Shown here in pieces: positions 1-64,000 of a stretch of DNA of 64,000 bases (position 1 is its first letter; each line of letters begins with the position of its first letter). A model generated the notes under the pieces. It searched no databases, was not told where the DNA came from, and was given only the letters and a program-made list of their open reading frames with translations. Origin of the DNA: Planctomycetota bacterium (GTDB taxonomy: Bacteria; Planctomycetota; Phycisphaerae; UBA1845); assembly GCA_024280855.1 (NCBI GenBank), contig JAJRPG010000102.1, positions 1-64,000 of the forward strand. The letters run 5' to 3'. A program made the position numbers and the translations under genes.

Positions 1-1175
1 CCGTCGAGGTCTGTATCATTGGTTAATACATTGCCCGTAGTGACAGCCGTGTCTTCGTTTGTAGAAGCTGAATCATTAACCGCATCAGGCCCATCGTTAG
101 CTGCGCCTACGGTTACGTTAATCGTCGCGGTATCGGTCCCACCGTTACCATCACTAATGGAATAGGTGAAGGAATCGTTGCCGTTGAAGTTGGCGTTTGG
201 TGTATAGGTAAACGTGCCGTCGCCATTGTCCGCGACAGAGCCATTGGTGGCTTGGGTGAATCCAGAAATAGTGAGCGTATCGCCGTTGGCATCGGTGTCA
301 TTCGCCAACACGTTGCCGGACGTAATAGGTGAGTCCTCAGTAGTTAAAATACTATCATCTACCGCATCAGGAGTAGTATTGGCTACGCCGCCACCAGATC
401 CGCCGCTGCCGCCAGACCCACCACTACCTCCAGACCCGCCGCTGCCACCAGACCCACCACTGCCACCAGACCCGCCACTACCACCTCCTGATCCACCTCC
501 ACTACCGCCTCCGGAACCTCCACCACTGCCGCCTGATCCACCGCTACCACCTGATCCGCCACTACCGCCACCCAGGGTGTATGTCCCGTCTGCCGTCTTT
601 AGCGATTCTGTATTACTGTGGTTTATTTGAAAAGATTGCCCGCCGCCCATGTCAACAGTAATCGTAGTCGCGTTGGTCTGCGTGACCGTGCCGCTCCCAA
701 ACTCTGTCAGGTCAATGGTATCAGAACCGCTATCGCCGCCGTCAACTGTAATTGTATCACCGTCTTGTGCGCCAGTGAACTTAAACGTATCGCTTCCGCT
801 TCCGCCACTCAGGATGTCGTCACCGCCACCACTAATCAACGTATCGCTACCATCGCCGCCAGTTAGTTGATCGTTGCCTAGGCCTCCAGACAACAAGTCC
901 GCACCACTACCGCCATCCAGCGTATCGTCACCATCTCCACCAAATAATTGATCCGCGCCGTCACCGCCGCTTAGTGAATCGTCGCCAGCAAGACCGTCAG
1001 CTATATCGTCCCCGCCGGTACCGGCAAAGACATCATCGCCCGCCGTAGCGCCAACCCATGTAGTTGACAGCAAGATACGAGGCTCAAGCGCTTCTATATT
1101 AAAAGACGCCTTCTTTGGTTCAGGCTTGTTACTTCTTTTCGATCGCTTATTTCGTTTTTTGCTTTTCTTAGCCAT
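1..1175 (-). CDS. Secreted LEPR-xLL protein with RTX repeats and cadherin-like domains (3' end outside window)
   Basis: The reading frame is open from an ATG at 1175 (preceded by AGGA about 11 bases upstream) to the window edge, so at least 391 residues are present and the C-terminus is missing. Residues 1-22 are very basic ([14 protein letters not shown]). Residues 28-37 read [10 protein letters not shown], the LEPR-xLL motif seen near the N-terminus of many planctomycete and proteobacterial surface proteins. Next come glycine/aspartate nonapeptides such as GGDGADQLF and GGDGDDTLD, which match calcium-binding RTX repeats (roughly bases 790-1035). A glycine-serine linker of about 65 residues follows (bases 386-580). 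After it lie tandem domains with NVLANDTD...GDTLTI and [14 protein letters not shown] signatures, typical of bacterial Ig/cadherin-like tandem domains. Inferred role: large calcium-binding adhesin or matrix protein. It follows the kinase gene by 18 bases on the same strand. Confidence 0.85.
386..580 (-). repeat. Low-complexity Gly-Ser linker repeat (GGS/GGGS codons)
   Basis: Inside the LEPR-xLL gene this stretch encodes an almost pure run of Gly-Gly-Ser units with occasional Gly-Gly-Gly-Ser. The DNA is a degenerate 9-base repeat (ggtggcagt-like), with varied third bases. It joins the RTX block to the cadherin-like block. Such tracts may change length by slippage. Confidence 0.85.
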
Positions 1176-1193
1176 CTATTTCTTTTTCCTTGT

Positions 1194-1775
1194 TTAGACA
1201 CTTATTGCTGGTGCATCTATTAAGCGTTCCACGTCAAGATTTTCCCACTTGGAAATGCGATGTTGGAAATCTGTCAGCGGGACGCGGTGTGTTCTTTTGC
1301 TCATCACCGTAAGTTTTTGCGCCCAATTTTGTAAAGCCTGGGCATTCGTAGTCTTATCAGCCAAGAGTTTCTTAATACTTTGCCACCAGTGAGATGTAGG
1401 TTCAGCAAATTCGATGCAATACCCTCGATCCATCGCGTATCCTACAAATTGTCTGGTGTAATCACAGTTGCTGTTATCACTGTCTAGCACGATGCGTAGA
1501 AAACGAGCATCAACCGCATCACGGATGCGTTGGAAGTTCCATTTTCGTGCCTGGGCGAGAAAATCCTTCGACCAGTTGTACCTCGTTGGGTCGTCACCAA
1601 CCTGCGTATAAAAGAATTCATCAAATTCGATGCGAATACCATCTTCTCCAACAAGCTTTTTACTGGTATAGCTCTTGCCACAGCTAGGCAAACCGCGCAT
1701 CAAAATCATCACGCCAGGACAATCTTCGCCCTGTGTAAAAGTTTTCTCATCAAACGTTGTTATGGTGTCTCTCAT
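1194..1775 (-). CDS. P-loop kinase / AAA ATPase-like protein of the N4BP2L/polynucleotide-kinase type
   Basis: 193 residues. Residues 23-36 contain a beta strand plus Walker A motif (ILMRGLPSCGKSYTSKK), followed by an EFDEFF segment and an arginine-rich helical region, then IVLDSDN. This order resembles small P-loop kinases of the polynucleotide kinase / NEDD4-binding-protein-2-like group, which phosphorylate nucleic-acid ends or other small substrates. No nuclease or ligase domain is attached, so the substrate is unknown. There is no signal peptide, so it should be cytoplasmic. It ends 18 bases before the LEPR-xLL gene on the same strand, which suggests one transcript. A zeta-toxin-like kinase is an alternative, but no antitoxin gene is visible next to it. 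Confidence 0.7.
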   Translation of the reverse strand: MRDTITTFDEKTFTQGEDCPGVMILMRGLPSCGKSYTSKKLVGEDGIRIEFDEFFYTQVGDDPTRYNWSKDFLAQARKWNFQRIRDAVDARFLRIVLDSDNSNCDYTRQFVGYAMDRGYCIEFAEPTSHWWQSIKKLLADKTTNAQALQNWAQKLTVMSKRTHRVPLTDFQHRISKWENLDVERLIDAPAISV

Positions 1776-2190
1776 GTTTTTGTTATGGCTGCCCGGACGA
1801 CACCTTGCCTGTTGGAGTAACTCAACCTAGCTGGCGTTTCGCGTTAATCTGCGTCCTAGCTCCCCCCTTATCAGCCGTCAAACGCATAAGGCTTGACGAT
1901 GGGTTTATTGGTTCAAACTAAACCTACAATTCAGAATGGTCAGCCACAAACGCGAATCCCCCCCGACATAGCTTCTTTCACTCTATAATCAATTTGTAGT
2001 AGAATACTCGGACGAAAATGCGGAATGTCTCATAACAAAAATCGAGCCGCATGCTTCAGCTTGCGCGGAGTTGGAATGAAGTGTGTTGCCGAGTATTAAA
2101 AAACGCGACACCAAACTGTTAGGTAGTCTTAGCAATAACACTAAACACCAACGTTAGAAAAAGCTTGGTGTGATAATCAGAGGACGACAC
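1776..2190. other. Intergenic region between divergent genes
   Basis: 415 bases separate the minus-strand kinase and the plus-strand protease, so promoters for both must lie here. A family A hairpin repeat sits at 2044-2069. I see no further gene or clear promoter that I would defend. Confidence 0.5.
2044..2069 (+). repeat. Dispersed hairpin repeat family A, copy 1
   Basis: Begins GAGCCGCATGCTTCAGC and continues TTGCGCGGA, an imperfect palindrome. Near-identical copies occur at 27493-27517, 28389-28414, 36223-36247, 40369-40394 and 40437-40462. Confidence 0.8.
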
Positions 2191-3360
2191 ATGAACCTAT
2201 TTTCGGACGAATCAAGCCATCAACAAACAGACCCTTCTCCCGCAAAAAGGCGTGGCCCGGATTGGCTAACCATTGGTGGTGTGTGGTTCATAGTTTTCAT
2301 ATTAGTTTGGGCCTATGCAGGTCGATCAACTTCGTCGCCCTTACTTAGCCCCAGCGCAGAGCCTCGCCCCATAACCGACCGAGGCGACTTAAACCGCGAT
2401 GAATTATCCAACATAGACGTATTCCGTGAGGCCTCGCCTTCCGTCGCCTATGTAACCACCAGCGAATTGCAACGCACGCTTTTCGGCATGAATGTATACG
2501 AAATCCCACTCGGCACAGGCTCTGGATTTATCTATGACAAGCAAGGCCACATTGTCACCAATTACCATGTCATTAAAGATGGAGCACTATTGCGAGTCAG
2601 ACTCTCCGACCATTCAGAATGGGAAGCTCGCCTCGTAGGCGCAGAACCCGATAAAGACATAGCCGTTCTGAAAATCGAAGCCCCCGCAGATTTGCTTCAT
2701 CCCATCTCAGTGGGGCAATCAGCCAACCTGTTGGTGGGGCAAAAAGTGTTGGCCATCGGCAACCCCTTTGGCTGGGACCAAACCTTAACCACCGGCGTCG
2801 TCAGCGCATTGGGCAGAGAGATACAATCACTCACAGGCCGAAAAATCCGCGATGTCATCCAAACGGACGCAGCCATCAACCCAGGCAACTCGGGCGGACC
2901 ATTACTGGATAGCGCCGGCAGGCTTATAGGGGTAAACACGCAAATCAGCAGCCCAACGGGCGGATCGGTGGGCATTGGCTTTGCAGTTCCCGTAGACACA
3001 GTCAATGAAATCGTGCCGGATTTGATTCGTTATGGACATGTTAAACGAGTAGGAATCGGGGTTCAGCTTGCGCTGGATACCAATATAAGGCGCTTCGGTC
3101 TGCCAGGCCCTCTGATCGAACATGTCATGCCTGGCAAGGGCGCGGAAAAGGCCGGCCTGCGTGGCACGATGATCGACGCCAGGGGATATGTCCGGCAGTT
3201 GGGTGACGTGATCGTGAAAATCAATGGCCTTAGGGTGGAGAATCAGATCAAGCTTAAAGATGCTTTGGACGGAAAAAAGGCCGGCGATAAAGTGCTGGTA
3301 ACATATGTTCGAGACGAGTCCGTATTAGAGGCGACAGTCGAATTAAATGTGCTAAGGTAA
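2191..3360 (+). CDS. HtrA/DegP-family S1C serine protease with PDZ domain
   Basis: 389 residues from the ATG at 2191, chosen over an upstream in-frame GTG at 2170 because AGGA precedes it. A single membrane segment (about residues 26-43) anchors the N-terminus. The trypsin-like domain carries the full triad: His126 in TNYHVIKDG, Asp156 in DKDIAVLKI and Ser234 in NPGNSGGPLL. One PDZ domain follows (about residues 285-385, with GDVIVKINGLRV). The family degrades or refolds damaged envelope proteins, so this is probably a membrane-anchored periplasmic quality-control protease. One PDZ domain makes it DegS/HhoA-like in layout rather than two-PDZ DegP. Confidence 0.92.
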   Translation: MNLFSDESSHQQTDPSPAKRRGPDWLTIGGVWFIVFILVWAYAGRSTSSPLLSPSAEPRPITDRGDLNRDELSNIDVFREASPSVAYVTTSELQRTLFGMNVYEIPLGTGSGFIYDKQGHIVTNYHVIKDGALLRVRLSDHSEWEARLVGAEPDKDIAVLKIEAPADLLHPISVGQSANLLVGQKVLAIGNPFGWDQTLTTGVVSALGREIQSLTGRKIRDVIQTDAAINPGNSGGPLLDSAGRLIGVNTQISSPTGGSVGIGFAVPVDTVNEIVPDLIRYGHVKRVGIGVQLALDTNIRRFGLPGPLIEHVMPGKGAEKAGLRGTMIDARGYVRQLGDVIVKINGLRVENQIKLKDALDGKKAGDKVLVTYVRDESVLEATVELNVLR

Positions 3361-3876
3361 GGCTGAAATCACAACTCGTTTATAGAGCATGAGTTACAAC
3401 TAATTCGCAGCTTTTTCCAGTGCTACTGGGCGGGAAATATCGCTTTTTAACACTAGTATAATCACTACTTTAGTTTACCTAAAATACCATGCCAAAACGA
3501 GATCATAGCGAAAAGTAGAGTTCAATGCCCCCTAATCCTCCAATACTACCTCAAGTAGTGTGTGCGAACGCTTCAACTGCAAGATGTTGTACAACCTGTG
3601 ATTTATATTGTTTACGCGTCATATTCCTTCAAGACAGAACAACGGCACTGTCGATATTGAGAATGACGATAATATCGCTCGTGAGGCATCGATGGATCAG
3701 TGCCTCGCAGTGTTGATATCTATGTTTCCACCCTTGGCACTTCACGGATGATAGCCGAAGTGAGGGCGGTTGGGTGCGGTGCTGAGGTCCGATAGGGTTT
3801 CAGCCTCGATAGTCGGTGTTTGTGCGGTGCCGTGGTGATGTCGCATAAGCATTTATGACTTGAAGCAGCGGGAAGG
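3361..3876. other. Intergenic region, no supported gene
   Basis: 516 bases. A TATAAT hexamer at 3457-3462 has no convincing -35 box. Short open frames here have no signal, motif or ribosome binding site worth reporting. Confidence 0.4.
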
Positions 3877-4170
3877 ATGGAGTTGTACGTGGCTGAAATT
3901 AACAACATTTCGAATATTTTGCCCCCGGTAGTCCCTGTGCGAGAGTCTTATCCTCAATCGGCCAATCAGCAGTCGGCTGTCAATGAGGTTGAGGTAAAAG
4001 ACAACGTCGAGATTTCAGAAGCCGGGCGGGCGCTGGCACGAGCTGAGGATGTGTCCAGCTATCGTCGCGCGCGAATCGAATCGGTCCGCCAGGAAATTGA
4101 AGCGGGGACATACGAAACGCCCGAACGCGTTCAGGGCACGATTGACCGCTTGCTCGAGCTGCTTCGCTAG
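3877..4170 (+). CDS. flgM: FlgM-like anti-sigma-28 factor
   Basis: 97 residues. The C-terminal half (VEISEAGRALARA, then RRARIESVRQEIEAGTYETP and DRLLELL) matches the FlgM pattern of a sigma-28-binding helix, R-I-x-x-(I/V)-R-x-x-I-x-x-G-x-Y, and a final helix. FlgM holds the flagellar sigma factor FliA inactive until the hook is complete and FlgM is exported. The N-terminal 45 residues are poorly ordered in composition, also normal for the family. A GTG at 3889 with GGAG six bases upstream is an alternative start. No other flagellar gene is in the window, so it is an orphan here, and its partner sigma factor must be elsewhere. Confidence 0.72.
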   Translation: MELYVAEINNISNILPPVVPVRESYPQSANQQSAVNEVEVKDNVEISEAGRALARAEDVSSYRRARIESVRQEIEAGTYETPERVQGTIDRLLELLR

Positions 4171-4337
4171 AAGCAAACCCCAAATATAAGACACTTTGGA
4201 TAACTTAGTGCTACTACCAAATTCAGGTAGTGAAGTTTGCATGAAGCTTCTGCCTGCGCTAGGGTAGCCTTACGCGCTGAGGGCTGGATGTATTGTGGGG
4301 AACGTGATTGCATGAGCTGCGCGGTGGAGTTTTACGC

Positions 4338-5015
4338 ATGTTGAAAGAAGCCGCGCAGCGCGAAGCAACATTTAAGGAGCAAGCCAGGTCGGAGTTTGAC
4401 GACTGGGCGAACTCCTACGATCGATCCATCTTGCACTATTTTCTGTTTCGTCCTGGCTATATGCTGATGACGGAGGAGATTGCACGCTGGCATTGTGATC
4501 GAGGCGGGGCGTTTGATCTTCTCGATATTGGCTGCGGGACGGGTGAGATGGCTAGCATTCTTGCCACGGGGGATTGGCCTGTAAAGTATATCGGGCTGGA
4601 CTATTCACCGGCGATGTGCGCGACGGCGACCGATAAGGCGCGGGCGAGTGAGTGCCTGGACAGCGTCATTTTTGTTGGTGGTGATAGTGAGCATCTCCCG
4701 CTAGGTGATGAGAGTGTCGATTTTGTCATTTGCGCGAATTCATTTCATCACTACCCACATCAACAAGCCGTCGTTTCGGATGTATTTCGCATACTAAAGC
4801 CCGGCGGTCGTTTTGTGTTGGTAGACGGATTTCGTGATAATGCGCTAGGGTGGTTCGTGTTTGACGTGGCGATAACCTGGATTGAAAAGTCCGTTTACCA
4901 CGCCCCTTGGCCCGTACTCGATAACTATTTCAAAACGGCTGGTTTTTCCAACCTTGCCCGCCGAAAATGCAGTATTTTGTTTCCACTCCTCGCCACCATT
5001 GGCGATAAGGTTTAA
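4338..5015 (+). CDS. Class I SAM-dependent methyltransferase
   Basis: 225 residues from the ATG at 4338, which has GGAG eight bases upstream; an in-frame ATG at 4308 would add ten residues. Motif I for S-adenosylmethionine binding is clear (LLDIGCGTGEM), followed by the acidic post-I strand (YIGLDYSPAMC), DSEHLPLGDESVDFVICANSFHHY (motif IV region) and LKPGGRFVLVDG (post motif). This is the UbiE/COQ5-like Methyltransf_11 layout that methylates small molecules, lipids or quinones. The substrate cannot be told from sequence, and neighbours do not help. It stands alone, with about 600 bases of repeat-bearing spacer behind it. Confidence 0.85.
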   Translation: MLKEAAQREATFKEQARSEFDDWANSYDRSILHYFLFRPGYMLMTEEIARWHCDRGGAFDLLDIGCGTGEMASILATGDWPVKYIGLDYSPAMCATATDKARASECLDSVIFVGGDSEHLPLGDESVDFVICANSFHHYPHQQAVVSDVFRILKPGGRFVLVDGFRDNALGWFVFDVAITWIEKSVYHAPWPVLDNYFKTAGFSNLARRKCSILFPLLATIGDKV

Positions 5016-5123
5016 TCATCTTGTAGGGCAGCGTCGTAGACCTGCCTTTACTATTGGACGTTATATCTGATAGAAGTGTCCTGTATGTGGCATTTTGTGT
5101 GTTGGTGAATGGATTGTGTTCGA

Positions 5124-5170
5124 TCATCGACTCCCCCATGTCCAAACAGAAGGACATGGGCCACCTGGCC
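5124..5170 (-). repeat. Dispersed repeat family F, copy 1
   Basis: Contains a perfect 9-base-pair hairpin, CCCATGTCC at 5135-5143 and GGACATGGG at 5152-5160. An inverted, about 80% similar copy lies at 39787-39834. Confidence 0.8.
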
Positions 5171-5308
5171 GTAGACCTGCCTTTACCATTTCGCCCTAAT
5201 CTAGATACGTTGCAACGATTGTTCGTGATGTCGTCCGGTATGTTTGATTTGTAACTGGCTGTCGTGTGCGCGTCGATAGTTCAGGCATGTTAACCTTCCG
5301 TCAGTTGA

Positions 5309-5350
5309 CGAAAGAACAACATGCCCTACCGGATTTACCCATGTCACCCG
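5309..5350 (+). repeat. Dispersed hairpin repeat family C, degenerate copy
   Basis: Starts CGAAAGA and ends TTACCCATGTCACCCG like intact family C copies, but the internal hairpin is lost. Confidence 0.55.
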
Positions 5351-5613
5351 GCCAATAGCCAGAAAAACACACCTTCATCTCCATACATTTCGGACGTTGA
5401 ATAACTTTTTCATTCTTGAAGGCGTCCTGCGCATGTTTTCGTGAAGCGGTTGCTCTACATTTGTCTATTTAGCGGACCTTCAAAGGGTCCGCGCGCAGTT
5501 AAAGTTTTCCGCTAGCTGTCTTGCTGAATCGTAGACTGAATTCGGTCCGGCTGGGAAGCATTCGGAGAGGAGCGAGCCGGGCGCGTCGCCGATTTGGGAG
5601 ACGGAGTTTAGCT

Positions 5614-6381
5614 ATGTCATATGTAGATTTGCAGTCAGCGCTACGAGAATGGTGTTACGATCCAGAGCAGATTTCTGTCCGAAAGATTCTAGGGGCAGAT
5701 GGCGAGGTGCGTTTACAAATGCGCATCGAGTTGGGTATTATTCAGATGGAGACGGAAGGTCGGGCGGACGGAACACGCCCTCATGGCTGTAGCTCCCTTC
5801 TGCAGTATCATCGCAAAAGGTTAGCCACTTACACCGAGCGCAATGGCACATCGCTGGGTTTTGAGATTACGCCGGAAGAGTGCTGCGAGCTTCGCACGGA
5901 AGCGTCGCTCTACTATCGGCGATATATCGCGCTGTTTGTGCTGGAAGAATTTGACAGCGTAACCGTAGATACGACCCATAGTTTGGACATATTCGATTTG
6001 TGTCGTGACTATGCGGAGGAGCCTGAGGATCGCGCAGGGCTAGAGCCTTTTCGGTCTTATGTGTTGATGATGGATGCGCGGGCACGAGCGTATCATGCCT
6101 TAGCTGAGGATGAGCCATCCAGTGCGCTTGCGCATATCAACCGAGGCATATTGAATCTTCGCAACCATTTTGAATCACTCGGCGATTACGAGTCGGTTGA
6201 AAACAGTGAAGAAATGAAGATGCTTCACAGTCTAGCTAGTGACCTTGCTTATCAGATGCCTCAAGATTCGTTAGTGGTTACCAGAAAAGCGCTTCGAAGT
6301 GCGATTGAAAACGAACACTTTGAAGAGGCGGCTCGCCTGCGCGATGAATTGCAGACGCTGCTTGAGCCGGAGAGTCACTAG
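5614..6381 (+). CDS. UVR-motif (UvrB/UvrC motif) protein, function unknown
   Basis: 255 residues from the ATG at 5614, which has GGAGACGGAG upstream; a TTG at 5521 would add a basic 31-residue extension and is less likely. The only recognisable element is at the C-terminus (about residues 222-250): LRSAIENEHFEEAARLRDELQTLL, a helical-hairpin UVR motif as found in UvrB, UvrC and McsA, where it mediates protein-protein contact. The rest is charged and helical, with no catalytic motif seen. Possible roles are nucleotide-excision-repair accessory or McsA-like adaptor; neither is shown. An intrinsic terminator follows at 6429-6466. Confidence 0.7.
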   Translation: MSYVDLQSALREWCYDPEQISVRKILGADGEVRLQMRIELGIIQMETEGRADGTRPHGCSSLLQYHRKRLATYTERNGTSLGFEITPEECCELRTEASLYYRRYIALFVLEEFDSVTVDTTHSLDIFDLCRDYAEEPEDRAGLEPFRSYVLMMDARARAYHALAEDEPSSALAHINRGILNLRNHFESLGDYESVENSEEMKMLHSLASDLAYQMPQDSLVVTRKALRSAIENEHFEEAARLRDELQTLLEPESH

Positions 6382-6428
6382 CGTGTAAGTGGCTAGCGTT
6401 CGTTAGCAGACAATCGAAACAAGTATAG

Positions 6429-6466
6429 AGGGCGGGCCTAATCTCTTTTAGGCTCGCTCTTTTTTT
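6429..6466 (+). terminator. Intrinsic terminator after the UVR-motif gene
   Basis: GCGGGCCTAA pairs with TTAGGCTCGC (one G-T pair) and is followed by seven T residues, 48 bases after the stop codon. Confidence 0.85.
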
Positions 6467-6525
6467 GTATATTCTGCTTATAGATTAGTAGGCATGGTCG
6501 GTGTACACCTCACGCCATTACCTCT

Positions 6526-6577
6526 CGAAAGACACGGGTAAGCCCCGAAGAATATCTGGGCGTACCCATGCCATCCC
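6526..6577 (+). repeat. Dispersed hairpin repeat family C, copy 1
   Basis: Starts CGAAAGACACGGGTAAGC and ends GTACCCATGCCATCCC, like 43120-43159 and the inverted copy at 13967-14005. The loop here is longer than in the other two. Confidence 0.75.
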
Positions 6578-6684
6578 AGTCACAATCAATCGCTTACTAC
6601 ACAAATGTTTCAAAAGCCTTAGAATCGTTTTGGTTTCAGTGATTGTGCGGGCTTTATGTTATTCCTATGAGTTGAGGAGCGGAG

Positions 6685-8211
6685 ATGCAAAATCAAGACG
6701 ATCAAATACTAAACTTTATGGTTGCCAGAAAAACAGCCAAGATGCGTCGCCGATTCTTATTCGCGTTCGGTGGGTTATTATTTACGAGTGCATCAATCAT
6801 GTTCGCGCCGGACTTAGCATTGGCAAACGATGCAACCTCGCCACATGCTGTTTCGATTACAAAAACGTATAGCGCAGTAGCCACGCGCATCATAGACGCT
6901 GCGATAGCTGACAATGAAGCGATGGACAAGATGGAAGCCCTGTGTCTGGGAATTGGTCATCGTCTAAGCGGTTCGCCACAATTGGAAAAAGCGATTTCAT
7001 GGGCCGTTGATGCGATGAAAGCCGATGGTCAGCAACATGTTCACGCCGAGCCGGTTATGGTTCCGCGATGGGTGCGCGGGCAAGAGTCCGCCACGATGAT
7101 TGCCCCTCGAAAAGAACCTCTAGCTATGTTAGGGCTGGGCGGGTCCGTGGGGACATCGGAAAAAGGAATTACCGCGAAAGTGGTTGTGGCGGATGACGAA
7201 GATGCGTTGAACGCATTGGGCGATTCGGTCAAGGGTAAGATCGTGCTATTCAACCAAGCCATGCCTCCCTACACCGTGGAGCATGGCTCAGGTTATGGCA
7301 CGGGTGTTTATTTCCGCACGCACGGCTCTCGTCTCGCCTCTAAGCTGGGCGCGGTCGCAGTGCTGGTTCGATCAGCGACGGCCAAGAGTTTACGATCGCC
7401 TCACACCGGCGCGATGCGCTATGGCGATGCCGAAGTGAAAATCCCAGCTGCGGCGATTTCTCTTGAAGATACAAACCTGATCGTGCGCCTCGTGAAACGC
7501 GGCGAGACGGTTAGTGTCAATTTGAAGATGGCTGCGAAGAATCATCCTGATGCCGAATCAGCAAATGTGATCGGCGAATTAGTTGGTTCAACGAATCCAG
7601 ATGAGATTGTTGTGATCGGTGGCCATATAGATTCATGGGATGTGGGGCAGGGGGCGCATGACGACGGCGCGGGATGCGTCATGGCTATGGAAGCGATCAA
7701 CGTATTGCGAAAGCTAAATCTTCGGCCTCGACGGACGATTCGTGTTGTCTTGTGGACCAATGAAGAAAACGGTTTAGCCGGCGGCAAAGCCTATGCTAAG
7801 CAACATGCCGCCGAGTTGTCACACCACGTCGCTGCGATTGAATCAGATAGCGGCGCTTTTGCCCCGCGAGGCTATTCCGTTGATTGCGAAGACGAAGCGA
7901 GAGAAACTGTCGCCGCGGATCAATTGAAGGAAATTATTAGTCTCATGCAGTCGTTGGGTGAGTTAAAGGCTACGGTAGGCGGTTCCGGAGCCGATGTGAG
8001 TCCGATGAAGTCTGCGGGCGTCGTGCTAATGGGGCATCGCGTCGAAGGGTCGACTTACTTTGACTATCACCACACCTTAGCTGATACGGTGGATAAGGTG
8101 GACCCAAAGTTGCTATCACAAAACGTCGCAGCTATGGCGACCATGGCTTACATCTTGGCTGACATGCCTGATCCACTGGGCACAACTACAACGCCAATGG
8201 GTACGGACTAA
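6685..8211 (+). CDS. M28-family zinc metallopeptidase (carboxypeptidase Q-like), exported
   Basis: 508 residues; the ATG at 6685 follows GAGGAGCGGAG. A basic stretch and hydrophobic segment (about residues 20-47, ending ALA-NDA) form a signal peptide, with ATG 6742 an alternative start. A PA-like insert comes before the catalytic domain. Zinc ligands and catalytic residues are visible in GGHIDSWDVGQGAHDDGAG (His, Asp), NEENGLAGG (Glu-Glu), ESDSGAF (Asp) and YFDYHHTLADT (His). M28 enzymes remove amino acids from peptides; the carboxypeptidase Q group acts on dipeptides or short peptides. It is nine bases upstream of hutI, so peptide breakdown and histidine catabolism may share a transcript. 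Confidence 0.88.
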   Translation: MQNQDDQILNFMVARKTAKMRRRFLFAFGGLLFTSASIMFAPDLALANDATSPHAVSITKTYSAVATRIIDAAIADNEAMDKMEALCLGIGHRLSGSPQLEKAISWAVDAMKADGQQHVHAEPVMVPRWVRGQESATMIAPRKEPLAMLGLGGSVGTSEKGITAKVVVADDEDALNALGDSVKGKIVLFNQAMPPYTVEHGSGYGTGVYFRTHGSRLASKLGAVAVLVRSATAKSLRSPHTGAMRYGDAEVKIPAAAISLEDTNLIVRLVKRGETVSVNLKMAAKNHPDAESANVIGELVGSTNPDEIVVIGGHIDSWDVGQGAHDDGAGCVMAMEAINVLRKLNLRPRRTIRVVLWTNEENGLAGGKAYAKQHAAELSHHVAAIESDSGAFAPRGYSVDCEDEARETVAADQLKEIISLMQSLGELKATVGGSGADVSPMKSAGVVLMGHRVEGSTYFDYHHTLADTVDKVDPKLLSQNVAAMATMAYILADMPDPLGTTTTPMGTD

Positions 8212-8220
8212 GCGTGATTC

Positions 8221-9462
8221 ATGCATGATTTAGTAATTAAAAATATCGGTGAATTGGTTGTGGTGCCGCGCGGGCCTATTGGTGGCCGGTCTATGCACGA
8301 AGTCGCTACGATGACTAACGCGGCGATGATTGTGCAGGATGGCCTTATCGCGTGGTTTGGACCTGAAGAAAAATTAGAATCTCCTGCACAGTGCCATGTT
8401 GTTGACGCTCAAGGTGGCTGCGTGATCCCTGGTCTGATTGATTGTCATACCCACACCGTTTTTGCAGGCACGCGCGAAAATGAATTCGTAAAACGCCTGC
8501 AAGGAAAAGCCTATGCCCAGATAGCTGAAGAGGGGGGAGGCATTCGCGTATCCGTTGAAGCGGTTCGAAGTGCGAGTTGTGATGAGCTTGTCGAGCTTGC
8601 GCTGCCACGATTGCGGCGCATGTTGCAAGGCGGCGTGACCACCGTTGAAATTAAAAGCGGATACGGGCTTACGGTTGATGATGAGTTGAAAATGCTCGAA
8701 GCTGTGTCGAAGCTCAAATCGCTTCAGCCAATTGAACTCGTGGGGACGTACTTAGCGGCCCACACCACACCGCGTGAATTTGCGGATCAGCCAGACGCTT
8801 ATCTCGATCTTATTCTTGATGACAAAGTACTATCTCGTGTGCGTGACGAAAAGTTAGCCGAGTTTTGTGATGTGTTTTGTGAGCGGACAGCTTTTTCAGT
8901 AGCTCAGTCACGACGCGTATTGGAAACCGCGAAGCGCTACAACCTGAGGCCAAAATTGCACGCCGATCAGATCACGCAAATCGGTGCATCAGTTTTAGCC
9001 GGCGAGGTTGACGCCATCTCAGCCGACCATTTGGAAACGATTCACGACGAAGGCATAGCTGCCCTGACCAAGGCCGGGTGCGTAGCTGTGCTGCTGCCGG
9101 CTTGTTCATTTTTCCTTGGCGTGGAGCAGGCCCCAGCCAGGCGCATGTTGGAAGCTAATTTGCCAGTGGCTATTGCGACGGATTACAATCCCGGTTCGTC
9201 GATGGTCGAATCGCTCTCCTTAACACTGGGAATCGCCTGTACGCAGATGAAAATGACTCCTACTGAGGTTCTCACCGCCGCCACAGCCAACGCCGCCTCA
9301 GCCATTGACCGACATAACAGGGTCGGAGCGATCGAAACGGGGATGCAAGCCGACCTCGTCCTGCTTGACGTGCCCAATCATCATCAATGGATGTATGAAC
9401 TCGGACGCAACTGTGTCCGATTAGTCATAAAGAAGGGTGAAGTCGTCGTGGGGCAGGCGTAG
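8221..9462 (+). CDS. hutI: Imidazolonepropionase (histidine degradation)
   Basis: 413 residues, the usual family length. HutI hydrolyses 4-imidazolone-5-propanoate to N-formimidoyl-L-glutamate, the third step of histidine breakdown. The amidohydrolase metal site is seen in CHTHTVFAGTRENEF, the substrate loop in EEGGGI, further ligands in LHADQ and DHLE, and the late Asp in ATDYNPGSS. The start at 8221 has no obvious ribosome binding site and is nine bases after the M28 gene stop, so translational coupling is likely. hutH and hutU are not in the window. A reductase gene follows after 45 bases. Confidence 0.95.
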   Translation: MHDLVIKNIGELVVVPRGPIGGRSMHEVATMTNAAMIVQDGLIAWFGPEEKLESPAQCHVVDAQGGCVIPGLIDCHTHTVFAGTRENEFVKRLQGKAYAQIAEEGGGIRVSVEAVRSASCDELVELALPRLRRMLQGGVTTVEIKSGYGLTVDDELKMLEAVSKLKSLQPIELVGTYLAAHTTPREFADQPDAYLDLILDDKVLSRVRDEKLAEFCDVFCERTAFSVAQSRRVLETAKRYNLRPKLHADQITQIGASVLAGEVDAISADHLETIHDEGIAALTKAGCVAVLLPACSFFLGVEQAPARRMLEANLPVAIATDYNPGSSMVESLSLTLGIACTQMKMTPTEVLTAATANAASAIDRHNRVGAIETGMQADLVLLDVPNHHQWMYELGRNCVRLVIKKGEVVVGQA

Positions 9463-9507
9463 TTATTGATAGCGTCTCGATATCGTAATGGTAAAGGCGT
9501 AGCTTGA

Positions 9508-10473
9508 ATGTCAGATTTGAAAAATCAACGTGTCGTCGTCACAGGTGGCGCGGGATTTCTTGGCCAAGCTGTTTGCCGTCAACTAGATAAACTTGCCGTC
9601 AAAGATGTGTTCGTGCCTCGTTCAAGCGAATTTGATTTAACACGAGCGGACCACGTTGCGAGATTATTCGATCACGCCAAACCCGATGTCGTGATTCACT
9701 TAGCCGCGGAAGTCGGTGGCATTGGCGCCAATCGTTTACACCCAGGCCGGTTTTTCTACGCCAACTTAGCTATGGGTTTGCATCTGATCGAACAGGCCCG
9801 TCAAAGCCATCTCAAGAAATTTGTTCAAATCGGCACCGTTTGTAGCTATCCAAAATTTTGCCCACCGCCGTTCCAGGAGAGTGCTTTATGGGATGGCTAT
9901 CCAGAGGAGACGAATGCGCCCTATGGCGTAGCTAAGCGTGCGCTGGGTGTGATGTTGGACGCCTATCACCGTGAGTATAACTTAGATAGTTTGATGCTCA
10001 TTCCGGTAAATCTTTTTGGTCCAGGCGATAATTTCGATCTGCAAACTTCTCACGTCATCCCAGCTATGATTCGAAAATTTTGCGAAGCCTGCGATAAGGG
10101 GTTAGACGAAGTCACCTGTTGGGGGAGTGGGCTGGTGAGTCGAGAGTTTCTTTTTGTGGAAGACGCTGCCCAGGCTATTGTTCAGGCCAGCGACCAGGTG
10201 AGCGTGACGGAGCCGATAAACCTGGGGACCGGGAGAGAAATTCAGATAGCCGACCTCGCAGCGATGATTGCGAAAATATGCGGGTTCACCGGACGCATCA
10301 TCTGGGACGCCTCCCAGCCTGACGGTCAGCCTCGACGACAGCTTGACACCTCACGAGCAAAGAATCTTTTTGGTTGGCAGGCAAAAACTTCGCTGGAAGA
10401 CGGACTCGCTCAAACTGTTTCCTGGTGGCAAAAGCAACTTGCCGCCTGCCCACCTGCTGTATCTGCCAAATAA
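9508..10473 (+). CDS. fcl: GDP-L-fucose synthase-like NAD(P)-dependent epimerase/reductase
   Basis: 321 residues, matching the family length. An N-terminal Rossmann motif (GGAGFLGQAV) binds NADP, HLAAEVGGIGANR is characteristic of the Fcl group, and the catalytic Tyr-xxx-Lys pair is in YGVAKRALG; GSGLVSREFLFVEDAA is also typical. The enzyme converts GDP-4-keto-6-deoxymannose to GDP-L-fucose for surface polysaccharides. The partner GDP-mannose dehydratase gene is not nearby, and the upstream neighbour is hutI, so the pathway placement rests on the motifs alone. A related sugar epimerase remains possible. Confidence 0.85.
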   Translation: MSDLKNQRVVVTGGAGFLGQAVCRQLDKLAVKDVFVPRSSEFDLTRADHVARLFDHAKPDVVIHLAAEVGGIGANRLHPGRFFYANLAMGLHLIEQARQSHLKKFVQIGTVCSYPKFCPPPFQESALWDGYPEETNAPYGVAKRALGVMLDAYHREYNLDSLMLIPVNLFGPGDNFDLQTSHVIPAMIRKFCEACDKGLDEVTCWGSGLVSREFLFVEDAAQAIVQASDQVSVTEPINLGTGREIQIADLAAMIAKICGFTGRIIWDASQPDGQPRRQLDTSRAKNLFGWQAKTSLEDGLAQTVSWWQKQLAACPPAVSAK

Positions 10474-10623
10474 TGACGGCGGTTGTGTCGAATTGTCTGA
10501 AAATGGCTCTGTAACTCGCATGGCCGATTACAAACTACTACGCACTTTCAACTTGCCTCGTTTACCGTCGAGAAATACAATCTATAGTGGTGCGAAACGG
10601 TGACAGAACGCACCGTATCGCAT

Positions 10624-12324
10624 ATGACTGACAAGATGAATTCACTTATGAATCTTCCAGGAAAAATCCACGGCTTTGGTTACGCGATAGTGCCCATTAT
10701 CGCAGTGCTAATTTGCACGCACCATGTGCAGGGCGGAGCCGATGAACCCATTGATATTTCTCAGGCAAAGCCCGGCTATGCCAGTGTCATCACGCTGCAA
10801 GGCGAGATTACAGATGTCATGGTGGATAGTCTCAGACGTCGAATTGATGAAGCCGTTCAAGACGGCGCATCTACGATCATATTTGACATGGACACGCCCG
10901 GCGGGCTAGTGACCAGTTCCATCGCTATCGGCGACATGATTCGTAACTTGAAGGACATCAAGACTGTGGCTTGGGTGAATCCCAACGCTCATTCCGGCGG
11001 CTCCATCGTCGCGGTCGCCTGCGACGAAATCGTCATGGCTAGGTCTTCTCGCATCGGTGACTCGCAGGTCATCACCATGGAAGGCGCTATTCCGAAAGAG
11101 ATGCAAGCCAAAGCATACACGCCAGTCCTTGCAGATTTTCGCGCCTCGTCCAGGCTCAATGGCTACAGTCAGGTATTGTCGGAAGCGTTCGTATTGCCAG
11201 ACCGGGAAGTGTGGTGGATTGAACATAAGCTTTCCGGTGATCGGAAATTTGTTTTCGCGGAGGATAAAATAAAGCTAGTCGGTGGAGAAGCCTCGCCGCG
11301 TGCGACTGGTGCTGAGGATGAGTCTGACGAAACCGATGAGAAGAGCGATGATAAACCAAAGCCCGCACCTGAGTCGCCCAGGTCGCTCGATTCCTATGGC
11401 TGGCAGTTGGTTGAAACTTATTATGACGCGGTTATGGAAATGGATGTCGATACCATTCAGCCCGTCGTTCGCAACGATCAGTTATTAGAAATGTCAGCCG
11501 GCGAAGCCCAGGCGTATGGCTTTAGTAAAGGCGTCGTCGCCAACGAAAAAGAGCTTCGCACCCGGTATGACATTACCGAACTAACCCGTCTCGTACCGTC
11601 ATGGTCAGAAGCCTTAGCCTATTGGCTGACGTCTATGTACGTCCGCGGCTTCTTAATGGTCATCATCATGCTCGGCGCTTATGTAGAGTTTCACACGCCT
11701 GGTGTAGGCGTGCCTGGTTTGGTCGCTCTTATTAGTTTAGGTGTTTTCGTCGGCGCACCCTATGCGGCAGGCCTGGCGAACATTTGGGAAATCGTTTTTA
11801 TCGGCGCAGGCATCATCCTCATCGCCTTGGAAGTTTTTGTCATTCCCGGCTTCGGCGTGCCCGGCATCTTGGGCCTTTTCTTACTCGTTGCGGGCCTGCT
11901 TTTCACCTTCGTGCCTGATGAGCCAGGCCGATTGATCCCGCTTTATATTCCGGAGCTACCTTCAACCATGAAATGGTTAAGTCAAGCCATTATCACAATG
12001 GTTTCATCAATGATCGCCTCGCTGATAGGCATCGTGATATTACAGAAATATCTGCCACGCATACCGATGTTTGGTCGATTAATCCCAGCCAACCCCATGC
12101 CTTCCGAAGTGCAGATTCAGGATGCCTATCGAGGCGCAGCCAGGGTGGGTGACATTGGCATGACAGAAACTACATTGCGTCCAGCGGGTAAAGCCAGGTT
12201 CGGCGGCATGGTGGTAGATGTGGTCGCCCAAGGCGAATTCGTGGAACCAAATACCAAGGTGCAGGTCGTCGAGCGGCGCGGCAACCATGTTGTCGTACAT
12301 CCCCTCGATGATTCACAGGCCTAG
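10624..12324 (+). CDS. Long NfeD-family membrane protein with ClpP-like protease domain
   Basis: About 566 residues from the ATG at 10624 (a GTG at 10600 is also in frame; neither has a strong ribosome binding site). A signal peptide or anchor lies near residues 15-35. A ClpP/crotonase-like serine protease domain follows, with ASTIIFDMDTPGG and the nucleophile region NPNAHSGGSIVAVACDEIVM. The loop is SGG where many relatives have SAG. A charged linker (about residues 225-255) separates it from four to five membrane segments and a C-terminal OB-fold NfeD domain (about 490-566). Long NfeD proteins are the partners of stomatin/flotillin proteins, and here floA lies two genes downstream. Inferred role: membrane proteolysis or scaffold in flotillin microdomains. 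Confidence 0.88.
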   Translation: MTDKMNSLMNLPGKIHGFGYAIVPIIAVLICTHHVQGGADEPIDISQAKPGYASVITLQGEITDVMVDSLRRRIDEAVQDGASTIIFDMDTPGGLVTSSIAIGDMIRNLKDIKTVAWVNPNAHSGGSIVAVACDEIVMARSSRIGDSQVITMEGAIPKEMQAKAYTPVLADFRASSRLNGYSQVLSEAFVLPDREVWWIEHKLSGDRKFVFAEDKIKLVGGEASPRATGAEDESDETDEKSDDKPKPAPESPRSLDSYGWQLVETYYDAVMEMDVDTIQPVVRNDQLLEMSAGEAQAYGFSKGVVANEKELRTRYDITELTRLVPSWSEALAYWLTSMYVRGFLMVIIMLGAYVEFHTPGVGVPGLVALISLGVFVGAPYAAGLANIWEIVFIGAGIILIALEVFVIPGFGVPGILGLFLLVAGLLFTFVPDEPGRLIPLYIPELPSTMKWLSQAIITMVSSMIASLIGIVILQKYLPRIPMFGRLIPANPMPSEVQIQDAYRGAARVGDIGMTETTLRPAGKARFGGMVVDVVAQGEFVEPNTKVQVVERRGNHVVVHPLDDSQA

Positions 12325-12356
12325 ATAAAGCGTCTTCCAGCGTTCAAGAGATAAGT

Positions 12357-12845
12357 ATGTCAGAGCTTTCGACCATCGCGTTGCTATTTCTAGCTGGCAC
12401 AATTGTGCTTATCCTGGAGATATTCATTCCGTCCTACGGCGTGTTGTGCGTCGTAGGCGTGGGTTTGTTAATCGCAGCGATAGTCAAGACCTTCGCTTAT
12501 GGCGGGGATACTGCCGGCATCATAGCTATCATCGCGTGTAGCATTTTACTACCAACGATGGCCTATATCTCTGTAAAGTATTGGCGACAAACGCCCATCG
12601 GTCGGCGCATTGTCCCACCCAATCCCATGCTGACTGAGGCCGACATTGCCTCTCTCACAAAGCTAAAAACGCTAGTCGGGCAAACCGGTAAAACAGTATC
12701 CCCCCTCAGGCCGGTAGGCATATGTACGTTTGAGGGCAAGCGTCTATCCTGTGTCGCAGAGGTTGGCGCGGTAGATGCCGGCGTCGATGTCGTCGCGATG
12801 GGAATCAAAAATGGTAACCTAACAGTAAGACAGCAGGAAACATAA
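12357..12845 (+). CDS. Short NfeD-family membrane protein
   Basis: 162 residues. Two or three hydrophobic segments in residues 5-75 (FLAGTIVLILEIFIPSYG and neighbours) are followed by an OB-fold-like C-terminal domain (about 100-160, LVGQTGKTVSPLRPVG and GKRLSCVAEVG), which is the short NfeD1b layout without a protease domain. Its C-terminal half is similar to that of the long NfeD just upstream (both have RRIVPPNPM / GRLIPANPM before the OB domain), so the pair looks like an old duplication with loss of the protease part. It starts 32 bases after the long NfeD and lies 71 bases before floA. Confidence 0.88.
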   Translation: MSELSTIALLFLAGTIVLILEIFIPSYGVLCVVGVGLLIAAIVKTFAYGGDTAGIIAIIACSILLPTMAYISVKYWRQTPIGRRIVPPNPMLTEADIASLTKLKTLVGQTGKTVSPLRPVGICTFEGKRLSCVAEVGAVDAGVDVVAMGIKNGNLTVRQQET

Positions 12846-12916
12846 GAGTCAGCCGGGCTTTGCCAATGGGCGACGCAGCGGCATACTGATTGAATTGCAA
12901 TAGAAAGGCAGATTTA

Positions 12917-13954
12917 ATGAACGCATTTATTACAAACTTAATAGCTCAGTCTACATGGGTAACGGGCGGGGCAGTGATAGCCGGCATCGTCATCCTGGTG
13001 ATGTTTTTTATCGTCGCCCAGTTTTTCAGAATTTGGCTACAGGCGTATATGAGTAACGCCGACGTCAGCTTATTAGACTTGATCGGCATGCGCCTGCGAA
13101 AGGTCGACCCCATGACAATCGTGCTTTGCAGAATTCAGATGGTCAAAGCGGGCATTCATGACGTTGATGTGAATGATTTGGAAAGTCACTATCTTGCTGG
13201 CGGTCGTCTGCTAAATGTGTCTCGTGCCATGATTTCCGCCAATCGCGCTCAGATTGATCTTGATTGGCGAAAGGCCTGTGCGATTGATTTAGCCGGTCGA
13301 GATATCATCGACGCAGTCAACACCAGCGTGAACCCAAAAGTGATCGATGTGCCAAATCCCGAAGGGGGCAAAAGATCGATCGACGCCGTAGCTATGGACG
13401 GTATTCAGCTTAAAGCAAAAGCCCGGGTTACAGTTAAGACCAACATCGCCCAGCTAATTGGTGGTGCTACGGAAGAGACCATCGTCGCACGAGTTGGTGA
13501 AGGTATCGTCAGTGCCATTGGTTCGGCTGAAACTCACAAAGTCGTACTCGAAAATCCCGACCGAATTAGTAAGGCTGTGCTAGCGAAAGGCCTGGACTCT
13601 GGTACCGCTTTTGAGATTCTCTCAATTGATATAGCCGACATCGACGTAGGCCAAAACATTGGTGCGAAGCTCCAAGCAGACCAAGCAGAGGCGGATAAGC
13701 GGCGATTCCAAGCTGAGGCAGAAAAACGACGAGCGATGGCTATAGCTCAAGCAGCAGAAAACCGAGCCAAGGTCGAAGAAAACAAAGCCGTGGTCGTCCT
13801 AGCAGAGGCCGAAGTGCCCAAGGCGATGGCTGATGCGTTCCGCAGTGGAAACATGGGCATCATGGACTATTACCGTATGAAAAACATCCAGGCTGATACC
13901 ACCATGCGAAATTCGATAGGCAAAGATGACACGACCGGCGAACAAAAGACTTAG
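12917..13954 (+). CDS. floA: Flotillin-like protein FloA
   Basis: 345 residues from the ATG at 12917 with AGAAAGG upstream; an upstream TTG at 12890 is unlikely. An N-terminal membrane segment (about residues 12-35, [18 protein letters not shown]) is followed by a PHB/SPFH-like domain and a long alanine/glutamate helical region (about 245-310), ending in [23 protein letters not shown], the hallmark C-terminus of the FloA/YqfA family. FloA forms membrane foci that organise lipid-raft-like microdomains and signalling or secretion partners. The two NfeD genes directly upstream support this assignment. A family C hairpin repeat begins 13 bases after the stop. Confidence 0.93.
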
Positions 13955-13966
13955 CATGAGGTGGGT

Positions 13967-14005
13967 CGGGTGGCATGGGTAAACCACTGTTTACCCGTGT
14001 CTTCA
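13967..14005 (-). repeat. Dispersed hairpin repeat family C, copy 2 (inverted)
   Basis: Reverse complement of the family C unit: CGGGTGGCATGGGTAAAC, a short loop, then GTTTACCCGTGTCTTC. It sits 13 bases after floA. Confidence 0.8.
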
Positions 14006-14017
14006 AGTGGGTGCAGA

Positions 14018-14045
14018 CGTCATTCCCGCCTGCGCGGGAATGACG
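14018..14045. repeat. Perfect 12-bp hairpin (family D)
   Basis: CGTCATTCCCGC (14018-14029), loop CTGC, GCGGGAATGACG (14034-14045). Lies directly beside the family C copy. There is no T run, so it may stabilise the floA transcript end rather than act as a classic terminator. Confidence 0.85.
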
Positions 14046-14109
14046 CAGTATTTGTTGTTAAGCGAATTAGATAGTTGCCTTGTTTTGGACTAAGTAGAAA
14101 GTGTTCAAC

Positions 14110-14790
14110 ATGTTAACGAACCAATTACACCCTGTCTTAGCTGAGTCGAGTTTTGACGGTTGGGTTAAAATTTTATTTTTCATCTTGATCTTCGGTGGCT
14201 CTGCGCTGGGCACAATTTTGAAAAAAATCATCGCACACTTCACTCCGAATGAGGAAGAAAACACACCCGCTCAGCCCCAGTCGTCTCGTCCTGATATTCG
14301 TCGGCGAGCGCCAAGCGCCCCCGTAGCTAGGCCTTTGAATGCTCCTCGACCAGATGCGCGCAGGGAAAAAGTTTCGCCAATGCGTCCGCTGAGTGAAACG
14401 CTTGCGCCGCTGCGTCCGGTCGCGGGTTTTCCAAAACCAGAAAAACCTGTCAGACCAGCGAGGCCCGCACCAGCAACTGTCAGACCGCCGACACCATCGA
14501 AACAAACTCGCAGTCGCCGCAGGCCGGTGCAGGAGCAACCCTCCGCTAGCGTGCAGCAACAAAGCCCACCCCCTCAAAAACCCAAGGACCAGCATGAGCA
14601 TGGCTTATTGGTCGATTTGCATGAAGACGGCGAGCAATTGGTCGATGAATTAGCCCAGTCCGAAAAGAAAATTAGTCCACGCGACAGGCTATTGGGTTCG
14701 CGAGACGGCCTGCGTGACGCGATGATATTAAGCGAAGTCCTAAGCCCTCCGCTAGCGATGCGTGATGACTCTAATACGTTTGGTTCTTAG
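14110..14790 (+). CDS. Proline-rich single-pass membrane protein downstream of floA
   Basis: 226 residues from the ATG at 14110 (a GTG at 14101 is in frame). One membrane segment near residues 20-40 (WVKILFFILIFGGSALGTIL) is followed by a long Pro/Arg/Ala-rich region (about 50-160) with repeats of the type RPxxxxxPxR, and a short C-terminal conserved-looking segment (RDRLLGSRDGLRDAMILSEVLSPPLAMR broken here as DAMILSEVLSPPLAM). I do not recognise a named family. It follows floA on the same strand with a 155-base gap that contains two hairpins, so it may be cotranscribed at a lower level. Possible role: tethering of partners to the FloA domain (inference only). Confidence 0.65.
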   Translation: MLTNQLHPVLAESSFDGWVKILFFILIFGGSALGTILKKIIAHFTPNEEENTPAQPQSSRPDIRRRAPSAPVARPLNAPRPDARREKVSPMRPLSETLAPLRPVAGFPKPEKPVRPARPAPATVRPPTPSKQTRSRRRPVQEQPSASVQQQSPPPQKPKDQHEHGLLVDLHEDGEQLVDELAQSEKKISPRDRLLGSRDGLRDAMILSEVLSPPLAMRDDSNTFGS

Positions 14791-14800
14791 AAAGCGATGA

Positions 14801-16189
14801 TTACTTCAGCCCATACTCGCGCAGTTTTCGATAAAGGGTTCGCGCGCCAATACCCAGCGCCGCAGCCGTCTTTTCTCGATTACCACCCAACATCCGAAGC
14901 GTATTCATAATATGCAGTCGCTCCACGTCAGCCATTTTCATCCCGGCTAAGTTCGGCGGACCCGTGGGAACCATATCGGTGCATGGTTGAAGCGCAGGCG
15001 GTAAATCATCAACCCCCAACACCTGGCCCTCCGCTTCCAAACACATTAGATGAACCACATTTTTAAGCTCCCGAACATTGCCAGGCCAAGTGTAGTTCAT
15101 CATCTTTCGCAGCGTTTCAGGGGCTAGCTCTTCGATGCTTAGGCCAAGCTCCTTGTTCGACTGCTGGATGAACTGTTGGATAAGAATCGGAATGTCTTCG
15201 CGCCGCTCACGCAAAGATGGCAGTTTAATCGCCCCTTGAGCATGGATGCGGTAGAAGAGGTCTTCTCGAAATTTTTCTTCCTGAACCAATTGGCTAAGGT
15301 CTTTGTTGGTAGCTGCGATGAACCGCACATCAAAGTTTTGTATTTCGTTACTACCGACCTGGATGACTTCGCCGGTTTCCAAGGTGCGCAATAGTTTCGC
15401 CTGCATCGTCAGCGGCATGTCACCGATTTCATCCAAAAAGAGTGTGCCTTTGTCAGCCGCTTCGACCAGGCCTTTTCTGTCTGCAATCGCCCCGGTAAAC
15501 GCGCCCTTTACGTGGCCAAAGAGTTCGCTTTCCAGAAGTGTTTCGCTGACGGCTGCACAGTTAAGAACCCGAAAAGGCTTGCCAGCCCGTGAGCTATTTT
15601 GATGAACCGCTTGCGCGAATAATTCTTTACCCGTACCCGTTTCGCCTACGATGAGTACGGTACTCTTGCTGCGAGCCAGTTTGCGCGTTCTTTTAATTTG
15701 CCGCATGATAGCCTCGGACGAGCCGATGATGCCGCCGAAGTCAAAAGACTTATCAAGCTGTTGTTTGAGCAATCGAGACGCCCTAGCTGATGCCGCCTTC
15801 TTTGCGGCTCGTTCCACCTTGTCACGCAAAATATCAATGTCGAGGGGCTTTATCAGATAATCATAAGCCCGATGATCGCTATCCTGGCTCAGAGCTTCCC
15901 GTGCGAGCGACTCGCTACCGTGTGCGGTAATCAGAATCACTTCGGTATCCGGGCTAAGCTTCTTCGCGGTTTTGAGTACGTCCATACCCGAAATTTTCCC
16001 ACCCAATTTGTAGTCCGTGACAACCACATCAGGCTGGCGATGCTTAATACTATCCACAGCCTGCTGCCCGGACGTGACCAGATTGCAGGCGCACTTTGAC
16101 CGCTGCAAAGCTTCAAGAATGGCTTCGCCGTGGGCAACTTCGTCCTCCACGATGAGGACAAACGCAGTATCAGCTGGGGTATCAGTCAT
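14801..16189 (-). CDS. NtrC-family sigma-54-dependent response regulator
   Basis: 462 residues with the full three-domain layout. The receiver domain (1-125) has Asp59 in VVVTDYKLGG as the likely phosphorylation site. The AAA+ domain has Walker A GETGTGKE (about 180), the sigma-54 contact loop GAFTGA (about 233) and Walker B GTLFLDEIGDM. The C-terminal Fis-type helix-turn-helix (about 425-462) reads GGNREKTAAALGIGARTLYRKLREYG. Such proteins open promoters bound by sigma-54 RNA polymerase when phosphorylated. The histidine kinase gene 80 bases upstream on the same strand is the obvious partner. The regulated genes are not identified; I could not find a clean -24/-12 promoter in the window. Confidence 0.95.
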   Translation of the reverse strand: MTDTPADTAFVLIVEDEVAHGEAILEALQRSKCACNLVTSGQQAVDSIKHRQPDVVVTDYKLGGKISGMDVLKTAKKLSPDTEVILITAHGSESLAREALSQDSDHRAYDYLIKPLDIDILRDKVERAAKKAASARASRLLKQQLDKSFDFGGIIGSSEAIMRQIKRTRKLARSKSTVLIVGETGTGKELFAQAVHQNSSRAGKPFRVLNCAAVSETLLESELFGHVKGAFTGAIADRKGLVEAADKGTLFLDEIGDMPLTMQAKLLRTLETGEVIQVGSNEIQNFDVRFIAATNKDLSQLVQEEKFREDLFYRIHAQGAIKLPSLRERREDIPILIQQFIQQSNKELGLSIEELAPETLRKMMNYTWPGNVRELKNVVHLMCLEAEGQVLGVDDLPPALQPCTDMVPTGPPNLAGMKMADVERLHIMNTLRMLGGNREKTAAALGIGARTLYRKLREYGLK

Positions 16190-16269
16190 AACTACCGTAT
16201 TCTATAGCACTTACCAAACAAGTGTAGCGTCGCCATGCGAAAATTTCCCGGGAACGTCGCTATGAGGCA

Positions 16270-17007
16270 TTACGGCGTATCGGGGCTTGTCCGTGGTAGG
16301 GTCATCGTAAACGTTGTGCCTACGCCCGGCTGGCTAATGACATCAAGCAAACCGCCATGATCGCGCACGATCCGCTGTGTCATGGATAAGCCAAGCCCCG
16401 TCCCGCTTTTTTTGGTTGAGAAAAACGGTTTGAAAATTCGCTCACGATCTTCTTTCGTCATTCCAACGCCATCATCCCGAACGGAAATGATTGAAGCCTC
16501 ATCGGTCTGAGATAGTTCAATTTCGATGACACCGCCTTGGGGCAAAGCTTGTTGTGCGTTGATGACAATGTTGAACAGCGCCTGGCTCAACAGGTTTTCA
16601 TCTGCGACAGCTATCTGAGGCTGGTCTGCGCCTTTGACGCTGACGGTGATGCCAAGGTTCAGGGCTAAGGGTTCGAAAAATTCCAACAGCCTGCGCACCA
16701 CTTGGCTAAGGTCCGTCTCGCGCGGCGTCACTTCGCTCGGGCCTACCAATCGGAGAAAATCATCGAACAGGCTTTGTAATCGCTCCGCTTCGCGGCGTAG
16801 GGTTTCAACTTTGAGCAGCGACCGACGCCGAAGATCTGTTATGTCGATATCGCTATCTTGCAGGTCTTCAGCCAGCAATTTCAGATTTACCATCATGGTA
16901 GAAAGCGGGTTACGTAGCTCGTGGGCTAACCCGCCTGCGAGTTCGGACATCTCGTGTATGGTTTGTTGGAATTTCTGGGGAGAAAAATCTTGCGCAGTCA
17001 TGGGCAA
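16270..17007 (-). CDS. Soluble NtrB-like sensor histidine kinase
   Basis: 245 residues. The HisKA helix carries His29 in GGLAHELRNPLSTM. The HATPase domain has the N box (NIVINAQQAL), G1 (VRDDGVGM), F (FKPFFSTKKSG) and G2 (GTGLGLSMTQRIV) boxes. There is no membrane segment and almost no N-terminal sensor region, so the input must come from a partner protein or a very short N-terminus; many NtrB-type kinases carry a PAS domain that is absent here. The gene precedes the NtrC-type regulator by 80 bases on the same strand, forming a two-component pair. An ATG at 17001 is an alternative start. Confidence 0.93.
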   Translation of the reverse strand: MPMTAQDFSPQKFQQTIHEMSELAGGLAHELRNPLSTMMVNLKLLAEDLQDSDIDITDLRRRSLLKVETLRREAERLQSLFDDFLRLVGPSEVTPRETDLSQVVRRLLEFFEPLALNLGITVSVKGADQPQIAVADENLLSQALFNIVINAQQALPQGGVIEIELSQTDEASIISVRDDGVGMTKEDRERIFKPFFSTKKSGTGLGLSMTQRIVRDHGGLLDVISQPGVGTTFTMTLPRTSPDTP

Positions 17008-17101
17008 ACGATTCTACAGAATGGAGCAACGGACATACCGCGACTTCACCCAATCGATTCGAAAATAGTAAACGTGCGGCGTAAGCGGAGGTAATACTCA
17101 G

Positions 17102-17338
17102 CTATGACGCTTCTTCGTCTTCAGGTCTATCAGGCTCCAGCGATTTTACGTTCTTAGCCTGCGGGCCTTTGTCGGAATCAACCAATTCATATTCGACCCG
17201 ATCACCGTCGCGCAGCTTGCGAAAGCCGTCGCCATCAATGCCCGAATAATGGACGAAAATATCCGTCGATTCGTCCTCGCCCGTGATGAAACCAAAACCT
17301 TTTTTAGTGTCGAACCACTTCACTACACCTTGCGACAT
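17102..17338 (-). CDS. Cold shock domain protein
   Basis: 78 residues. The cold-shock OB fold shows RNP1 (KGFGFI at about 13-18) and RNP2 (DIFVHYSGI at about 26-34), followed by a short acidic tail (PDRPEDEEAS) longer than in E. coli CspA. These proteins bind single-stranded RNA and DNA and melt RNA structure during cold or growth changes. It lies between PNPase and the histidine kinase on the same strand, but gaps of 271 and 94 bases suggest its own transcript. AAGGAGAATTGAC precedes the ATG. Confidence 0.95.
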   Translation of the reverse strand: MSQGVVKWFDTKKGFGFITGEDESTDIFVHYSGIDGDGFRKLRDGDRVEYELVDSDKGPQAKNVKSLEPDRPEDEEAS

Positions 17339-17609
17339 GTCAATTCTCCTTCGCTTCGATAGTTAAATCATCGAAGTGCACGGTACACCTAACTATCACA
17401 CCGCGGCCAATAAGAGACTGGCCAGATAATGCGCCCGATCTGTCAATGGTGCATGTCATACACCGGCCCTTTGCCATGAGAACACCTACACGACGCAGCG
17501 ACAAGTGTTCTAAGTAGACGCCTTCTGTGCACGATCCTCGCCCCACTCGCTAGACAAGTCAAGGGCTAGGATCAGCTAGACTAAGCCGAAAACCGAAAAA
17601 ACAAGTTTT

Positions 17610-19730
17610 TTACGATCCGACAGCCTCTTCTTGTGCGTCTTGTTCTTCCAGCATGACCGCTTTCCGTGAAAGCTTGATACGGCCTTGAGGATCAACGGCA
17701 ATCACCTTAACCCGAACAACTTCACCAACCTTAATCACGTCCTCGGCTGATTTGACATAGTCATTATCCAGCTCGCTGATATGACATAGCCCATCCTGTC
17801 CAGGTGAGATTTCGATGAAAGCTCCAAAGTCCTTGACGCTGCTTACTGTGCCTGAATAAGTCTTGCCTACCTTAACCTCGGAAGTCACAGCCTCTACCAT
17901 TTCAAGCGCTCGCTCGCCGCCAACCTTATCGATACAGAAGATGGCGATGCTGCCGTCCTCGTCGATTTCGACCGTGGCATGAGTTTCTGCTTCAATGGAC
18001 TTGATGTACTTGCCGCCAGGACCGATGACCTTTCCGATTTTTTCCGGATTGATCTTGGTCGTTAGCACAAACGGAGCGTATTGGCTGGTTTCCTTTTTCG
18101 GAGCAGCCAACGTCGAAAGCATACTTTTTAGAATGCTGAGTCTGGTTGTTTTTGCCAGTTCCAATGTCTCGATGATTCGCTCTTGCGAAATGCCGTGTCC
18201 CTTGAGGTCAAGTTGGATAGCTGTGATGCCACGCTGCGTACCAGCAACCTTAAAGTCCATTTCACCGAAGTGATCTTCTTCACCCAGAATATCAACTGTG
18301 AGCTTGTAATCACCGTCGTGTTCGAAAGCGCCGATCGAAATACCTGCAACGGGTTGCTTGATAGGTACGCCAGCGTCCATGAGTGCCAGGCAGCCGCCGC
18401 AAACCGAAGCCATCGAGCTTGATCCGTTGGATTCCATGATCTCAGAAACAATACGAATGGTGTATGGGAATTTCTCAGGCGTAGGCAGCACATATTGCAG
18501 TGCTTTTTCGGCGAGGTTTCCGTGGCCAATCTCTCGACGAGAGGTCGCGCCGACGCGCTTGACTTCACCGGTACACAGTGGCGGGAAGTTGTAATGCAGC
18601 ATGAACTTTTTGCTGTACTCATCCGCAAGACCGTCTACAAACTGCTCATCTCGACGGGTTCCCAATGTGACGACGCACAAGGCCTGGGTCTCACCTCGTT
18701 GGAACAAAGCAGAGCCATGAACTCGTGGCAATATGCCAATTTCTGATTCGATCGCTCGTAATTCAGTGGCTGCTCGACCATCCGAACGCTTGCCTTCGAC
18801 CACGCAAAGCTCGGCGACGATTTCACCTTCAATAACGTCGAGCAGGTCACGAATAGTATTCCAGTTGTGATCTGTCGTATCTCCCGTTTCCGGGCAGTAA
18901 GCTTCTTTGGCGTCGTTATACACCGCCTTGACAGCCGCGTATCGATCTTGTTTTCCAGCAGTATTTCTAGCATCGCGGAGGGCTTTGCCGAACTTCTTGA
19001 GCAGTTCAGCCTTGAATTTTTCTGTTGAAGCAGGCGGCGTCCATTCGACTGGCTTACCGGCTTTTTCCGTTAGTTCAGCAATCATTTCGCAAATGGAAAC
19101 AATAGCTTTATGCCCAAATTCGATAGCACCGGCGATGACTTCTTCTGAAAGCTCAGTCGCACCGATCTCAACCATATTGACCGACGTCATATGGCCAGCC
19201 AAAACACATTCCATTTCGCTGCAATCCAACTGCTCAATCGTTGGATTCAAAATGTATTCGTTGTCAATATATCCCACACGCACTGAAGCAGATGGCCCAT
19301 TAAATGGAAGCGGGGAAATCGATACGGCTGCTGATGCGCCGATCATAGCTAGGATGTCTGGATCATTTTCCTGGTCGGTGGACATAGCCATCGCCTGAAT
19401 GAGAACTTCATCTTTGAATTCTTTTGGGAACAGCGGGCGCATAGGACGATCAATCATACGCATCGTCAAAATTTCTTTTTGAGAAGGCCGAGCTTCACGC
19501 TTGAAGAAACCGCCTGGGAATTTACCGGCTGCGTAAGTTTTTTCCCGGTAATCTACCGTAAGGGGGAAAAAATCAATCCCCGGTCGCGGTGCGCCTGTGA
19601 CGACAGCTACGAAAGTAACTGACTCGCCATAGGTGACAAAAACCGCCCCAGCGGCTTGCTTGGCAATTTTGCCAGTTTCGATGCGTAACGTTCGTCCGCC
19701 AATTTCCCGTTCAACTATGTGATGTGCCAT
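17610..19730 (-). CDS. pnp: Polyribonucleotide nucleotidyltransferase (PNPase)
   Basis: 706 residues, the normal length. Two RNase PH domains (about 10-140 and 315-545) flank a helical domain; GRAATELRAIESEIGILPRVHGSALFQRG is broken here as the hallmark RxHGSALFxRGETQ motif of the second PH domain. A KH domain (IGKVIGPGGKYIKSI, about 565) and an S1 domain (YSGTVSSVKDFGAFIE, about 630-695) close the protein. PNPase degrades RNA 3' to 5' with phosphate and is part of the degradosome. The gene sits 267 bases after rpsO on the same strand, the order conserved across many bacteria. An A7/T7 weak palindrome follows the stop at 17596-17611. Confidence 0.97.
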   Translation of the reverse strand: MAHHIVEREIGGRTLRIETGKIAKQAAGAVFVTYGESVTFVAVVTGAPRPGIDFFPLTVDYREKTYAAGKFPGGFFKREARPSQKEILTMRMIDRPMRPLFPKEFKDEVLIQAMAMSTDQENDPDILAMIGASAAVSISPLPFNGPSASVRVGYIDNEYILNPTIEQLDCSEMECVLAGHMTSVNMVEIGATELSEEVIAGAIEFGHKAIVSICEMIAELTEKAGKPVEWTPPASTEKFKAELLKKFGKALRDARNTAGKQDRYAAVKAVYNDAKEAYCPETGDTTDHNWNTIRDLLDVIEGEIVAELCVVEGKRSDGRAATELRAIESEIGILPRVHGSALFQRGETQALCVVTLGTRRDEQFVDGLADEYSKKFMLHYNFPPLCTGEVKRVGATSRREIGHGNLAEKALQYVLPTPEKFPYTIRIVSEIMESNGSSSMASVCGGCLALMDAGVPIKQPVAGISIGAFEHDGDYKLTVDILGEEDHFGEMDFKVAGTQRGITAIQLDLKGHGISQERIIETLELAKTTRLSILKSMLSTLAAPKKETSQYAPFVLTTKINPEKIGKVIGPGGKYIKSIEAETHATVEIDEDGSIAIFCIDKVGGERALEMVEAVTSEVKVGKTYSGTVSSVKDFGAFIEISPGQDGLCHISELDNDYVKSAEDVIKVGEVVRVKVIAVDPQGRIKLSRKAVMLEEQDAQEEAVGS

Positions 19731-19997
19731 GGTGTTCGTTCCAAATTTCCTACAACTATAGGGTTTACCAAAATCTCTAATTAACGACTTATTACAAAAG
19801 TCGGTATACGTTATGACTAATCTTTAGGTGGATAAGCACAGTAGCTGAGTGCTTGGTTTGGCTGATGGGGCAACTATGCCACGGGGCTATCATGCGTAGC
19901 AAATAGAAATTCGCTAAATGCATAATCGTTGCTTTTCTGCTGGCTTGTCAAACTATATTCGAGAGTCGCCAACAGACCATGGCTAACGCCAAGGGGG

Positions 19998-20267
<270 letters not shown>

Positions 20268-20693
20268 ATCTAATCTAACCCATCATCTAACATTCAGTTC
20301 TAATCGTAGTTTCAATCGATACTTCGTAGAACCAAAAACTTGCTTGTGCCCACTCTTCCGTCTTAGTGGACCGTCCTTTTCACACTTTTACCTTTGTCCT
20401 TTTCACCTAAGTTCGGCAAGTCTACGCCCAACCCCAGAAATTGGCAAGCCATCCATTTATGATCATTTTTGGAGATTGGTAGAGGTTTGGGTCGAATATG
20501 ACGTTCGGGTGGATTGCCTGGCCCTGATTATTTGGAAATGCCGGTTTTCCACGCCCGCGCATCTTCCTTGTGCTACCCCAAATACAGCTTGAAGGCGATA
20601 TATTAAGGAATATAGGGTTGGATTATGGTCGAAGTAACATAGATAAGCTCGTCGATTTACATAGCCGTCCATGTTTCGAAAGGCTCTACCGCT
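20268..20693. other. Divergent intergenic region (rpsO / BNR lipoprotein)
   Basis: 426 bases that must hold the rpsO-pnp promoter and the plus-strand lipoprotein promoter. A direct repeat CCTTTTCAC-like (about 20374 and 20397) lies in the rpsO leader side. No gene is supported. Confidence 0.4.
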
Positions 20694-22988
20694 ATGAATG
20701 CACGTTTGTTCAGTCGTCAGTATCTTTGGGTTGGTTTGCCCATTATTGCGGTTTTGTTGCTGAGTAGTTGTTCCGATTCTGGAACAACTTCGCCACCAGA
20801 AGATACCACTCAAGACCCTGGTATGGACGCCGGCGGCAATGACGGTGGAACTGAAACCAGTGGCGGAGATACGAACACGTCAAACAAGACATGGGAAGCT
20901 GCCGGGTTCGCGGCTGGTGGCTTGTTTACTGGGATTGAAGTGGACCCTGTGCAATCCAGCACGGTTTATGCCTCGGCTGATGTGTCAGGTGTATATCGCA
21001 GTGATGACAGCGGTGAGTCTTGGGTGGCCAAAAGTACTGGTCTGCTTAGTCATGCCATTGCAGACCTTCTGATTGATCCTTCCAATAATGAACGCATCTG
21101 GGCGGCTACGGCACTGGGTCTGTTTCGTAGCGAGGATCGCGCTGAAAGCTGGACATTGGTCAATGGCGATGCCGCCGCTTACATTTTAGTTGGTTTTAAG
21201 TCCGTCGCCGTCAGTAACGATGGTCAAACTGTTTTGGCTACAGCCCACCAGGTCGAAGGTGGGGAGGTTTTTCAGAACGATTATCGCACGGCTGTGCTGA
21301 CTGGAGGGCTGCTCCGCAGTGTAAATGGTGGAGCTGATTGGGTTGAAGTATCCGATTTTCCTGCCAGCTATCCTGCTGGTACGCGATTTCCGGTAGTCCA
21401 ATTTGATCCGTTTAACGAAGGCGTAGCATTTCTGACGGTGTCGGGGGTTGGCATTCTACGCTCGGTTGACGGCGGCCAATCCTGGCAGGATTTTTCTACT
21501 GGTCTACCGAACGACCGGAGCGACATAGCATGGCGCTCACTGAGTTTCAGCGCAAATTCTGTGCTGGCAGCAGCCACACAATTTACACCCGTCTCGGCTG
21601 GTGAGCCACTTGTTTTTAGAAGTGACTCAACGACCGCAGGTTGGGCTTCCATCGCTGGTAACCTTCCGACAGCAGACTCCACGAGCGTGCAGCAGAATGC
21701 CGTGGTTGTCCGTGTCTCTTCAGATAACGACAACGACATTAGCCTTGCGTATACCGGATTTCCTTCGTTGTTCTTCCAGTCCGACGATGCCGGGGCGACG
21801 TGGAAAGGTACGAGTATTGAGGAAAGTGACACCTATACATTCGATACCGAAGCTGCCCCGTTTCATAATTCGCGCGATCCGTTCGAAGATTTCATTAACC
21901 TGGCCATCGACCCCACCAACCCCGACCGTATGTTCGCTACCTCTTGGGTGGGCATTTGGCGAAGTACCGATCGAGGCGCAACGTGGCAGGAGAAAATACG
22001 CGGCACACAGAATACAGTGTGTAACGATATTTTGTACACCGGCAACGAATTCTTCGCCGCGCACTGGGATACAACGTTACAACGTTCGGCGGATCCGACT
22101 CAGTCATGGAATGAGGCGTTGCCGCTGGCGGGCAACCCCAGCGATTTGTTGCACTGTTGGAGCATTGGCCAAACTGGCAGCAACGCGCTGTTCATGGGTG
22201 TGTCTAACGAGGCCGGAGCGCCTCGTGTCTATCGATCGGAAGATGGGGGCACATCATGGGAGGAGCGTTCGCCTACCTTCACCAGCTCTGGGGACTTGTT
22301 TGTAGATTCGCAGACCGAAGTTGCCATAGCTGTTGATCCTACGAATGCTGCTACGCTTTATGCGGTGAACCGACTGGCGTCAGAGGGCATCTACCGTTCG
22401 ACCAATGACGGAGATTCGTGGACCAAGCTTTCTTCGCAGCCTGCCAGTGGTGATAGTACGGAACAGGCGTTATTCAAATCACTTGCAATCGCGCCGGATG
22501 ACAGTCAACGCTTATATGCAGGGACAAATTTCGACGGACTGTGGTACTCGGCTAACGGCGGTGACTCGTGGACGCTTGCTAAAGTGGACGGCAACGACAC
22601 AGAAGGGGCTTTAATTGGAGATATTGTCGCACTTCCTGATGGCGTGGTTTGGGTTGCCGCACAAAACGGCGCGTATAAGAGTATCGATCATGGCGAGAAT
22701 TATACACGCTCGCTGGGAGCCAATGTCACCCTGGAGGAGTTCGAGTATTTCGTAGCGCTGACGGTGAATCCGGATGACCCTAACGAAGTATTCGCCGCGT
22801 CGGGCCAAATTCACCCGGTATACAGCCTTAACGGTAGCGTTTGGCATACCACTGACAGCGGTGCAACTTGGACGGATATTACGGATGATTTAGTCCACAA
22901 GAGAGTGAATACGCTAGAGTACGCGGAAGGCTATCTTTATGCTGGTATCGAAGGCGCAAACGTTTTCCGTCGGAAAATCCAGAAATGA
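20694..22988 (+). CDS. Lipoprotein with BNR/Asp-box beta-propeller (Vps10/GH74-like)
   Basis: 764 residues. The signal peptide ends in a lipobox (LLLSSC, Cys26), then a Gly/Thr/Asp-rich linker to about residue 65. The rest is built from Asp-box repeats S-x-D-x-G-x-x-W: SDDSGESW, SVDGGQSW, STDRGATW, SEDGGTSW, STNDGDSW, SANGGDSW and TTDSGATW. This spacing indicates one or two seven-bladed propellers like sortilin/Vps10 or GH74 xyloglucanases. No catalytic Asp pair of GH74 could be assigned, so a binding or scaffold role on the outer face of a membrane is as likely as hydrolysis. Transcribed alone; it converges with rho. Confidence 0.85.
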   Translation: MNARLFSRQYLWVGLPIIAVLLLSSCSDSGTTSPPEDTTQDPGMDAGGNDGGTETSGGDTNTSNKTWEAAGFAAGGLFTGIEVDPVQSSTVYASADVSGVYRSDDSGESWVAKSTGLLSHAIADLLIDPSNNERIWAATALGLFRSEDRAESWTLVNGDAAAYILVGFKSVAVSNDGQTVLATAHQVEGGEVFQNDYRTAVLTGGLLRSVNGGADWVEVSDFPASYPAGTRFPVVQFDPFNEGVAFLTVSGVGILRSVDGGQSWQDFSTGLPNDRSDIAWRSLSFSANSVLAAATQFTPVSAGEPLVFRSDSTTAGWASIAGNLPTADSTSVQQNAVVVRVSSDNDNDISLAYTGFPSLFFQSDDAGATWKGTSIEESDTYTFDTEAAPFHNSRDPFEDFINLAIDPTNPDRMFATSWVGIWRSTDRGATWQEKIRGTQNTVCNDILYTGNEFFAAHWDTTLQRSADPTQSWNEALPLAGNPSDLLHCWSIGQTGSNALFMGVSNEAGAPRVYRSEDGGTSWEERSPTFTSSGDLFVDSQTEVAIAVDPTNAATLYAVNRLASEGIYRSTNDGDSWTKLSSQPASGDSTEQALFKSLAIAPDDSQRLYAGTNFDGLWYSANGGDSWTLAKVDGNDTEGALIGDIVALPDGVVWVAAQNGAYKSIDHGENYTRSLGANVTLEEFEYFVALTVNPDDPNEVFAASGQIHPVYSLNGSVWHTTDSGATWTDITDDLVHKRVNTLEYAEGYLYAGIEGANVFRRKIQK

Positions 22989-23064
22989 GCGACACAAGTT
23001 TCGCGGGCACAAAATGAGCCGACTATTCGTACATGTGCAAGCGGTGTGTAATTAGGACCATCGC

Positions 23065-24201
23065 TTAGCGAATTCTTCGACCATCAAATGAGCCAACGAA
23101 TTCGTTATTGTCCTTAGTCTTGCCCATGACCTCCAGCAGCCGTTCCATGCCTCTTTGCGGGTCTCTATCAATGAGGGTTCGACGGATTTCGTAGCTGGCT
23201 GCCAAGCTTTTTTCGTCTAAAAGCTGCTCTTCTTTGCGGGTTCCTGAGCGGGCAAGGTCGATAGCCGGGTATATTCGGCGGTCGGCTAAGTTGCGTGACA
23301 GGAGCATTTCCATGTTTCCGGTCCCCTTAAATTCGTTAAAAATGACCTCATCCATGCGGCTTCCGGTCTCTATGAGGGATGTGGCGATAATGGTCAGGGA
23401 GCCGCCGTCTTCCACATTTCGTGCTGCGCCGAAAAAGGCTTTTGGCTCAGTCAAGGCTCTGGTATCAAGCCCGCCGGACATGATTCTGCCTCCGCCTCGA
23501 ATGTGATTGTTGTGTGCCCGGCCTAGACGGGTGATGGAATCGAGGAATACGACGGCGTCCTTACCAGCTTCGACCAGCCTCTTAGCCCGTTCCAGGACAA
23601 GCTTGGAAATTCGTATATGACTTGATATGTCATGATCGCTGGAGCTGGCAAAAACTTCGCCTTTGATGGACCGTCGCATGTCGGTGACCTCTTCAGGTCG
23701 TTCGTCGATCAGCAACACAATCAGGTGGGCCTCGGGATGATTGATCGCAACCGCATTAGACATCTGTTGTAAAAGTACTGTTTTTCCAGTGCGAGGCGGG
23801 GCAGCGATTAACGCGCGTTGCCCGAAACCGATGGGGGCAAGTAGATCAACGATACGCATGGAGATGGACCCACCCGGCGTTTCAAACTTAATCTGACGAT
23901 CGGGGTTGAGTGCGGTGAGCTTATCGAATCGCTTTAGTTCCAGGTAATCGTCAATGGACATATCCTGGATTTGGGTGATTTCCGTGAGTTGCTGTCGGCC
24001 TCGCTTGCCGTTTGATGACGCCACCAAGCCCGTCACCCATTCACCGCCGCGCAGACCTGCCTTGGCGCACATAGCCGGGGGGACGGATACGTCGAGGCCA
24101 TCAACACGAAGGTTTTTTTGCGGAGAACGCAAAAAACCGCCATTTTTTCCCGTTTGTTCGAGTACGCCTTGTACGGTGTTATTTTGTTCGTTTTCAGTCA
24201 T
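23065..24201 (-). CDS. rho: Transcription termination factor Rho (short form)
   Basis: 378 residues against about 420 in E. coli; the N-terminal Rho_N helical domain is missing and the protein begins almost at the RNA-binding domain (GGFLRSPQKNL, the GFLR primary-site motif, residues 16-26). The ATPase has Walker A APPRTGKTVLLQ (usual form APPKAGKT), Walker B LIVLLIDERPEEVTDM, DSITRLGRAHN and the R-loop region FKGTGNMEMLLSR. Rho is the hexameric RNA helicase that ends transcription. The gene is monocistronic on the minus strand, with a 700-base spacer upstream. Confidence 0.95.
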   Translation of the reverse strand: MTENEQNNTVQGVLEQTGKNGGFLRSPQKNLRVDGLDVSVPPAMCAKAGLRGGEWVTGLVASSNGKRGRQQLTEITQIQDMSIDDYLELKRFDKLTALNPDRQIKFETPGGSISMRIVDLLAPIGFGQRALIAAPPRTGKTVLLQQMSNAVAINHPEAHLIVLLIDERPEEVTDMRRSIKGEVFASSSDHDISSHIRISKLVLERAKRLVEAGKDAVVFLDSITRLGRAHNNHIRGGGRIMSGGLDTRALTEPKAFFGAARNVEDGGSLTIIATSLIETGSRMDEVIFNEFKGTGNMEMLLSRNLADRRIYPAIDLARSGTRKEEQLLDEKSLAASYEIRRTLIDRDPQRGMERLLEVMGKTKDNNEFVGSFDGRRIR

Positions 24202-24906
24202 AAATGGCTCGTGTCCATATCAGATGTAACAGGCATTAACACGGCAGGTAGACCTCGGCACACGCCGGAAATCTTCCATAACCTTCTTTTATTCAAGTGC
24301 TTATGGGATTGAACCAGAGGCTTGGGGAAAGTGGTCCACCCATCTTGCAAAGACGATTCGCATCGAATCAGCAGGCGGGAATGTAACTTAAATCCGCGCT
24401 AGGTCAACTATTTGAAAGGTAAAATTTTCTAAGTTCCCCAAAAAAAGTCTTGACAGACCGCACCGAGTGTGGCATTTTCTTCGCCCAGTTTGACCGATGT
24501 ACTGTAGTTTTGATTTTGAGTGCTTTGGTCAGGGTTCGTGATGTGTGTTTGTTGTTAAGGCGTTGTTAGAAAAGCGCTAACGATCAAAGCGTTGCTTGAC
24601 CGATAAGGGCGAACATGCCGCAGGCAATTGCATCATGGAGGATGCGGGACGTTGGCGCGGTTTTAGAATGGTGTGTCCGAAGACATCATCGTGAGCGAGG
24701 CAACAGTGGCGTGGTCAGCCTGCTCGTGAAGTAGTGTTTAAGGATTGCGGCCTGGATGGGTCGTATTAGAATTGTTCAGTACTTGGCGGATGATTCCGCC
24801 GTTTATTGTGTAAACGGATTTGGCGACCCGATTTGGATTGAGGTCGTCCGTAGCAGGACAAATGTGCTGGGGAGGTGCCCTGGCTAAATTCAAGGAGATT
24901 TTCGGA
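24202..24906. other. Long intergenic region with clustered small hairpins
   Basis: 705 bases between divergent rho and a tiny lipoprotein gene. Contains TTGACA at 24451-24456 without a clear -10 box, and, close to the lipoprotein gene, GGCGGA-TGAT-TCCGCC (24785-24800) immediately followed by GTTTA-TTGTG-TAAAC (24801-24815). A GCATC...GATGC hairpin lies near 24630-24645. May be a structured leader or an RNA gene; no known RNA family was recognised. Confidence 0.4.
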
Positions 24907-25089
24907 ATGAAGATCAGCAAGTTTAAGACATTGGCGATTTCGGTATTGGCTGGCGGTGCATTGTTCGGTGGTTGCTTGGGTCTAAACCTAAACAACCTTC
25001 TTAGCGCTGCAGTAACTTCAGCAGCTGTTGAGTTTGTAATTGACAATGATGCTGTCTTCGACCTGTTCGAAGGTGGCGCAGAAGGCTAA
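24907..25089 (+). CDS. Tiny lipoprotein, function unknown
   Basis: 60 residues from the ATG at 24907 with AAGGAG ten bases upstream. Basic start (MKISKFK), hydrophobic segment and lipobox-like LFGGC with Cys23 as the likely lipid site. The mature part is only 38 residues (leucine/asparagine-rich, then VEFVIDNDAVFDLFEGGAEG as the acidic tail). An intrinsic terminator at 25205-25240 follows, and a long hairpin-rich leader precedes. This arrangement resembles a highly expressed small envelope protein such as Lpp, but no sequence similarity is claimed. Confidence 0.7.
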   Translation: MKISKFKTLAISVLAGGALFGGCLGLNLNNLLSAAVTSAAVEFVIDNDAVFDLFEGGAEG

Positions 25090-25204
25090 TCAGTTAGTCT
25101 TTGCCAACCAGCAGGCAGATGGCTTGCCATATTCGGAGATGTTTTCGTTTCTTTTGGAATGCAAATGTTTCAGAACGGCGGTGTCTGTCGAACGGTATTT
25201 AAGA

Positions 25205-25240
25205 GCGGGGCTTGCGATTCGTCGTGGCCCCGCTTTTTTT
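25205..25240 (+). terminator. Intrinsic terminator
   Basis: GCGGGGC (25205-25211) pairs perfectly with GCCCCGC (25227-25233) and is followed by seven T residues. It ends the transcript of the tiny lipoprotein. Confidence 0.9.
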
Positions 25241-25281
25241 GCGCGCACATGGCTTTACCGACGACTCGGTAGCTATTGGGT

Positions 25282-26148
25282 TCAGAGGTCGAGAGATTTC
25301 GCCACAACAGGTCTAGTGACAGTTCCATCAATGATGACGCCGCCATGCTGGTGGTCGTGGGGGAAGGCGAGCAGCCAGCCTTCTTTGATGCCCTTGTGGT
25401 TGATCCACTCCTTCTCGGCGATGGTCGTCATGGGGAGCATGTCGTAGGCCATGACCCAGGGCAGGCGTAGGTGGGCGACAGTCGGAATAATATCACCACA
25501 AAATATCAAGCGTTGCTTTCCATTGCCAAAAATGGGATGAATCTGATAGGGCGTGTGGCCGTGCGATACCCACCAGGTTAGTCCTTCGATGGACGAGGTC
25601 GGATGGTCGCCTTCAAGGAATCTGACGTTGTCAGCGGTGGCGAGGTCGTTGAAGTCGGCTGGGATGTAGGAGGCCTTGTCCTTGTGATGCGGGCTGTTGG
25701 CGTGTTCAAAGTGCTTACGGTGGACCCAGTGCGTCGCAGAGGGGAAACAGGGGGTCGTTTTCTCGTCAGGTTGGTCGTACCAGCTCGTTAGCCCGCCGTT
25801 ATGGTCGAAGTGGAGGTGTGTGACGACGACATCGGTTATGTCCTTAGTTGAAAGCCCTAGCTTGATGAGTGCGTTGGGGATGGCTTGGTGATCAACTTCA
25901 AGGCCGAACCGTTGGGCCTTTTCGGGGGTCCATTTTGATCCGCAGCCTGTATCGACGAGAATGACGCGCTTGGCGCTGCTGTCGATGGCGAGGAGGGTTC
26001 TGGTGGTCATAGCTATGCGGTTTAGGTGGTCTACGTCGGATGATTTTTCCCACATGACCTTGGGGACTACGCCGAACATGGCGCCGCCGTCTAATCTCAT
26101 CTTGCCGGTTACAATCGAATGAATTTCAAAGGGGGGGATTATTATCAT
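25282..26148 (-). CDS. MBL-fold metallohydrolase
   Basis: 288 residues. The metal-binding signature THLHFDHNGG is at about residues 110-119; the early strand ILVDTGCG, a later His in WVSHGHTPYQ, an Asp in IFCGDIIPT and a final His in FPHDHQHG complete the dinuclear site. The layout resembles N-acyl-homoserine lactonase/RNase Z-like hydrolases of the quorum-quenching type, but substrate cannot be set from motifs. It has no signal peptide. It stands alone on the minus strand, tail to tail with the tiny lipoprotein unit. Confidence 0.88.
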   Translation of the reverse strand: MIIIPPFEIHSIVTGKMRLDGGAMFGVVPKVMWEKSSDVDHLNRIAMTTRTLLAIDSSAKRVILVDTGCGSKWTPEKAQRFGLEVDHQAIPNALIKLGLSTKDITDVVVTHLHFDHNGGLTSWYDQPDEKTTPCFPSATHWVHRKHFEHANSPHHKDKASYIPADFNDLATADNVRFLEGDHPTSSIEGLTWWVSHGHTPYQIHPIFGNGKQRLIFCGDIIPTVAHLRLPWVMAYDMLPMTTIAEKEWINHKGIKEGWLLAFPHDHQHGGVIIDGTVTRPVVAKSLDL

Positions 26149-26235
26149 GCTTCATAGTTTATATCGACCTCGGATTTTGTGTAGCATCGAGATGCGGGAA
26201 ACTCGAGACAAGTGTCATTCATGTGGATAAAGGAG

Positions 26236-26262
26236 GCCCGCAGGGTGCGCCGTGCGGCTCTG
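26236..26262 (+). repeat. Dispersed hairpin repeat family B, copy 1
   Basis: GCCCGCAGGGTGCGCC followed by GTGCGGCTCTG; an imperfect palindrome. A second copy in the same orientation lies at 27420-27447, so the two flank the acyltransferase gene. Confidence 0.7.
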
Positions 26263-26349
26263 GTTGTATTTGATTCGTCGTGTTTCGGTTGCTCAAGTGT
26301 TAGTCGTTAGATAGAGTCGCAGTCTAGACTAGGGTGTTGGCTGAGTGTT

Positions 26350-27297
26350 ATGGTGAATCAAGGGTCAGCAACAAATCAATCGGCAAACTCCGCCCCTTCT
26401 GGTGCCAAAGCCGTGAGTTCGTTTTCGACTTGGGATAGGCTTTCTTTTGGCGTGGCTCATGCTTTCGCTACTGCAGTTGCAAAATTAGTGGGTATACGCG
26501 GTTTGTATTTTTTTGGGCGAAGCTTTGGGTCGTTGGAATGGCTGATAAATTATAAACGCCGCCGCCGCTTTGCACGGGCTTATCGAAAGATTGCTGAGAA
26601 CAAGCCTTCGGGGTCTGAGATTCGTAGAACTTCACGCGAGTTTTTTTGCCGGTCACGATGCGACAAATTATTCTATCTTATTCTGGATTCTATTCCAAAA
26701 GATAAGCTGCAGATGCATTTTGTGATAGACAATAAGCAAGCCTTGGACGATTCGCTTGCGAAAGGGAAGGGTGTGTACCTGGCTGTTTCGCATCATGGTG
26801 CGCATCATGTGACGGCTATGCTGTTGGCGATTTATGGTTATCGCGTGGCGCTTGTTCGTGACGGTCAGGAAAGTGGTTTGCGCAAATTTGTGCAGGACCG
26901 TTTCGAGCGATTGCATCCCGAGTTGCCGCGTATGCAGGTCATTTTTGCGGATGCTTATCCGCGAGATATTTATCGCTGTTTTAAGGATGGTTATATTTTA
27001 GGCAGTGCGATGGATGTGAGTCGCGTGCGGCAGGCGCATCAGCAATTTGAAGAGGTGACAATTTTTGGCGAGCGTCGCAAGTTTCTTTCCGGTCCATTGA
27101 AAATAGCCAGTCGTTGTGGTGGCGTGGCGGTGCAAGTTTTCTTGACCAGCGAGCCGAATTTTCGTTATCGACTTACGGTTGCTCAGCAACTATTGGATGA
27201 TACGCATGATGCGGACATATCAAATGCGATGCAATTGTATGCTACGAATGTTGAGAAACATGTTCGTAGTCATCCGCAGGAATTGACGCGCATTTGA
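26350..27297 (+). CDS. LpxL/HtrB-like acyltransferase (lysophospholipid acyltransferase family)
   Basis: 315 residues. The acyltransferase motif is SHHGAHHVTAML (about residue 143; the usual form is xHxGNWE), followed by a basic segment (VALVRDG), an FADAYPRDIYRCFKDGYILGSAMDVSR region (here split: FADAYPRD, KDGYILGSAMDVSR) and a late FLTSEPNFRYRL. This matches the Lip_A_acyltrans fold that moves acyl chains to lipid A or to other glycolipids at the inner membrane. Motif changes (GAHH instead of GNWE) mean that lipid A itself may not be the substrate. Family B repeats flank the gene on both sides. Confidence 0.72.
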   Translation: MVNQGSATNQSANSAPSGAKAVSSFSTWDRLSFGVAHAFATAVAKLVGIRGLYFFGRSFGSLEWLINYKRRRRFARAYRKIAENKPSGSEIRRTSREFFCRSRCDKLFYLILDSIPKDKLQMHFVIDNKQALDDSLAKGKGVYLAVSHHGAHHVTAMLLAIYGYRVALVRDGQESGLRKFVQDRFERLHPELPRMQVIFADAYPRDIYRCFKDGYILGSAMDVSRVRQAHQQFEEVTIFGERRKFLSGPLKIASRCGGVAVQVFLTSEPNFRYRLTVAQQLLDDTHDADISNAMQLYATNVEKHVRSHPQELTRI

Positions 27298-27419
27298 TTT
27301 TTGAACTGTTTGCGCACTCATAGCGAATATTTTGGTAATAATGAGAAACAATCAGAGCACCTGGCGCGAACCTGGTGGCATGTCTGGCGTCGCATTGTCT
27401 TCAAAGTTTCTTAAGACTT

Positions 27420-27447
27420 GCCCGCAGGCTTGCGCCATGCGGCTCTG
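27420..27447 (+). repeat. Dispersed hairpin repeat family B, copy 2
   Basis: GCCCGCAGGCTTGCGCC followed by ATGCGGCTCTG; matches 26236-26262 in the same orientation. Confidence 0.7.
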
Positions 27448-27492
27448 ATGGATTCCCATGCGTTTTTCTTTACAGGTTATTGCGTCCGAAGA

Positions 27493-27517
27493 CCGCGCAA
27501 GCTGAAGCATGCGGCTC
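27493..27517 (-). repeat. Dispersed hairpin repeat family A, copy 2
   Basis: Reverse complement of the copy at 2044-2069. It lies 12 bases beyond the stop of the pseudopilin gene, on its 3' side. Confidence 0.8.
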
Positions 27518-27529
27518 GATTATCTGAGA

Positions 27530-28285
27530 TCATTTTCTTGTGAAGGTGGCGTCGTTAGACATAAACAGTGGCACACCTTGCTCTCTTACATATTGGTTGC
27601 GTGAGGGTGGTGGCGATTCGGAAAAAGTTTGGTCGTCGTATAGCCACATGCCCCATTCGGCGGGGAAGGGGATTGGCTGCTGCTGCGTGTTGGTGACAAT
27701 GGTTTTTAGCACGACGCCCTGTCCTTGGTCTACATTTCCTACCGGCAAATCGGTTTTGTCTCCGTAGCCATCGGTGTTGTTGTCGCGGTCTCTTATGATG
27801 ATAGGTGAATAGGGCGAGCGCTGTCCCTGGCGGAACACGACGGCGAAAAAATTTCGATGCCATCCTGTTTGAGGTGATTGATTGCTTAATTCTAAGGGGT
27901 TTCGGTCTAATCCGGTAGACGGTAGCACGCGCCAAGGTCGCGGCATTTTTTCGGGTAGGCCTTCGGTGGTGTCTATGTCGAATCGATTGGCAAGGTCGGG
28001 CCAGGATGCTTGCGATTGGGGTTCGGGCACGCCGGACCATTTTATGAAAGCCATTGATTGTTGGTTGGTTTCGTCGATGAAGAATAGTACGCCATAGGCT
28101 GAGTGTTGGAGCGATAGAGATTTTATGCGGGCTACTTTGAGAATATGTCGTAAGCGATTTTGGGCGGTGCGCAGTTGCGAGAGTCGCCAGATGGATATGG
28201 CGCTGGGTAGTAAGAGGCCTGATAATGAGAGAATGATGGCGGTGACGATGGTGATTTCTATTAGTGTGAAGGCGTTGCGTTTCAT
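27530..28285 (-). CDS. Type II secretion / type IV pilus-like pseudopilin
   Basis: 251 residues. The N-terminus MKRNAFTLIEITIVTAIILS is a prepilin signal: short basic leader, cleavage before Phe6, Glu at +5 of the mature form, then a hydrophobic helix. The residue before the cleavage site is Ala rather than the usual Gly, as in many planctomycete pseudopilins. The rest is GspH-like in size, rich in aromatic and polar residues, with no conserved motif seen. It would be processed by a prepilin peptidase and may join a secretion pseudopilus. No other secretion gene is adjacent. AGC-rich family A repeats lie on both sides of the gene. Confidence 0.85.
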   Translation of the reverse strand: MKRNAFTLIEITIVTAIILSLSGLLLPSAISIWRLSQLRTAQNRLRHILKVARIKSLSLQHSAYGVLFFIDETNQQSMAFIKWSGVPEPQSQASWPDLANRFDIDTTEGLPEKMPRPWRVLPSTGLDRNPLELSNQSPQTGWHRNFFAVVFRQGQRSPYSPIIIRDRDNNTDGYGDKTDLPVGNVDQGQGVVLKTIVTNTQQQPIPFPAEWGMWLYDDQTFSESPPPSRNQYVREQGVPLFMSNDATFTRK

Positions 28286-28388
28286 CGTAGCACCAAAAAT
28301 CTGATGGTTCGGTCAAATCTGAATTCATGCGTCGTATTATTATTCCATTGTGCGTAATCTATTTTCTAACGCACGTTAACTTCTCGAG

Positions 28389-28414
28389 TCCGCGCACGCT
28401 GAAGCATGCGGCTC
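28389..28414 (-). repeat. Dispersed hairpin repeat family A, copy 3
   Basis: Reads TCCGCGCACGCTGAAGC then ATGCGGCTC, the family A unit in reverse orientation, between the Lon-like gene and the pseudopilin gene. Confidence 0.8.
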
Positions 28415-28439
28415 GTTTTTTATTTTAGGAAAAAACGAG
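28412..28439. terminator. Perfect 10-bp A/T-rich hairpin, possible terminator of the Lon-like gene
   Basis: CTCGTTTTTT (28412-28421), an 8-base loop, AAAAAACGAG (28430-28439). It touches the family A copy and lies about 100 bases past the Lon-like stop codon. The T run is inside the stem rather than after it, so terminator function is uncertain. Confidence 0.45.
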
Positions 28440-28540
28440 TGTCCGAAACCTGGCTGTCGCGTAAAGTTATGTGTAGATGGGCGATAAAACGCTATAAATT
28501 AAGTATATTTTAGTTGACTTCGCATTGGGCGAAGCCATAG

Positions 28541-30979
28541 TTAGGCTGGGGTCGCTGGTTGGGCCTTGTCTGCGGGCGATGAGGCGTCTCGCCAGTAGTC
28601 AGTGGCTCGCTCCACGGCGATGTGCAGTAAGGAGCCTTTCGGGAATAGGCCTTGACTGTCGCGTTGGCCTGCTTCCATGTTGGCGAGAATCTCTAAGGCT
28701 TGTGGTATGGAGCTGACTGAGTAGACACTAAATTTTCCAGCTTCGCACGCCTCGGTCACGTCGTGTCGTAGCATCAAATCGCCGACGTTGGTCTTTGGGA
28801 TGATGACACCTTGCGTGCCAGTCATGCCAGCATCTTGGCATATGTCGAAGAAGCCTTCGATTTTTTCATTGATCGCGCCGACGGATAAGATGTTACCTTG
28901 TTGATCTATGGCGCCGGTCATGGCTACGTCTTGCCTGAGTGGTATGTTAGTAAGCGCACTAAGAAGGCAGCAGATTTCTGCACCCGAAGCGGAGTCTCCA
29001 TCAATGGCTCCGTAGGATTGTTCAAAGGCTACCGAAGCTTCAAAGGCAAGGGGATGTCCGGTGCGTAGCAAGCCGCGTAGTAAACCGCCGAGAATGTAAA
29101 AGCCTTTTGTGTGGATGGCACCGCTTAGCGCTGCTTCGCGGTCGATGTTGATGACGCCTGCGGCTCCTGGGCCAATGGTGGCGGTTATGCGGGTGGGGAA
29201 ACCATAGACCATAGGTCCGGCCTGGATGACGGCTAGGCCGTTGAGTTGTCCGACTACCGCGCCTTTGGTTAGTACGCGGATGGTTCCATCTTTGATGAAT
29301 TCTCGGAATCGACGAGCGGGTAGGTCTGCCCGGTTTTTAGCGTGTTGTATAGCCTGCATGACGTCAGAGCCTGTGACGGCGTCAGCATTTCTTTGTGACG
29401 CGCGGAGAGCGCTCTCGCGGGCGATGTCGGCAACTCGGCCAAAGCGTGCGGAGAGTTTGTCCTTCATGGCTGCGATTCTTGCGCCTTGTTCAACTAAGGC
29501 GGCGATGGCAGTCCACTCAAAAGGCAATAGTTTTTCGTCGCGGGCGAAGCGGGAAATGACGGCTGCGTAATGTTTGATGCCAGCTTCGTTTCGAGGAATT
29601 AAATCGTCAAAGTCGGCTAAGACCTTGAAGAGGTGTGGGAATTCCGGGTCGAAGGAATCAAGGGCGTAGTAGGTTTCGGGGCTACCTATCATGACAATTT
29701 TGACGACGACGTCGATTGCTTCCGGTTTAATCATGGGGGCAGAGCCGGGGAATACGTTGTCGGCTGGGATGACCTCAAGCTTTCCTGAGCGAACCGTGCG
29801 CTTGAGTACTTTCCAGGCGTCAGGCTCTTCGAGAATTTCTCGCGCTTCGATAATCAAAAAGCCGCCATCCGCTCGAAGCAGCGACCCGGCGCGAATGCCC
29901 ATGTGCGTTGGCCGAGCTTCCTCTGTTGATTCGTAGTCAAAATCTACGGCGCCAATCAAGTTGCGAAGCGTGGGTACATTTTCGGTAATGATGGGACAGG
30001 CAGAGTCTCCGTGTTGCTCGGTGACTACGTTTACGCGGTAGAGGCGGGTGAATTCGTGGTCTTCGCCTAAGCTGCCGAGGCGGTCTTGTACGATGTCGTC
30101 TACCACCTCGTCGAGAAAAGTGGCTACTTCTTGCTGATTAAAGTTTTCTTTGATGCCGCCTACGATGTCTTTCAAGATAGCCGAGGCTGAGTCAGCCAGG
30201 ATGCGCTCGATAGCCTCTTCGTGTTCGGCCCGGAGTTTGTTCACTTTGCTGCCTAAATCGGCGAGCATTGGCTCGAATTTTACGTTAAGGTCACGTTTTT
30301 CTTTGTATAAAGCGTCGGCTATTTCGCCACGGGCGTGCATTTGCTCGAACTCTTCCGGGGCGACTGCCCGGTCGTCAATCACGGGGAAAATAGCGGTTTG
30401 AGAAACAGGGCCTGCGCCGAGGCTTACCATCGTAAAGCCTGCTTCTTGAAGCTGAGACTCTAAGGGTGAAACAAGCTCTTTGAGGCTTTCCTGCGTAGTT
30501 TGCTCAATGTTGCGACGGCGGGCATTGATGCCTTCAGAAGAAAGGGCGGTTGGCAAATCGTTGCGAATAAATTCAATGAGGCGGTCAATGCGACGGCGGA
30601 AATCCTGTCCGCGTTTTGGGGGGAGTGTGATGAGCCTGGGACGTTCTGGCTGGGAGAAATTATGGACGTAGCAGCGGTCCTTGGTTAGTGGGCACTCAAG
30701 GGTCATACCTTCAAGTACGCGCCGCACCAGGGTTAGTCTGCCTGTTCCGGTTAGACCTCGAACAAAGATGTTTTGGCCCGGTCCGCTGATGTCCAGGCCG
30801 AAACGTAAAGCTTCGACGGCTGTGTCTTGGCCTACGACGCCGGTGGCTGGTTCTATTTGGAGCGTGGAGTCGGCGTCGAAATCCGAGCGCTGACATCGCC
30901 AGCGAAGCTCGGCTATAGCGACGCGAAAACGGCTTAGGTCCACTTGGCTGGTTTGTCGATCTGCTGAAGCGTTCGACAT
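28541..30979 (-). CDS. Lon-like (LonB/YcbZ-type) ATP-dependent protease
   Basis: 812 residues. The N-terminal AAA_32-type region has a P-loop-like motif GLTGTGRLTLV (residues about 73-83), where the usual lysine is Arg. A long helical insert (about 190-300) follows, then Walker B-like GGFLIIEA, and the C-terminal Lon protease domain (about 570-770) with the catalytic Ser in DGDSASGAE and Lys in NEKIEGFF. This arrangement belongs to the Lon-related proteins of the YcbZ/LonC group, where ATPase activity is often weak or lost. Likely role: cytoplasmic protein quality control. Monocistronic on the minus strand. Confidence 0.9.
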   Translation of the reverse strand: MSNASADRQTSQVDLSRFRVAIAELRWRCQRSDFDADSTLQIEPATGVVGQDTAVEALRFGLDISGPGQNIFVRGLTGTGRLTLVRRVLEGMTLECPLTKDRCYVHNFSQPERPRLITLPPKRGQDFRRRIDRLIEFIRNDLPTALSSEGINARRRNIEQTTQESLKELVSPLESQLQEAGFTMVSLGAGPVSQTAIFPVIDDRAVAPEEFEQMHARGEIADALYKEKRDLNVKFEPMLADLGSKVNKLRAEHEEAIERILADSASAILKDIVGGIKENFNQQEVATFLDEVVDDIVQDRLGSLGEDHEFTRLYRVNVVTEQHGDSACPIITENVPTLRNLIGAVDFDYESTEEARPTHMGIRAGSLLRADGGFLIIEAREILEEPDAWKVLKRTVRSGKLEVIPADNVFPGSAPMIKPEAIDVVVKIVMIGSPETYYALDSFDPEFPHLFKVLADFDDLIPRNEAGIKHYAAVISRFARDEKLLPFEWTAIAALVEQGARIAAMKDKLSARFGRVADIARESALRASQRNADAVTGSDVMQAIQHAKNRADLPARRFREFIKDGTIRVLTKGAVVGQLNGLAVIQAGPMVYGFPTRITATIGPGAAGVINIDREAALSGAIHTKGFYILGGLLRGLLRTGHPLAFEASVAFEQSYGAIDGDSASGAEICCLLSALTNIPLRQDVAMTGAIDQQGNILSVGAINEKIEGFFDICQDAGMTGTQGVIIPKTNVGDLMLRHDVTEACEAGKFSVYSVSSIPQALEILANMEAGQRDSQGLFPKGSLLHIAVERATDYWRDASSPADKAQPATPA

Positions 30980-31289
30980 TATGGCCTTCTCTCATGTCAG
31001 GACTGTTGAGCTAGGATGAATTTTGGCGAATTTTCCCGGTGGTTTGCATGGCTTTTCACGCAAACCCCCGTTTACTGGAACCAAACTACCAACCCAAGCT
31101 TATGGAGAGCATTACCTGACAAAATGCTCCACAACAAATCGCATCTACAAACTTAATGGAGGCATTGTAATAGCCGATAGCAGTTACCGCAAAGTTGACG
31201 CTAGTGTGCCTATCTTCGCTTTTGAGATTGGTGGGCAGAAGAGTCGCGTTGTTGCGGCGTGAATTGAGGATTATCACTATAGTTATATC
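30980..31289. other. Divergent intergenic region
   Basis: 310 bases between the Lon-like gene and the zinc-ribbon membrane protein. A GGTTTGC...GCAAACC inverted repeat lies at 31041-31066. Nothing else is supported. Confidence 0.4.
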
Positions 31290-32165
31290 GTGGATATTCA
31301 ACCGGAAAAACTTACGAGGTTTAAGACCGTCGTGGATGACCCCATAGGTGGCGACTTGGCGTGCTTCAGGTGTGGTTATAACTTGAGGGGGCTAGGGTTG
31401 GATGGCGTGTGTCCGGAATGTGGCGTTGCTATCGCCGATTCGTTTATTGAGTCGCCATTCGACTGCGATCACAATTGGGTGAGGTGCATGAGAAGCTCAG
31501 CCGGTCTTGTTTTCTGGGGTTTGGTGGCCCTTGTTGTATTTATTACTGTTTTTGTGGTTGTCGAATCCACCCCACGATTTAACTCAAACGGCATGGTTCT
31601 TGGCAATCTAATCATTGCGCTTGCATTTGTTATTCTTTTCGTTACGGCTTGTGCATGCCAATTATCCGATCATGTTTCGGAGCATGTGCGCGTTTGCAAA
31701 TGGTGCATTTATTTTCTGCGTAGCAGTATCATTTTACCCTTTCTATTGATTTCGTTCATGGTTCACAACAATGTTTATCCTAGTAAATATATGTGGCACA
31801 CAATTATGCCGTATTTGGTTATTGTAGTATTTCTGATGCAGTTGGCTGTGCCAGCGATGCTGGCCATCATAATGAGGGAGCTAGGAAGAATCATTTCTTC
31901 CAAAGCTGTGACCATATCTAATTGGATTATCTTTATCAGCATCCCCATTCCGGCTGCGGTGTTCGTTGAAACGATGGCTATGTTTCTGTTGGGAGATTTT
32001 GAAACGAGTTTATATCGATGGGCCAGGAATGCGACAATCCCGATTGTGGTTTGGTCGATTCTTGTATCCGTGCTTATCTGCTGGTTAATGGTTGAATTGC
32101 GACGCTCGCTGTCAAAAATCATGAGAATGCTTGATTACCACCATACGGTAGATGCTGTCGTATAG
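31290..32165 (+). CDS. Six-helix membrane protein with N-terminal zinc ribbon
   Basis: 291 residues from a GTG. Residues 22-45 hold a zinc ribbon, CFRCGYNLRGLGLDGVCPECG in pattern (C-x2-C ... C-x2-C; YNLRGL and CPECG are the visible halves), a form common in planctomycete membrane proteins. Six hydrophobic helices follow, from about residue 70 to 280 (for example GLVFWGLVALVVFITVFVVV and IPIVVWSILVSVLICWLMV). No enzymatic motif is seen. The role is unknown; the ribbon probably sits on the cytoplasmic face and binds zinc. It stands alone, with weak start signals. Confidence 0.78.
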   Translation: MDIQPEKLTRFKTVVDDPIGGDLACFRCGYNLRGLGLDGVCPECGVAIADSFIESPFDCDHNWVRCMRSSAGLVFWGLVALVVFITVFVVVESTPRFNSNGMVLGNLIIALAFVILFVTACACQLSDHVSEHVRVCKWCIYFLRSSIILPFLLISFMVHNNVYPSKYMWHTIMPYLVIVVFLMQLAVPAMLAIIMRELGRIISSKAVTISNWIIFISIPIPAAVFVETMAMFLLGDFETSLYRWARNATIPIVVWSILVSVLICWLMVELRRSLSKIMRMLDYHHTVDAVV

Positions 32166-32356
32166 TCATGGCTAATTCCGCCCATTCCTTTCGTCACATC
32201 TTGGACGCACATTTCTTAGAACCCGCTAATGTTAATCTTCACTAATAATTATTGTCTAAGTTTCGCACCGGCCTATAACCATAAGTAGTGCTGAATCTGA
32301 CAGCGACTTTGGTGGCGGGAGTGTGGCACTGGATGGCAGGGGGAGAAGAGACTCGT

Positions 32357-33562
32357 ATGAATCGAAATTGTATCACATTATTGTTGACTGTTGCTCTTGG
32401 AGCTGGCTTGATTGGTGAAGTGCGTGCGCAAAGTGAGGGGCGAGTTGCGTTTCGCGTTGGCGTTAAACAAGGTGTTTCGGCGATGCAGGACTTATCCCAA
32501 GAGGCGGCGGGGTATGCCGATTTAGCTTCTTGTTTGACGGGGCCTGCGGCTGGTTATTCATCTGCTATTTGCGAAGCCTTTGATGCTAACGGAGATGGTA
32601 GCATAGATATTGTTGACTTCGCAGCTTTTCAGCAGCACTTTGGGGTTGGCGGCACTTGCTTTGATCTTGAGCAAGCAGAAGGATATGGGAATGCTTTGCT
32701 TTCGGTCAATCGCAATGACAGTTCGATTTACCCACAAACGTTGGTGGCTGGCGAGCTTGATCTCACGCTCCTGGTAGTGCAAGGTCAGCCCGGCGCGGAT
32801 TACAGTGTGGAAAGCTGTTCTTTTCAAGATGCCTTCGGTGGGGAAGTGGTTGCAAGTGGAACTTTGGATGCCGCAGGAATGGCATCTGTTATTATCCCGC
32901 CGGATAACTTTCTGCGTGGGCAGGTGTTGTCTTTGCAGGCCCGGGTGACGGATGACCTCTCTCCCACCGGCGTGGCGATGAGTGCTGCGAGTCGGGTGAA
33001 AGTTATTCCGACCATGTCAGCTAACATCGCGTTGAATATGGCTGTGGGTAGCTTGGCGGATGTGCTTGGCCCGGTGATGGACATAACACCTAATTCAATC
33101 AACATTGGCAACCTGACTTTTGTCGTAACGCCAGCCACGGTATTTGCGAATGTCACGGATCTAAGCGGTTTGGTACTCGGTGATTGGGTAGCGGTCAAAG
33201 GCGGGTTCAATGCGACAGGCGGTTTTGATGCCGAAGAAATTGGATTGGAAGACCCGCAGAATCAGGTTCGTTTGGATGGCAGGGTGCAGAGTGTTGGCCC
33301 GGCAGGTTTTGCCATACTAGGCTTTTCTTTTTATGTAAGCACCGAAACGGTTTTTATTGACGATGCTACGGGAGACCCGCGCACGTTCGCTGATTTATTG
33401 CCGGGTATGCCTGTGGAAGTTCGCGTGGTAGTGGAAACTCAGTTTCCAAGTGCTACGTTGATAAAACTCAATACGCCCATCGAGCTAGAACCGGAGCCAG
33501 AGCCTGAACCAGAAGACGAAAATGAAATCGAGCTTCCGCCTCCGCCGCCGTTTTGCTCGTGA
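32357..33562 (+). CDS. Secreted protein with EF-hand/dockerin-like loop and DUF5666-like domains
   Basis: 401 residues from the ATG at 32357 (GGGAGAAGAG upstream; a TTG-less GTG at 32288 would extend it by 23 unlikely residues). A signal peptide ends near EVRAQ-S. Residues about 55-95 contain DANGDGSIDIVDF, a calcium-binding loop as in dockerins of planctomycete exoproteins. The middle resembles an Ig-like domain. The C-terminal part (about 230-380) has two OB-like repeats, with VKGGFNATGGFDAEEI followed by LDGRVQSVG, and VEVRVVVETQ, resembling DUF5666. The tail is Glu-Pro-rich, ending PPPPPFCS. Role unknown; likely extracellular or surface-bound. Confidence 0.78.
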   Translation: MNRNCITLLLTVALGAGLIGEVRAQSEGRVAFRVGVKQGVSAMQDLSQEAAGYADLASCLTGPAAGYSSAICEAFDANGDGSIDIVDFAAFQQHFGVGGTCFDLEQAEGYGNALLSVNRNDSSIYPQTLVAGELDLTLLVVQGQPGADYSVESCSFQDAFGGEVVASGTLDAAGMASVIIPPDNFLRGQVLSLQARVTDDLSPTGVAMSAASRVKVIPTMSANIALNMAVGSLADVLGPVMDITPNSINIGNLTFVVTPATVFANVTDLSGLVLGDWVAVKGGFNATGGFDAEEIGLEDPQNQVRLDGRVQSVGPAGFAILGFSFYVSTETVFIDDATGDPRTFADLLPGMPVEVRVVVETQFPSATLIKLNTPIELEPEPEPEPEDENEIELPPPPPFCS

Positions 33563-33873
33563 TTTAGGTGTTCTGATGAGTCATGGGCTGCGCTAGGTGT
33601 ATACGTCTGTTCGCGCAAATAGTGAAGTTGCTGCATGAATGGGGAATGTGTCAAGTCTTAAAACACGGGTCGCTTGCGCTCGCCGCTCGGTTTCGTTGTG
33701 GGAGTCGGCTTTACCCTCAATCTGGTAGGCTCATCGCTCAGGCTGTTGTTCGCGTTGACGCCCTGCAATCCAGCCTTTATCTTGTCGGGCGAGCCTACAT
33801 TTATCGCATTTGTTGGTAGTTATTTGATTGATCGCGCGGGGCTGGTAGCGCCGCTTTGATAGGAACTTGAACC
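33563..33873. other. Intergenic region
   Basis: 311 bases before the phosphohexomutase gene. I see no gene, terminator or repeat family here. Confidence 0.4.
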
Positions 33874-36216
33874 ATGATTACAACGGTTGATAACGAACTC
33901 ATCGCTATGGCGGAGGCTGGTATACAAGGATTTCTCGACGAGCAGCGGGACCGCGGACTCATTGCGGGAAGCTACTACGATGACGCGGTAGCTAAAACGC
34001 TTCCTAATCTTCGTAAGTGGTTATTCGCGGATGAGTTGGATGAGATTTCGCCTGGACTGCGCGATGGACTTCGAGAGGCGATCAACAAAAAGCAATGGGA
34101 AGCCTTGGCTAATGCCTACTCCCGCGATGTTAGTTTTGGTACGGGTGGCATTCGTGAAAAGATGGGGGCGACCCGTGATGTCGTGCTTCGATTAAAAGAA
34201 GAAGGCATTCATGCGTCGATTATCAAAGGCCCGAACACGATTAACGATGTCATTTATTTACTCACGGCTGCGGGGACGGCTAAGTTTGGTATTGAGAGAA
34301 CGCCCAAGCTTTCTAAAATCGTGATAGGTTTCGATAGTCGCGTTCGCGGTTCAGAATTCGCTCGTGCGATTGCCAGCTTATTCCTGGCGTATGACTATAC
34401 CGTGTATATTTTTGACGAAGCGTGCATGTATCCCAGTGTGACTTACGCCGTTCCTCGCCTCAGGGCTGACATCGGCGTGTTTATCTCCGCGTCTCACAAC
34501 GATTTTAGATATAATGGCTACAAGCTTTCTTGTCAGAATGGGTCACAATTTGATCCGGTAGAGCGTGATAAGCTTTATCATCAATATATTACGCAGGTGA
34601 AATTTACTGACATCAAACTGACACCACTAGACCAAGCCCCAGCTGGTAAACTTTGGTTTCTCGGCGGACAGCCATCCAGCGACGCTCGTACTATCACAGA
34701 AGGCAACCTTGCTGGTATGCCGCTAGCTGATCCACTTCCAGATGCTAAGTCGGTGTACGTTGGCTGTGAAGATCGTATTATCGACATGCACACCCTGCAC
34801 TTCGATCACATTAAAACTTTTCTGCTGCGTGGAGATATGATCCGCAATGCAGATAAACCGCTAAATATAGGTTTTTCTGCATTCAACGGTTCTGGTCGCA
34901 AGGCTGTGCCTCAGTTGCTTGGCGAGGTTGGGTTTAAGGACGTGACGCGAATCATGGCTTTAGACGCGCTTGATGGCATGTTCCCCGCGTTTTGTAGTGA
35001 TCCTGGAAAAGAGCAGCAGCCTGACCCCGGTGATTGGCGAGCGGCTGACATAGCCGTGGCAGCGTTTAAGGAGGAGAATCCCGGTAAGTGGGAAGACCTC
35101 GATATGATAATTGGTACGGACCCGGACGCCGATCGTTGCGGTGTTATTGTGAAAGTGCCGGACAATCAAAAGGCTGCTTATCCTCATCCGGGCACGGGCC
35201 AACCGCGCGATTATACGCTGATTTCTGCCGACGATGCTTGGTCGCTCATCCTTTGGTATCGTTTTCAGTTCGATATTGAAAAGCATGGCTGTGTGCAGGA
35301 TGCGGAGAAAAAGTTTATTGCGCTTTCGCATACCACGACCGACCTGCTGGCGTGTACGGCTATGAAATATGGTGTGGGCGTTCTCAAGACTTGGGTTGGT
35401 TTTGCGCAGTTAGCAGCGGGTACGCGGGCGATTTGGGATTTGCACCAAGACCTTGATACGCCTGGTTTGACCGAAGGTAAGCGGCTTCCTGTTTATGATG
35501 AAGGTCGGACTAGTCCTGAGCAGGAGGTGTGCAACCGTTCGATTCATTCGTGGGAAGCGATGGACGATCACGCTCGCTGCATCAACGTAGGGGCGCTCGA
35601 GCAAAGCAACGGTTTCTCAATCCTTGGCTCGCCGCCTAAGGACGATCGTTCGCTGGGTGAGGGTGGCCATGTGCGCGACAAGGATGGTACATTCGCGGCT
35701 GTGCTTGTTGCGGAACTTGCGCAGTATGCCAAATTAGAAGGGAAAAACCTGCTCGATCTACTCGACGAAAAAATATTTCTCGATCCGGAAATCGGTTTGT
35801 ATGTAACGCATTATGAGCCTGACCCGATTGACGGGGAGTATGAGGGCTTGTCTGGTTACACTAAAAAACGTGGCATTTTGGACAAGGCCGAGGATTTGTT
35901 CGTCAACTATGCGTCTCGGTCGTTGACGCTCGCTGATATGAAAGTCACGGGGGCAACCTCGTATCGAACGGGTAAGTATGATGCTATCAATTTCCCTGGC
36001 TTCCCGGACGAGGGGTATCGATTCTACTTTGATACCGCACGTCGTTCGCATTTGACGATTCGTCCTTCGGGTACTTCTAACGCGCTGCGATTTCATGTTC
36101 AACTATTCGGCGAGCATCCGACGAGTGACGAGTTGGTGGCAAAAAAAGCAGAGTTGCGTCGTGCGTGCGTGAAAATCGTGGAAGATGTCAGAGCGTTAAT
36201 CGGCGCAGGCGTATAA
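33874..36216 (+). CDS. Large alpha-D-phosphohexomutase (phosphoglucomutase/phosphomannomutase family)
   Basis: 780 residues, about 200 longer than PgcA-type enzymes. The early TGGIREKMGATRD loop, the catalytic phosphoserine loop SASHNDFRYNGYK and the metal loop GTDPDADRCG are clear. The sugar-binding loop is unusual: the position of the usual GEESGG/FEES motif reads EQSNGFS. The phosphate-binding loop is RPSGTSNALRF rather than RPSGTEPK. These enzymes move phosphate between C1 and C6 of hexoses for glycogen, cell wall and polysaccharide synthesis. The two changed loops suggest altered substrate preference. The gene is monocistronic, and a family A hairpin begins six bases after the stop. Confidence 0.9.
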   Translation: MITTVDNELIAMAEAGIQGFLDEQRDRGLIAGSYYDDAVAKTLPNLRKWLFADELDEISPGLRDGLREAINKKQWEALANAYSRDVSFGTGGIREKMGATRDVVLRLKEEGIHASIIKGPNTINDVIYLLTAAGTAKFGIERTPKLSKIVIGFDSRVRGSEFARAIASLFLAYDYTVYIFDEACMYPSVTYAVPRLRADIGVFISASHNDFRYNGYKLSCQNGSQFDPVERDKLYHQYITQVKFTDIKLTPLDQAPAGKLWFLGGQPSSDARTITEGNLAGMPLADPLPDAKSVYVGCEDRIIDMHTLHFDHIKTFLLRGDMIRNADKPLNIGFSAFNGSGRKAVPQLLGEVGFKDVTRIMALDALDGMFPAFCSDPGKEQQPDPGDWRAADIAVAAFKEENPGKWEDLDMIIGTDPDADRCGVIVKVPDNQKAAYPHPGTGQPRDYTLISADDAWSLILWYRFQFDIEKHGCVQDAEKKFIALSHTTTDLLACTAMKYGVGVLKTWVGFAQLAAGTRAIWDLHQDLDTPGLTEGKRLPVYDEGRTSPEQEVCNRSIHSWEAMDDHARCINVGALEQSNGFSILGSPPKDDRSLGEGGHVRDKDGTFAAVLVAELAQYAKLEGKNLLDLLDEKIFLDPEIGLYVTHYEPDPIDGEYEGLSGYTKKRGILDKAEDLFVNYASRSLTLADMKVTGATSYRTGKYDAINFPGFPDEGYRFYFDTARRSHLTIRPSGTSNALRFHVQLFGEHPTSDELVAKKAELRRACVKIVEDVRALIGAGV

Positions 36217-36222
36217 AGGTAT

Positions 36223-36247
36223 GAGCCGCATGCTTCAGCTCGCGCGG
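36223..36247 (+). repeat. Dispersed hairpin repeat family A, copy 4
   Basis: GAGCCGCATGCTTCAGC then TCGCGCGG; fills the 48-base gap between the convergent phosphohexomutase and rsmE genes. Confidence 0.82.
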
Positions 36248-36264
36248 TGCTCGAATGTGTGCGT

Positions 36265-36981
36265 TCAAATCCCCAATGACGCGACCAGCGAGCAAGCGGC
36301 CATCGCTGCTGTTTCGGTGCGCAGTATCGTGGGGGCAAGCGTGGTTGATGCCAGGCCCGCGTCACGAGCTTGGGTGCGTTCCTCATCTGACCAGCCGCCT
36401 TCCGGGCCGATGATCGCCAATACTGATAGGGGTTTATCTGTTGAGAGGTATTGGGCGAAAGACTTCGCTTCGTCGGATTTATCCAGAAACAATGCCAGGT
36501 CGAAGTCATTCGCCTGAGCGATAACCAAGGCAAAAGTTTGGGCGGTTTTGATCTGTGGTAGCCAATTACGTCCGCACTGTTTCGCGGCTTCGATGGTGCG
36601 CCGGGTCCATTTATCTGCCGCGCCTTGGCCTGGTTGTGCGACGCCTCGATCGGTCTGAATGGCCCAAATACCTGCGACGCCGAGTTCGGTACATTTTTCA
36701 ATGAGGTATCCCTGCCGATGCGTGCGCGGCATAGAGACAGCCAGCGTGAGCCGACAGGGCAGATCATAGGCCATTTGGTCTATTTGCTGCACAGATATCA
36801 CAGTTTCGCGTTTGGATACTCGGTCGAGTATGCCGTCTGCAATGTTTCCGGCGCCGTCGAAAAGTCTGACTTCATGGCCGGGTTGTAATCGGAGCGCGTT
36901 GGTGGCATGGTGAGATTCTTCTGCGGATAAGCGGTTTAATCCGACTTGAAGGTCTGAGCAGTAGAGTCTTTTCACAGGCAT
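36265..36981 (-). CDS. rsmE: 16S rRNA (uracil-1498-N3)-methyltransferase
   Basis: 238 residues, usual length. An N-terminal PUA-like domain (SAEESHHATNALRLQPGHEV in parts: EESHHATNALRLQPG) is followed by a SPOUT (trefoil-knot) domain with ISVQQ..., RTHRQGYLIEKCTELGVAG (visible as EKCTELGVAGI), the cofactor loop IIGPEGGWSDEE and LGPTILRTETAA-like (LAPTILRTETAA). RsmE methylates U1498 of 16S rRNA. It lies on the minus strand, converging with the phosphohexomutase gene. Confidence 0.95.
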   Translation of the reverse strand: MPVKRLYCSDLQVGLNRLSAEESHHATNALRLQPGHEVRLFDGAGNIADGILDRVSKRETVISVQQIDQMAYDLPCRLTLAVSMPRTHRQGYLIEKCTELGVAGIWAIQTDRGVAQPGQGAADKWTRRTIEAAKQCGRNWLPQIKTAQTFALVIAQANDFDLALFLDKSDEAKSFAQYLSTDKPLSVLAIIGPEGGWSDEERTQARDAGLASTTLAPTILRTETAAMAACSLVASLGI

Positions 36982-37144
36982 ATAGGCGATTATCGCTAAA
37001 CCACTGACGCCGACAAGCTCAGGTTCGGGGCTGCTTGGACCGATAAGAATGGCTAGGGCGTGGTATCGGTTCGCGCCTGAGAATTGGCCAGGTGCTTGTG
37101 AACAGGGATTGTGAGAATATCAACCGAATCGGATTTTGTTACCA

Positions 37145-38035
37145 GTGGCTAAGGACGCAGAAAACAACGAACTTCCAAGCGTAGATCAGCTTGATGCGCT
37201 GTTGGAGGAAGCCAGCGCGTTAGCGGAAGATCTGTCGCTGGAAATCGCGGGTGATGATCCTTTCCAGGGGATAGCCGACGTGGATCATGCCGACGACGAG
37301 TCGGCAGATGATGATGCCGGGATTCCTACCGTTGATGAGCAGCTAGAATCTGTTGGCGAATTAATTACAGAGACGCAGTTTGCGCTTGGGGCCGAGGCTC
37401 CTGCGAGCGGCGAAAATGAACCTTCAGCTTCTGCTGATGACATTCCAGATTTCATGGCGGAGTTGGCTTCACCGGAGCAAGGTGCATCTGATAGCGCCGC
37501 GCCGGATGCTTCTGCGGATGCTATTCCTGATTTTATGCAGGAGTTCACAGAGCCGGCTGCAGATGCTTCTGCTGACGGTGTGCCGCAACCTGATAGTCCA
37601 TCCAGTTCGATTGATGACATTCCGGATTTCATGGCTGATCTTGCTATGTCAGAAGATGAGCAGGCCGTGCCACAAGATTCGCCAGCTTCTGTGGCGGTAG
37701 ACGAGAGTCCCAAGCTTGGCAAGGTGGGCACATCGTTTGAAAGTGTGGCAGCTTCGCCTGTCAGTGAGTCAGATTCTGTCGCCCAAGCGGGGGCCATCAC
37801 ATCACGCATTCCCAAGTGGATCCCTATTCACCTGATAAAGAAAATTCCCGTGGCGAAGGTCCGTGACGTTTCCCTGGCACTGGCTATTAAGGTTGTTGAG
37901 AAAGGCGTAGATTTATTAGAGGTCGTTGATCGTCCGACCGAGAAGATTGGCTATAAACCTCGACAGTTGATTGGATTGATTGCTATTTCGACGCTTGGGA
38001 CGGCGCTGGTTGTTTTTGCAATTTCTATGTTTTAG
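37145..38035 (+). CDS. Acidic tail-anchored protein with three IPDFM motifs
   Basis: About 296 residues from the GTG at 37145; a TTG at 37136 is the only other upstream choice, and neither has a strong ribosome binding site. Residues 1-215 are strongly acidic and low in complexity (Asp, Glu, Ser, Ala, Pro). Three short motifs repeat: DDIPDFMAEL, DAIPDFMQEF and DDIPDFMADL, near bases 37437, 37518 and 37614. A basic amphipathic stretch (IPKWIPIHLIKKIPVAKVRD) precedes a single C-terminal membrane segment (LIGLIAISTLGTALVVFAISMF in parts: GLIAISTLGTALVVFAISMF) that ends at the last residue. So the protein should be tail-anchored, with an acidic, probably disordered, cytoplasmic arm bearing linear motifs. 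I do not recognise a family. Confidence 0.75.
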   Translation: MAKDAENNELPSVDQLDALLEEASALAEDLSLEIAGDDPFQGIADVDHADDESADDDAGIPTVDEQLESVGELITETQFALGAEAPASGENEPSASADDIPDFMAELASPEQGASDSAAPDASADAIPDFMQEFTEPAADASADGVPQPDSPSSSIDDIPDFMADLAMSEDEQAVPQDSPASVAVDESPKLGKVGTSFESVAASPVSESDSVAQAGAITSRIPKWIPIHLIKKIPVAKVRDVSLALAIKVVEKGVDLLEVVDRPTEKIGYKPRQLIGLIAISTLGTALVVFAISMF

Positions 38036-38102
38036 TATTTACGCGCGTCTAGGTCAGGCTATTGCTTGCCGACAATGCTTGTATCGACTCGCGCCAAATT
38101 GA

Positions 38103-39266
38103 TTACTCCGCATAGCAAGGGCCTTCGCCCGTCCTCATGCAGCGAAGAACGGTCTCCATTAGTGGACGTACTGAGCGAATATTACGTTCTGTTTTTAGTT
38201 GGTCCTCTATAAAGTCGCCGACTTCCACATTACCAGCCGAGACTGTAGACCATAACGCTCCCACCAACCAAAGTCGAACAGCCGCATCTGGTTCGCCAGG
38301 TATCATCTGCATGAGTATGTCGCGGGCGACCGCTTTTTCGTCTGGCGACCCCGTTTCGGAAATGTGATTGAAGCGATTACCAATTTCTCGACGAATCAAC
38401 AGGCTCTGCTTATCAGAAGCATCCACTTGATTATCGAAAAAGTCAGCCGCTAACTGTTCCGGCGATAACGCATCGACTATGGCTTCGTAGTCTCGCACAC
38501 GTTGCCATTCGGACGCGTCTGGATTCTCCCGTCGCGCTTGTCCTGCCACTATGCCGGGGGCAAGGTAAGGCTCCTTTTCCTTAACACTTGGGTCAGCAAG
38601 ATGTTTATTATACGCAATGTGTCCGCGCATCGTTGAACTCTCAGCCGAAGCAAGCAGTTCATCGCACAAACTCATAAATTCCTTAGAATTCATCCGTTTG
38701 CGTAGCATGTCTATCGCACGCTGCCGTTGATATTTGTCCGAATTGTATCGTGCGTGTTGCTGTAATATATCGACGGAACTTTCCGAATTGAACTGAGATG
38801 AAACGGACGGTTCACTTGAATCTTCCTCAGACCAGTCAACGTACTCATCTAAGTCATCGAGGGGAACAATTTCACCTGGCGCGCCAGTCGCTCGTTGCTT
38901 AGGATCAAGAATAACGAGGGTCGGAAATTTCTTTATTCGAAACTGCCTATACGCCTTCGATTCCGCGCCTACCAAAAATCGGAGGTGTTTCTCTTTGACG
39001 TATTTCTCAACGCGCGTTGATGATTCCGCCGACAGGCCCATTGCGACGATGTCTCGTTTATTCCTCAATTTATTCAATTGCGAAACATATCGTCGCGTTT
39101 CTTTCTCACCTCGCACTGTAGAGAAAAATAGCACCACATACGTTCGCTTGTCAGGAACGCGCATGGTATGCGGATTGATCCAATGCTTGGCAGTAATTTC
39201 GGTCGGCTTATTGCCCGTGCTTGGTAAGCACAAAAAGGCGACAGCAATCGTATAAAATATGGTCAT
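38103..39266 (-). CDS. Exported thioredoxin-fold (redoxin-like) protein lacking the CxxC active site
   Basis: 387 residues from the ATG at 39266 (a start at 39284 is possible). A short signal peptide (MTIFYTIAVAFLCLPSTG) precedes a TlpA/redoxin-like domain (about 20-140): the strand YVVLFFSTVRGEKE occupies the position of the usual FWATWCGPC, with no cysteine, then IVAMGLSAESS and the cis-Pro strand KKFPTLVILD. The remaining 240 residues are charged and helical, without recognised motif. It may bind proteins or be a regulatory redoxin rather than an oxidoreductase. The neighbouring minus-strand gene upstream encodes a cysteine-rich secreted peptide 103 bases away. Confidence 0.72.
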   Translation of the reverse strand: MTIFYTIAVAFLCLPSTGNKPTEITAKHWINPHTMRVPDKRTYVVLFFSTVRGEKETRRYVSQLNKLRNKRDIVAMGLSAESSTRVEKYVKEKHLRFLVGAESKAYRQFRIKKFPTLVILDPKQRATGAPGEIVPLDDLDEYVDWSEEDSSEPSVSSQFNSESSVDILQQHARYNSDKYQRQRAIDMLRKRMNSKEFMSLCDELLASAESSTMRGHIAYNKHLADPSVKEKEPYLAPGIVAGQARRENPDASEWQRVRDYEAIVDALSPEQLAADFFDNQVDASDKQSLLIRREIGNRFNHISETGSPDEKAVARDILMQMIPGEPDAAVRLWLVGALWSTVSAGNVEVGDFIEDQLKTERNIRSVRPLMETVLRCMRTGEGPCYAE

Positions 39267-39369
39267 GTGTAGCTCTATCCACAAATATTATAAGTCGCTA
39301 AAGCAAAAAACTACTCGACACAAACATTATTGTATATAGCCCGAATCAAGCGTTCAAATTCGGTACAAG

Positions 39370-39570
39370 CTAATTTATTTTAATACCTTCCGCAGCACAG
39401 TAGTTATCACATTTTGCTTGTTTAGTTCCGGAATAAGCACTACAACTAGTTCCACAAGACCCGTTTTTGCAGCACTGACTACATTGCGAAGATTCGCTTG
39501 GCGACTTACAGCTAGATACGCAACTGTCCGCAACAGCGTAACCTGTCAAGACAAATAAGCACAGTCCCAA
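39370..39570 (-). CDS. Small cysteine-rich secreted peptide; upstream start interrupted by an in-frame TGA
   Basis: 66 residues if begun at the TTG at 39570. A hydrophobic leader (GLCLFVLTGYAVA-D) is followed by a mature part of about 52 residues with nine cysteines in CxxxC, CxxCC and C-x4-C spacings and many Ser/Gly/Lys. No family is recognised; the pattern suggests a disulfide-rich or metal-binding peptide. Upstream in the same frame lies ATG 39612 with a strong AGGAG six bases before it, giving MTMK, then TGA (39598-39600), then SKSIVIAVF joined to the leader. A CGA or AGA in place of the TGA would restore a classic signal peptide (MKRSKSIVIAVF). So the gene may be a recent nonsense mutant, may start at TTG, or may involve read-through. 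Confidence 0.6.
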   Translation of the reverse strand: MGLCLFVLTGYAVADSCVSSCKSPSESSQCSQCCKNGSCGTSCSAYSGTKQAKCDNYCAAEGIKIN

Positions 39571-39612
39571 GAATACTGCAATTACGATTGATTTGCTTCA
39601 TTTCATTGTCAT

Positions 39613-40014
39613 GATCTACTCCTGTATGATGGCATTAAAACTTTCCTCAGACACCTGTTTGACTTTGAAAGCCAACTGAAGCTGCAAATCTACCCCCCCC
39701 AGATATTGTCAAGAGAATATTTTAGCAATTTCATGTGGAGAGTGCCAACATATGTGTCACTTTGGTAGAATTCTATATAATGTGTTGGCAAGGTGGCCCA
39801 TACCCTTCTTTTTGGACATGGGGGAGTCGATGATTATTGTAGTTCCAGGTTCATGCCAGCTATATGCAAGAATAATCATGATGACGACTGAACAGTTGAT
39901 TGATACTGCCTGTTGATTGCGAGCATCCTTCCCCCACCCTTTGCCAGTAGGCAAACAATGGGGCATCCGATGCGAAGAATGGATATCCGATGAAAAGCTT
40001 GGAATGAATCATGA
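39613..40014. other. Intergenic region with family F repeat
   Basis: 402 bases between the divergent cysteine-rich peptide and yidD genes, with a family F copy at 39787-39834 and an ATGGGGCATCCGA stretch (39956-39970) like part of the perfect hairpin at 50015-50050. Confidence 0.5.
39787..39834 (+). repeat. Dispersed repeat family F, copy 2
   Basis: Inverted relative of 5124-5170; shares GGACATGGGGGAGTCGATGA and AAGGTGGCCCAT. The hairpin arm carries one mismatch. Confidence 0.8.
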
Positions 40015-40266
40015 ATGCGTAGCCGAGGTGTGATAGTTCGTGCGTTGATTTGGCTTTGCGTGTTTATTATTCGGGCATATCAAGTTCTGCTGCGTCCATT
40101 TCTCATTGGTCAGTGTAAGTTTTATCCCACCTGTAGCGAGTACGGCGTTGAAGCCCTATCCACGCATGGCCCGTGGAGGGGCGGTCTACTCACCGTTAGC
40201 CGTGTTTGTCGCTGCCATCCCTTCTCCGCTGGAGGAATTGACCCTGTCCCGCCGCGAAAAACGTGA
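40015..40266 (+). CDS. yidD: Membrane protein insertion efficiency factor YidD
   Basis: 83 residues. The hallmark is YQVLLRPFLIGQCKFYPTCSEYG in parts (RPFLIGQCKFYPTCSEYG), followed by HGPWRGGLLTVSRVCRCHPF. YidD sits at the inner membrane face and helps YidC insert membrane proteins. In many genomes it lies in the rpmH-rnpA-yidD-yidC block; here it is separate, with repeats on both sides. The start at 40015 overlaps a 3-codon decoy (ATGAATGCGTAG at 40011). Confidence 0.95.
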   Translation: MRSRGVIVRALIWLCVFIIRAYQVLLRPFLIGQCKFYPTCSEYGVEALSTHGPWRGGLLTVSRVCRCHPFSAGGIDPVPPRKT

Positions 40267-40368
40267 GCCTGTCTTTTAGTTCGGAGATATAGGACGTAAA
40301 TATCTCACACAGCCTCTCTAGTCGTCCGAAAAACCTGTGTGGAATATCAGCGTTGAATGCTCATTATT

Positions 40369-40394
40369 GAGCCGCAGGCTTCAGCCTGCGCGGA
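40369..40394 (+). repeat. Dispersed hairpin repeat family A, copy 5
   Basis: GAGCCGCAGGCTTCAGCC then TGCGCGGA; more perfect palindrome than the other copies. Paired with the inverted copy at 40437-40462. Confidence 0.82.
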
Positions 40395-40436
40395 TTCAAG
40401 ATGTCATGGCGCTGCCGGTGTGTGGGCATTCGTACG

Positions 40437-40462
40437 TCCGCGCGGGCTGGAGCCCGCGGCTC
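40437..40462 (-). repeat. Dispersed hairpin repeat family A, copy 6
   Basis: TCCGCGCGGGCTGGAGCC then CGCGGCTC; inverted relative to copy 5, 42 bases away, so the two form a head-to-head pair upstream of the toroid gene. Confidence 0.8.
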
Positions 40463-40494
40463 GGTTGTGAGATAAGTTGAGGGTTTTCCGAAGT

Positions 40495-42168
40495 ATGTCT
40501 ACTTTGACTCCCATATCTAGTGACGTAGAGGTGGCACCTTCCGTTGTTGATTATTCAACCAGTGATAGGCAGGCTACGGAGTCGGTTGATAGCGGTGCGT
40601 ATGAAAAAATGGTGAGTTGGCTTTGCCCTCGCCTGATGCAGATGCTCGAAACGGCTCAAGACCTGAGTGATGTCAGTGGTCATAGTCGATTAGAGAAGAC
40701 GCGACCTGAGATTCTTTTTCGACAAGCTTCTGCGGCGGCGGCGCTGGCTTGGTACAGTGAGCAACTTGAACAAGGTTCTCTGCGGGCGTCTATTCAGTCG
40801 CATGTGCGCATGTGGCTAAACCATTGGCAACGGACGCTGCTTCCTAGCGGGCTGCCCGTGTCCAGGCGACATCGACAGAGTCCTTATCTTGGGGCTATTG
40901 CTGGTCAAATAATCCAGTTACTGGATCAAACAAACGATTTCGAAACGCCGTCCCTGATGAGCGATTTGGTTGGCCTGCTTGGTTGGGTTGCTGAAAAAAA
41001 GACGCGCATCTGTTGGCTTGAGGCGGCTAGTATTTGCGCGTTGGCGGATGGCTTTTTTGTATTGCGCGAAACGCGGTTTCGGGATGCGGCGAAGCGTAGG
41101 TTAGAAATGTTCATGGCCTTGCAAAAAAGCGAGGGCTGGTTCCCGGAGCGAGGTGGTGCGGATATGGGGCGTCATGCGTTGACGCTGGATGCGCTGGCTC
41201 GTATGCATCAGCAGCTTAACTGGCAAACGCTTGGTCAGCCCTTGGCGCGAGGTATGGCTTTTGCCGGGGCGATGGTTCATCCTGACGGTACGACGGGCGG
41301 TGTGTATAGCGCTTGTCAGACGGGGTTCGCTAGTCCTTATGCCATGGAATGTATGTCTACCGTGTCGGCTGATGCCGCGCGGATGGCAGCGGCGTATCGC
41401 GTGCGTTTGTCTCGACTAAGTGGTCAACATTTAATGAGTTGGCACGATGACGTGTGTGCGATTTTAGCCTCTCGGTTTGCCCTATCTGGTGAGCTTGGTA
41501 GGCCAGCGTTTCCTGCTTTGCATGCTGGTGACGTCAATTCATCAAAGCCTGCTCACTTTCCTAAAGCTGGGCTAATCGTGCATCATAATCGTCATTATCA
41601 TGTCGTGGTGGCGTACAAATTTGGCGGGGCAATCCACTTAACATGGGCGAAGCAAGATCATGTACTGAGTGATCCGGGGATTGCAGTTTCGTTTGCTCAT
41701 CGAAGCCGTAGTGCGACGCGATGGCAGCCCAACGCGCATGTGGATGTAGCTGATGATGCGGTGGATATTTACGGTATTCTTGGAAAGTGTCCCAGGGATC
41801 GTATGCCACGCAGGAACTGGCTTGCTCAAATTTTTCGGCAGCGTCGGGGCAAGAAGAATGCCCGGCTGATATTACCGCCGAAGCTTGGAAAACGCTCGCA
41901 CGCTATAGACTACGACCGCTTAGCCCATGACCATTATCAAAGACGAATCGAGTTTCTTGAAGATGGTATCCGGATTGTGGACCAATTGCATTGCCGGTTG
42001 CGATGCGAGTCAGCTATGTTGCAAGCTTCGATGTATGCCCATGCTAATCGGTTTGTGGATCGAGCCGGGGCGGCTTGCTCGGAATGTGAACCTATCATTG
42101 TAGAAGGCGGACGACACTTACAAATCACCCGCACCTATCGCCACGGCACATTGGTCGATGCGACGTAG
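40495..42168 (+). CDS. Alpha/alpha-toroid protein, possibly heparinase-like polysaccharide lyase
   Basis: 557 residues from the ATG at 40495; a TTG at 40477 is in frame. The N-terminal 350 residues are helical with repeats like GWFPERGGADMGRHALTLDALARM (parts: GWFPERGGADMG, HPDGTTGGVY), the pattern of alpha/alpha-toroid domains of polysaccharide-active proteins. The C-terminal 200 residues look beta-rich (HYHVVVAYKFGGAIHLTW, RIEFLEDGIRIVDQL), as in heparinase II/III-type lyases. I could not place the catalytic Tyr/His with certainty. Similar proteins occur near capsule genes in planctomycetes, but none is adjacent here. No signal peptide is seen. Function remains tentative. Confidence 0.55.
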   Translation: MSTLTPISSDVEVAPSVVDYSTSDRQATESVDSGAYEKMVSWLCPRLMQMLETAQDLSDVSGHSRLEKTRPEILFRQASAAAALAWYSEQLEQGSLRASIQSHVRMWLNHWQRTLLPSGLPVSRRHRQSPYLGAIAGQIIQLLDQTNDFETPSLMSDLVGLLGWVAEKKTRICWLEAASICALADGFFVLRETRFRDAAKRRLEMFMALQKSEGWFPERGGADMGRHALTLDALARMHQQLNWQTLGQPLARGMAFAGAMVHPDGTTGGVYSACQTGFASPYAMECMSTVSADAARMAAAYRVRLSRLSGQHLMSWHDDVCAILASRFALSGELGRPAFPALHAGDVNSSKPAHFPKAGLIVHHNRHYHVVVAYKFGGAIHLTWAKQDHVLSDPGIAVSFAHRSRSATRWQPNAHVDVADDAVDIYGILGKCPRDRMPRRNWLAQIFRQRRGKKNARLILPPKLGKRSHAIDYDRLAHDHYQRRIEFLEDGIRIVDQLHCRLRCESAMLQASMYAHANRFVDRAGAACSECEPIIVEGGRHLQITRTYRHGTLVDAT

Positions 42169-42223
42169 CTAATAAGTTTACGATACTATGTGGCTGCGTT
42201 CTTAATGGGCAAAATAATTTGCT

Positions 42224-42685
42224 CTAAGAATCGTCCTGTGGGAACACCCAATCGCTGCCGGCTGGGGCGTAGTCTAGTAATTCGCCGTCGGTAAAATATA
42301 GGGCGATTTCCGATGCGGCTGCTTCTGGTGAGTCGCTGCCGTGTACCAGGTTGAAGGAACGCGATGCGCCGAAGTCGCCGCGAATGGTTCCGGGGTCGGC
42401 TTCAAATCCAAACGTTTGGCCCATGACTTTGCGGGCGATGTCGATGCAGCGATTGCCTTGCAAGCATAGGACGACGACTGGTCCGGAGGTGATGTAGTTG
42501 ATGAGTCCGGGGTAGAAAGGTCTTTCCTTATGCGGGGCGTAATGGGTCTCGGCTAAGCTTCGCTCGATATGCATAAGCTTCATGCCGGCGATGCCAAGAC
42601 CTTTGTCTTCGAAGCGTTGGAGTACGCGGCCAATGAGTCGTCGTTGGATGGTGTCTGGTTTGAGAATGATTAGCGTGCGTTCCAA
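42224..42685 (-). CDS. ndk: Nucleoside diphosphate kinase
   Basis: 153 residues. Conserved start MERTLIILKPDTIQRRLIG; phosphohistidine region FNLVHGSDSPEAAASEIALYF in parts (NLVHGSDSPEAA, where His is phosphorylated). It balances NTP and dNTP pools. Minus strand, 55 bases after the convergent toroid gene. A long spacer with a large inverted repeat lies upstream. Confidence 0.97.
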   Translation of the reverse strand: MERTLIILKPDTIQRRLIGRVLQRFEDKGLGIAGMKLMHIERSLAETHYAPHKERPFYPGLINYITSGPVVVLCLQGNRCIDIARKVMGQTFGFEADPGTIRGDFGASRSFNLVHGSDSPEAAASEIALYFTDGELLDYAPAGSDWVFPQDDS

Positions 42686-42843
42686 TTTTCTGTCCTTTCA
42701 AAGCGATTTCTAGCTATGTCCCAGTGACAATGCAGGGCGGGTAATCTAGGCAGATAGGCTGGATTCGTCAAGAATATGGCTGGGAAGTAGTGGGTTCGGG
42801 GTATAGGGCAATTTTGTTGTATCGTGTGGATGAAGGCGCATGA

Positions 42844-42921
42844 CAGAACCGCGCCCGTAAGGAAGCGGCTTCTTTGGCGGCGCAAGTACACAATGGCCGC
42901 TTCCTTACGGGCGCGGTTCTG
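42844..42921. repeat. Perfect 26-bp inverted repeat with 26-base loop (family E)
   Basis: Left arm 42844-42869 (starts CAGAACCGCGCCCGTAAGG) and right arm 42896-42921 (ends TTACGGGCGCGGTTCTG) are exact reverse complements. Size and perfection suggest a small non-autonomous mobile or REP-like element. Confidence 0.92.
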
Positions 42922-43119
42922 ATAAGGCAATTATCGCGGGGAGTGTGCTAAGATAATCCGAGCAGCGAGCGCGAGCGACCTGTGTCTTTGGGGTGGAATA
43001 CCGGCTGCAAAGAAGCTGGGTAATTGTAAGGTTTCTAAACGTCTGAAGACACCGGGCGCTGGCGCTACCGGCTCGGTTTAGGTGTACGTTGCTTGTGAAC
43101 CTAAGAGTGACAAAACATT

Positions 43120-43159
43120 CGAAAGACACGGGTAAGCTCTCGCTTACCCATGCCACCCG
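43120..43159 (+). repeat. Dispersed hairpin repeat family C, copy 3
   Basis: CGAAAGACACGGGTAAGC, loop TCTC, GCTTACCCATGCCACCCG. GGGTAAGC and GCTTACCC form a perfect 8-bp hairpin. It lies 21 bases past the S41 protease stop. Confidence 0.85.
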
Positions 43160-43180
43160 TAATTCTAGAATGATTATGTT

Positions 43181-45508
43181 TTAGCGGTCGATAGCCTGCT
43201 TCTTGGTTGTTGGCGATGTCGTATCGTTAGCGAAAACTAACGTGGGGTTCGACATGCTCAGCAACTTTATGCGCATGTGCAATAGGGCTGTGTCTAGTTG
43301 GGGGTCCGTGTCTGGACGAGTGTTTTCGTTTGGCTGTTCCAACGGGGGAAGCTTCGGTTCTTCATCGTCCTTATCATCAGTGGCGTCTGCTACTTTCTCG
43401 ACTGACTCAGCGTCGTCTTCAGATTTATTCTTTTCAAGGGTTATAGCATCTACTTCAATATTTTCACCATTTTTGTCACCTTTGGCGTCTTCATCATTCT
43501 TGTCGCTATCCTTGTCGTCGTCTTTCGCCTTATCTTTTTGTGGGCCTAACAAGTCGGCTTTGCGGCGCAATTTGTACATGTTGGCTCGTTCGTGATAGAC
43601 GAGTTTGACGGGCAAGTTCGGCTCTACGCCCCAGGTCTCTGACGTTACCTCGCGGTGTAGAGAGCGACCGCTGGGCAAGAAATACCTGGCTGTGGTGAGT
43701 TTCAGCTTGGCTTTGGTGTGACTCAATTGGATGAGATTTTGCACGCTGAATTTTCCGAAGGTGCGTGCGCCGATGGTAATACCGTGGTGGTTGTCTTGTA
43801 TGGCGCCTGCGAGAATCTCAGAGGCACTGGCACTATTTTCGTCAGTGAGTACCGCTAGCGGTAGGTTGGCCCAGGGTCCGTTGCCTGGCGCATTGAGTCG
43901 TTGGTTTTCGGATGGGTCTCTCCCGCGAGTGCTGACGACGCCGTCGCCACCTTTTAGGAATAAGGATGACATTTTCCAAGCAGAGTCTAGTAGTCCGCCA
44001 GGATTGCCGCGTAAATCCAGCACGACGCCTTTCATGCCGCCTGCTTCGAGTTGACTCAGTACGTTGGCTACGTCTTCGACAGTGTTACGCATGAAGTTGG
44101 TGATGCGCACATAGCCTATTCCCTGTTCGCGGTCCAGCCAATAATTCCATTTTTCGTTCTTGTCTCGGCTAATGCCTTTGACGGATTGAATTTTCACGCG
44201 AGCGCGTGTGAGCGGGAAGATGAGGTTCTTCTCGTCTCGCCTTACGGTGAGCGTGACTTCGGTTCCTTGCGGGCCGGTGATAATGTCTATGACTTTGTTG
44301 ATGGTTAAGCCTTTGATTGCCCGGCCATCTACATGAGAGATTATGTCGCCGGATTGTATGCCAGCGCGATAGGCCGGAGTATCTTCCAGCGGTGTGACAA
44401 CTTCAATCTCCTCGGTGGTACGATTTTCCAAAATGGAAATACCAACGCCGACAAAATCGCCACGGGTGTGTTTATCGAATTGGCTGGTCGCTTGCGGCCA
44501 AATTATGGTGGTGTAGTCGTCGAGTGGTTCCAACGCGCCGCGCATGATTTCCGAAACGATTAACTCGCGCGGCAGGCGAACTGTCTGCGGGTTAATATTA
44601 TACACGATGCGACGCATAATGCGCACGGCTTCTCGTCGAGACAGCGTAGGTGCGGTGCGTACTTGGTCTAGTCGTGCTTGCAGACGTTGGATGAAATCCT
44701 TGCGGTCATCTTCATTGCCCAGCCCATCGAAGTGTTCAATGGCAGATTCTGACTCAGTAAGGTAGAGCAGTTGTTCCAGGCCGCTTTCGGTGATGGCCTT
44801 GAAATCTGCTTGCTCGACATAGTAAAGCTCGATGTATTCGAGTGCGGCTTCGGCGTCGTCCCATTTAATTTTCTCTACGCGCTCTTCCCAGGCTTCGATG
44901 CTCTTTTCGTCTTTGAACATGGATTCGAGACGCAGGTGCGTGAGGGCTTCGTGTTCCAGCTTTTTATATCGAGGTTCTTTTTGAAATACGTCTCCGAGTC
45001 TGGCGTAATAGCCCCAGGCTTCTGTCCACTCGGCATCTTTGCGGGCTTTTTCGGCTGCTTCTATGGAGCTACTAATTAGTGCGTCAATCCAATCTTTTTT
45101 GAGAAACGCTTGTTTATCTGGAGCGCAGTCCGCTGCGAGCAGCATCCAGTCCAAGGCGATTTTGTATTCTTCTCGCTCAATGCGTTCTTTGGCATACTTC
45201 GAGTAGAGTTCAATTTCTTTGTGATCGAATTCTAAACGGGTGGCTTGTTTTTGTTGGTATTCTGCCAGCCATGCGCTGACCTTTTTTGTAATGGGGCCGC
45301 CATCTGGTATGAGCTGAATGGTCTTCGCCGCAGAGTCAAAATGACCTTCCGTGGCCTGCTCTAATGTTTGTCGCCAGAGTTTGTTATTGGAATTAGAGGC
45401 GGTTTGCGTGGTATCTTTAGCCAGCGCCATAGGTAGTGACGTCAGGGCTAGTAGTGATAGTGCGCCAACGATTGTCCAAGTTTTTGTTTTAGCGGAACAA
45501 CTCTGCAT
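43181..45508 (-). CDS. S41-family C-terminal processing protease with PDZ domain
   Basis: 775 residues from the ATG at 45508, which follows GAAGGAG; upstream ATGs at 45535 and 45529 lie before that site. A signal peptide (SLLALTSLPMALA-KD) leads to a long helical region (about 30-290), a PDZ domain (about 340-420, PAYRAGIQSGDIISHVDG) and the S41 peptidase domain with VVLDLRGNPGG, catalytic Ser in DENSASASEILAG and Lys in RTFGKFSVQ. The C-terminal 130 residues are very acidic and lysine-rich (KDDDKDSDKNDEDAKGDK), absent from common CtpA proteins. Such tail-specific proteases trim or degrade envelope proteins. A palindromic 5' leader is at 45531-45585. Confidence 0.92.
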   Translation of the reverse strand: MQSCSAKTKTWTIVGALSLLALTSLPMALAKDTTQTASNSNNKLWRQTLEQATEGHFDSAAKTIQLIPDGGPITKKVSAWLAEYQQKQATRLEFDHKEIELYSKYAKERIEREEYKIALDWMLLAADCAPDKQAFLKKDWIDALISSSIEAAEKARKDAEWTEAWGYYARLGDVFQKEPRYKKLEHEALTHLRLESMFKDEKSIEAWEERVEKIKWDDAEAALEYIELYYVEQADFKAITESGLEQLLYLTESESAIEHFDGLGNEDDRKDFIQRLQARLDQVRTAPTLSRREAVRIMRRIVYNINPQTVRLPRELIVSEIMRGALEPLDDYTTIIWPQATSQFDKHTRGDFVGVGISILENRTTEEIEVVTPLEDTPAYRAGIQSGDIISHVDGRAIKGLTINKVIDIITGPQGTEVTLTVRRDEKNLIFPLTRARVKIQSVKGISRDKNEKWNYWLDREQGIGYVRITNFMRNTVEDVANVLSQLEAGGMKGVVLDLRGNPGGLLDSAWKMSSLFLKGGDGVVSTRGRDPSENQRLNAPGNGPWANLPLAVLTDENSASASEILAGAIQDNHHGITIGARTFGKFSVQNLIQLSHTKAKLKLTTARYFLPSGRSLHREVTSETWGVEPNLPVKLVYHERANMYKLRRKADLLGPQKDKAKDDDKDSDKNDEDAKGDKNGENIEVDAITLEKNKSEDDAESVEKVADATDDKDDEEPKLPPLEQPNENTRPDTDPQLDTALLHMRIKLLSMSNPTLVFANDTTSPTTKKQAIDR

Positions 45509-45530
45509 GATGACTCCTTCGTTACTCATG

Positions 45531-45585
45531 GACATGCCCTATCCCGCGCATAGCGCGTCGCAGGCGACAATCGAAAGGGCATGTT
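45531..45585 (-). promoter_or_regulatory. Structured 5' leader of the S41 protease gene
   Basis: An outer 9-bp stem (ACATGCCCT with AGGGCATGT) closes around a CGCGC-ATA-GCGCG hairpin and a TCGC-AG-GCGA hairpin, giving a three-way-junction fold 23 bases upstream of the start codon. Regulatory role is inferred from position only. Confidence 0.45.
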
Positions 45586-46132
45586 TACCCCGCCTGCTGT
45601 TTCGTGCTAACCGAAATGCCAAGCACGATTTTGCACAACCATATGCGTTGATTAGCCAGGGCGAGCCTGGACATTAGTGTGCAATCCGGTGAGAACCGAC
45701 CATACATCGAGGATACATGGCCCGCCTCGATTACAGTATATGGTTGAAATAACCGCCGGTCCACTGATTATTAATCATCTAAGGGTACGGAGGGTGTTCG
45801 GTTTTCCCCTCATGCTAACGCACAACTCCTTACTAGTTTACTTTTCGGCTTGCGAAATACCCGTAGTTAGGCGAAACGCGCCTCTAATGTCGATAGTAAT
45901 TTTCGGACTATCGTGCATATGCACTACGAGGGAGCGTTCGTGCGATTTAGGTGTTACAGTCTTGTTATCCAGACGATTCCTTGCAAACTTATGGGTCTAA
46001 AAGTTAGCCTCAATGTAGCTGAGGTTGCTGGCCTGGTTATATAGAGGTCTGGGCTGAGGAGGTTGTTTCGGCTTTCACAACTAATTACAAGTGCGTCCAT
46101 TTGTGCGACGATGCGGGCGCTTGGTAATTGAT

Positions 46133-46198
46133 GGGTGGCATGGGTTTGCTACTGCATACCTGCGAGGAAATAAGTATTGAGGCTAGCTCCTGCCACCC
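46133..46198. repeat. Family C-like inverted repeat remnant
   Basis: GGGTGGCATGGGT at the left resembles the end of an inverted family C unit; TGCCACCC at the right pairs with its first eight bases. Confidence 0.5.
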
Positions 46199-46226
46199 GG
46201 CTAAGGATAGGCGACGGAATAATTGT

Positions 46227-49067
46227 ATGAATGACGATACGGCGATACGAGTTTTCGGAGCGCGACAGCATAACCTCAAAAACATCGATGTGGTTTTTCC
46301 GCGTGGTGCGCTCACGGTTATTACTGGGCCTTCCGGGTCGGGAAAAAGTTCGCTGGCTTTTGATACGATTCACGCCGAAGGGCAGCGGCGATATGTGGAG
46401 TCTCTCTCGGCTTATGCCCGACAATTTCTCGAGCAGTTACAAAAGCCGGATGTAGACCGCGTTGAGGGGTTGAGTCCTACGATTGCGATTGAGCAGCGCG
46501 GCATGAGCGCCGGTCCTCGATCCATCGTAGCTACGAGTACCGACATTTATGATTATCTGCGCGTACTGTTTGCCAGAGTGGGTGAGCCTCGATGTTGGAT
46601 TTGTGACGGGCTGATCGAAAAGCAATCTACCGCGCAAATTGTTGACACCATCCTGGCAGAGCCTCACGGCCAGCGCGTGTTGGTGTTATCGCCACTCATT
46701 CATGAGCAGCGCGGCGCACAGCGAAAACTATTTGAGCGTCTATCCAGGGAGGGATATGTGCGCGTGCGGGTCGATGGCGTGGTTAGTCTAATTGAGGATG
46801 TGGGTGAGCTTGCTGCGAAACAGTCTCACACGATAGATGTTGTGGTGGACCGACTTGTCACCAAGCCTGAGATAGCTACTCGGCTGGCGGATAGTGTCGA
46901 ACTAGCGACGAAGTTATCGCGAGGCCGGGTGATATTGTCTTTTCAGCAGGCGGATAAAACCTGGCGTGATATGCGGTTTTCCACGACGTTAACCTGCCCG
47001 CTGCATGACGAAGTTTGTATCGAAAATCTTTCGCCTCAATTGTTTAGCTTTAATTCGCCTCAAGGCGCGTGTCCAGACTGTCACGGCCTTGGCATTACAT
47101 CTGATTTCGATCCGGAGTTGGTGATAGCTGATCCGGATTTGTCATTGGCTGATGGTGCGGTCGCTGCTTGGAAACGGCAGGGAAAGCAGCTTAATGCGGC
47201 CTATCAGCAGATGATTCACGAGTTTTGTGATCGGTTTAAGGTGTTGCCCGATGCGCCGTTTAAGAATATCGATAAGGAGAAGAAACGAATTTTACTTGAG
47301 GGCACGTCAGCTGCGGATGAGAAGGCGTATGAATTTTCCTTTGAAGGTGTGATGCCAAACCTCAAACGTCGCTGGCAGACGACGGATTCTGAGTCAGCTA
47401 AGCAGCGGCTTCATGCCTTTTTAGCGGAGTCGCAGTGTTTGTCGTGTAAAGGTACGCGACTCTCTCAAGCGTCATTAGCTGTGCGCTTTCACTCTCAGAC
47501 GATGGCTCAGATAACTTCGTTGACCATTGAGGATGCCCTGGCGTTTTTTAAGTCATATAAGCCTGAGGGCGAAGCCGTGAAAATAGCAGAGCCTTTGCTC
47601 AAAGATGTCATCCATCGCCTGCAATTTCTAGTAGAAGTGGGTGTCGAATACCTGACACTAGACCGAGCTAGTCATACGCTGTCAGGGGGGGAATGGCAGC
47701 GCATTCGCCTGGCGACACAAATCGGTGGCGGATTATCCGGGGTATGTTATGTGTTGGATGAGCCGACCGTGGGGCTGCACCCGCGCGATTCACAGCGTCT
47801 TTTAGGTATCCTTCAAAATTTATCGCACATGGGTAACACCGTGATTGTGGTGGAACACGACGAATCGATTGTAGCTGGTGCGGACCACATGATAGACATT
47901 GGCCCTGGCGCGGGGGCGAGGGGCGGAGAAGTAATCGCAGAGGGAACCGTTAAAGAAGTTCTAGCAAATGAAAATTCGTTGACCGCTCGTTTTCTCGCTG
48001 GCACGTTAAGTATTGAGGTGCCGAAAAAGCGCAGGGCATTCGATCGTGATCGATGCGTAGAAATCAAAGGCATTACGGCTAATAATCTTAAAAATATAGA
48101 TGTATCTATTCCGCTAGGATGCTTGGTGGCGGTGACGGGCGTGTCGGGGAGTGGAAAAAGCACGCTGGTGTCTGACGTTTTGTTGCGAGCGCTTCGTCGA
48201 GAAGTTTTTCGTAAAGGGCCTAAGCCCGGTTCGTTCAAGCAGTTGGTGGGCGCGTCTTTTGTCGATCACCTTGTAGAAGTGGACCAATCGCCTATCGGTA
48301 AGAGTCCTCGCAGTACGCCGGCTACTTATGTTGGCGTGCTCGATCATATTAGAACGCTGCTTTCCCAGGCGAGGTTAGCAAAAATACGAGGTTATAGCCC
48401 GGCGCGATTTAGCTTTAATATCAAGGGAGGTCGTTGCGAACATTGCGAAGGGCAGGGGACCAAGCGCGTGTCGATGCACTTTCTTCCAGATGTTTATGTT
48501 ATTTGCGAACATTGTCAGGGTCGGCGATTTAATCGCGAAACGTTGGAAGTCCGTTTCCGTGGTAAAAATATTGCGGACATGTTAGAGATGCGCGTGGAAG
48601 AAGCCGCGCTGTTTTTCGAGAATTTTTCTAACATTCGTAAGCGTATTAAGGTATTGCTGGAGGTCGGGCTGGGATATATGTCACTGGGTCAGCCATCGAG
48701 TACGCTATCGGGCGGGGAGGCCCAGCGTATTAAGCTCGCTTCAGAGTTGCATAAGACCAGTCACGAACACACGCTCTATATGCTGGACGAACCGACGACC
48801 GGACTGCATTTTTCTGACGTGCAACATTTGCTTGGCGTGTTAAATCGGCTGGTGGACCAGGGGCATACCGTGATTTGTGTCGAGCATAATTTAGATGTGA
48901 TTAAGGTGGCGGATTGGGTGATTGATCTTGGCCCTGGTGGCGGTCAGCATGGCGGTCGAATCATGGCCCAGGGAACGCCTGAACAAATTGTAGAATGTCA
49001 GGATAGTGTCACGGGGCAGTGGTTGAAGGGGCGTCTAGCTGGACAGCCTCCGTTGGTTGAGGTGTAG
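46227..49067 (+). CDS. uvrA: UvrABC system protein A
   Basis: 946 residues from the ATG at 46227; the frame is open to 46128, but the family start ([19 protein letters not shown]) is at 46227. Two ABC ATPase halves: Walker [13 protein letters not shown] and [11 protein letters not shown], signatures [12 protein letters not shown] and [12 protein letters not shown]. Zinc modules: CWIC (first, partly replaced: second Cys pair not typical), [16 protein letters not shown] and [16 protein letters not shown]. UvrA scans DNA for bulky lesions in nucleotide excision repair. Its last 59 bases overlap the 3' end of the convergent thioredoxin gene. Confidence 0.97.
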
Positions 49068-49524
49068 CTAAACGCTGAGTCGCACGATCTATGAAAGCTA
49101 TGAATTCATCCGTGGTTTGATACCCTTGACACTTAGACACCAATTGGCCATTGGCTTTAATGACTGCGTAGGTGGGCGTGCCATAGACGCTGTAGCGGTT
49201 GGCTAATTCTCGTTCGCGGGTCGCATCTAAACGAACCGTAACAAACGGTTCTAGTGCCTGAACAACTTGACTTTGTGGTAAAACTTTGCGGTCCATAGCG
49301 ACGCACGGTCCGCAGCCATCCATGTAAAAGGCGAGCATCATTGGTTTACGATCGTCAGCTGCTTCTTTTTGTGCAGATTGGAAGTTGTTTTCCCATCCCG
49401 GTAGTGGCTGAGCGGGCCTGAGGAACCATATGTACGCACCAATCAAGACGGCCCATATTAAAATGTGGCTCAGCTTGAAAGTCGATCCTGTGGTTCGGGG
49501 CATGGATGATGTCATGATATTCAT
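49009..49524 (-). CDS. Membrane-anchored thioredoxin-like protein
   Basis: 171 residues from the ATG at 49524 (TTG 49530, ATG 49515 and ATG 49503 are in frame). One N-terminal membrane helix (HILIWAVLIGAYIWFL, about 20-37) and a thioredoxin domain (about 55-155) with active site MDGCGPCVAM and cis-Pro in YGTPTYAVI. The WCxxC tryptophan is replaced by Gly. Likely an envelope-facing disulfide reductase or cytochrome c maturation helper, as in DsbD/TlpA-type proteins. Its last 59 coding bases overlap the end of uvrA on the opposite strand. Confidence 0.88.
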   Translation of the reverse strand: MNIMTSSMPRTTGSTFKLSHILIWAVLIGAYIWFLRPAQPLPGWENNFQSAQKEAADDRKPMMLAFYMDGCGPCVAMDRKVLPQSQVVQALEPFVTVRLDATRERELANRYSVYGTPTYAVIKANGQLVSKCQGYQTTDEFIAFIDRATQRLATPQPTEAVQLDAPSTTAP

Positions 49525-49686
49525 ACTCAAGGAAACTGATCTATACTGATGAGTATTCCATGTGATCCCTATTTCTTTGTTGTTTGTGGCAGCGGTTTGT
49601 CACTACAGAATTTCAAGGACTTGCGGTGACGTATGGCGTGCCTGTTGGCCCTATAACCATAGGCACAGTGAAACGGCATGGTTATT

Positions 49687-49869
49687 CTAGACCTTGGCTG
49701 GCGAGGGATCACGTCCATCCTCGACGATGGACGTTTTGCAGTCTCCGCCTTTAGTCAGACGGAGTTCTAACACTTTATGTGTTTGTGAACACGTCATGTG
49801 TATCGTCGTCTCAGGCATGTCAAAGGAATGTGATCCGCCACAAGCGGGACAGTCAAATCGAACCAGCAT
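49687..49869 (-). CDS. Small zinc-ribbon-like protein
   Basis: 60 residues from the ATG at 49869, preceded by GAGGTGACT. CPACGGSHSF near the N-terminus and CSQTHKV in the middle make a C-x2-C...C-x3-H set that may bind zinc. Otherwise short, charged and without family match. It lies between the thioredoxin gene and the antiporter gene, all on the minus strand, but gaps of 156-230 bases argue against one operon. Confidence 0.55.
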   Translation of the reverse strand: MLVRFDCPACGGSHSFDMPETTIHMTCSQTHKVLELRLTKGGDCKTSIVEDGRDPSPAKV

Positions 49870-50014
49870 AGTCACCTCAATCTAGTTAATACCCACGATC
49901 CGTAAGCGGCGCATCATAAACGAAAGACGCGGTGCTGGCTACGACTGGACAGTTGTTGAAGGCGAGTGGCTGTGCCAACATGCGGCGTCAGGATTTTCAG
50001 TTCCGATGCCTGGA

Positions 50015-50050
50015 TGCCCCATTCTTCGGGTACTCCCGAAGAATGGGGCA
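50015..50050. repeat. Perfect 16-bp hairpin (family G)
   Basis: TGCCCCATTCTTCGGG (50015-50030), loop TACT, CCCGAAGAATGGGGCA (50035-50050). It sits 51 bases after the antiporter stop on the minus strand. No T run follows on either strand, so it may be a transcript-end stabiliser or a repeat. A partial match is at 39956-39970. Confidence 0.88.
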
Positions 50051-50100
50051 CCCGACACATGACACGTTTTGTGATCGGGTGATTCTAGTCTGTCTATTAG

Positions 50101-51609
50101 TTACAATACCAGCCAAGTCACGACTAGGAGTATAGGGACCAGGATACCGATGCTGTATTTCATATAGCCAAAGAAGGAGGGCATTTTCACGCCGGCCTGC
50201 TCTGCGATGCTTTTGACCATGAAATTCGGGCCATTGCCGATGTAGGTCATCGCGCCCATGAAAACCGAGCCAAGCGAGATAGCTGTGAGTAGCCGGGTGA
50301 GAATCATCCCGCCGCCAGCTAATGTCACCACGTCAGTCGAGGCTTCCGGGGTCATGGTGGAAGCCGTCTCAAAGAACACCACATAGGTAGGGGCGTTATC
50401 AAGGAAGCTGGATAGCCCGCCGGTGATCCAGAAGAATCTGTTCGCTGAGAGGTCGCCGCCTGAGCTTAGATACGGGGCTAGTGCCTCGCTGCTGGCGTGT
50501 AGAATTTCGATCGGGGCTTGCATACAGATAAAAATACCAATGAATAGCGCCGCGACTTCCAAAATGGCGTGGTAGTTGAACTGATTGTCCGAACGAATCT
50601 GCTTGTCGGTACACTTCAATGAAAGAACGGTAAGCCCCAACATTAGAAGTTCACGCATAAATGGGAAGGCGTTGAAGCCTAGCCCGAGGAACTCTTCGCC
50701 TGGTTTGACGAAGGCAACGCATAGCACCACGCCCATTAGCCAAACGAGATTGAGACTGCCGGATAGTTTTAGTTTGACCTTTTGCGTTTCGTCGATGATG
50801 AGATCGCGCAGGGTTTCTTTGCGATAGGCCATCGTGTCCCAGACGTAGTAAACCACGAGCAAGGCAACCGAGGTGATTAGCCAGGGAACCCATAGGCTTA
50901 GTGTCCAGAGGAAGCTTACACCTTTGAGATACCCAAGAAACAGCGGCGGGTCGCCAATCGGCAGCAGGCAGCCGCCGACGTTACTCACTAGGAAGATGAA
51001 AAATATCACGGTGTGTGTAACATGTTTTCGCTCGGAATTAGTTTTTAGTAGCGGTCGAATCAGAAGCATGCTTGCGCCGGTCGTCCCGACGAAACTCGCG
51101 ATGAGTGCCCCGACCGCAAGGAATGCCGTGTTCGTTCCAGGGTGGGCAGCTAAGTCTCCTTTGAGCGATATGCCGCCACTAATGACGTATAGCGAAAAGA
51201 GCAGCACGATAAATGGAATGTATTCGGCCAGCACCGCGTGTTCGAGTAGGCCAATAACTTTGGCCGTACCTTGTGTGAGAAAATAATAAGTCAGCGTAAT
51301 TGCGCCAAAGAGCATGGACACCATGAGTCGATTCTGGTTGCTTTCCCACCAATGCTCAGTAGCTGAGATTAACGGCAAGACTGCGATGCAAAGTAAAATG
51401 CATACGAAAGGGATGACAGCTAATATGCTAGGCCCATGCGCAGGACCGTCGCCATGAGCGCCTTCCTGCCCGCCGTGATGTCCGCTCATGGAATTATAGA
51501 TGAGAAGCGCGACGGCTATCGCACCAAGAATAATGGCTCCCCATTGAAGTCCACTGAGCTTTCGTGGCTCGTGCATTTGTGTCGTTGGCATGTCCATACT
51601 GATTTCCAT
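50101..51609 (-). CDS. NhaD-like sodium:proton antiporter / ArsB-NhaD permease superfamily
   Basis: 502 residues, about 12 membrane helices. A short cytoplasmic start, a His/Gly-rich loop ([13 protein letters not shown], about 46-58) and typical NhaD-like stretches: [46 protein letters not shown] and [12 protein letters not shown]. These motifs belong to the ion transporter superfamily that moves Na+ out in exchange for protons, or anions in related members; the NPTYVVF/DNAPTYV motif favours the cation antiporter. Minus strand, single gene, family G hairpin downstream. Confidence 0.88.
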
Positions 51610-52029
51610 GAGCCGTCATCTCCGCGTACCGATCTATTGATCCAGTTGCGGTGCCGGCGAAAAACCCTTTTCTTGTTAGACCAGCCACTATTCGTAGTGA
51701 GCTAGTGTGCGTACCTGGCATCGTCTCAGCCTTTGCCAATTACAGATACGTCGGAATTCCAGCACCGTTATCGATCCTATCGGCTTGGAAACGGGCTTAC
51801 TTATCGATTTCTGCTCCGCTGAAACCGGTAATTAAATCGCCGGGGCAGGGGGTGATATAATGCCCGAAAACGGACGGTTAGGCCAGTATTTCGGCGTAGG
51901 GAAATTGGTCTATAGGGAAAATCATCAGTGCTGCTATGTGGGTGGTCACGACTAATCGTTGGAACTTGTGTTATTTTTTGATGCACGCCCAATAGCTGGG
52001 ATTTATGATGATTTTTATATGACTTTTCC

Positions 52030-52057
52030 TTGACCCGTCATTTGACTATCTCATAAT
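52030..52057 (+). promoter_or_regulatory. Candidate sigma-70 promoter of the beta-propeller gene
   Basis: TTGACC, 16-base spacer, CATAAT, 76 bases upstream of the start. Matches the consensus in four to five of six positions each; not confirmed by any other signal. Confidence 0.35.
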
Positions 52058-52079
52058 TATAATGTGTAGGTCGAGCAAT

Positions 52080-52099
52080 GTGTCTCGTTTGTGAGACAC
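52080..52099. promoter_or_regulatory. Inverted repeat in the beta-propeller gene leader
   Basis: GTGTCTC and GAGACAC, 7-bp arms with a 6-base loop, 34 bases before the start codon. Could be an operator or a leader hairpin. Confidence 0.4.
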
Positions 52100-52133
52100 T
52101 GATTCAATGGCAAATTTCGGGGGAGACCATCCG

Positions 52134-54494
52134 ATGCGTCGAGTACTTCTTATTAGCCTAGTGTGTCTGCCACTGTGCGGCTGTGGTGTGATTGATGTTT
52201 TGTTTCCGGGTTTATTCGACCAGAAAAATGGCGATACGGGGGCGGTCGGGCTGAAGCAATTCGAGTCCGAGGAGGAGTTGGTTACATATTTTGGCGGACA
52301 GGCTGAGTCGCGCGGTAATCAGATGGCTAGTTTCGATGGTTTTAGATTGTTCGCGGAAGCGGGCGAAGTGGCCGCTGGCGCTGATGATTCCTTCGATGCT
52401 GCCGCGCCACCGTCGGCTACGACTGATGGGGGCGGAGCAGGCGGTAGCGAAAGAGCCGAAGGCGATGAGTCTAGCTTTTCCCAGACGACCGAGCAGGAAG
52501 AAGGCGTGTCGGAAGCGGACGTGGTAAAGACGGACGGCGAATATCTCTACGTCATGGGCGGTGAGTCGCTGAAAATTATTCGGGCTGTGCCTTCGCAAGA
52601 ACTAGCTCTTCTTTCCGAGGTTCCTTTGGAAGGCTTTGGGCGGGAAATTTATCTGCATGGCGACATCGTCGTGGCACTGACGGAAACGTTCGGTGGTTTC
52701 ATTGCCGTTGATGGGCCGTTTATTTTCGCCGATGATGGAATGGCTGTGGACGGGGGTAGCTCTAGTGGTATTTCGGGTAGTGAAGATGCTGTTGCGCCAC
52801 CGCCTGAAGATGTGACGGTTGATGAAGCCAACGACGAAAACGGTATTGATATAGATGGCAGAGACACGGAGGACGATGAGTTTTTCGAGTCAGACCTTGA
52901 GCTGAGTTTTTCGCCGGAAATTAGTTTTGAAAAACCGACAAGTCGTGTCACAATAATTGACATAGCTGACCGTTCAAATCCGCAGGTGATTTCCTCAACG
53001 TCGTTTGATGGTTCGACTTTGGATAGTCGGATGATTGACGGCGTGCTGCACTTGGTCTTAGCCAATTATCAAAATACTTACATTCGCATACTGCCAGCCA
53101 TTGGCACGCCCGAATTTGATCCGAGCGTGCTGGAGACTGATGAATTTCTACCGCAATTTGAGACGACCGATGCGGAGGGTGTTGCATCTGGCGGCCAGAC
53201 TGTTTCCTGGGACAATATGTTTCGGCCCCAAGACCCGGACGGCTTTGGTATTGTGACTGTGGTTAGTCTGGACGTCGATGCGGGTGGTAGTTTTACCACG
53301 GTAGGCATCGTCGCGGAGCCTGGCTTGGTTTATTCATCTCGTGAAGCGTTATACATTACGGATACTAATTTTGATTTTTTCGGTAACACGCGCGAGATGA
53401 CGGACGTGTACAAGTTGGCGTATTCAGGCCGAGGTGTGTCGCCGGCGGCGGTGGGTAGCGTGCCGGGTCGAATTCTCAATCAGTATTCGATGGGTGAGTA
53501 CGAAGGGTTTCTTCGAGTGGCGACGACGGTCGGGCCAACGTTTAGTGGGTTTGATCGAACAGATTCCATGAATCAGGTTTATGTGTTACAGCAGCAAGAT
53601 GAAACGTTGTCCGTGGTGGGTAGCGTGGGCGGTCTTGCGCCGCGTGAAACGATTCAGTCGGCTCGCTTTATTGGTGATCGTGGTTATGTGGTTACGTTCG
53701 AGCAAATCGATCCGTTGTTTACGCTTGATCTTTCTGACCCGACGAATCCGAGGGTGATGGGCGAGCTTAAAGTGCCTGGTTTTTCGACGTTTTTAGTGCC
53801 TATGGATCAGGATCATATCTTAGCTGTGGGTCAGTATATTCCGGAAGAAAATTTTGGTAGCCGAGGTGTTCAGTTATCGATTTTCGATGTGACCGATTTT
53901 TCTAATCCTACGTTGCTACACAACGTGATTCTTGGTGAAGATACTGGCGCGTATTCTGAGGCATTGTTTAACCCCAAGGCGTTTACTTACTTCGCTGAAG
54001 AAGGATTGGTCGCGCTGCCTCTTTCGATTTTCGATCAACCAATATTCTTTGAGCCAGGGGAAGATTTTGATGTTGACTTTGATGAGAATGATTTGGACGA
54101 TAGCGTTATGATTGCGCCCGTGCTGGAGGGCGATGGTGATGCGACGACTGCTCAGGTAGTAGACGAAACGCCGCCATCCGATGAGCCATCAAGTGATATT
54201 GTTTCGCCCGAAGAAAATGTCAACGACGAAGGGTTTGATGGCTTAGTCGTATTTAGCGTGTCTGTTCAAGATGGTTTCAGCGAGCTTGGCCGATTGAGTA
54301 CGCGATTCGAAGATGCAGGATTTTTCTTTAACTCGTTTACGCGTGGCATTTTTATAGACGACAGCGTGTACGCCGTGACCGATGTTGGCGTGCGAGAAGC
54401 GTTGGTGGAAGACCCGGCTACGGTTACGCGGGAGTTGCTGTTGCGTGAGGTGAAAGTGGAAGAGTTAGATCCAGAGGGTCGATTAATTCCCTAA
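52134..54494 (+). CDS. Beta-propeller domain lipoprotein (PF09826-like)
   Basis: 786 residues from the ATG at 52134 (GGGGGAG upstream). The signal ends in LCGC with Cys17 as lipid site. After an acidic linker, residues 110-780 show the pattern EEGVSEADVVKTDGEYLYV, MLEIxIIDxxxP, RSNPQVISSTSFDG and RVYVLQQQ-like segments of the Beta_propel family of secreted propellers found in archaea and bacteria. Aspartate-rich insertions (DENGIDIDGRDTEDDEFFES) suggest calcium binding. Possible role: surface binding or protease-like partner; the family function is unknown. It shares its last four bases with the convergent phosphatase-GH114 gene. Confidence 0.85.
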   Translation: MRRVLLISLVCLPLCGCGVIDVLFPGLFDQKNGDTGAVGLKQFESEEELVTYFGGQAESRGNQMASFDGFRLFAEAGEVAAGADDSFDAAAPPSATTDGGGAGGSERAEGDESSFSQTTEQEEGVSEADVVKTDGEYLYVMGGESLKIIRAVPSQELALLSEVPLEGFGREIYLHGDIVVALTETFGGFIAVDGPFIFADDGMAVDGGSSSGISGSEDAVAPPPEDVTVDEANDENGIDIDGRDTEDDEFFESDLELSFSPEISFEKPTSRVTIIDIADRSNPQVISSTSFDGSTLDSRMIDGVLHLVLANYQNTYIRILPAIGTPEFDPSVLETDEFLPQFETTDAEGVASGGQTVSWDNMFRPQDPDGFGIVTVVSLDVDAGGSFTTVGIVAEPGLVYSSREALYITDTNFDFFGNTREMTDVYKLAYSGRGVSPAAVGSVPGRILNQYSMGEYEGFLRVATTVGPTFSGFDRTDSMNQVYVLQQQDETLSVVGSVGGLAPRETIQSARFIGDRGYVVTFEQIDPLFTLDLSDPTNPRVMGELKVPGFSTFLVPMDQDHILAVGQYIPEENFGSRGVQLSIFDVTDFSNPTLLHNVILGEDTGAYSEALFNPKAFTYFAEEGLVALPLSIFDQPIFFEPGEDFDVDFDENDLDDSVMIAPVLEGDGDATTAQVVDETPPSDEPSSDIVSPEENVNDEGFDGLVVFSVSVQDGFSELGRLSTRFEDAGFFFNSFTRGIFIDDSVYAVTDVGVREALVEDPATVTRELLLREVKVEELDPEGRLIP

Positions 54495-56302
54495 GGTTCG
54501 CAGCTAAATCGGAACGAGTCGTCCAGGTCCAGCGGCAGTACCAGTGTGCGCAGAGAGTCGTTCAAAGCTGAGGCGCACAGGCTGTCTCTTGTGGCTGTAT
54601 CGTTAACGAATGAGTCTGCATACTCTGCGTTGAACACGGCTTTGTTCGCGTTTATGAATGGTTGCAAGGTTTCGCATTCGTCAAACTCGTGGCACTGTTC
54701 ATTGACTGCGAAATCGTAGTAGTCGACGAGCTCGGAGATTTGGTCGAGATCGTTTTTTAAGCCGACGGAAAGACCACGTTCGTGAGCCGCGTTAGCGATG
54801 AAGCGATTGAAGGCTAATTGGTCAGATGCCGTGAGATCGAATCCGCTGTTGTTTTGATAGCCATCCATGTTGTCAGGCTCGACGCCATCGCAACCACGAG
54901 ATACAGCTACGTCTAAACGTGCGAGCATGATGCGCTGGATATTGCTGGACCGGATGTCTAGCCATCGCTCATCGGCGAATTGGCTTAGCGCATTCCCCAG
55001 CTCTTCTGCTAGGAATTCACTGGCGTCGTCTCGAAAATCTTCAAATGTGCCAGCAGAAAAATAGCAGATGACGCTTCGGCCTTGAGCTTGAAGTGCTGTA
55101 ATTGTAGCCTCTGGCGCGTCGAACAAATCAATGTCGTATACATCTACCGAGTAGGCTGTGTTGATGTCGCTACTTGCGTTTGGCTGAAGCTGCCATTGCC
55201 AGGTTTTCTCGATGTCCAGGCGTAGCCAATTTCCCTCTGTGATGGGGGCTACGTTGGGATCGAGCGTTGTTGTCGTGGTATTGTCATTTGGAGAGTCTGG
55301 ACTGTTGATCGTGAAAGTATCAATCACTGCGCCGTCTACATTAATAAATGAAACTTCAAGTCGATCATCGAAGGCGTCAACCCGCACCGCGCCGTAATTA
55401 TCTGCGTAGCGCACAACGCTGCCTTCAACCGGCGTATCCACAAAGCCATGTATGTCTACACCACCTAATCCATTGACAATATATATCACGCCTTCACGTT
55501 CGATGCGTTCATAAATATGGTCGTCTCCTGACAGCACTAAATCAAACCCCCAATCTGCCCAAGGCCATTGCATGTGTGCGCCGTCTCCAATGTGATTAGC
55601 TCCAGACGAATATGGAGGATTGTGGAAGTAGGCGATCTTGAATGTCGCATCTGAAGCTGCAGCTGCTTCACGTACCCAATCTCCTTGGACTGAATCTGCG
55701 GCGGTGCCGTCTGGTTCACAATCTTTAATACTATGTATCGAAAATAAATGAATCGGCCCTTGGCGATAGTCGTAATAGCGTTCGTTGTTTGTGTTGTCGC
55801 TAGGTAAAGTAAAGTATCGCAGATAGTCATCTAGGCCCGCAGGGTCGTCGCAAGTGTCACCCCAATCATGGTCGCCAGGTGTGGGGAAAAATCGGTTTTC
55901 CGTTGCGCCTGGTCCAAGTAGTCCCTGGTAGTTGCCAATAAACTCTTGAAAGTATTGGCCTACACTAAGTTCCAGGGCGTCGAAAGTTCCTCTAAAAGCG
56001 CCATCACTATAATCGTTGTCGCCCACCGTAGCTATGAAGTTGGGATTCCAACTTTTAATTAAATCCGCTACCTCTTTGCTATTATCATCATCATCGCCGT
56101 AATCGCCGATGACACCAAAAACCATCTTGGCGGTCGTATCAACATCGGTGTTGCCGTCGTCATTACTGCCGTCGTCGCTACCTGTGTTACTTGTAGTGCA
56201 TCCGCTACCAGCTAGAAGCTGGATAGCCAATACTACGATCAAGCTAAAGGTGCTTAGCCTTGGATGCATACCAATTGTAGTTGACAGTGTGTTTTGAATC
56301 AT
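54491..56302 (-). CDS. Fusion of metallophosphatase and GH114 (endo-alpha-1,4-polygalactosaminidase-like) domains, secreted
   Basis: 603 residues from the ATG at 56302, with GGAGG nine bases upstream. A signal peptide ends with AGSGC (a weak lipobox, Cys35). Residues about 60-330 form a calcineurin-like metallophosphatase: GVIGDYGDDD, VGDNDYSDG, TPGDHDWGD, AYFHNPPYSSG and LSGDDHIYER supply the metal-ligand blocks. A linker of threonines follows, then residues about 350-600 match the GH114 barrel: SVDVYDIDLFDAP, VICYFSAGTFEDFR, CDGVEPDNMDGY (candidate acid) and FAVNEQCHEFDECE. GH114 enzymes cut alpha-1,4-linked galactosaminogalactan. The combination is unusual. Convergent with the beta-propeller gene, overlapping it by four bases. 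Confidence 0.85.
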   Translation of the reverse strand: MIQNTLSTTIGMHPRLSTFSLIVVLAIQLLAGSGCTTSNTGSDDGSNDDGNTDVDTTAKMVFGVIGDYGDDDDNSKEVADLIKSWNPNFIATVGDNDYSDGAFRGTFDALELSVGQYFQEFIGNYQGLLGPGATENRFFPTPGDHDWGDTCDDPAGLDDYLRYFTLPSDNTNNERYYDYRQGPIHLFSIHSIKDCEPDGTAADSVQGDWVREAAAASDATFKIAYFHNPPYSSGANHIGDGAHMQWPWADWGFDLVLSGDDHIYERIEREGVIYIVNGLGGVDIHGFVDTPVEGSVVRYADNYGAVRVDAFDDRLEVSFINVDGAVIDTFTINSPDSPNDNTTTTTLDPNVAPITEGNWLRLDIEKTWQWQLQPNASSDINTAYSVDVYDIDLFDAPEATITALQAQGRSVICYFSAGTFEDFRDDASEFLAEELGNALSQFADERWLDIRSSNIQRIMLARLDVAVSRGCDGVEPDNMDGYQNNSGFDLTASDQLAFNRFIANAAHERGLSVGLKNDLDQISELVDYYDFAVNEQCHEFDECETLQPFINANKAVFNAEYADSFVNDTATRDSLCASALNDSLRTLVLPLDLDDSFRFSCEP

Positions 56303-56678
56303 TTTGCTCAACCTCCAGCCATGTATTTTTTATCTACAGATGCCCAATGACAATCTAGCATAATCTGACAAATATAGAAATATACTGGAATCCGGCAGTG
56401 TATACGAATAAGTGGTTGATGACGTAAATTGTAATAGTTAGAGGCTGTAGATGATTTGCAAGACGGATCAAGTGGGATGATGCGTTTATCAAAATATTCC
56501 CGGGCTTAGGGCACGCTTTTCCAATGAACCGCGCTGAGGAGTTAATGAAAGCCTTAGAGTTTGGAATGCTGCGGAATCTTGCAATTATAGCGAATACTGT
56601 CACCGGGCATAACGAATCTGGATGTTCCAGGATAGCTTTCATAAAATCTACGTTGCGTATAGCCTAGAGACGGTGACT
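56303..56678. other. Intergenic region
   Basis: 376 bases between the fusion gene and tRNA-Arg, presumably with the promoters of both. No hairpin repeat family or gene is recognised here. Confidence 0.4.
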
Positions 56679-56752
56679 GCGCTCGTAGCTCAGTAGGATA
56701 GAGCACCGGTTTCCTAAACCGGGGGTCGTGGGTTCGAATCCCCCCGGGCGCA
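56679..56752 (+). tRNA. tRNA-Arg, anticodon CCT
   Basis: 74 bases. The acceptor stem GCGCTCG pairs with CGGGCGC; the D arm is TAGCTCAGTAGGATAGAGCA in pattern; the anticodon stem CCGGT/ACCGG encloses loop TTCCTAA, so the anticodon is CCT (reads AGG). The T loop is GTTCGAATC. The T stem has one T-C mismatch (56729/56743). No CCA is encoded. Confidence 0.93.
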
Positions 56753-56811
56753 ATTAATGGAACGCGGATGCGTTTTTGGTTCTTTGCGAATCTAGGTGTG
56801 TGATTTAATGG

Positions 56812-57231
56812 CTATTGTCCGGTGTATCCAGCTTGCAACTTGGCGTAATCGTTTAGCGTGATGTTGGCGTCGTTGTCAACGTCGAAGCAAGGGCACGGGC
56901 CTGCGGCGATGCCGCCTTCGGGGCCTAGTAGGCAGGAGATGAATGTCTCGTGGTCGTTTTGGTTTATCAGGCCATCGTTATTGCAATCGGTGGCGGCGAT
57001 ACCAAACCAAAACCCGCCGGCTAGCTCGTACATTCCGCCAGTCATGACGGCTGCATCGTGTTGGCCATTTGTGCCAGACAGCTCGTAGTTGCCGCCGACG
57101 CTGCGCATTATGCCTCCGCCGTCGATGGTGTGTCGAGAGATTTGGAAATTGGGTTCACCGGCTGAGGCTAGTAGCGTCAGCGAAGCTAAGGTCATCCATG
57201 TCTTAGCTACTATATGTTTAGTTATTTTCAT
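56812..57231 (-). CDS. Small secreted protein with dockerin-like EF-hand pair
   Basis: 139 residues from the ATG at 57231 with GAGG about ten bases upstream. A signal peptide (TLASLTLLASA-GEP) is followed by a short region with SRHTIDGGGIMRSVGGNYEL, a form often seen in planctomycete secreted proteins, and then two calcium loops: DCNNDGLINQNDHETFISC and DVDNDANITLNDYAKLQAG. The pair looks like a type I dockerin or EF-hand module. Inferred extracellular role, perhaps in protein anchoring; no cohesin was seen in the window. Confidence 0.82.
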   Translation of the reverse strand: MKITKHIVAKTWMTLASLTLLASAGEPNFQISRHTIDGGGIMRSVGGNYELSGTNGQHDAAVMTGGMYELAGGFWFGIAATDCNNDGLINQNDHETFISCLLGPEGGIAAGPCPCFDVDNDANITLNDYAKLQAGYTGQ

Positions 57232-57323
57232 TGTTTCATGCCTCGTCAATTCATAGTGTCAAGCGTATGACATACGGTTTCGGCGATTTCCAAAACGAAC
57301 TGTGCAACTTACACTAACCTCAG

Positions 57324-59636
57324 CTATCGTACAGACACGGTAGATTCCGTTGATTGAAGGCAATTTTGTTGTGCTTCCAACTGCTCCTCAATGTTTGTAA
57401 TCGCTGTCATCATGGCTACCAGCTTGGCATTTGTGGCGGCTAGCTGATTCGACAGTTGGGTGTTCTCTGCGGCTAGTGCGGTTTGTCGCATGTGTTGAGC
57501 CTCGATGCGCTTTTGCTGTCGCTCAAGAATGATTTTGGGTTCGTGCCCATCAAGACCAATAGCTACATTGACCAGGCTATAGATGTCGTTGGTAGAATCT
57601 GACCACGCGCGACCGAGCGTTCGGCCAAGATGTTTCAGTTGAAACTTTTCAGGGGAGATAGCTATTGCCGTGCCATCTTCTTTACCTGAAGGTATGATGT
57701 AATCTCCGGCGTGAACAGTACCGTGAACGACTACCGGAAGTTGTCCCATGAAGCCTACGGTGACAAAGTTGTCTTCGTCTTCCTTTTCTGGCACATTGCC
57801 GATGACAACGGGGGCACGAGATATAGCCATGATTTGCTCAGCACCTTCGGTTTTCAAGCTGACTTTTCCACCGTGAACGCCGACGATTTGTCCAAATTGG
57901 AAACGATCAGATGGATTGAGTTTCGGTAGCCATTCGGCGTAGTCTGCGCCTTTGGAACCGTAGGTCACGCCTTCGTCTTTGCATCGCTTGATAACATCTT
58001 GCTTTAGGGAAGTTACAGCTATGCTTACCGGGTCTAGTTGTATGAAGTCGCTGTTACCTGTTTCAATGGCCCAGCAATAAAGGGCGTCGAGTTCCAGACT
58101 CGTAGGCAAATCAAAGACGATGGAAGGGTTTCCGAAAGTGATCGGTGGGGCGAGGATCGACGGTAATGCTCCGCCACTAAATGACAGTGAAGGTAGTGTC
58201 CCTCTGGTGAACGTAGCAGTCGGTAAAGCGCCATCATCAAAGCGCAAAGATGGAAGCGATCCTGCATTCAATCTGACGGTTGGAAATGAACCGCGGTTGA
58301 AGGTTACAGAAGGTAGAGAGCCATCGTTAAATGTGGCTGATGGTGAGGAGCCCGCAGACCATGAAAATCCCGTCATGACACTGACGCCGAGAAGCGTGGT
58401 TGTCGTAGCGGTGAAGTTTGGTAGTGAACCATCATTAAATGTTAATGAAGGCAACGATCCGCTACTAAAAAACAAGGATGGTAAAGCTCCGTTGGTTACT
58501 GATAGAGAGGGTAATGAGCCTCGGGTAAAAGTTGCTGTTGGTAAAGCACCTGCGCTGAACGAGAGCGATGGCAATGTTCCTCGATTTAGTATTGCTGTCG
58601 GTAACGAACCAGGGGAAAACCAGTTTGGATTATAAGAGATATCCGGGTCAATGGTTACGCCGATATTGGGAATAGGTGGTGGGATGACCCAGTCACCACT
58701 CTCCAAGTCGAAACCTTCAATTCTACCAGTTACAATGTCTTGGCCATTGAGAAATGTTATGAAATTGTTGTCTCTGTTCGTGCTGTTATTACCGAGTCTA
58801 ATAGCGATTCCGTCTGCAGACGGGCCTCCTGTGCTATCAAATAGGGCGATATGGTTTCCGTGTTCAAAACCTTGGCCTTGCACTTTTAATAGGCTGATGG
58901 CTCTACCATTGACGGATAGTAATGTATTACCGGCGACACCATTTACTGATACCATCGTCCCCGATGATGAGCCGTCTATATCCAGCATTGGGTCGCCTAC
59001 ACCAGTGACTGACAGGACTGTTGCAGCAGTGAAATCTGTCACGTCGAGCTTTGCGCTTGGACGGTTAGTTCCAATGCCAACGTCGCCTTGACTCGTGGCA
59101 ATCAGGCCGCTTCTGTCACCCACCTGGAGCAGATTTCTGGTCGTGCCGTCGATATGAACATATGCTTCAGGGTTCGTTGTGCCAATACCGACATCGCCAT
59201 TTTCATCAACGAAAATGCCGCGTGTCTGAGCTGCATAGGGTGTCATGGTAATGGCGTCGCGCGGGGCGAGTACGGTGTATACGCCAGCGCCAGTCGGGCA
59301 GCTAACGGCAACTTCCAGCCAGCGCGGTTCACCGTCAAAGACGTTTGCGCCGAAGTCAAGTTGAGCTGTGAAGAGGCCTTGGCTAACCTGAATAGCTGGT
59401 TGATTGCCGATGCCGCCATCAAAAGTGAGAGTCGGGCCTACCTGCTGGGCGGGGGTGACGCTGGTTTCGTGTTGCCAGAGAGTGAACTCAAAATCGCACA
59501 AGTCCGAAACCGGGACGCCGCTTGATTTCAATTGGCCTTGATAGGTGAATAGGGCGGAAGCTATATTCGCTCCGATAGCGGCTTGCGCGGTTAGCAAGGC
59601 TATGCCAAGCATGAGTGTTATGACTGTTTTTTTCAT
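57324..59636 (-). CDS. Secreted fibre-like protein with 10-residue repeat, peptidase G2-like region and C-terminal coiled coil
   Basis: 770 residues from the ATG at 59636 (GAAGAGGAGAAAGC upstream). A signal peptide (LMLGIALLTAQAAIGA) leads to an N-terminal domain with FTYQGQLKSSGVPVSDLCDF and PRDAITMTPYAAQT (about 25-150), common at the start of planctomycete fibre-like proteins. GDVGIGTTNP-type repeats follow. Residues about 335-505 hold some 14 copies of a 10-residue unit xFxxG(S/A)LPS(L/A), for example TFTRGSLPSL and RFDDGALPTA. Then GADYAEWLPKLN and VGFMGQLPVVVHGTVHAGDYI resemble the peptidase G2 autoproteolytic tip domain of phage fibres. A coiled coil (about 690-765) ends the protein. 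Likely a trimeric surface fibre. Confidence 0.78.
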   Translation of the reverse strand: MKKTVITLMLGIALLTAQAAIGANIASALFTYQGQLKSSGVPVSDLCDFEFTLWQHETSVTPAQQVGPTLTFDGGIGNQPAIQVSQGLFTAQLDFGANVFDGEPRWLEVAVSCPTGAGVYTVLAPRDAITMTPYAAQTRGIFVDENGDVGIGTTNPEAYVHIDGTTRNLLQVGDRSGLIATSQGDVGIGTNRPSAKLDVTDFTAATVLSVTGVGDPMLDIDGSSSGTMVSVNGVAGNTLLSVNGRAISLLKVQGQGFEHGNHIALFDSTGGPSADGIAIRLGNNSTNRDNNFITFLNGQDIVTGRIEGFDLESGDWVIPPPIPNIGVTIDPDISYNPNWFSPGSLPTAILNRGTLPSLSFSAGALPTATFTRGSLPSLSVTNGALPSLFFSSGSLPSLTFNDGSLPNFTATTTTLLGVSVMTGFSWSAGSSPSATFNDGSLPSVTFNRGSFPTVRLNAGSLPSLRFDDGALPTATFTRGTLPSLSFSGGALPSILAPPITFGNPSIVFDLPTSLELDALYCWAIETGNSDFIQLDPVSIAVTSLKQDVIKRCKDEGVTYGSKGADYAEWLPKLNPSDRFQFGQIVGVHGGKVSLKTEGAEQIMAISRAPVVIGNVPEKEDEDNFVTVGFMGQLPVVVHGTVHAGDYIIPSGKEDGTAIAISPEKFQLKHLGRTLGRAWSDSTNDIYSLVNVAIGLDGHEPKIILERQQKRIEAQHMRQTALAAENTQLSNQLAATNAKLVAMMTAITNIEEQLEAQQNCLQSTESTVSVR
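58110..58620 (-). repeat. In-gene repeat encoding a 10-residue LPS motif array
   Basis: About 14 degenerate 30-base units inside the fibre gene. The encoded unit is hydrophobic-x-x-x-Gly-(Ser/Ala)-Leu-Pro-(Ser/Thr)-hydrophobic. Codons vary between units. Confidence 0.85.
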
Positions 59637-59912
59637 GATGCTTTCTCCTCTTCCGTTTCTAGCTGGCAACTTCTAATCACTTGGCCGATCGGGCCTTGGC
59701 TAAATCAGCCATTTTCTCAACCCTTGGCCGATAATCACGGCGTTTTGGGCGAGAGTGCGATGATTATTCCCCTCCACTTCCGACATCTGCTATGATGTAT
59801 TGATGGTGTGGGCCAGAGTGCATCGCGGCACTAAGCTCGCTACCTACAGGGGAACGCGTAGATCGGGTTGTGATCCCCTCATTTATTTGAAAGTTTTTTT
59901 CGGAATGCAGGC

Positions 59913-60494
59913 ATGGACTCTCCACAAAACCAAGTCACGCACGCACTAGCCAATCTTGTGGACGGTCGCAAAGAGGCTGCGGATGAGCTTCTTGCTCTGG
60001 TCTACGACGAATTGCGGTCGCTAGCGTCTGCGCATTTGCGCGATGAGCGTAAAGGGCATACGCTGCAACCCACGGCGCTGGTACATGAGGCCTACCTGCG
60101 GCTGGTTGGTCAAACCGAGGTGAACTGGCAATCGAAGGCGCATTTTTTCGCGGTGGCTGCGACGGCTATTCGGCGTGTCTTGGTCGATCATGCGCGGCGA
60201 ACCAACGCGGCTAAGCGGGGAGGAGACTGTCAGCGGACAGCTATCGAACATGTTGACTTATCAACCGGAACGGAAAATGTTGATCTAGCTGGCTTGGATG
60301 ATGCGCTTGATCTGTTAGCGAAGACCGATGAGCGAAAAAGTCGCGTTGTCGAGTTACGCTATTTCGCCGGGCTAAGCATACCTGAGACGGCTGAGGTCAT
60401 TGGTGTTTCTCATGCTACGATCGAGCGAGACTGGCGCGTGGCCCGTGCCTGGCTATTTAACGAACTCAAACGAGACGATCATCATGGAAGCTGA
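59913..60494 (+). CDS. ECF-type RNA polymerase sigma factor (planctomycete/acidobacterial Sig-70_X6 type)
   Basis: 193 residues. Region 2 appears as LVYDELRSLASAHLRDERKGHTLQPTALVHEAYLRL (parts: LQPTALVHEAYLRL) and FFAVAATAIRRVLVDHARR; region 4 as VVELRYFAGLSIPETAEVIGVSHATIERDWRVARAWL (parts: LSIPETAEVIGVSHATIERD). This matches the ECF group defined by TIGR02999, found next to Ser/Thr kinases with WD40 or TPR repeats in planctomycetes and acidobacteria. Such sigma factors direct transcription of stress or envelope genes and appear to be controlled by the neighbouring kinase. Its stop overlaps the kinase gene start by 11 bases. Confidence 0.95.
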   Translation: MDSPQNQVTHALANLVDGRKEAADELLALVYDELRSLASAHLRDERKGHTLQPTALVHEAYLRLVGQTEVNWQSKAHFFAVAATAIRRVLVDHARRTNAAKRGGDCQRTAIEHVDLSTGTENVDLAGLDDALDLLAKTDERKSRVVELRYFAGLSIPETAEVIGVSHATIERDWRVARAWLFNELKRDDHHGS

Positions 60495-63183
60495 TCGTTG
60501 GTCTCGAATCGAAGAACTTTTTCACGCGGCGAGCAAGCTCGAACCGGGTCAGCGCGAAGCCTATCTTCGTCAATCAACCGGCGACGACGAATCACTTCGG
60601 CGGGCGGTGATTGATTTGCTCGATGGCGATAAGCACGCGACGGATTTTTTGGCTCATCCCGCGCTAGGTTCTGACTTTCAATTATATGAGTCACCTCACG
60701 ATAGTCGTGATGATAAGGAAGGACCGATTGGAAAGCGCGTCGGCGCGTATCGGCTGGTTAAGTACATCGCTTCCGGTGGTATGGGGGCTGTTTACCTGGC
60801 TGTTCGCGATGACGATCAGTATGAAAAAGAAGTTGCGATCAAACTCATCAAACGCGGCATGGATACTGATGATATCCTTCGCCGCTTTCGTGGCGAGCGA
60901 CAACTGCTTGCTACATTAGAGCATCCCAACATCGCTCGGCTTATCGATGGCGGCGCTACCGATTCAGGCCTGCCTTATCTGGTGATGGAATATATCGACG
61001 GTCAACCTATTGACCAATACTGCAACGATCAGCGATTGGGCGTCGAAGCGCGTTTGCAGCTTTTTGATGCGGTGTGCGATGCCGTGAAGTACGCGCATCA
61101 AAACTTAATCGTCCACCGCGATCTAAAGCCAAACAACATTGTCGTCACCCGTGATGGTATCCCGAAGCTACTAGATTTTGGAATAGCTAAAGTTCTGGAC
61201 CCGGACGGCGTGGCTCATACCGTCGATGTAACCATGCCGAGTCAGCGATTCATCACGCCAGCTTATGCCAGCCCGGAGCAAATACGCGGTCAACGCATTA
61301 CCACGACGAGTGATGTTTACGCATTGGGTGTCATTCTTTTTGAATTGCTTACTAGCCAACGTCCTTACGACGCGGATAGTCGATCTTTACAAGCGATTGA
61401 GCGAGTGATTTGTGAAGAGCAGCCGACCAGGCCTAGCGTTGCGGTGGCCCGTTCTACCACCACGTTAGATGGAATCAAATCAACTAAGAAGGTGCAGCCG
61501 GAAGCCAGCAAGCATCTCGCGCGGCGATTGTCTGGTGATCTTGATAATATCATTCTCATGGCTTTGCGTAAGGATCCGCAGCGGCGGTACACTTCCGTCG
61601 AGCAGCTTGCGGATGATTTGCAGCGCCATCGTGAGGGCAAGCCTGTTTTGGCTAGGCCTGACACGTTTCGTTATCGCAGTGCGAAATTCGTTGCACGCAA
61701 TAAGCTAGTCGTTTCTGCTGTCTTAGCTGTGACGTTTGCGCTGCTTGGTGGCATTATCACCAGTGGCATTTTGTACGTTCAAGCCGACCGTGCAAAGATA
61801 GCTGCGCAGCGGGTGAGCGGATTTCTCCAGGATGCGCTTGGGTCGGTCAATCCGCAGATTGCTCGCGGACGCGATGTTACGCTCTTGCGTGAAGTTCTTG
61901 ATGTAGCTTCTAAACGAATTGACGAAGAATTAGGTGGAAATGCCGATGTCGCCGCGACACTTCATCTGACAATTGGTAATACCTATGCAAGCATTGCGCT
62001 CTACGATCAAGCCGAGCGTCACACACGCGCAGCTGTCAAACTACGTTGTAAATTATTGGGGGATGACGACCCGCAGGTCGCCGATTGCCTTGCGCAGTTA
62101 GCGCGAATACTTCGGATCAAAGGTGAATATGAATCCTCCGAAACCGCGATTAGAGGTGGCATCAAAATATGGGAATTGCACTATGGCCCCAGGCATCCCA
62201 AATTGGCCGCCGCTTATAACACGCTGGGGATTGCACTTGAATCGATAGGGAAAGCTGCTGAAGCCCAGAAGTGTTACCGTGACGCTTTGTCGATCAATCG
62301 TGAAACACTCGCCCCGACTCATCCGGCATTAGCATCTAATCTTATCAATCTTGGCCAGCAACTGATGAACCAAAAATCGGAAGAAGGGTACGATGCCGCT
62401 GAACCGTTGTTGCGCGAAGCTCTGGACATTCGTAGGGTGAACGCAGACAAAGATGACCCCAATCTGGTAGGCGCACTTGTGGCCTATGGTACGCTATTGC
62501 AAGAACGTCACCAATTCGATGAGGCTGAGCTTTTGTTTCGTGAAGCCCTTGCGATATCACGTCGCGTTCTCAGTCCTGAGCATCCTGACTTAGCTAATGT
62601 GCTGGATAACCTTGCGACGTTGTTGGAATTCAAGGGAGACTATCAAGCGGCTGAACCTTTGTATCGTGAAACGCTAGCCATTCAGAAAAAGTCGCTGGGG
62701 TTGCGGCATCGTGATGTCGGTACGACGATAAACAATCTCGGCGGTATGTTTCGACGCGCGGGCAGGTATGATGAGGCTATTCCACTTTTCAAAGAAGCGG
62801 CTGATATTTATAGGGAGTCGCTTGGTGAAGGACATTTTTGGGTTACGATCGTGATGCAGAATCTTGGTGCGTCGTATTTAGCTAAGGGGGATGCTATAGC
62901 TGCGCTTCCTGTTTTAGAAGAGGCGCTGCGCATGAGAAAGGCCTTGGTCGGCGACGATCATTGGCGTATTGGTGGACTTGAAACACTCATAGGAGAGTGT
63001 CTAACTAGCCTGGGGCAATACGATAGAGCTGAACCTTTGTTGCTATCCAGTTACGAACAAATTAAGAAAGCGAAAGGAATGCAAGTTCCTTATACTCAAA
63101 AAGCGCTGCAACGCATCATAGATTTCTATATAGCTACCAATCAACCGGAAAAAGCTACCCTCTATAGTCAGCGGTTGCCCTAA
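60484..63183 (+). CDS. Transmembrane Ser/Thr protein kinase with TPR repeats
   Basis: 899 residues from the ATG at 60484. An N-terminal region (MEADRWSRIEELFHAASKL) common in this kinase class precedes a Hanks-type kinase: glycine loop YIASGGMGAVYLA, Lys in VAIKLIKRG, catalytic VHRDLKPNNIVVT, DFG in KLLDFGIAKV and APE-like ASPEQIRG. One membrane helix (about 415-440, LAVTFALLGGIITSGILYV) is followed by an extracellular-side TPR array of about ten repeats (for example YEQIK, PLYRETLAIQKKSLG and PLFKEAADIYRESLG). It starts 11 bases before the ECF stop, so the two are coupled. Likely sensor kinase that phosphorylates and controls the ECF sigma factor. Confidence 0.94.
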   Translation: MEADRWSRIEELFHAASKLEPGQREAYLRQSTGDDESLRRAVIDLLDGDKHATDFLAHPALGSDFQLYESPHDSRDDKEGPIGKRVGAYRLVKYIASGGMGAVYLAVRDDDQYEKEVAIKLIKRGMDTDDILRRFRGERQLLATLEHPNIARLIDGGATDSGLPYLVMEYIDGQPIDQYCNDQRLGVEARLQLFDAVCDAVKYAHQNLIVHRDLKPNNIVVTRDGIPKLLDFGIAKVLDPDGVAHTVDVTMPSQRFITPAYASPEQIRGQRITTTSDVYALGVILFELLTSQRPYDADSRSLQAIERVICEEQPTRPSVAVARSTTTLDGIKSTKKVQPEASKHLARRLSGDLDNIILMALRKDPQRRYTSVEQLADDLQRHREGKPVLARPDTFRYRSAKFVARNKLVVSAVLAVTFALLGGIITSGILYVQADRAKIAAQRVSGFLQDALGSVNPQIARGRDVTLLREVLDVASKRIDEELGGNADVAATLHLTIGNTYASIALYDQAERHTRAAVKLRCKLLGDDDPQVADCLAQLARILRIKGEYESSETAIRGGIKIWELHYGPRHPKLAAAYNTLGIALESIGKAAEAQKCYRDALSINRETLAPTHPALASNLINLGQQLMNQKSEEGYDAAEPLLREALDIRRVNADKDDPNLVGALVAYGTLLQERHQFDEAELLFREALAISRRVLSPEHPDLANVLDNLATLLEFKGDYQAAEPLYRETLAIQKKSLGLRHRDVGTTINNLGGMFRRAGRYDEAIPLFKEAADIYRESLGEGHFWVTIVMQNLGASYLAKGDAIAALPVLEEALRMRKALVGDDHWRIGGLETLIGECLTSLGQYDRAEPLLLSSYEQIKKAKGMQVPYTQKALQRIIDFYIATNQPEKATLYSQRLP

Positions 63184-63235
63184 GACTTCGATCGTATCGA
63201 ATAATAAGTAGTGCGTAGATCGCGTTGTATGTCTG

Positions 63236-64000
63236 CTACGATTTTACCGTGTCTACTGATGCAATCGTGTTATCCAGCTCATCACCATTCTCGGTATGGT
63301 CAGCTAGTTGTTCACTGAGTGTTTTGATCTGGTTTTCGTGTCGCATGAAGGCTTCGACTATCGTAGGGTCGAACTGCGTGCCGGACGACTTCAATATAAT
63401 GGTGACAGCTTTGTCGTGCGACATAGCCTCTTTGTATGGACGCTTAGAGGTGACGGCGTCGTATACATCTGCTAGCGCAACTATTCGCCCAGTAAGTGGG
63501 ATGTCTGTCCCTGAAATGCCCTGTGGATATCCAGTGCCGTCGTACCATTCGTGATGGGCAGATGCAATTTCTTCTGCCATGTGGAGCATAGGGAGTGCGG
63601 GCGCGCGTTCCAGGACCGCTCTAATAGTTTCCGCGCCAATTTCCGCGTGCGTTTTCATTATGGTCATTTCCTGCGTAGTTAGTCGGCCTGGTTTAAGCAA
63701 GATGTTGTCAGGAATGGCTATTTTACCGATGTCGTGTAGGGGGACAGAGCGTTCGAGGTTGTGCATGAATTCATCATCTATCACTGCCGCGAATTTTTCA
63801 GACTTTCGCAATTCATTTGCAAGGACTAAACAATACTGCGTTACGCGATCTACATGCTTCCGGGTGTCGCCATCACGATGTTCCGCCAGTTTTGCAAAGG
63901 CTACCATAATGGCGTCTCGTGCTTCGTCGCGCGATTGGCGCGTGATAATGCTACTGACCGCAGTTCCGGAAATGCTTGCGATCATTTCCACCGCTTCCAA
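63236..64000 (-). CDS. HD-GYP domain phosphodiesterase, N-terminus outside the window
   Basis: At least 254 residues; the frame runs to the window edge, so the true start is missing. The end of a sensory region (EMIASISGTAVSS, GAF-like) precedes the HD-GYP domain (about 30-230): HRDGDTRKHVDRV, LHDIGKIAIPDNIL, KTHAEIG, SAHHEWYDGTGYPQG and LADVYDAVTSKRPYK. The HD and GYP residues are intact, so c-di-GMP hydrolysis is plausible. It lies on the minus strand and converges with the kinase gene. Confidence 0.93.
   Translation of the reverse strand: MEAVEMIASISGTAVSSIITRQSRDEARDAIMVAFAKLAEHRDGDTRKHVDRVTQYCLVLANELRKSEKFAAVIDDEFMHNLERSVPLHDIGKIAIPDNILLKPGRLTTQEMTIMKTHAEIGAETIRAVLERAPALPMLHMAEEIASAHHEWYDGTGYPQGISGTDIPLTGRIVALADVYDAVTSKRPYKEAMSHDKAVTIILKSSGTQFDPTIVEAFMRHENQIKTLSEQLADHTENGDELDNTIASVDTVKS

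Follow-up and report, generated by a model that had tools for sequence, protein, structure and literature searches.

A cysteine-rich peptide gene with an in-frame TGA and a poly-G tract in its putative promoter, in a two-gene cassette of Phycisphaerae

Simple-repeat phase variation has mainly been studied in host-adapted pathogens. In Neisseria meningitidis, unstable homopolymers between the -10 and -35 elements of porA, fetA and opc alter transcription (PMC2791445, PMC3899988). For Planctomycetota we found no report of such promoter-spacer phase variation in the open literature, outside which most subscription journals lie. Two protein groups provide further points of comparison. Small secreted cysteine-rich peptides generally have a signal peptide and a mature part of about 50 residues with 8-12 cysteines, a plan followed by the peptide described here. 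Thioredoxin_8 and AhpC-TSA-like proteins (PF13905, PF00578) carry the thioredoxin-like domain that also forms the N-terminal half of its partner protein. Here we compare with these systems a locus on the minus strand of a 64-kb stretch of DNA (the window) from a Phycisphaerae MAG, a 4.56-Mb draft in 112 contigs with 2.14% contamination. The phosphoglucomutase encoded in the window shares 95% identity with the one from the MAG 'Phycisphaerae bacterium isolate OFTM182'.

The cysteine-rich peptide and its genomic partner

Direct reading and translation reproduce the frame that the earlier note had described, with AGGAG at 39623-39619, a spacing of six bases, an ATG at 39612-39610, MTMK, a TGA and, beyond it, a signal peptide and a nine-cysteine mature part. 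The codons run ATG ACA ATG AAA TGA, placing the TGA (39600-39598) in frame with ATG 39612, and the frame ends at a TAG (39372-39370). Translated from ATG 39612, it reads MTMK, a stop, SKSIVIAVFLGLCLFVLTGYAVADSCVSSCKSPSESSQCSQCCKNGSCGTSCSAYSGTKQAKCDNYCAAEGIKIN and the terminal stop. After the TGA, 75 codons are open and encode a hydrophobic signal segment followed by a mature part with nine cysteines after the predicted cleavage site; one further cysteine lies within the signal peptide. The features of the two genes are as follows.

39619..39623, minus strand: Shine-Dalgarno sequence AGGAG, by direct reading
39601..39612, minus strand: ancestral start of the cysteine-rich peptide, MTMK; the G014 orthologue has MTMR behind AAGGAG, others have MAMR, MKMR and MTGR
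39598..39600, minus strand: in-frame TGA, codon 5; a stop is found here only in the window copy, among the cassette peptides seen
39529..39597, minus strand: rest of the signal peptide, downstream of the TGA, SKSIVIAVFLGLCLFVLTGYAVA, from the translation; helix 3-28 in a single-sequence model
39370..39528, minus strand: mature cysteine-rich region including the terminal stop, CxxxC...CxxCC...CxxSC...CxxYC, in which one near-invariant twin cysteine is Ser
38103..39266, minus strand: partner gene, intact, 387 aa, with a signal peptide, a thioredoxin-like domain without CxxC and a helical C-terminal half, from a Thioredoxin_8 match (4.8e-06) and homologue alignment

The peptide differs from small secreted cysteine-rich peptides generally in that it scores below the cut-off of every Pfam and NCBIfam family and the single-sequence model (mean pLDDT 73.4, helix 3-28) has no match in the PDB. 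A direct search of the genome contigs with the peptide sequence likewise gave no match. The 75 residues after the TGA do match short frames in relatives, and a cysteine-rich frame lies within a few hundred bases upstream of 17 of the 20 partner homologues examined there. With a profile (A3) built from 14 peptide members, into which the window row entered only from after the TGA, we found 19 peptides in the 114 genomes of the order. Seventeen of these immediately precede a partner homologue, whereas two (G086:C4, G093:C25) lie outside cassettes; the window copy is itself a profile match directly upstream of its partner. The common family pattern is CxxxC, gap, CxxCC, gap, CxxCC, gap, CxxYC. The peptide is more than a chance frame: its cysteine pattern and N-terminal context recur in independent relatives, in an unchanged position with respect to the gene downstream. 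The secreted cysteine-rich peptide proposed earlier is genuine. It is the first gene of a conserved two-gene Phycisphaerae cassette, followed by a secreted thioredoxin-fold protein. The result defines a previously unnamed cysteine-rich peptide family tied to a fixed genomic partner.

The distribution of the family is sporadic: G012 has three copies, G049 four and G026 a tandem pair. Neither the peptide nor the partner gene occurs in the same-genus genomes G001 and G002. The nearest partner homologue, in G003 (68% identity), is located at a contig end, and the upstream peptide region is not covered. Given this sporadic, multi-copy distribution and a promoter that may be switchable (see below), the likeliest role of the peptide outside the cell would be at the surface or in cell interaction.

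Partner homologues occur in the same genomes as the peptide relatives, and nine that were aligned (alignment A1) are 26-41% identical to the window protein. The match of the partner to Thioredoxin_8 is weak, and its single-sequence structure model is too poor for use (mean pLDDT 43.6). CxxC is absent from all nine aligned homologues, whose active-site region reads FFSTVRGEKE and similar, and this together with the long helical C-terminal half sets the partner apart from Thioredoxin_8 and AhpC-TSA-like proteins. We therefore rejected the partner as a thioredoxin-family disulfide oxidoreductase: without the motif in these homologues it is, by sequence, not a disulfide enzyme, and a role for it in the disulfides of the peptide is thus unsupported. 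Of the earlier suggestion that a redoxin-like neighbour assists the peptide, the conserved partnership stands, borne out by the linkage in 17 of 20 cases, and the help with disulfides does not.

The surroundings of the cassette are rich in repeats. A dispersed repeat of about 165 bp lies upstream of the peptide gene (39785-39982), with a GGCAAA hairpin at 39932-39963 and many partial copies, mostly of its two 45-bp ends, in its own and in same-genus genomes; it appears MITE- or REP-like. Short GC-rich repeats of the GCCGCAGGCTTCAGCCTGCG type at 40360-40470 have matches at many places in relatives. In the same-genus G001:C82 (L094:3690-5369), the segment corresponding to 38068-40015 is replaced by an unrelated secreted-protein gene on the reverse strand, the product of which has thrombospondin type 3-like repeats. 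The cassette site is possibly a swap site for secreted-protein genes.

The TGA at codon 5

Where the window reads AGGAG, six bases and ATGACAATGAAATGA (MTMK-stop), the G014 orthologue reads AAGGAG, eight bases and ATGACGATGAGAATT (MTMRI...), and the MAMR, MKMR and MTGR N-termini of other relatives likewise continue without a stop. ATG 39612, which the earlier note had regarded as a strongly supported start, is the ancestral start. The profile A3 match to the window reaches 39606, across the TGA, and this extension is not circular because the window row contributed only residues after the TGA. No other family member among the cassette peptides seen has a stop at the codon-5 position. As the match crosses the TGA and no other member stops there, the best reading is that the TGA represents a lineage-specific nonsense change in a gene starting at 39612. 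A recent nonsense change had been among the options raised before, together with a comparison of relatives for the TGA position and cysteine spacing; that comparison returned relatives without the stop and a shared cysteine pattern.

Several observations speak for gene loss and against a programmed event. In the window copy, Ser replaces an otherwise near-invariant Cys, leaving an odd number of cysteines. In G026 the upstream tandem peptide copy is truncated, joined by a deletion to its promoter, and the peptide at G030:C72 lacks its 5' part, while no recognisable peptide was found beside the partners in G063:C7, G105 and G072. The partner frame is open in each of these cases. From these decayed copies and solitary partners, the peptide has been lost repeatedly while the partner is kept. 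Because the 75 codons after the TGA remain open with nine cysteines, either the change would be recent or some product would still be made. The window peptide is a real member of this new family with a probable recent nonsense mutation, which is ordinary in itself.

The open frame and retained cysteine pattern would also suit a UGA that is read through at a low level by a near-cognate tRNA, giving a modest amount of peptide, and in E. coli a UGA with A as the next base is prone to leakage. We nevertheless consider this improbable, as the window copy has lost a near-invariant Cys and no relative has a stop at that position, the latter also speaking against a programmed form of the read-through suggested earlier. 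TGA acts as a terminator in the window, closing 3 of 25 long stop-to-stop frames, which disfavours wholesale reassignment of the codon. To a similar degree we doubt that the TGA stems from misassembly or from mixed strains in the MAG, with the gene intact in reality. The assembly is a draft with the fragmentation and contamination given above, and the species is represented by one genome, but a single substitution called from deep short-read coverage can usually be trusted, and the independent Cys-to-Ser change also departs from the family. Translation from the downstream TTG 39570, or a restart after the four-codon leader, is less credible again: the TTG is in frame, yet no Shine-Dalgarno sequence precedes it, the resulting 14-residue leader MGLCLFVLTGYAVA has no basic residues, and homology continues upstream to 39606. 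Both the TTG start and the coupled leader had been offered as options, and neither finds support here. Selenocysteine insertion at codon 5 was considered because the source genome encodes tRNA-Sec (61.3 bits against an Rfam cut-off of 47). However, no stable SECIS-like hairpin follows the UGA, the downstream sequence being less stable than shuffles (z = +1.3), the position falls inside the cleaved signal peptide, and the relatives have no Cys there. We rejected the selenoprotein candidate and give this reading hardly any credence. The tRNA-Sec gene itself, with anticodon TCA, lies at C98:11895-11989 (L152) of the same genome, and given its presence selenoproteins are likely made elsewhere in that genome. 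The nonsense change remains our preferred reading of the TGA.

Poly-G tracts in putative promoters

Upstream of the peptide gene lies a putative poly-G promoter spacer that was absent from the observations of the earlier note. The layout is TTGACA-ATATCT-G8-TAGATT, a homopolymer between -35 and -10 hexamers that are assigned by consensus.

39719..39748, minus strand: alternative sigma-70-like promoter TTGGCA-18-TAAAAT, situated upstream of the tract and matching at 10 of 12 positions, from a consensus scan only
39707..39712, minus strand: TTGACA, putative -35; the same hexamer stands before poly-G in the G014, G026 and G063 cassettes and at 47 loci of the order
39693..39700, minus strand: G8 homopolymer within the putative spacer of the promoter; no other G/C run in the window reaches 8
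39687..39692, minus strand: TAGATT, putative -10 directly after the tract, giving a 14-nt spacer in the assembly; TAnnnT abuts the G tract at 15 loci of the order

Under a Markov-1 expectation, about 0.8 G or C runs of at least 8 would occur per window, and TTGACA would lie within 0-10 nt of a run by chance in about 0.25% of runs. Sigma-70 spacers are best at 16-18. At 14 nt the assembled state would therefore be weak. This spacing also lies away from the mode of the other loci (19), with -10 elements assigned by consensus only. The second promoter-like site upstream could bypass the tract.

Poly-G tracts after TTGAC are also found in the promoters of the G014 orthologue (TTGACAGAAAGGGTT-G11-TAATAT), of G026 (TTGACAGAAT-G8 and TTGAC-G11-TAG) and of G063:C7 (TTGACAGAACTT-G6). 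In place of poly-G, (TCCCT)8-11 immediately precedes the ribosome site in the G049 and G030 copies. The G078 copy has an A10 tract and G063:C3 a C8 inside its signal-peptide codons. Unstable tracts of such kinds are absent from the three G012 copies, G074 and G084. That unstable tracts of several kinds sit at several positions of this cassette suggests that instability itself has been selected, as opposed to a single tract having been inherited. Several of the (TCCCT)n repeats immediately upstream of cysteine-rich peptide genes lie at contig ends (L084, L086, L087, L089, L093; G049, G030).

We searched the 114 genomes of the order for TTGACA-N(0-10)-G9+, using the reversed motif as control and merging overlaps. 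This gave 47 distinct loci in 27 genomes compared with 3 for the control, with the caveat that the 47 include near-identical copies in G030 and G040 and paralogues in G035 and so are not all independent. Among the 46 loci with sequence beyond the tract, 15 have a TAnnnT immediately adjoining it, against about 1.1% per position. Within 320 bases, 33 of the 47 loci have a Shine-Dalgarno-led frame with a hydrophobic N-terminus, many of them cysteine-rich; this figure is indicative, as the crude test applied a hydropathy threshold, let any of the start codons be chosen and had no background rate. Exported products are thus predicted at these loci as well as for the cassette peptides, which have signal peptides. 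A scan of the phylum found the motif in 48 of 394 genomes, with few control matches. The genome of the window holds two further loci, a G12 in C102 and TTGACAAT-G16 at C82:139193-139216 (L138), the latter before a secreted Cys-containing protein.

Tract length varies between paralogues and species, the window locus being known from one strain. Three paralogous promoters in G035 have 11, 12 and 17 G's, the G030 copies have G13 where the G040 counterpart has G15, and the G002 orthologue of the C82 locus has a shorter, interrupted tract, GGGGAGGGGG. These differences show evolutionary instability between related copies, which is distinct from within-population switching. The tracts may alternatively be read as neutral homopolymers or fixed spacers that do not switch promoters, since the variation seen is only between paralogues or species. 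The strong association with an upstream TTGACA, the abutting TAnnnT and the secreted-protein frames downstream all argue against neutrality, and we regard it as unlikely, though deserving serious consideration. The association of poly-G promoters with the peptide family and with many secreted proteins of the order is a more interesting result than the TGA.

A proposed slippage-variable promoter and its relation to porA-type switching

Taken as a whole, the explanation we favour, and hold to be reasonably probable, is a conserved cassette with a nonsense-hit peptide and a slippage-variable promoter. The poly-G tract would set the distance from -35 to -10, and gain or loss of G would change recognition by RNA polymerase. 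The assembled spacer, shorter than usual, may represent a weak or off state. Such a state would relax selection on the peptide, and because of this relaxation a stop codon could accumulate. The TGA would then abolish or strongly lower peptide production in this lineage, with the partner intact.

A broader proposal, to which we give about even chances, is that slippage-variable promoters (TTGACA, short N, G9+, TAnnnT) in Phycisphaerae and other Planctomycetota may randomly switch secreted, often cysteine-rich proteins, the window peptide having been silenced in two ways, through its spacer length and through a nonsense codon. If true, this would be a contingency-locus system in an environmental phylum, and recurrent poly-G promoters before secreted proteins would extend the random switching of secreted products to environmental bacteria. 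This reading is directly testable from metagenome reads.

The architecture looks like porA-type promoter-spacer phase variation. As in N. meningitidis porA, opc and fetA, the genes encode surface or exported proteins, and a G (or C) homopolymer separates their putative -35 and -10 elements, where a change in length would alter the spacing. The present loci differ in belonging to uncultured Planctomycetota, in encoding small secreted, often cysteine-rich proteins with putative switching, and in that pentanucleotide tracts close to the start take the place of the homopolymer in other cassette copies.
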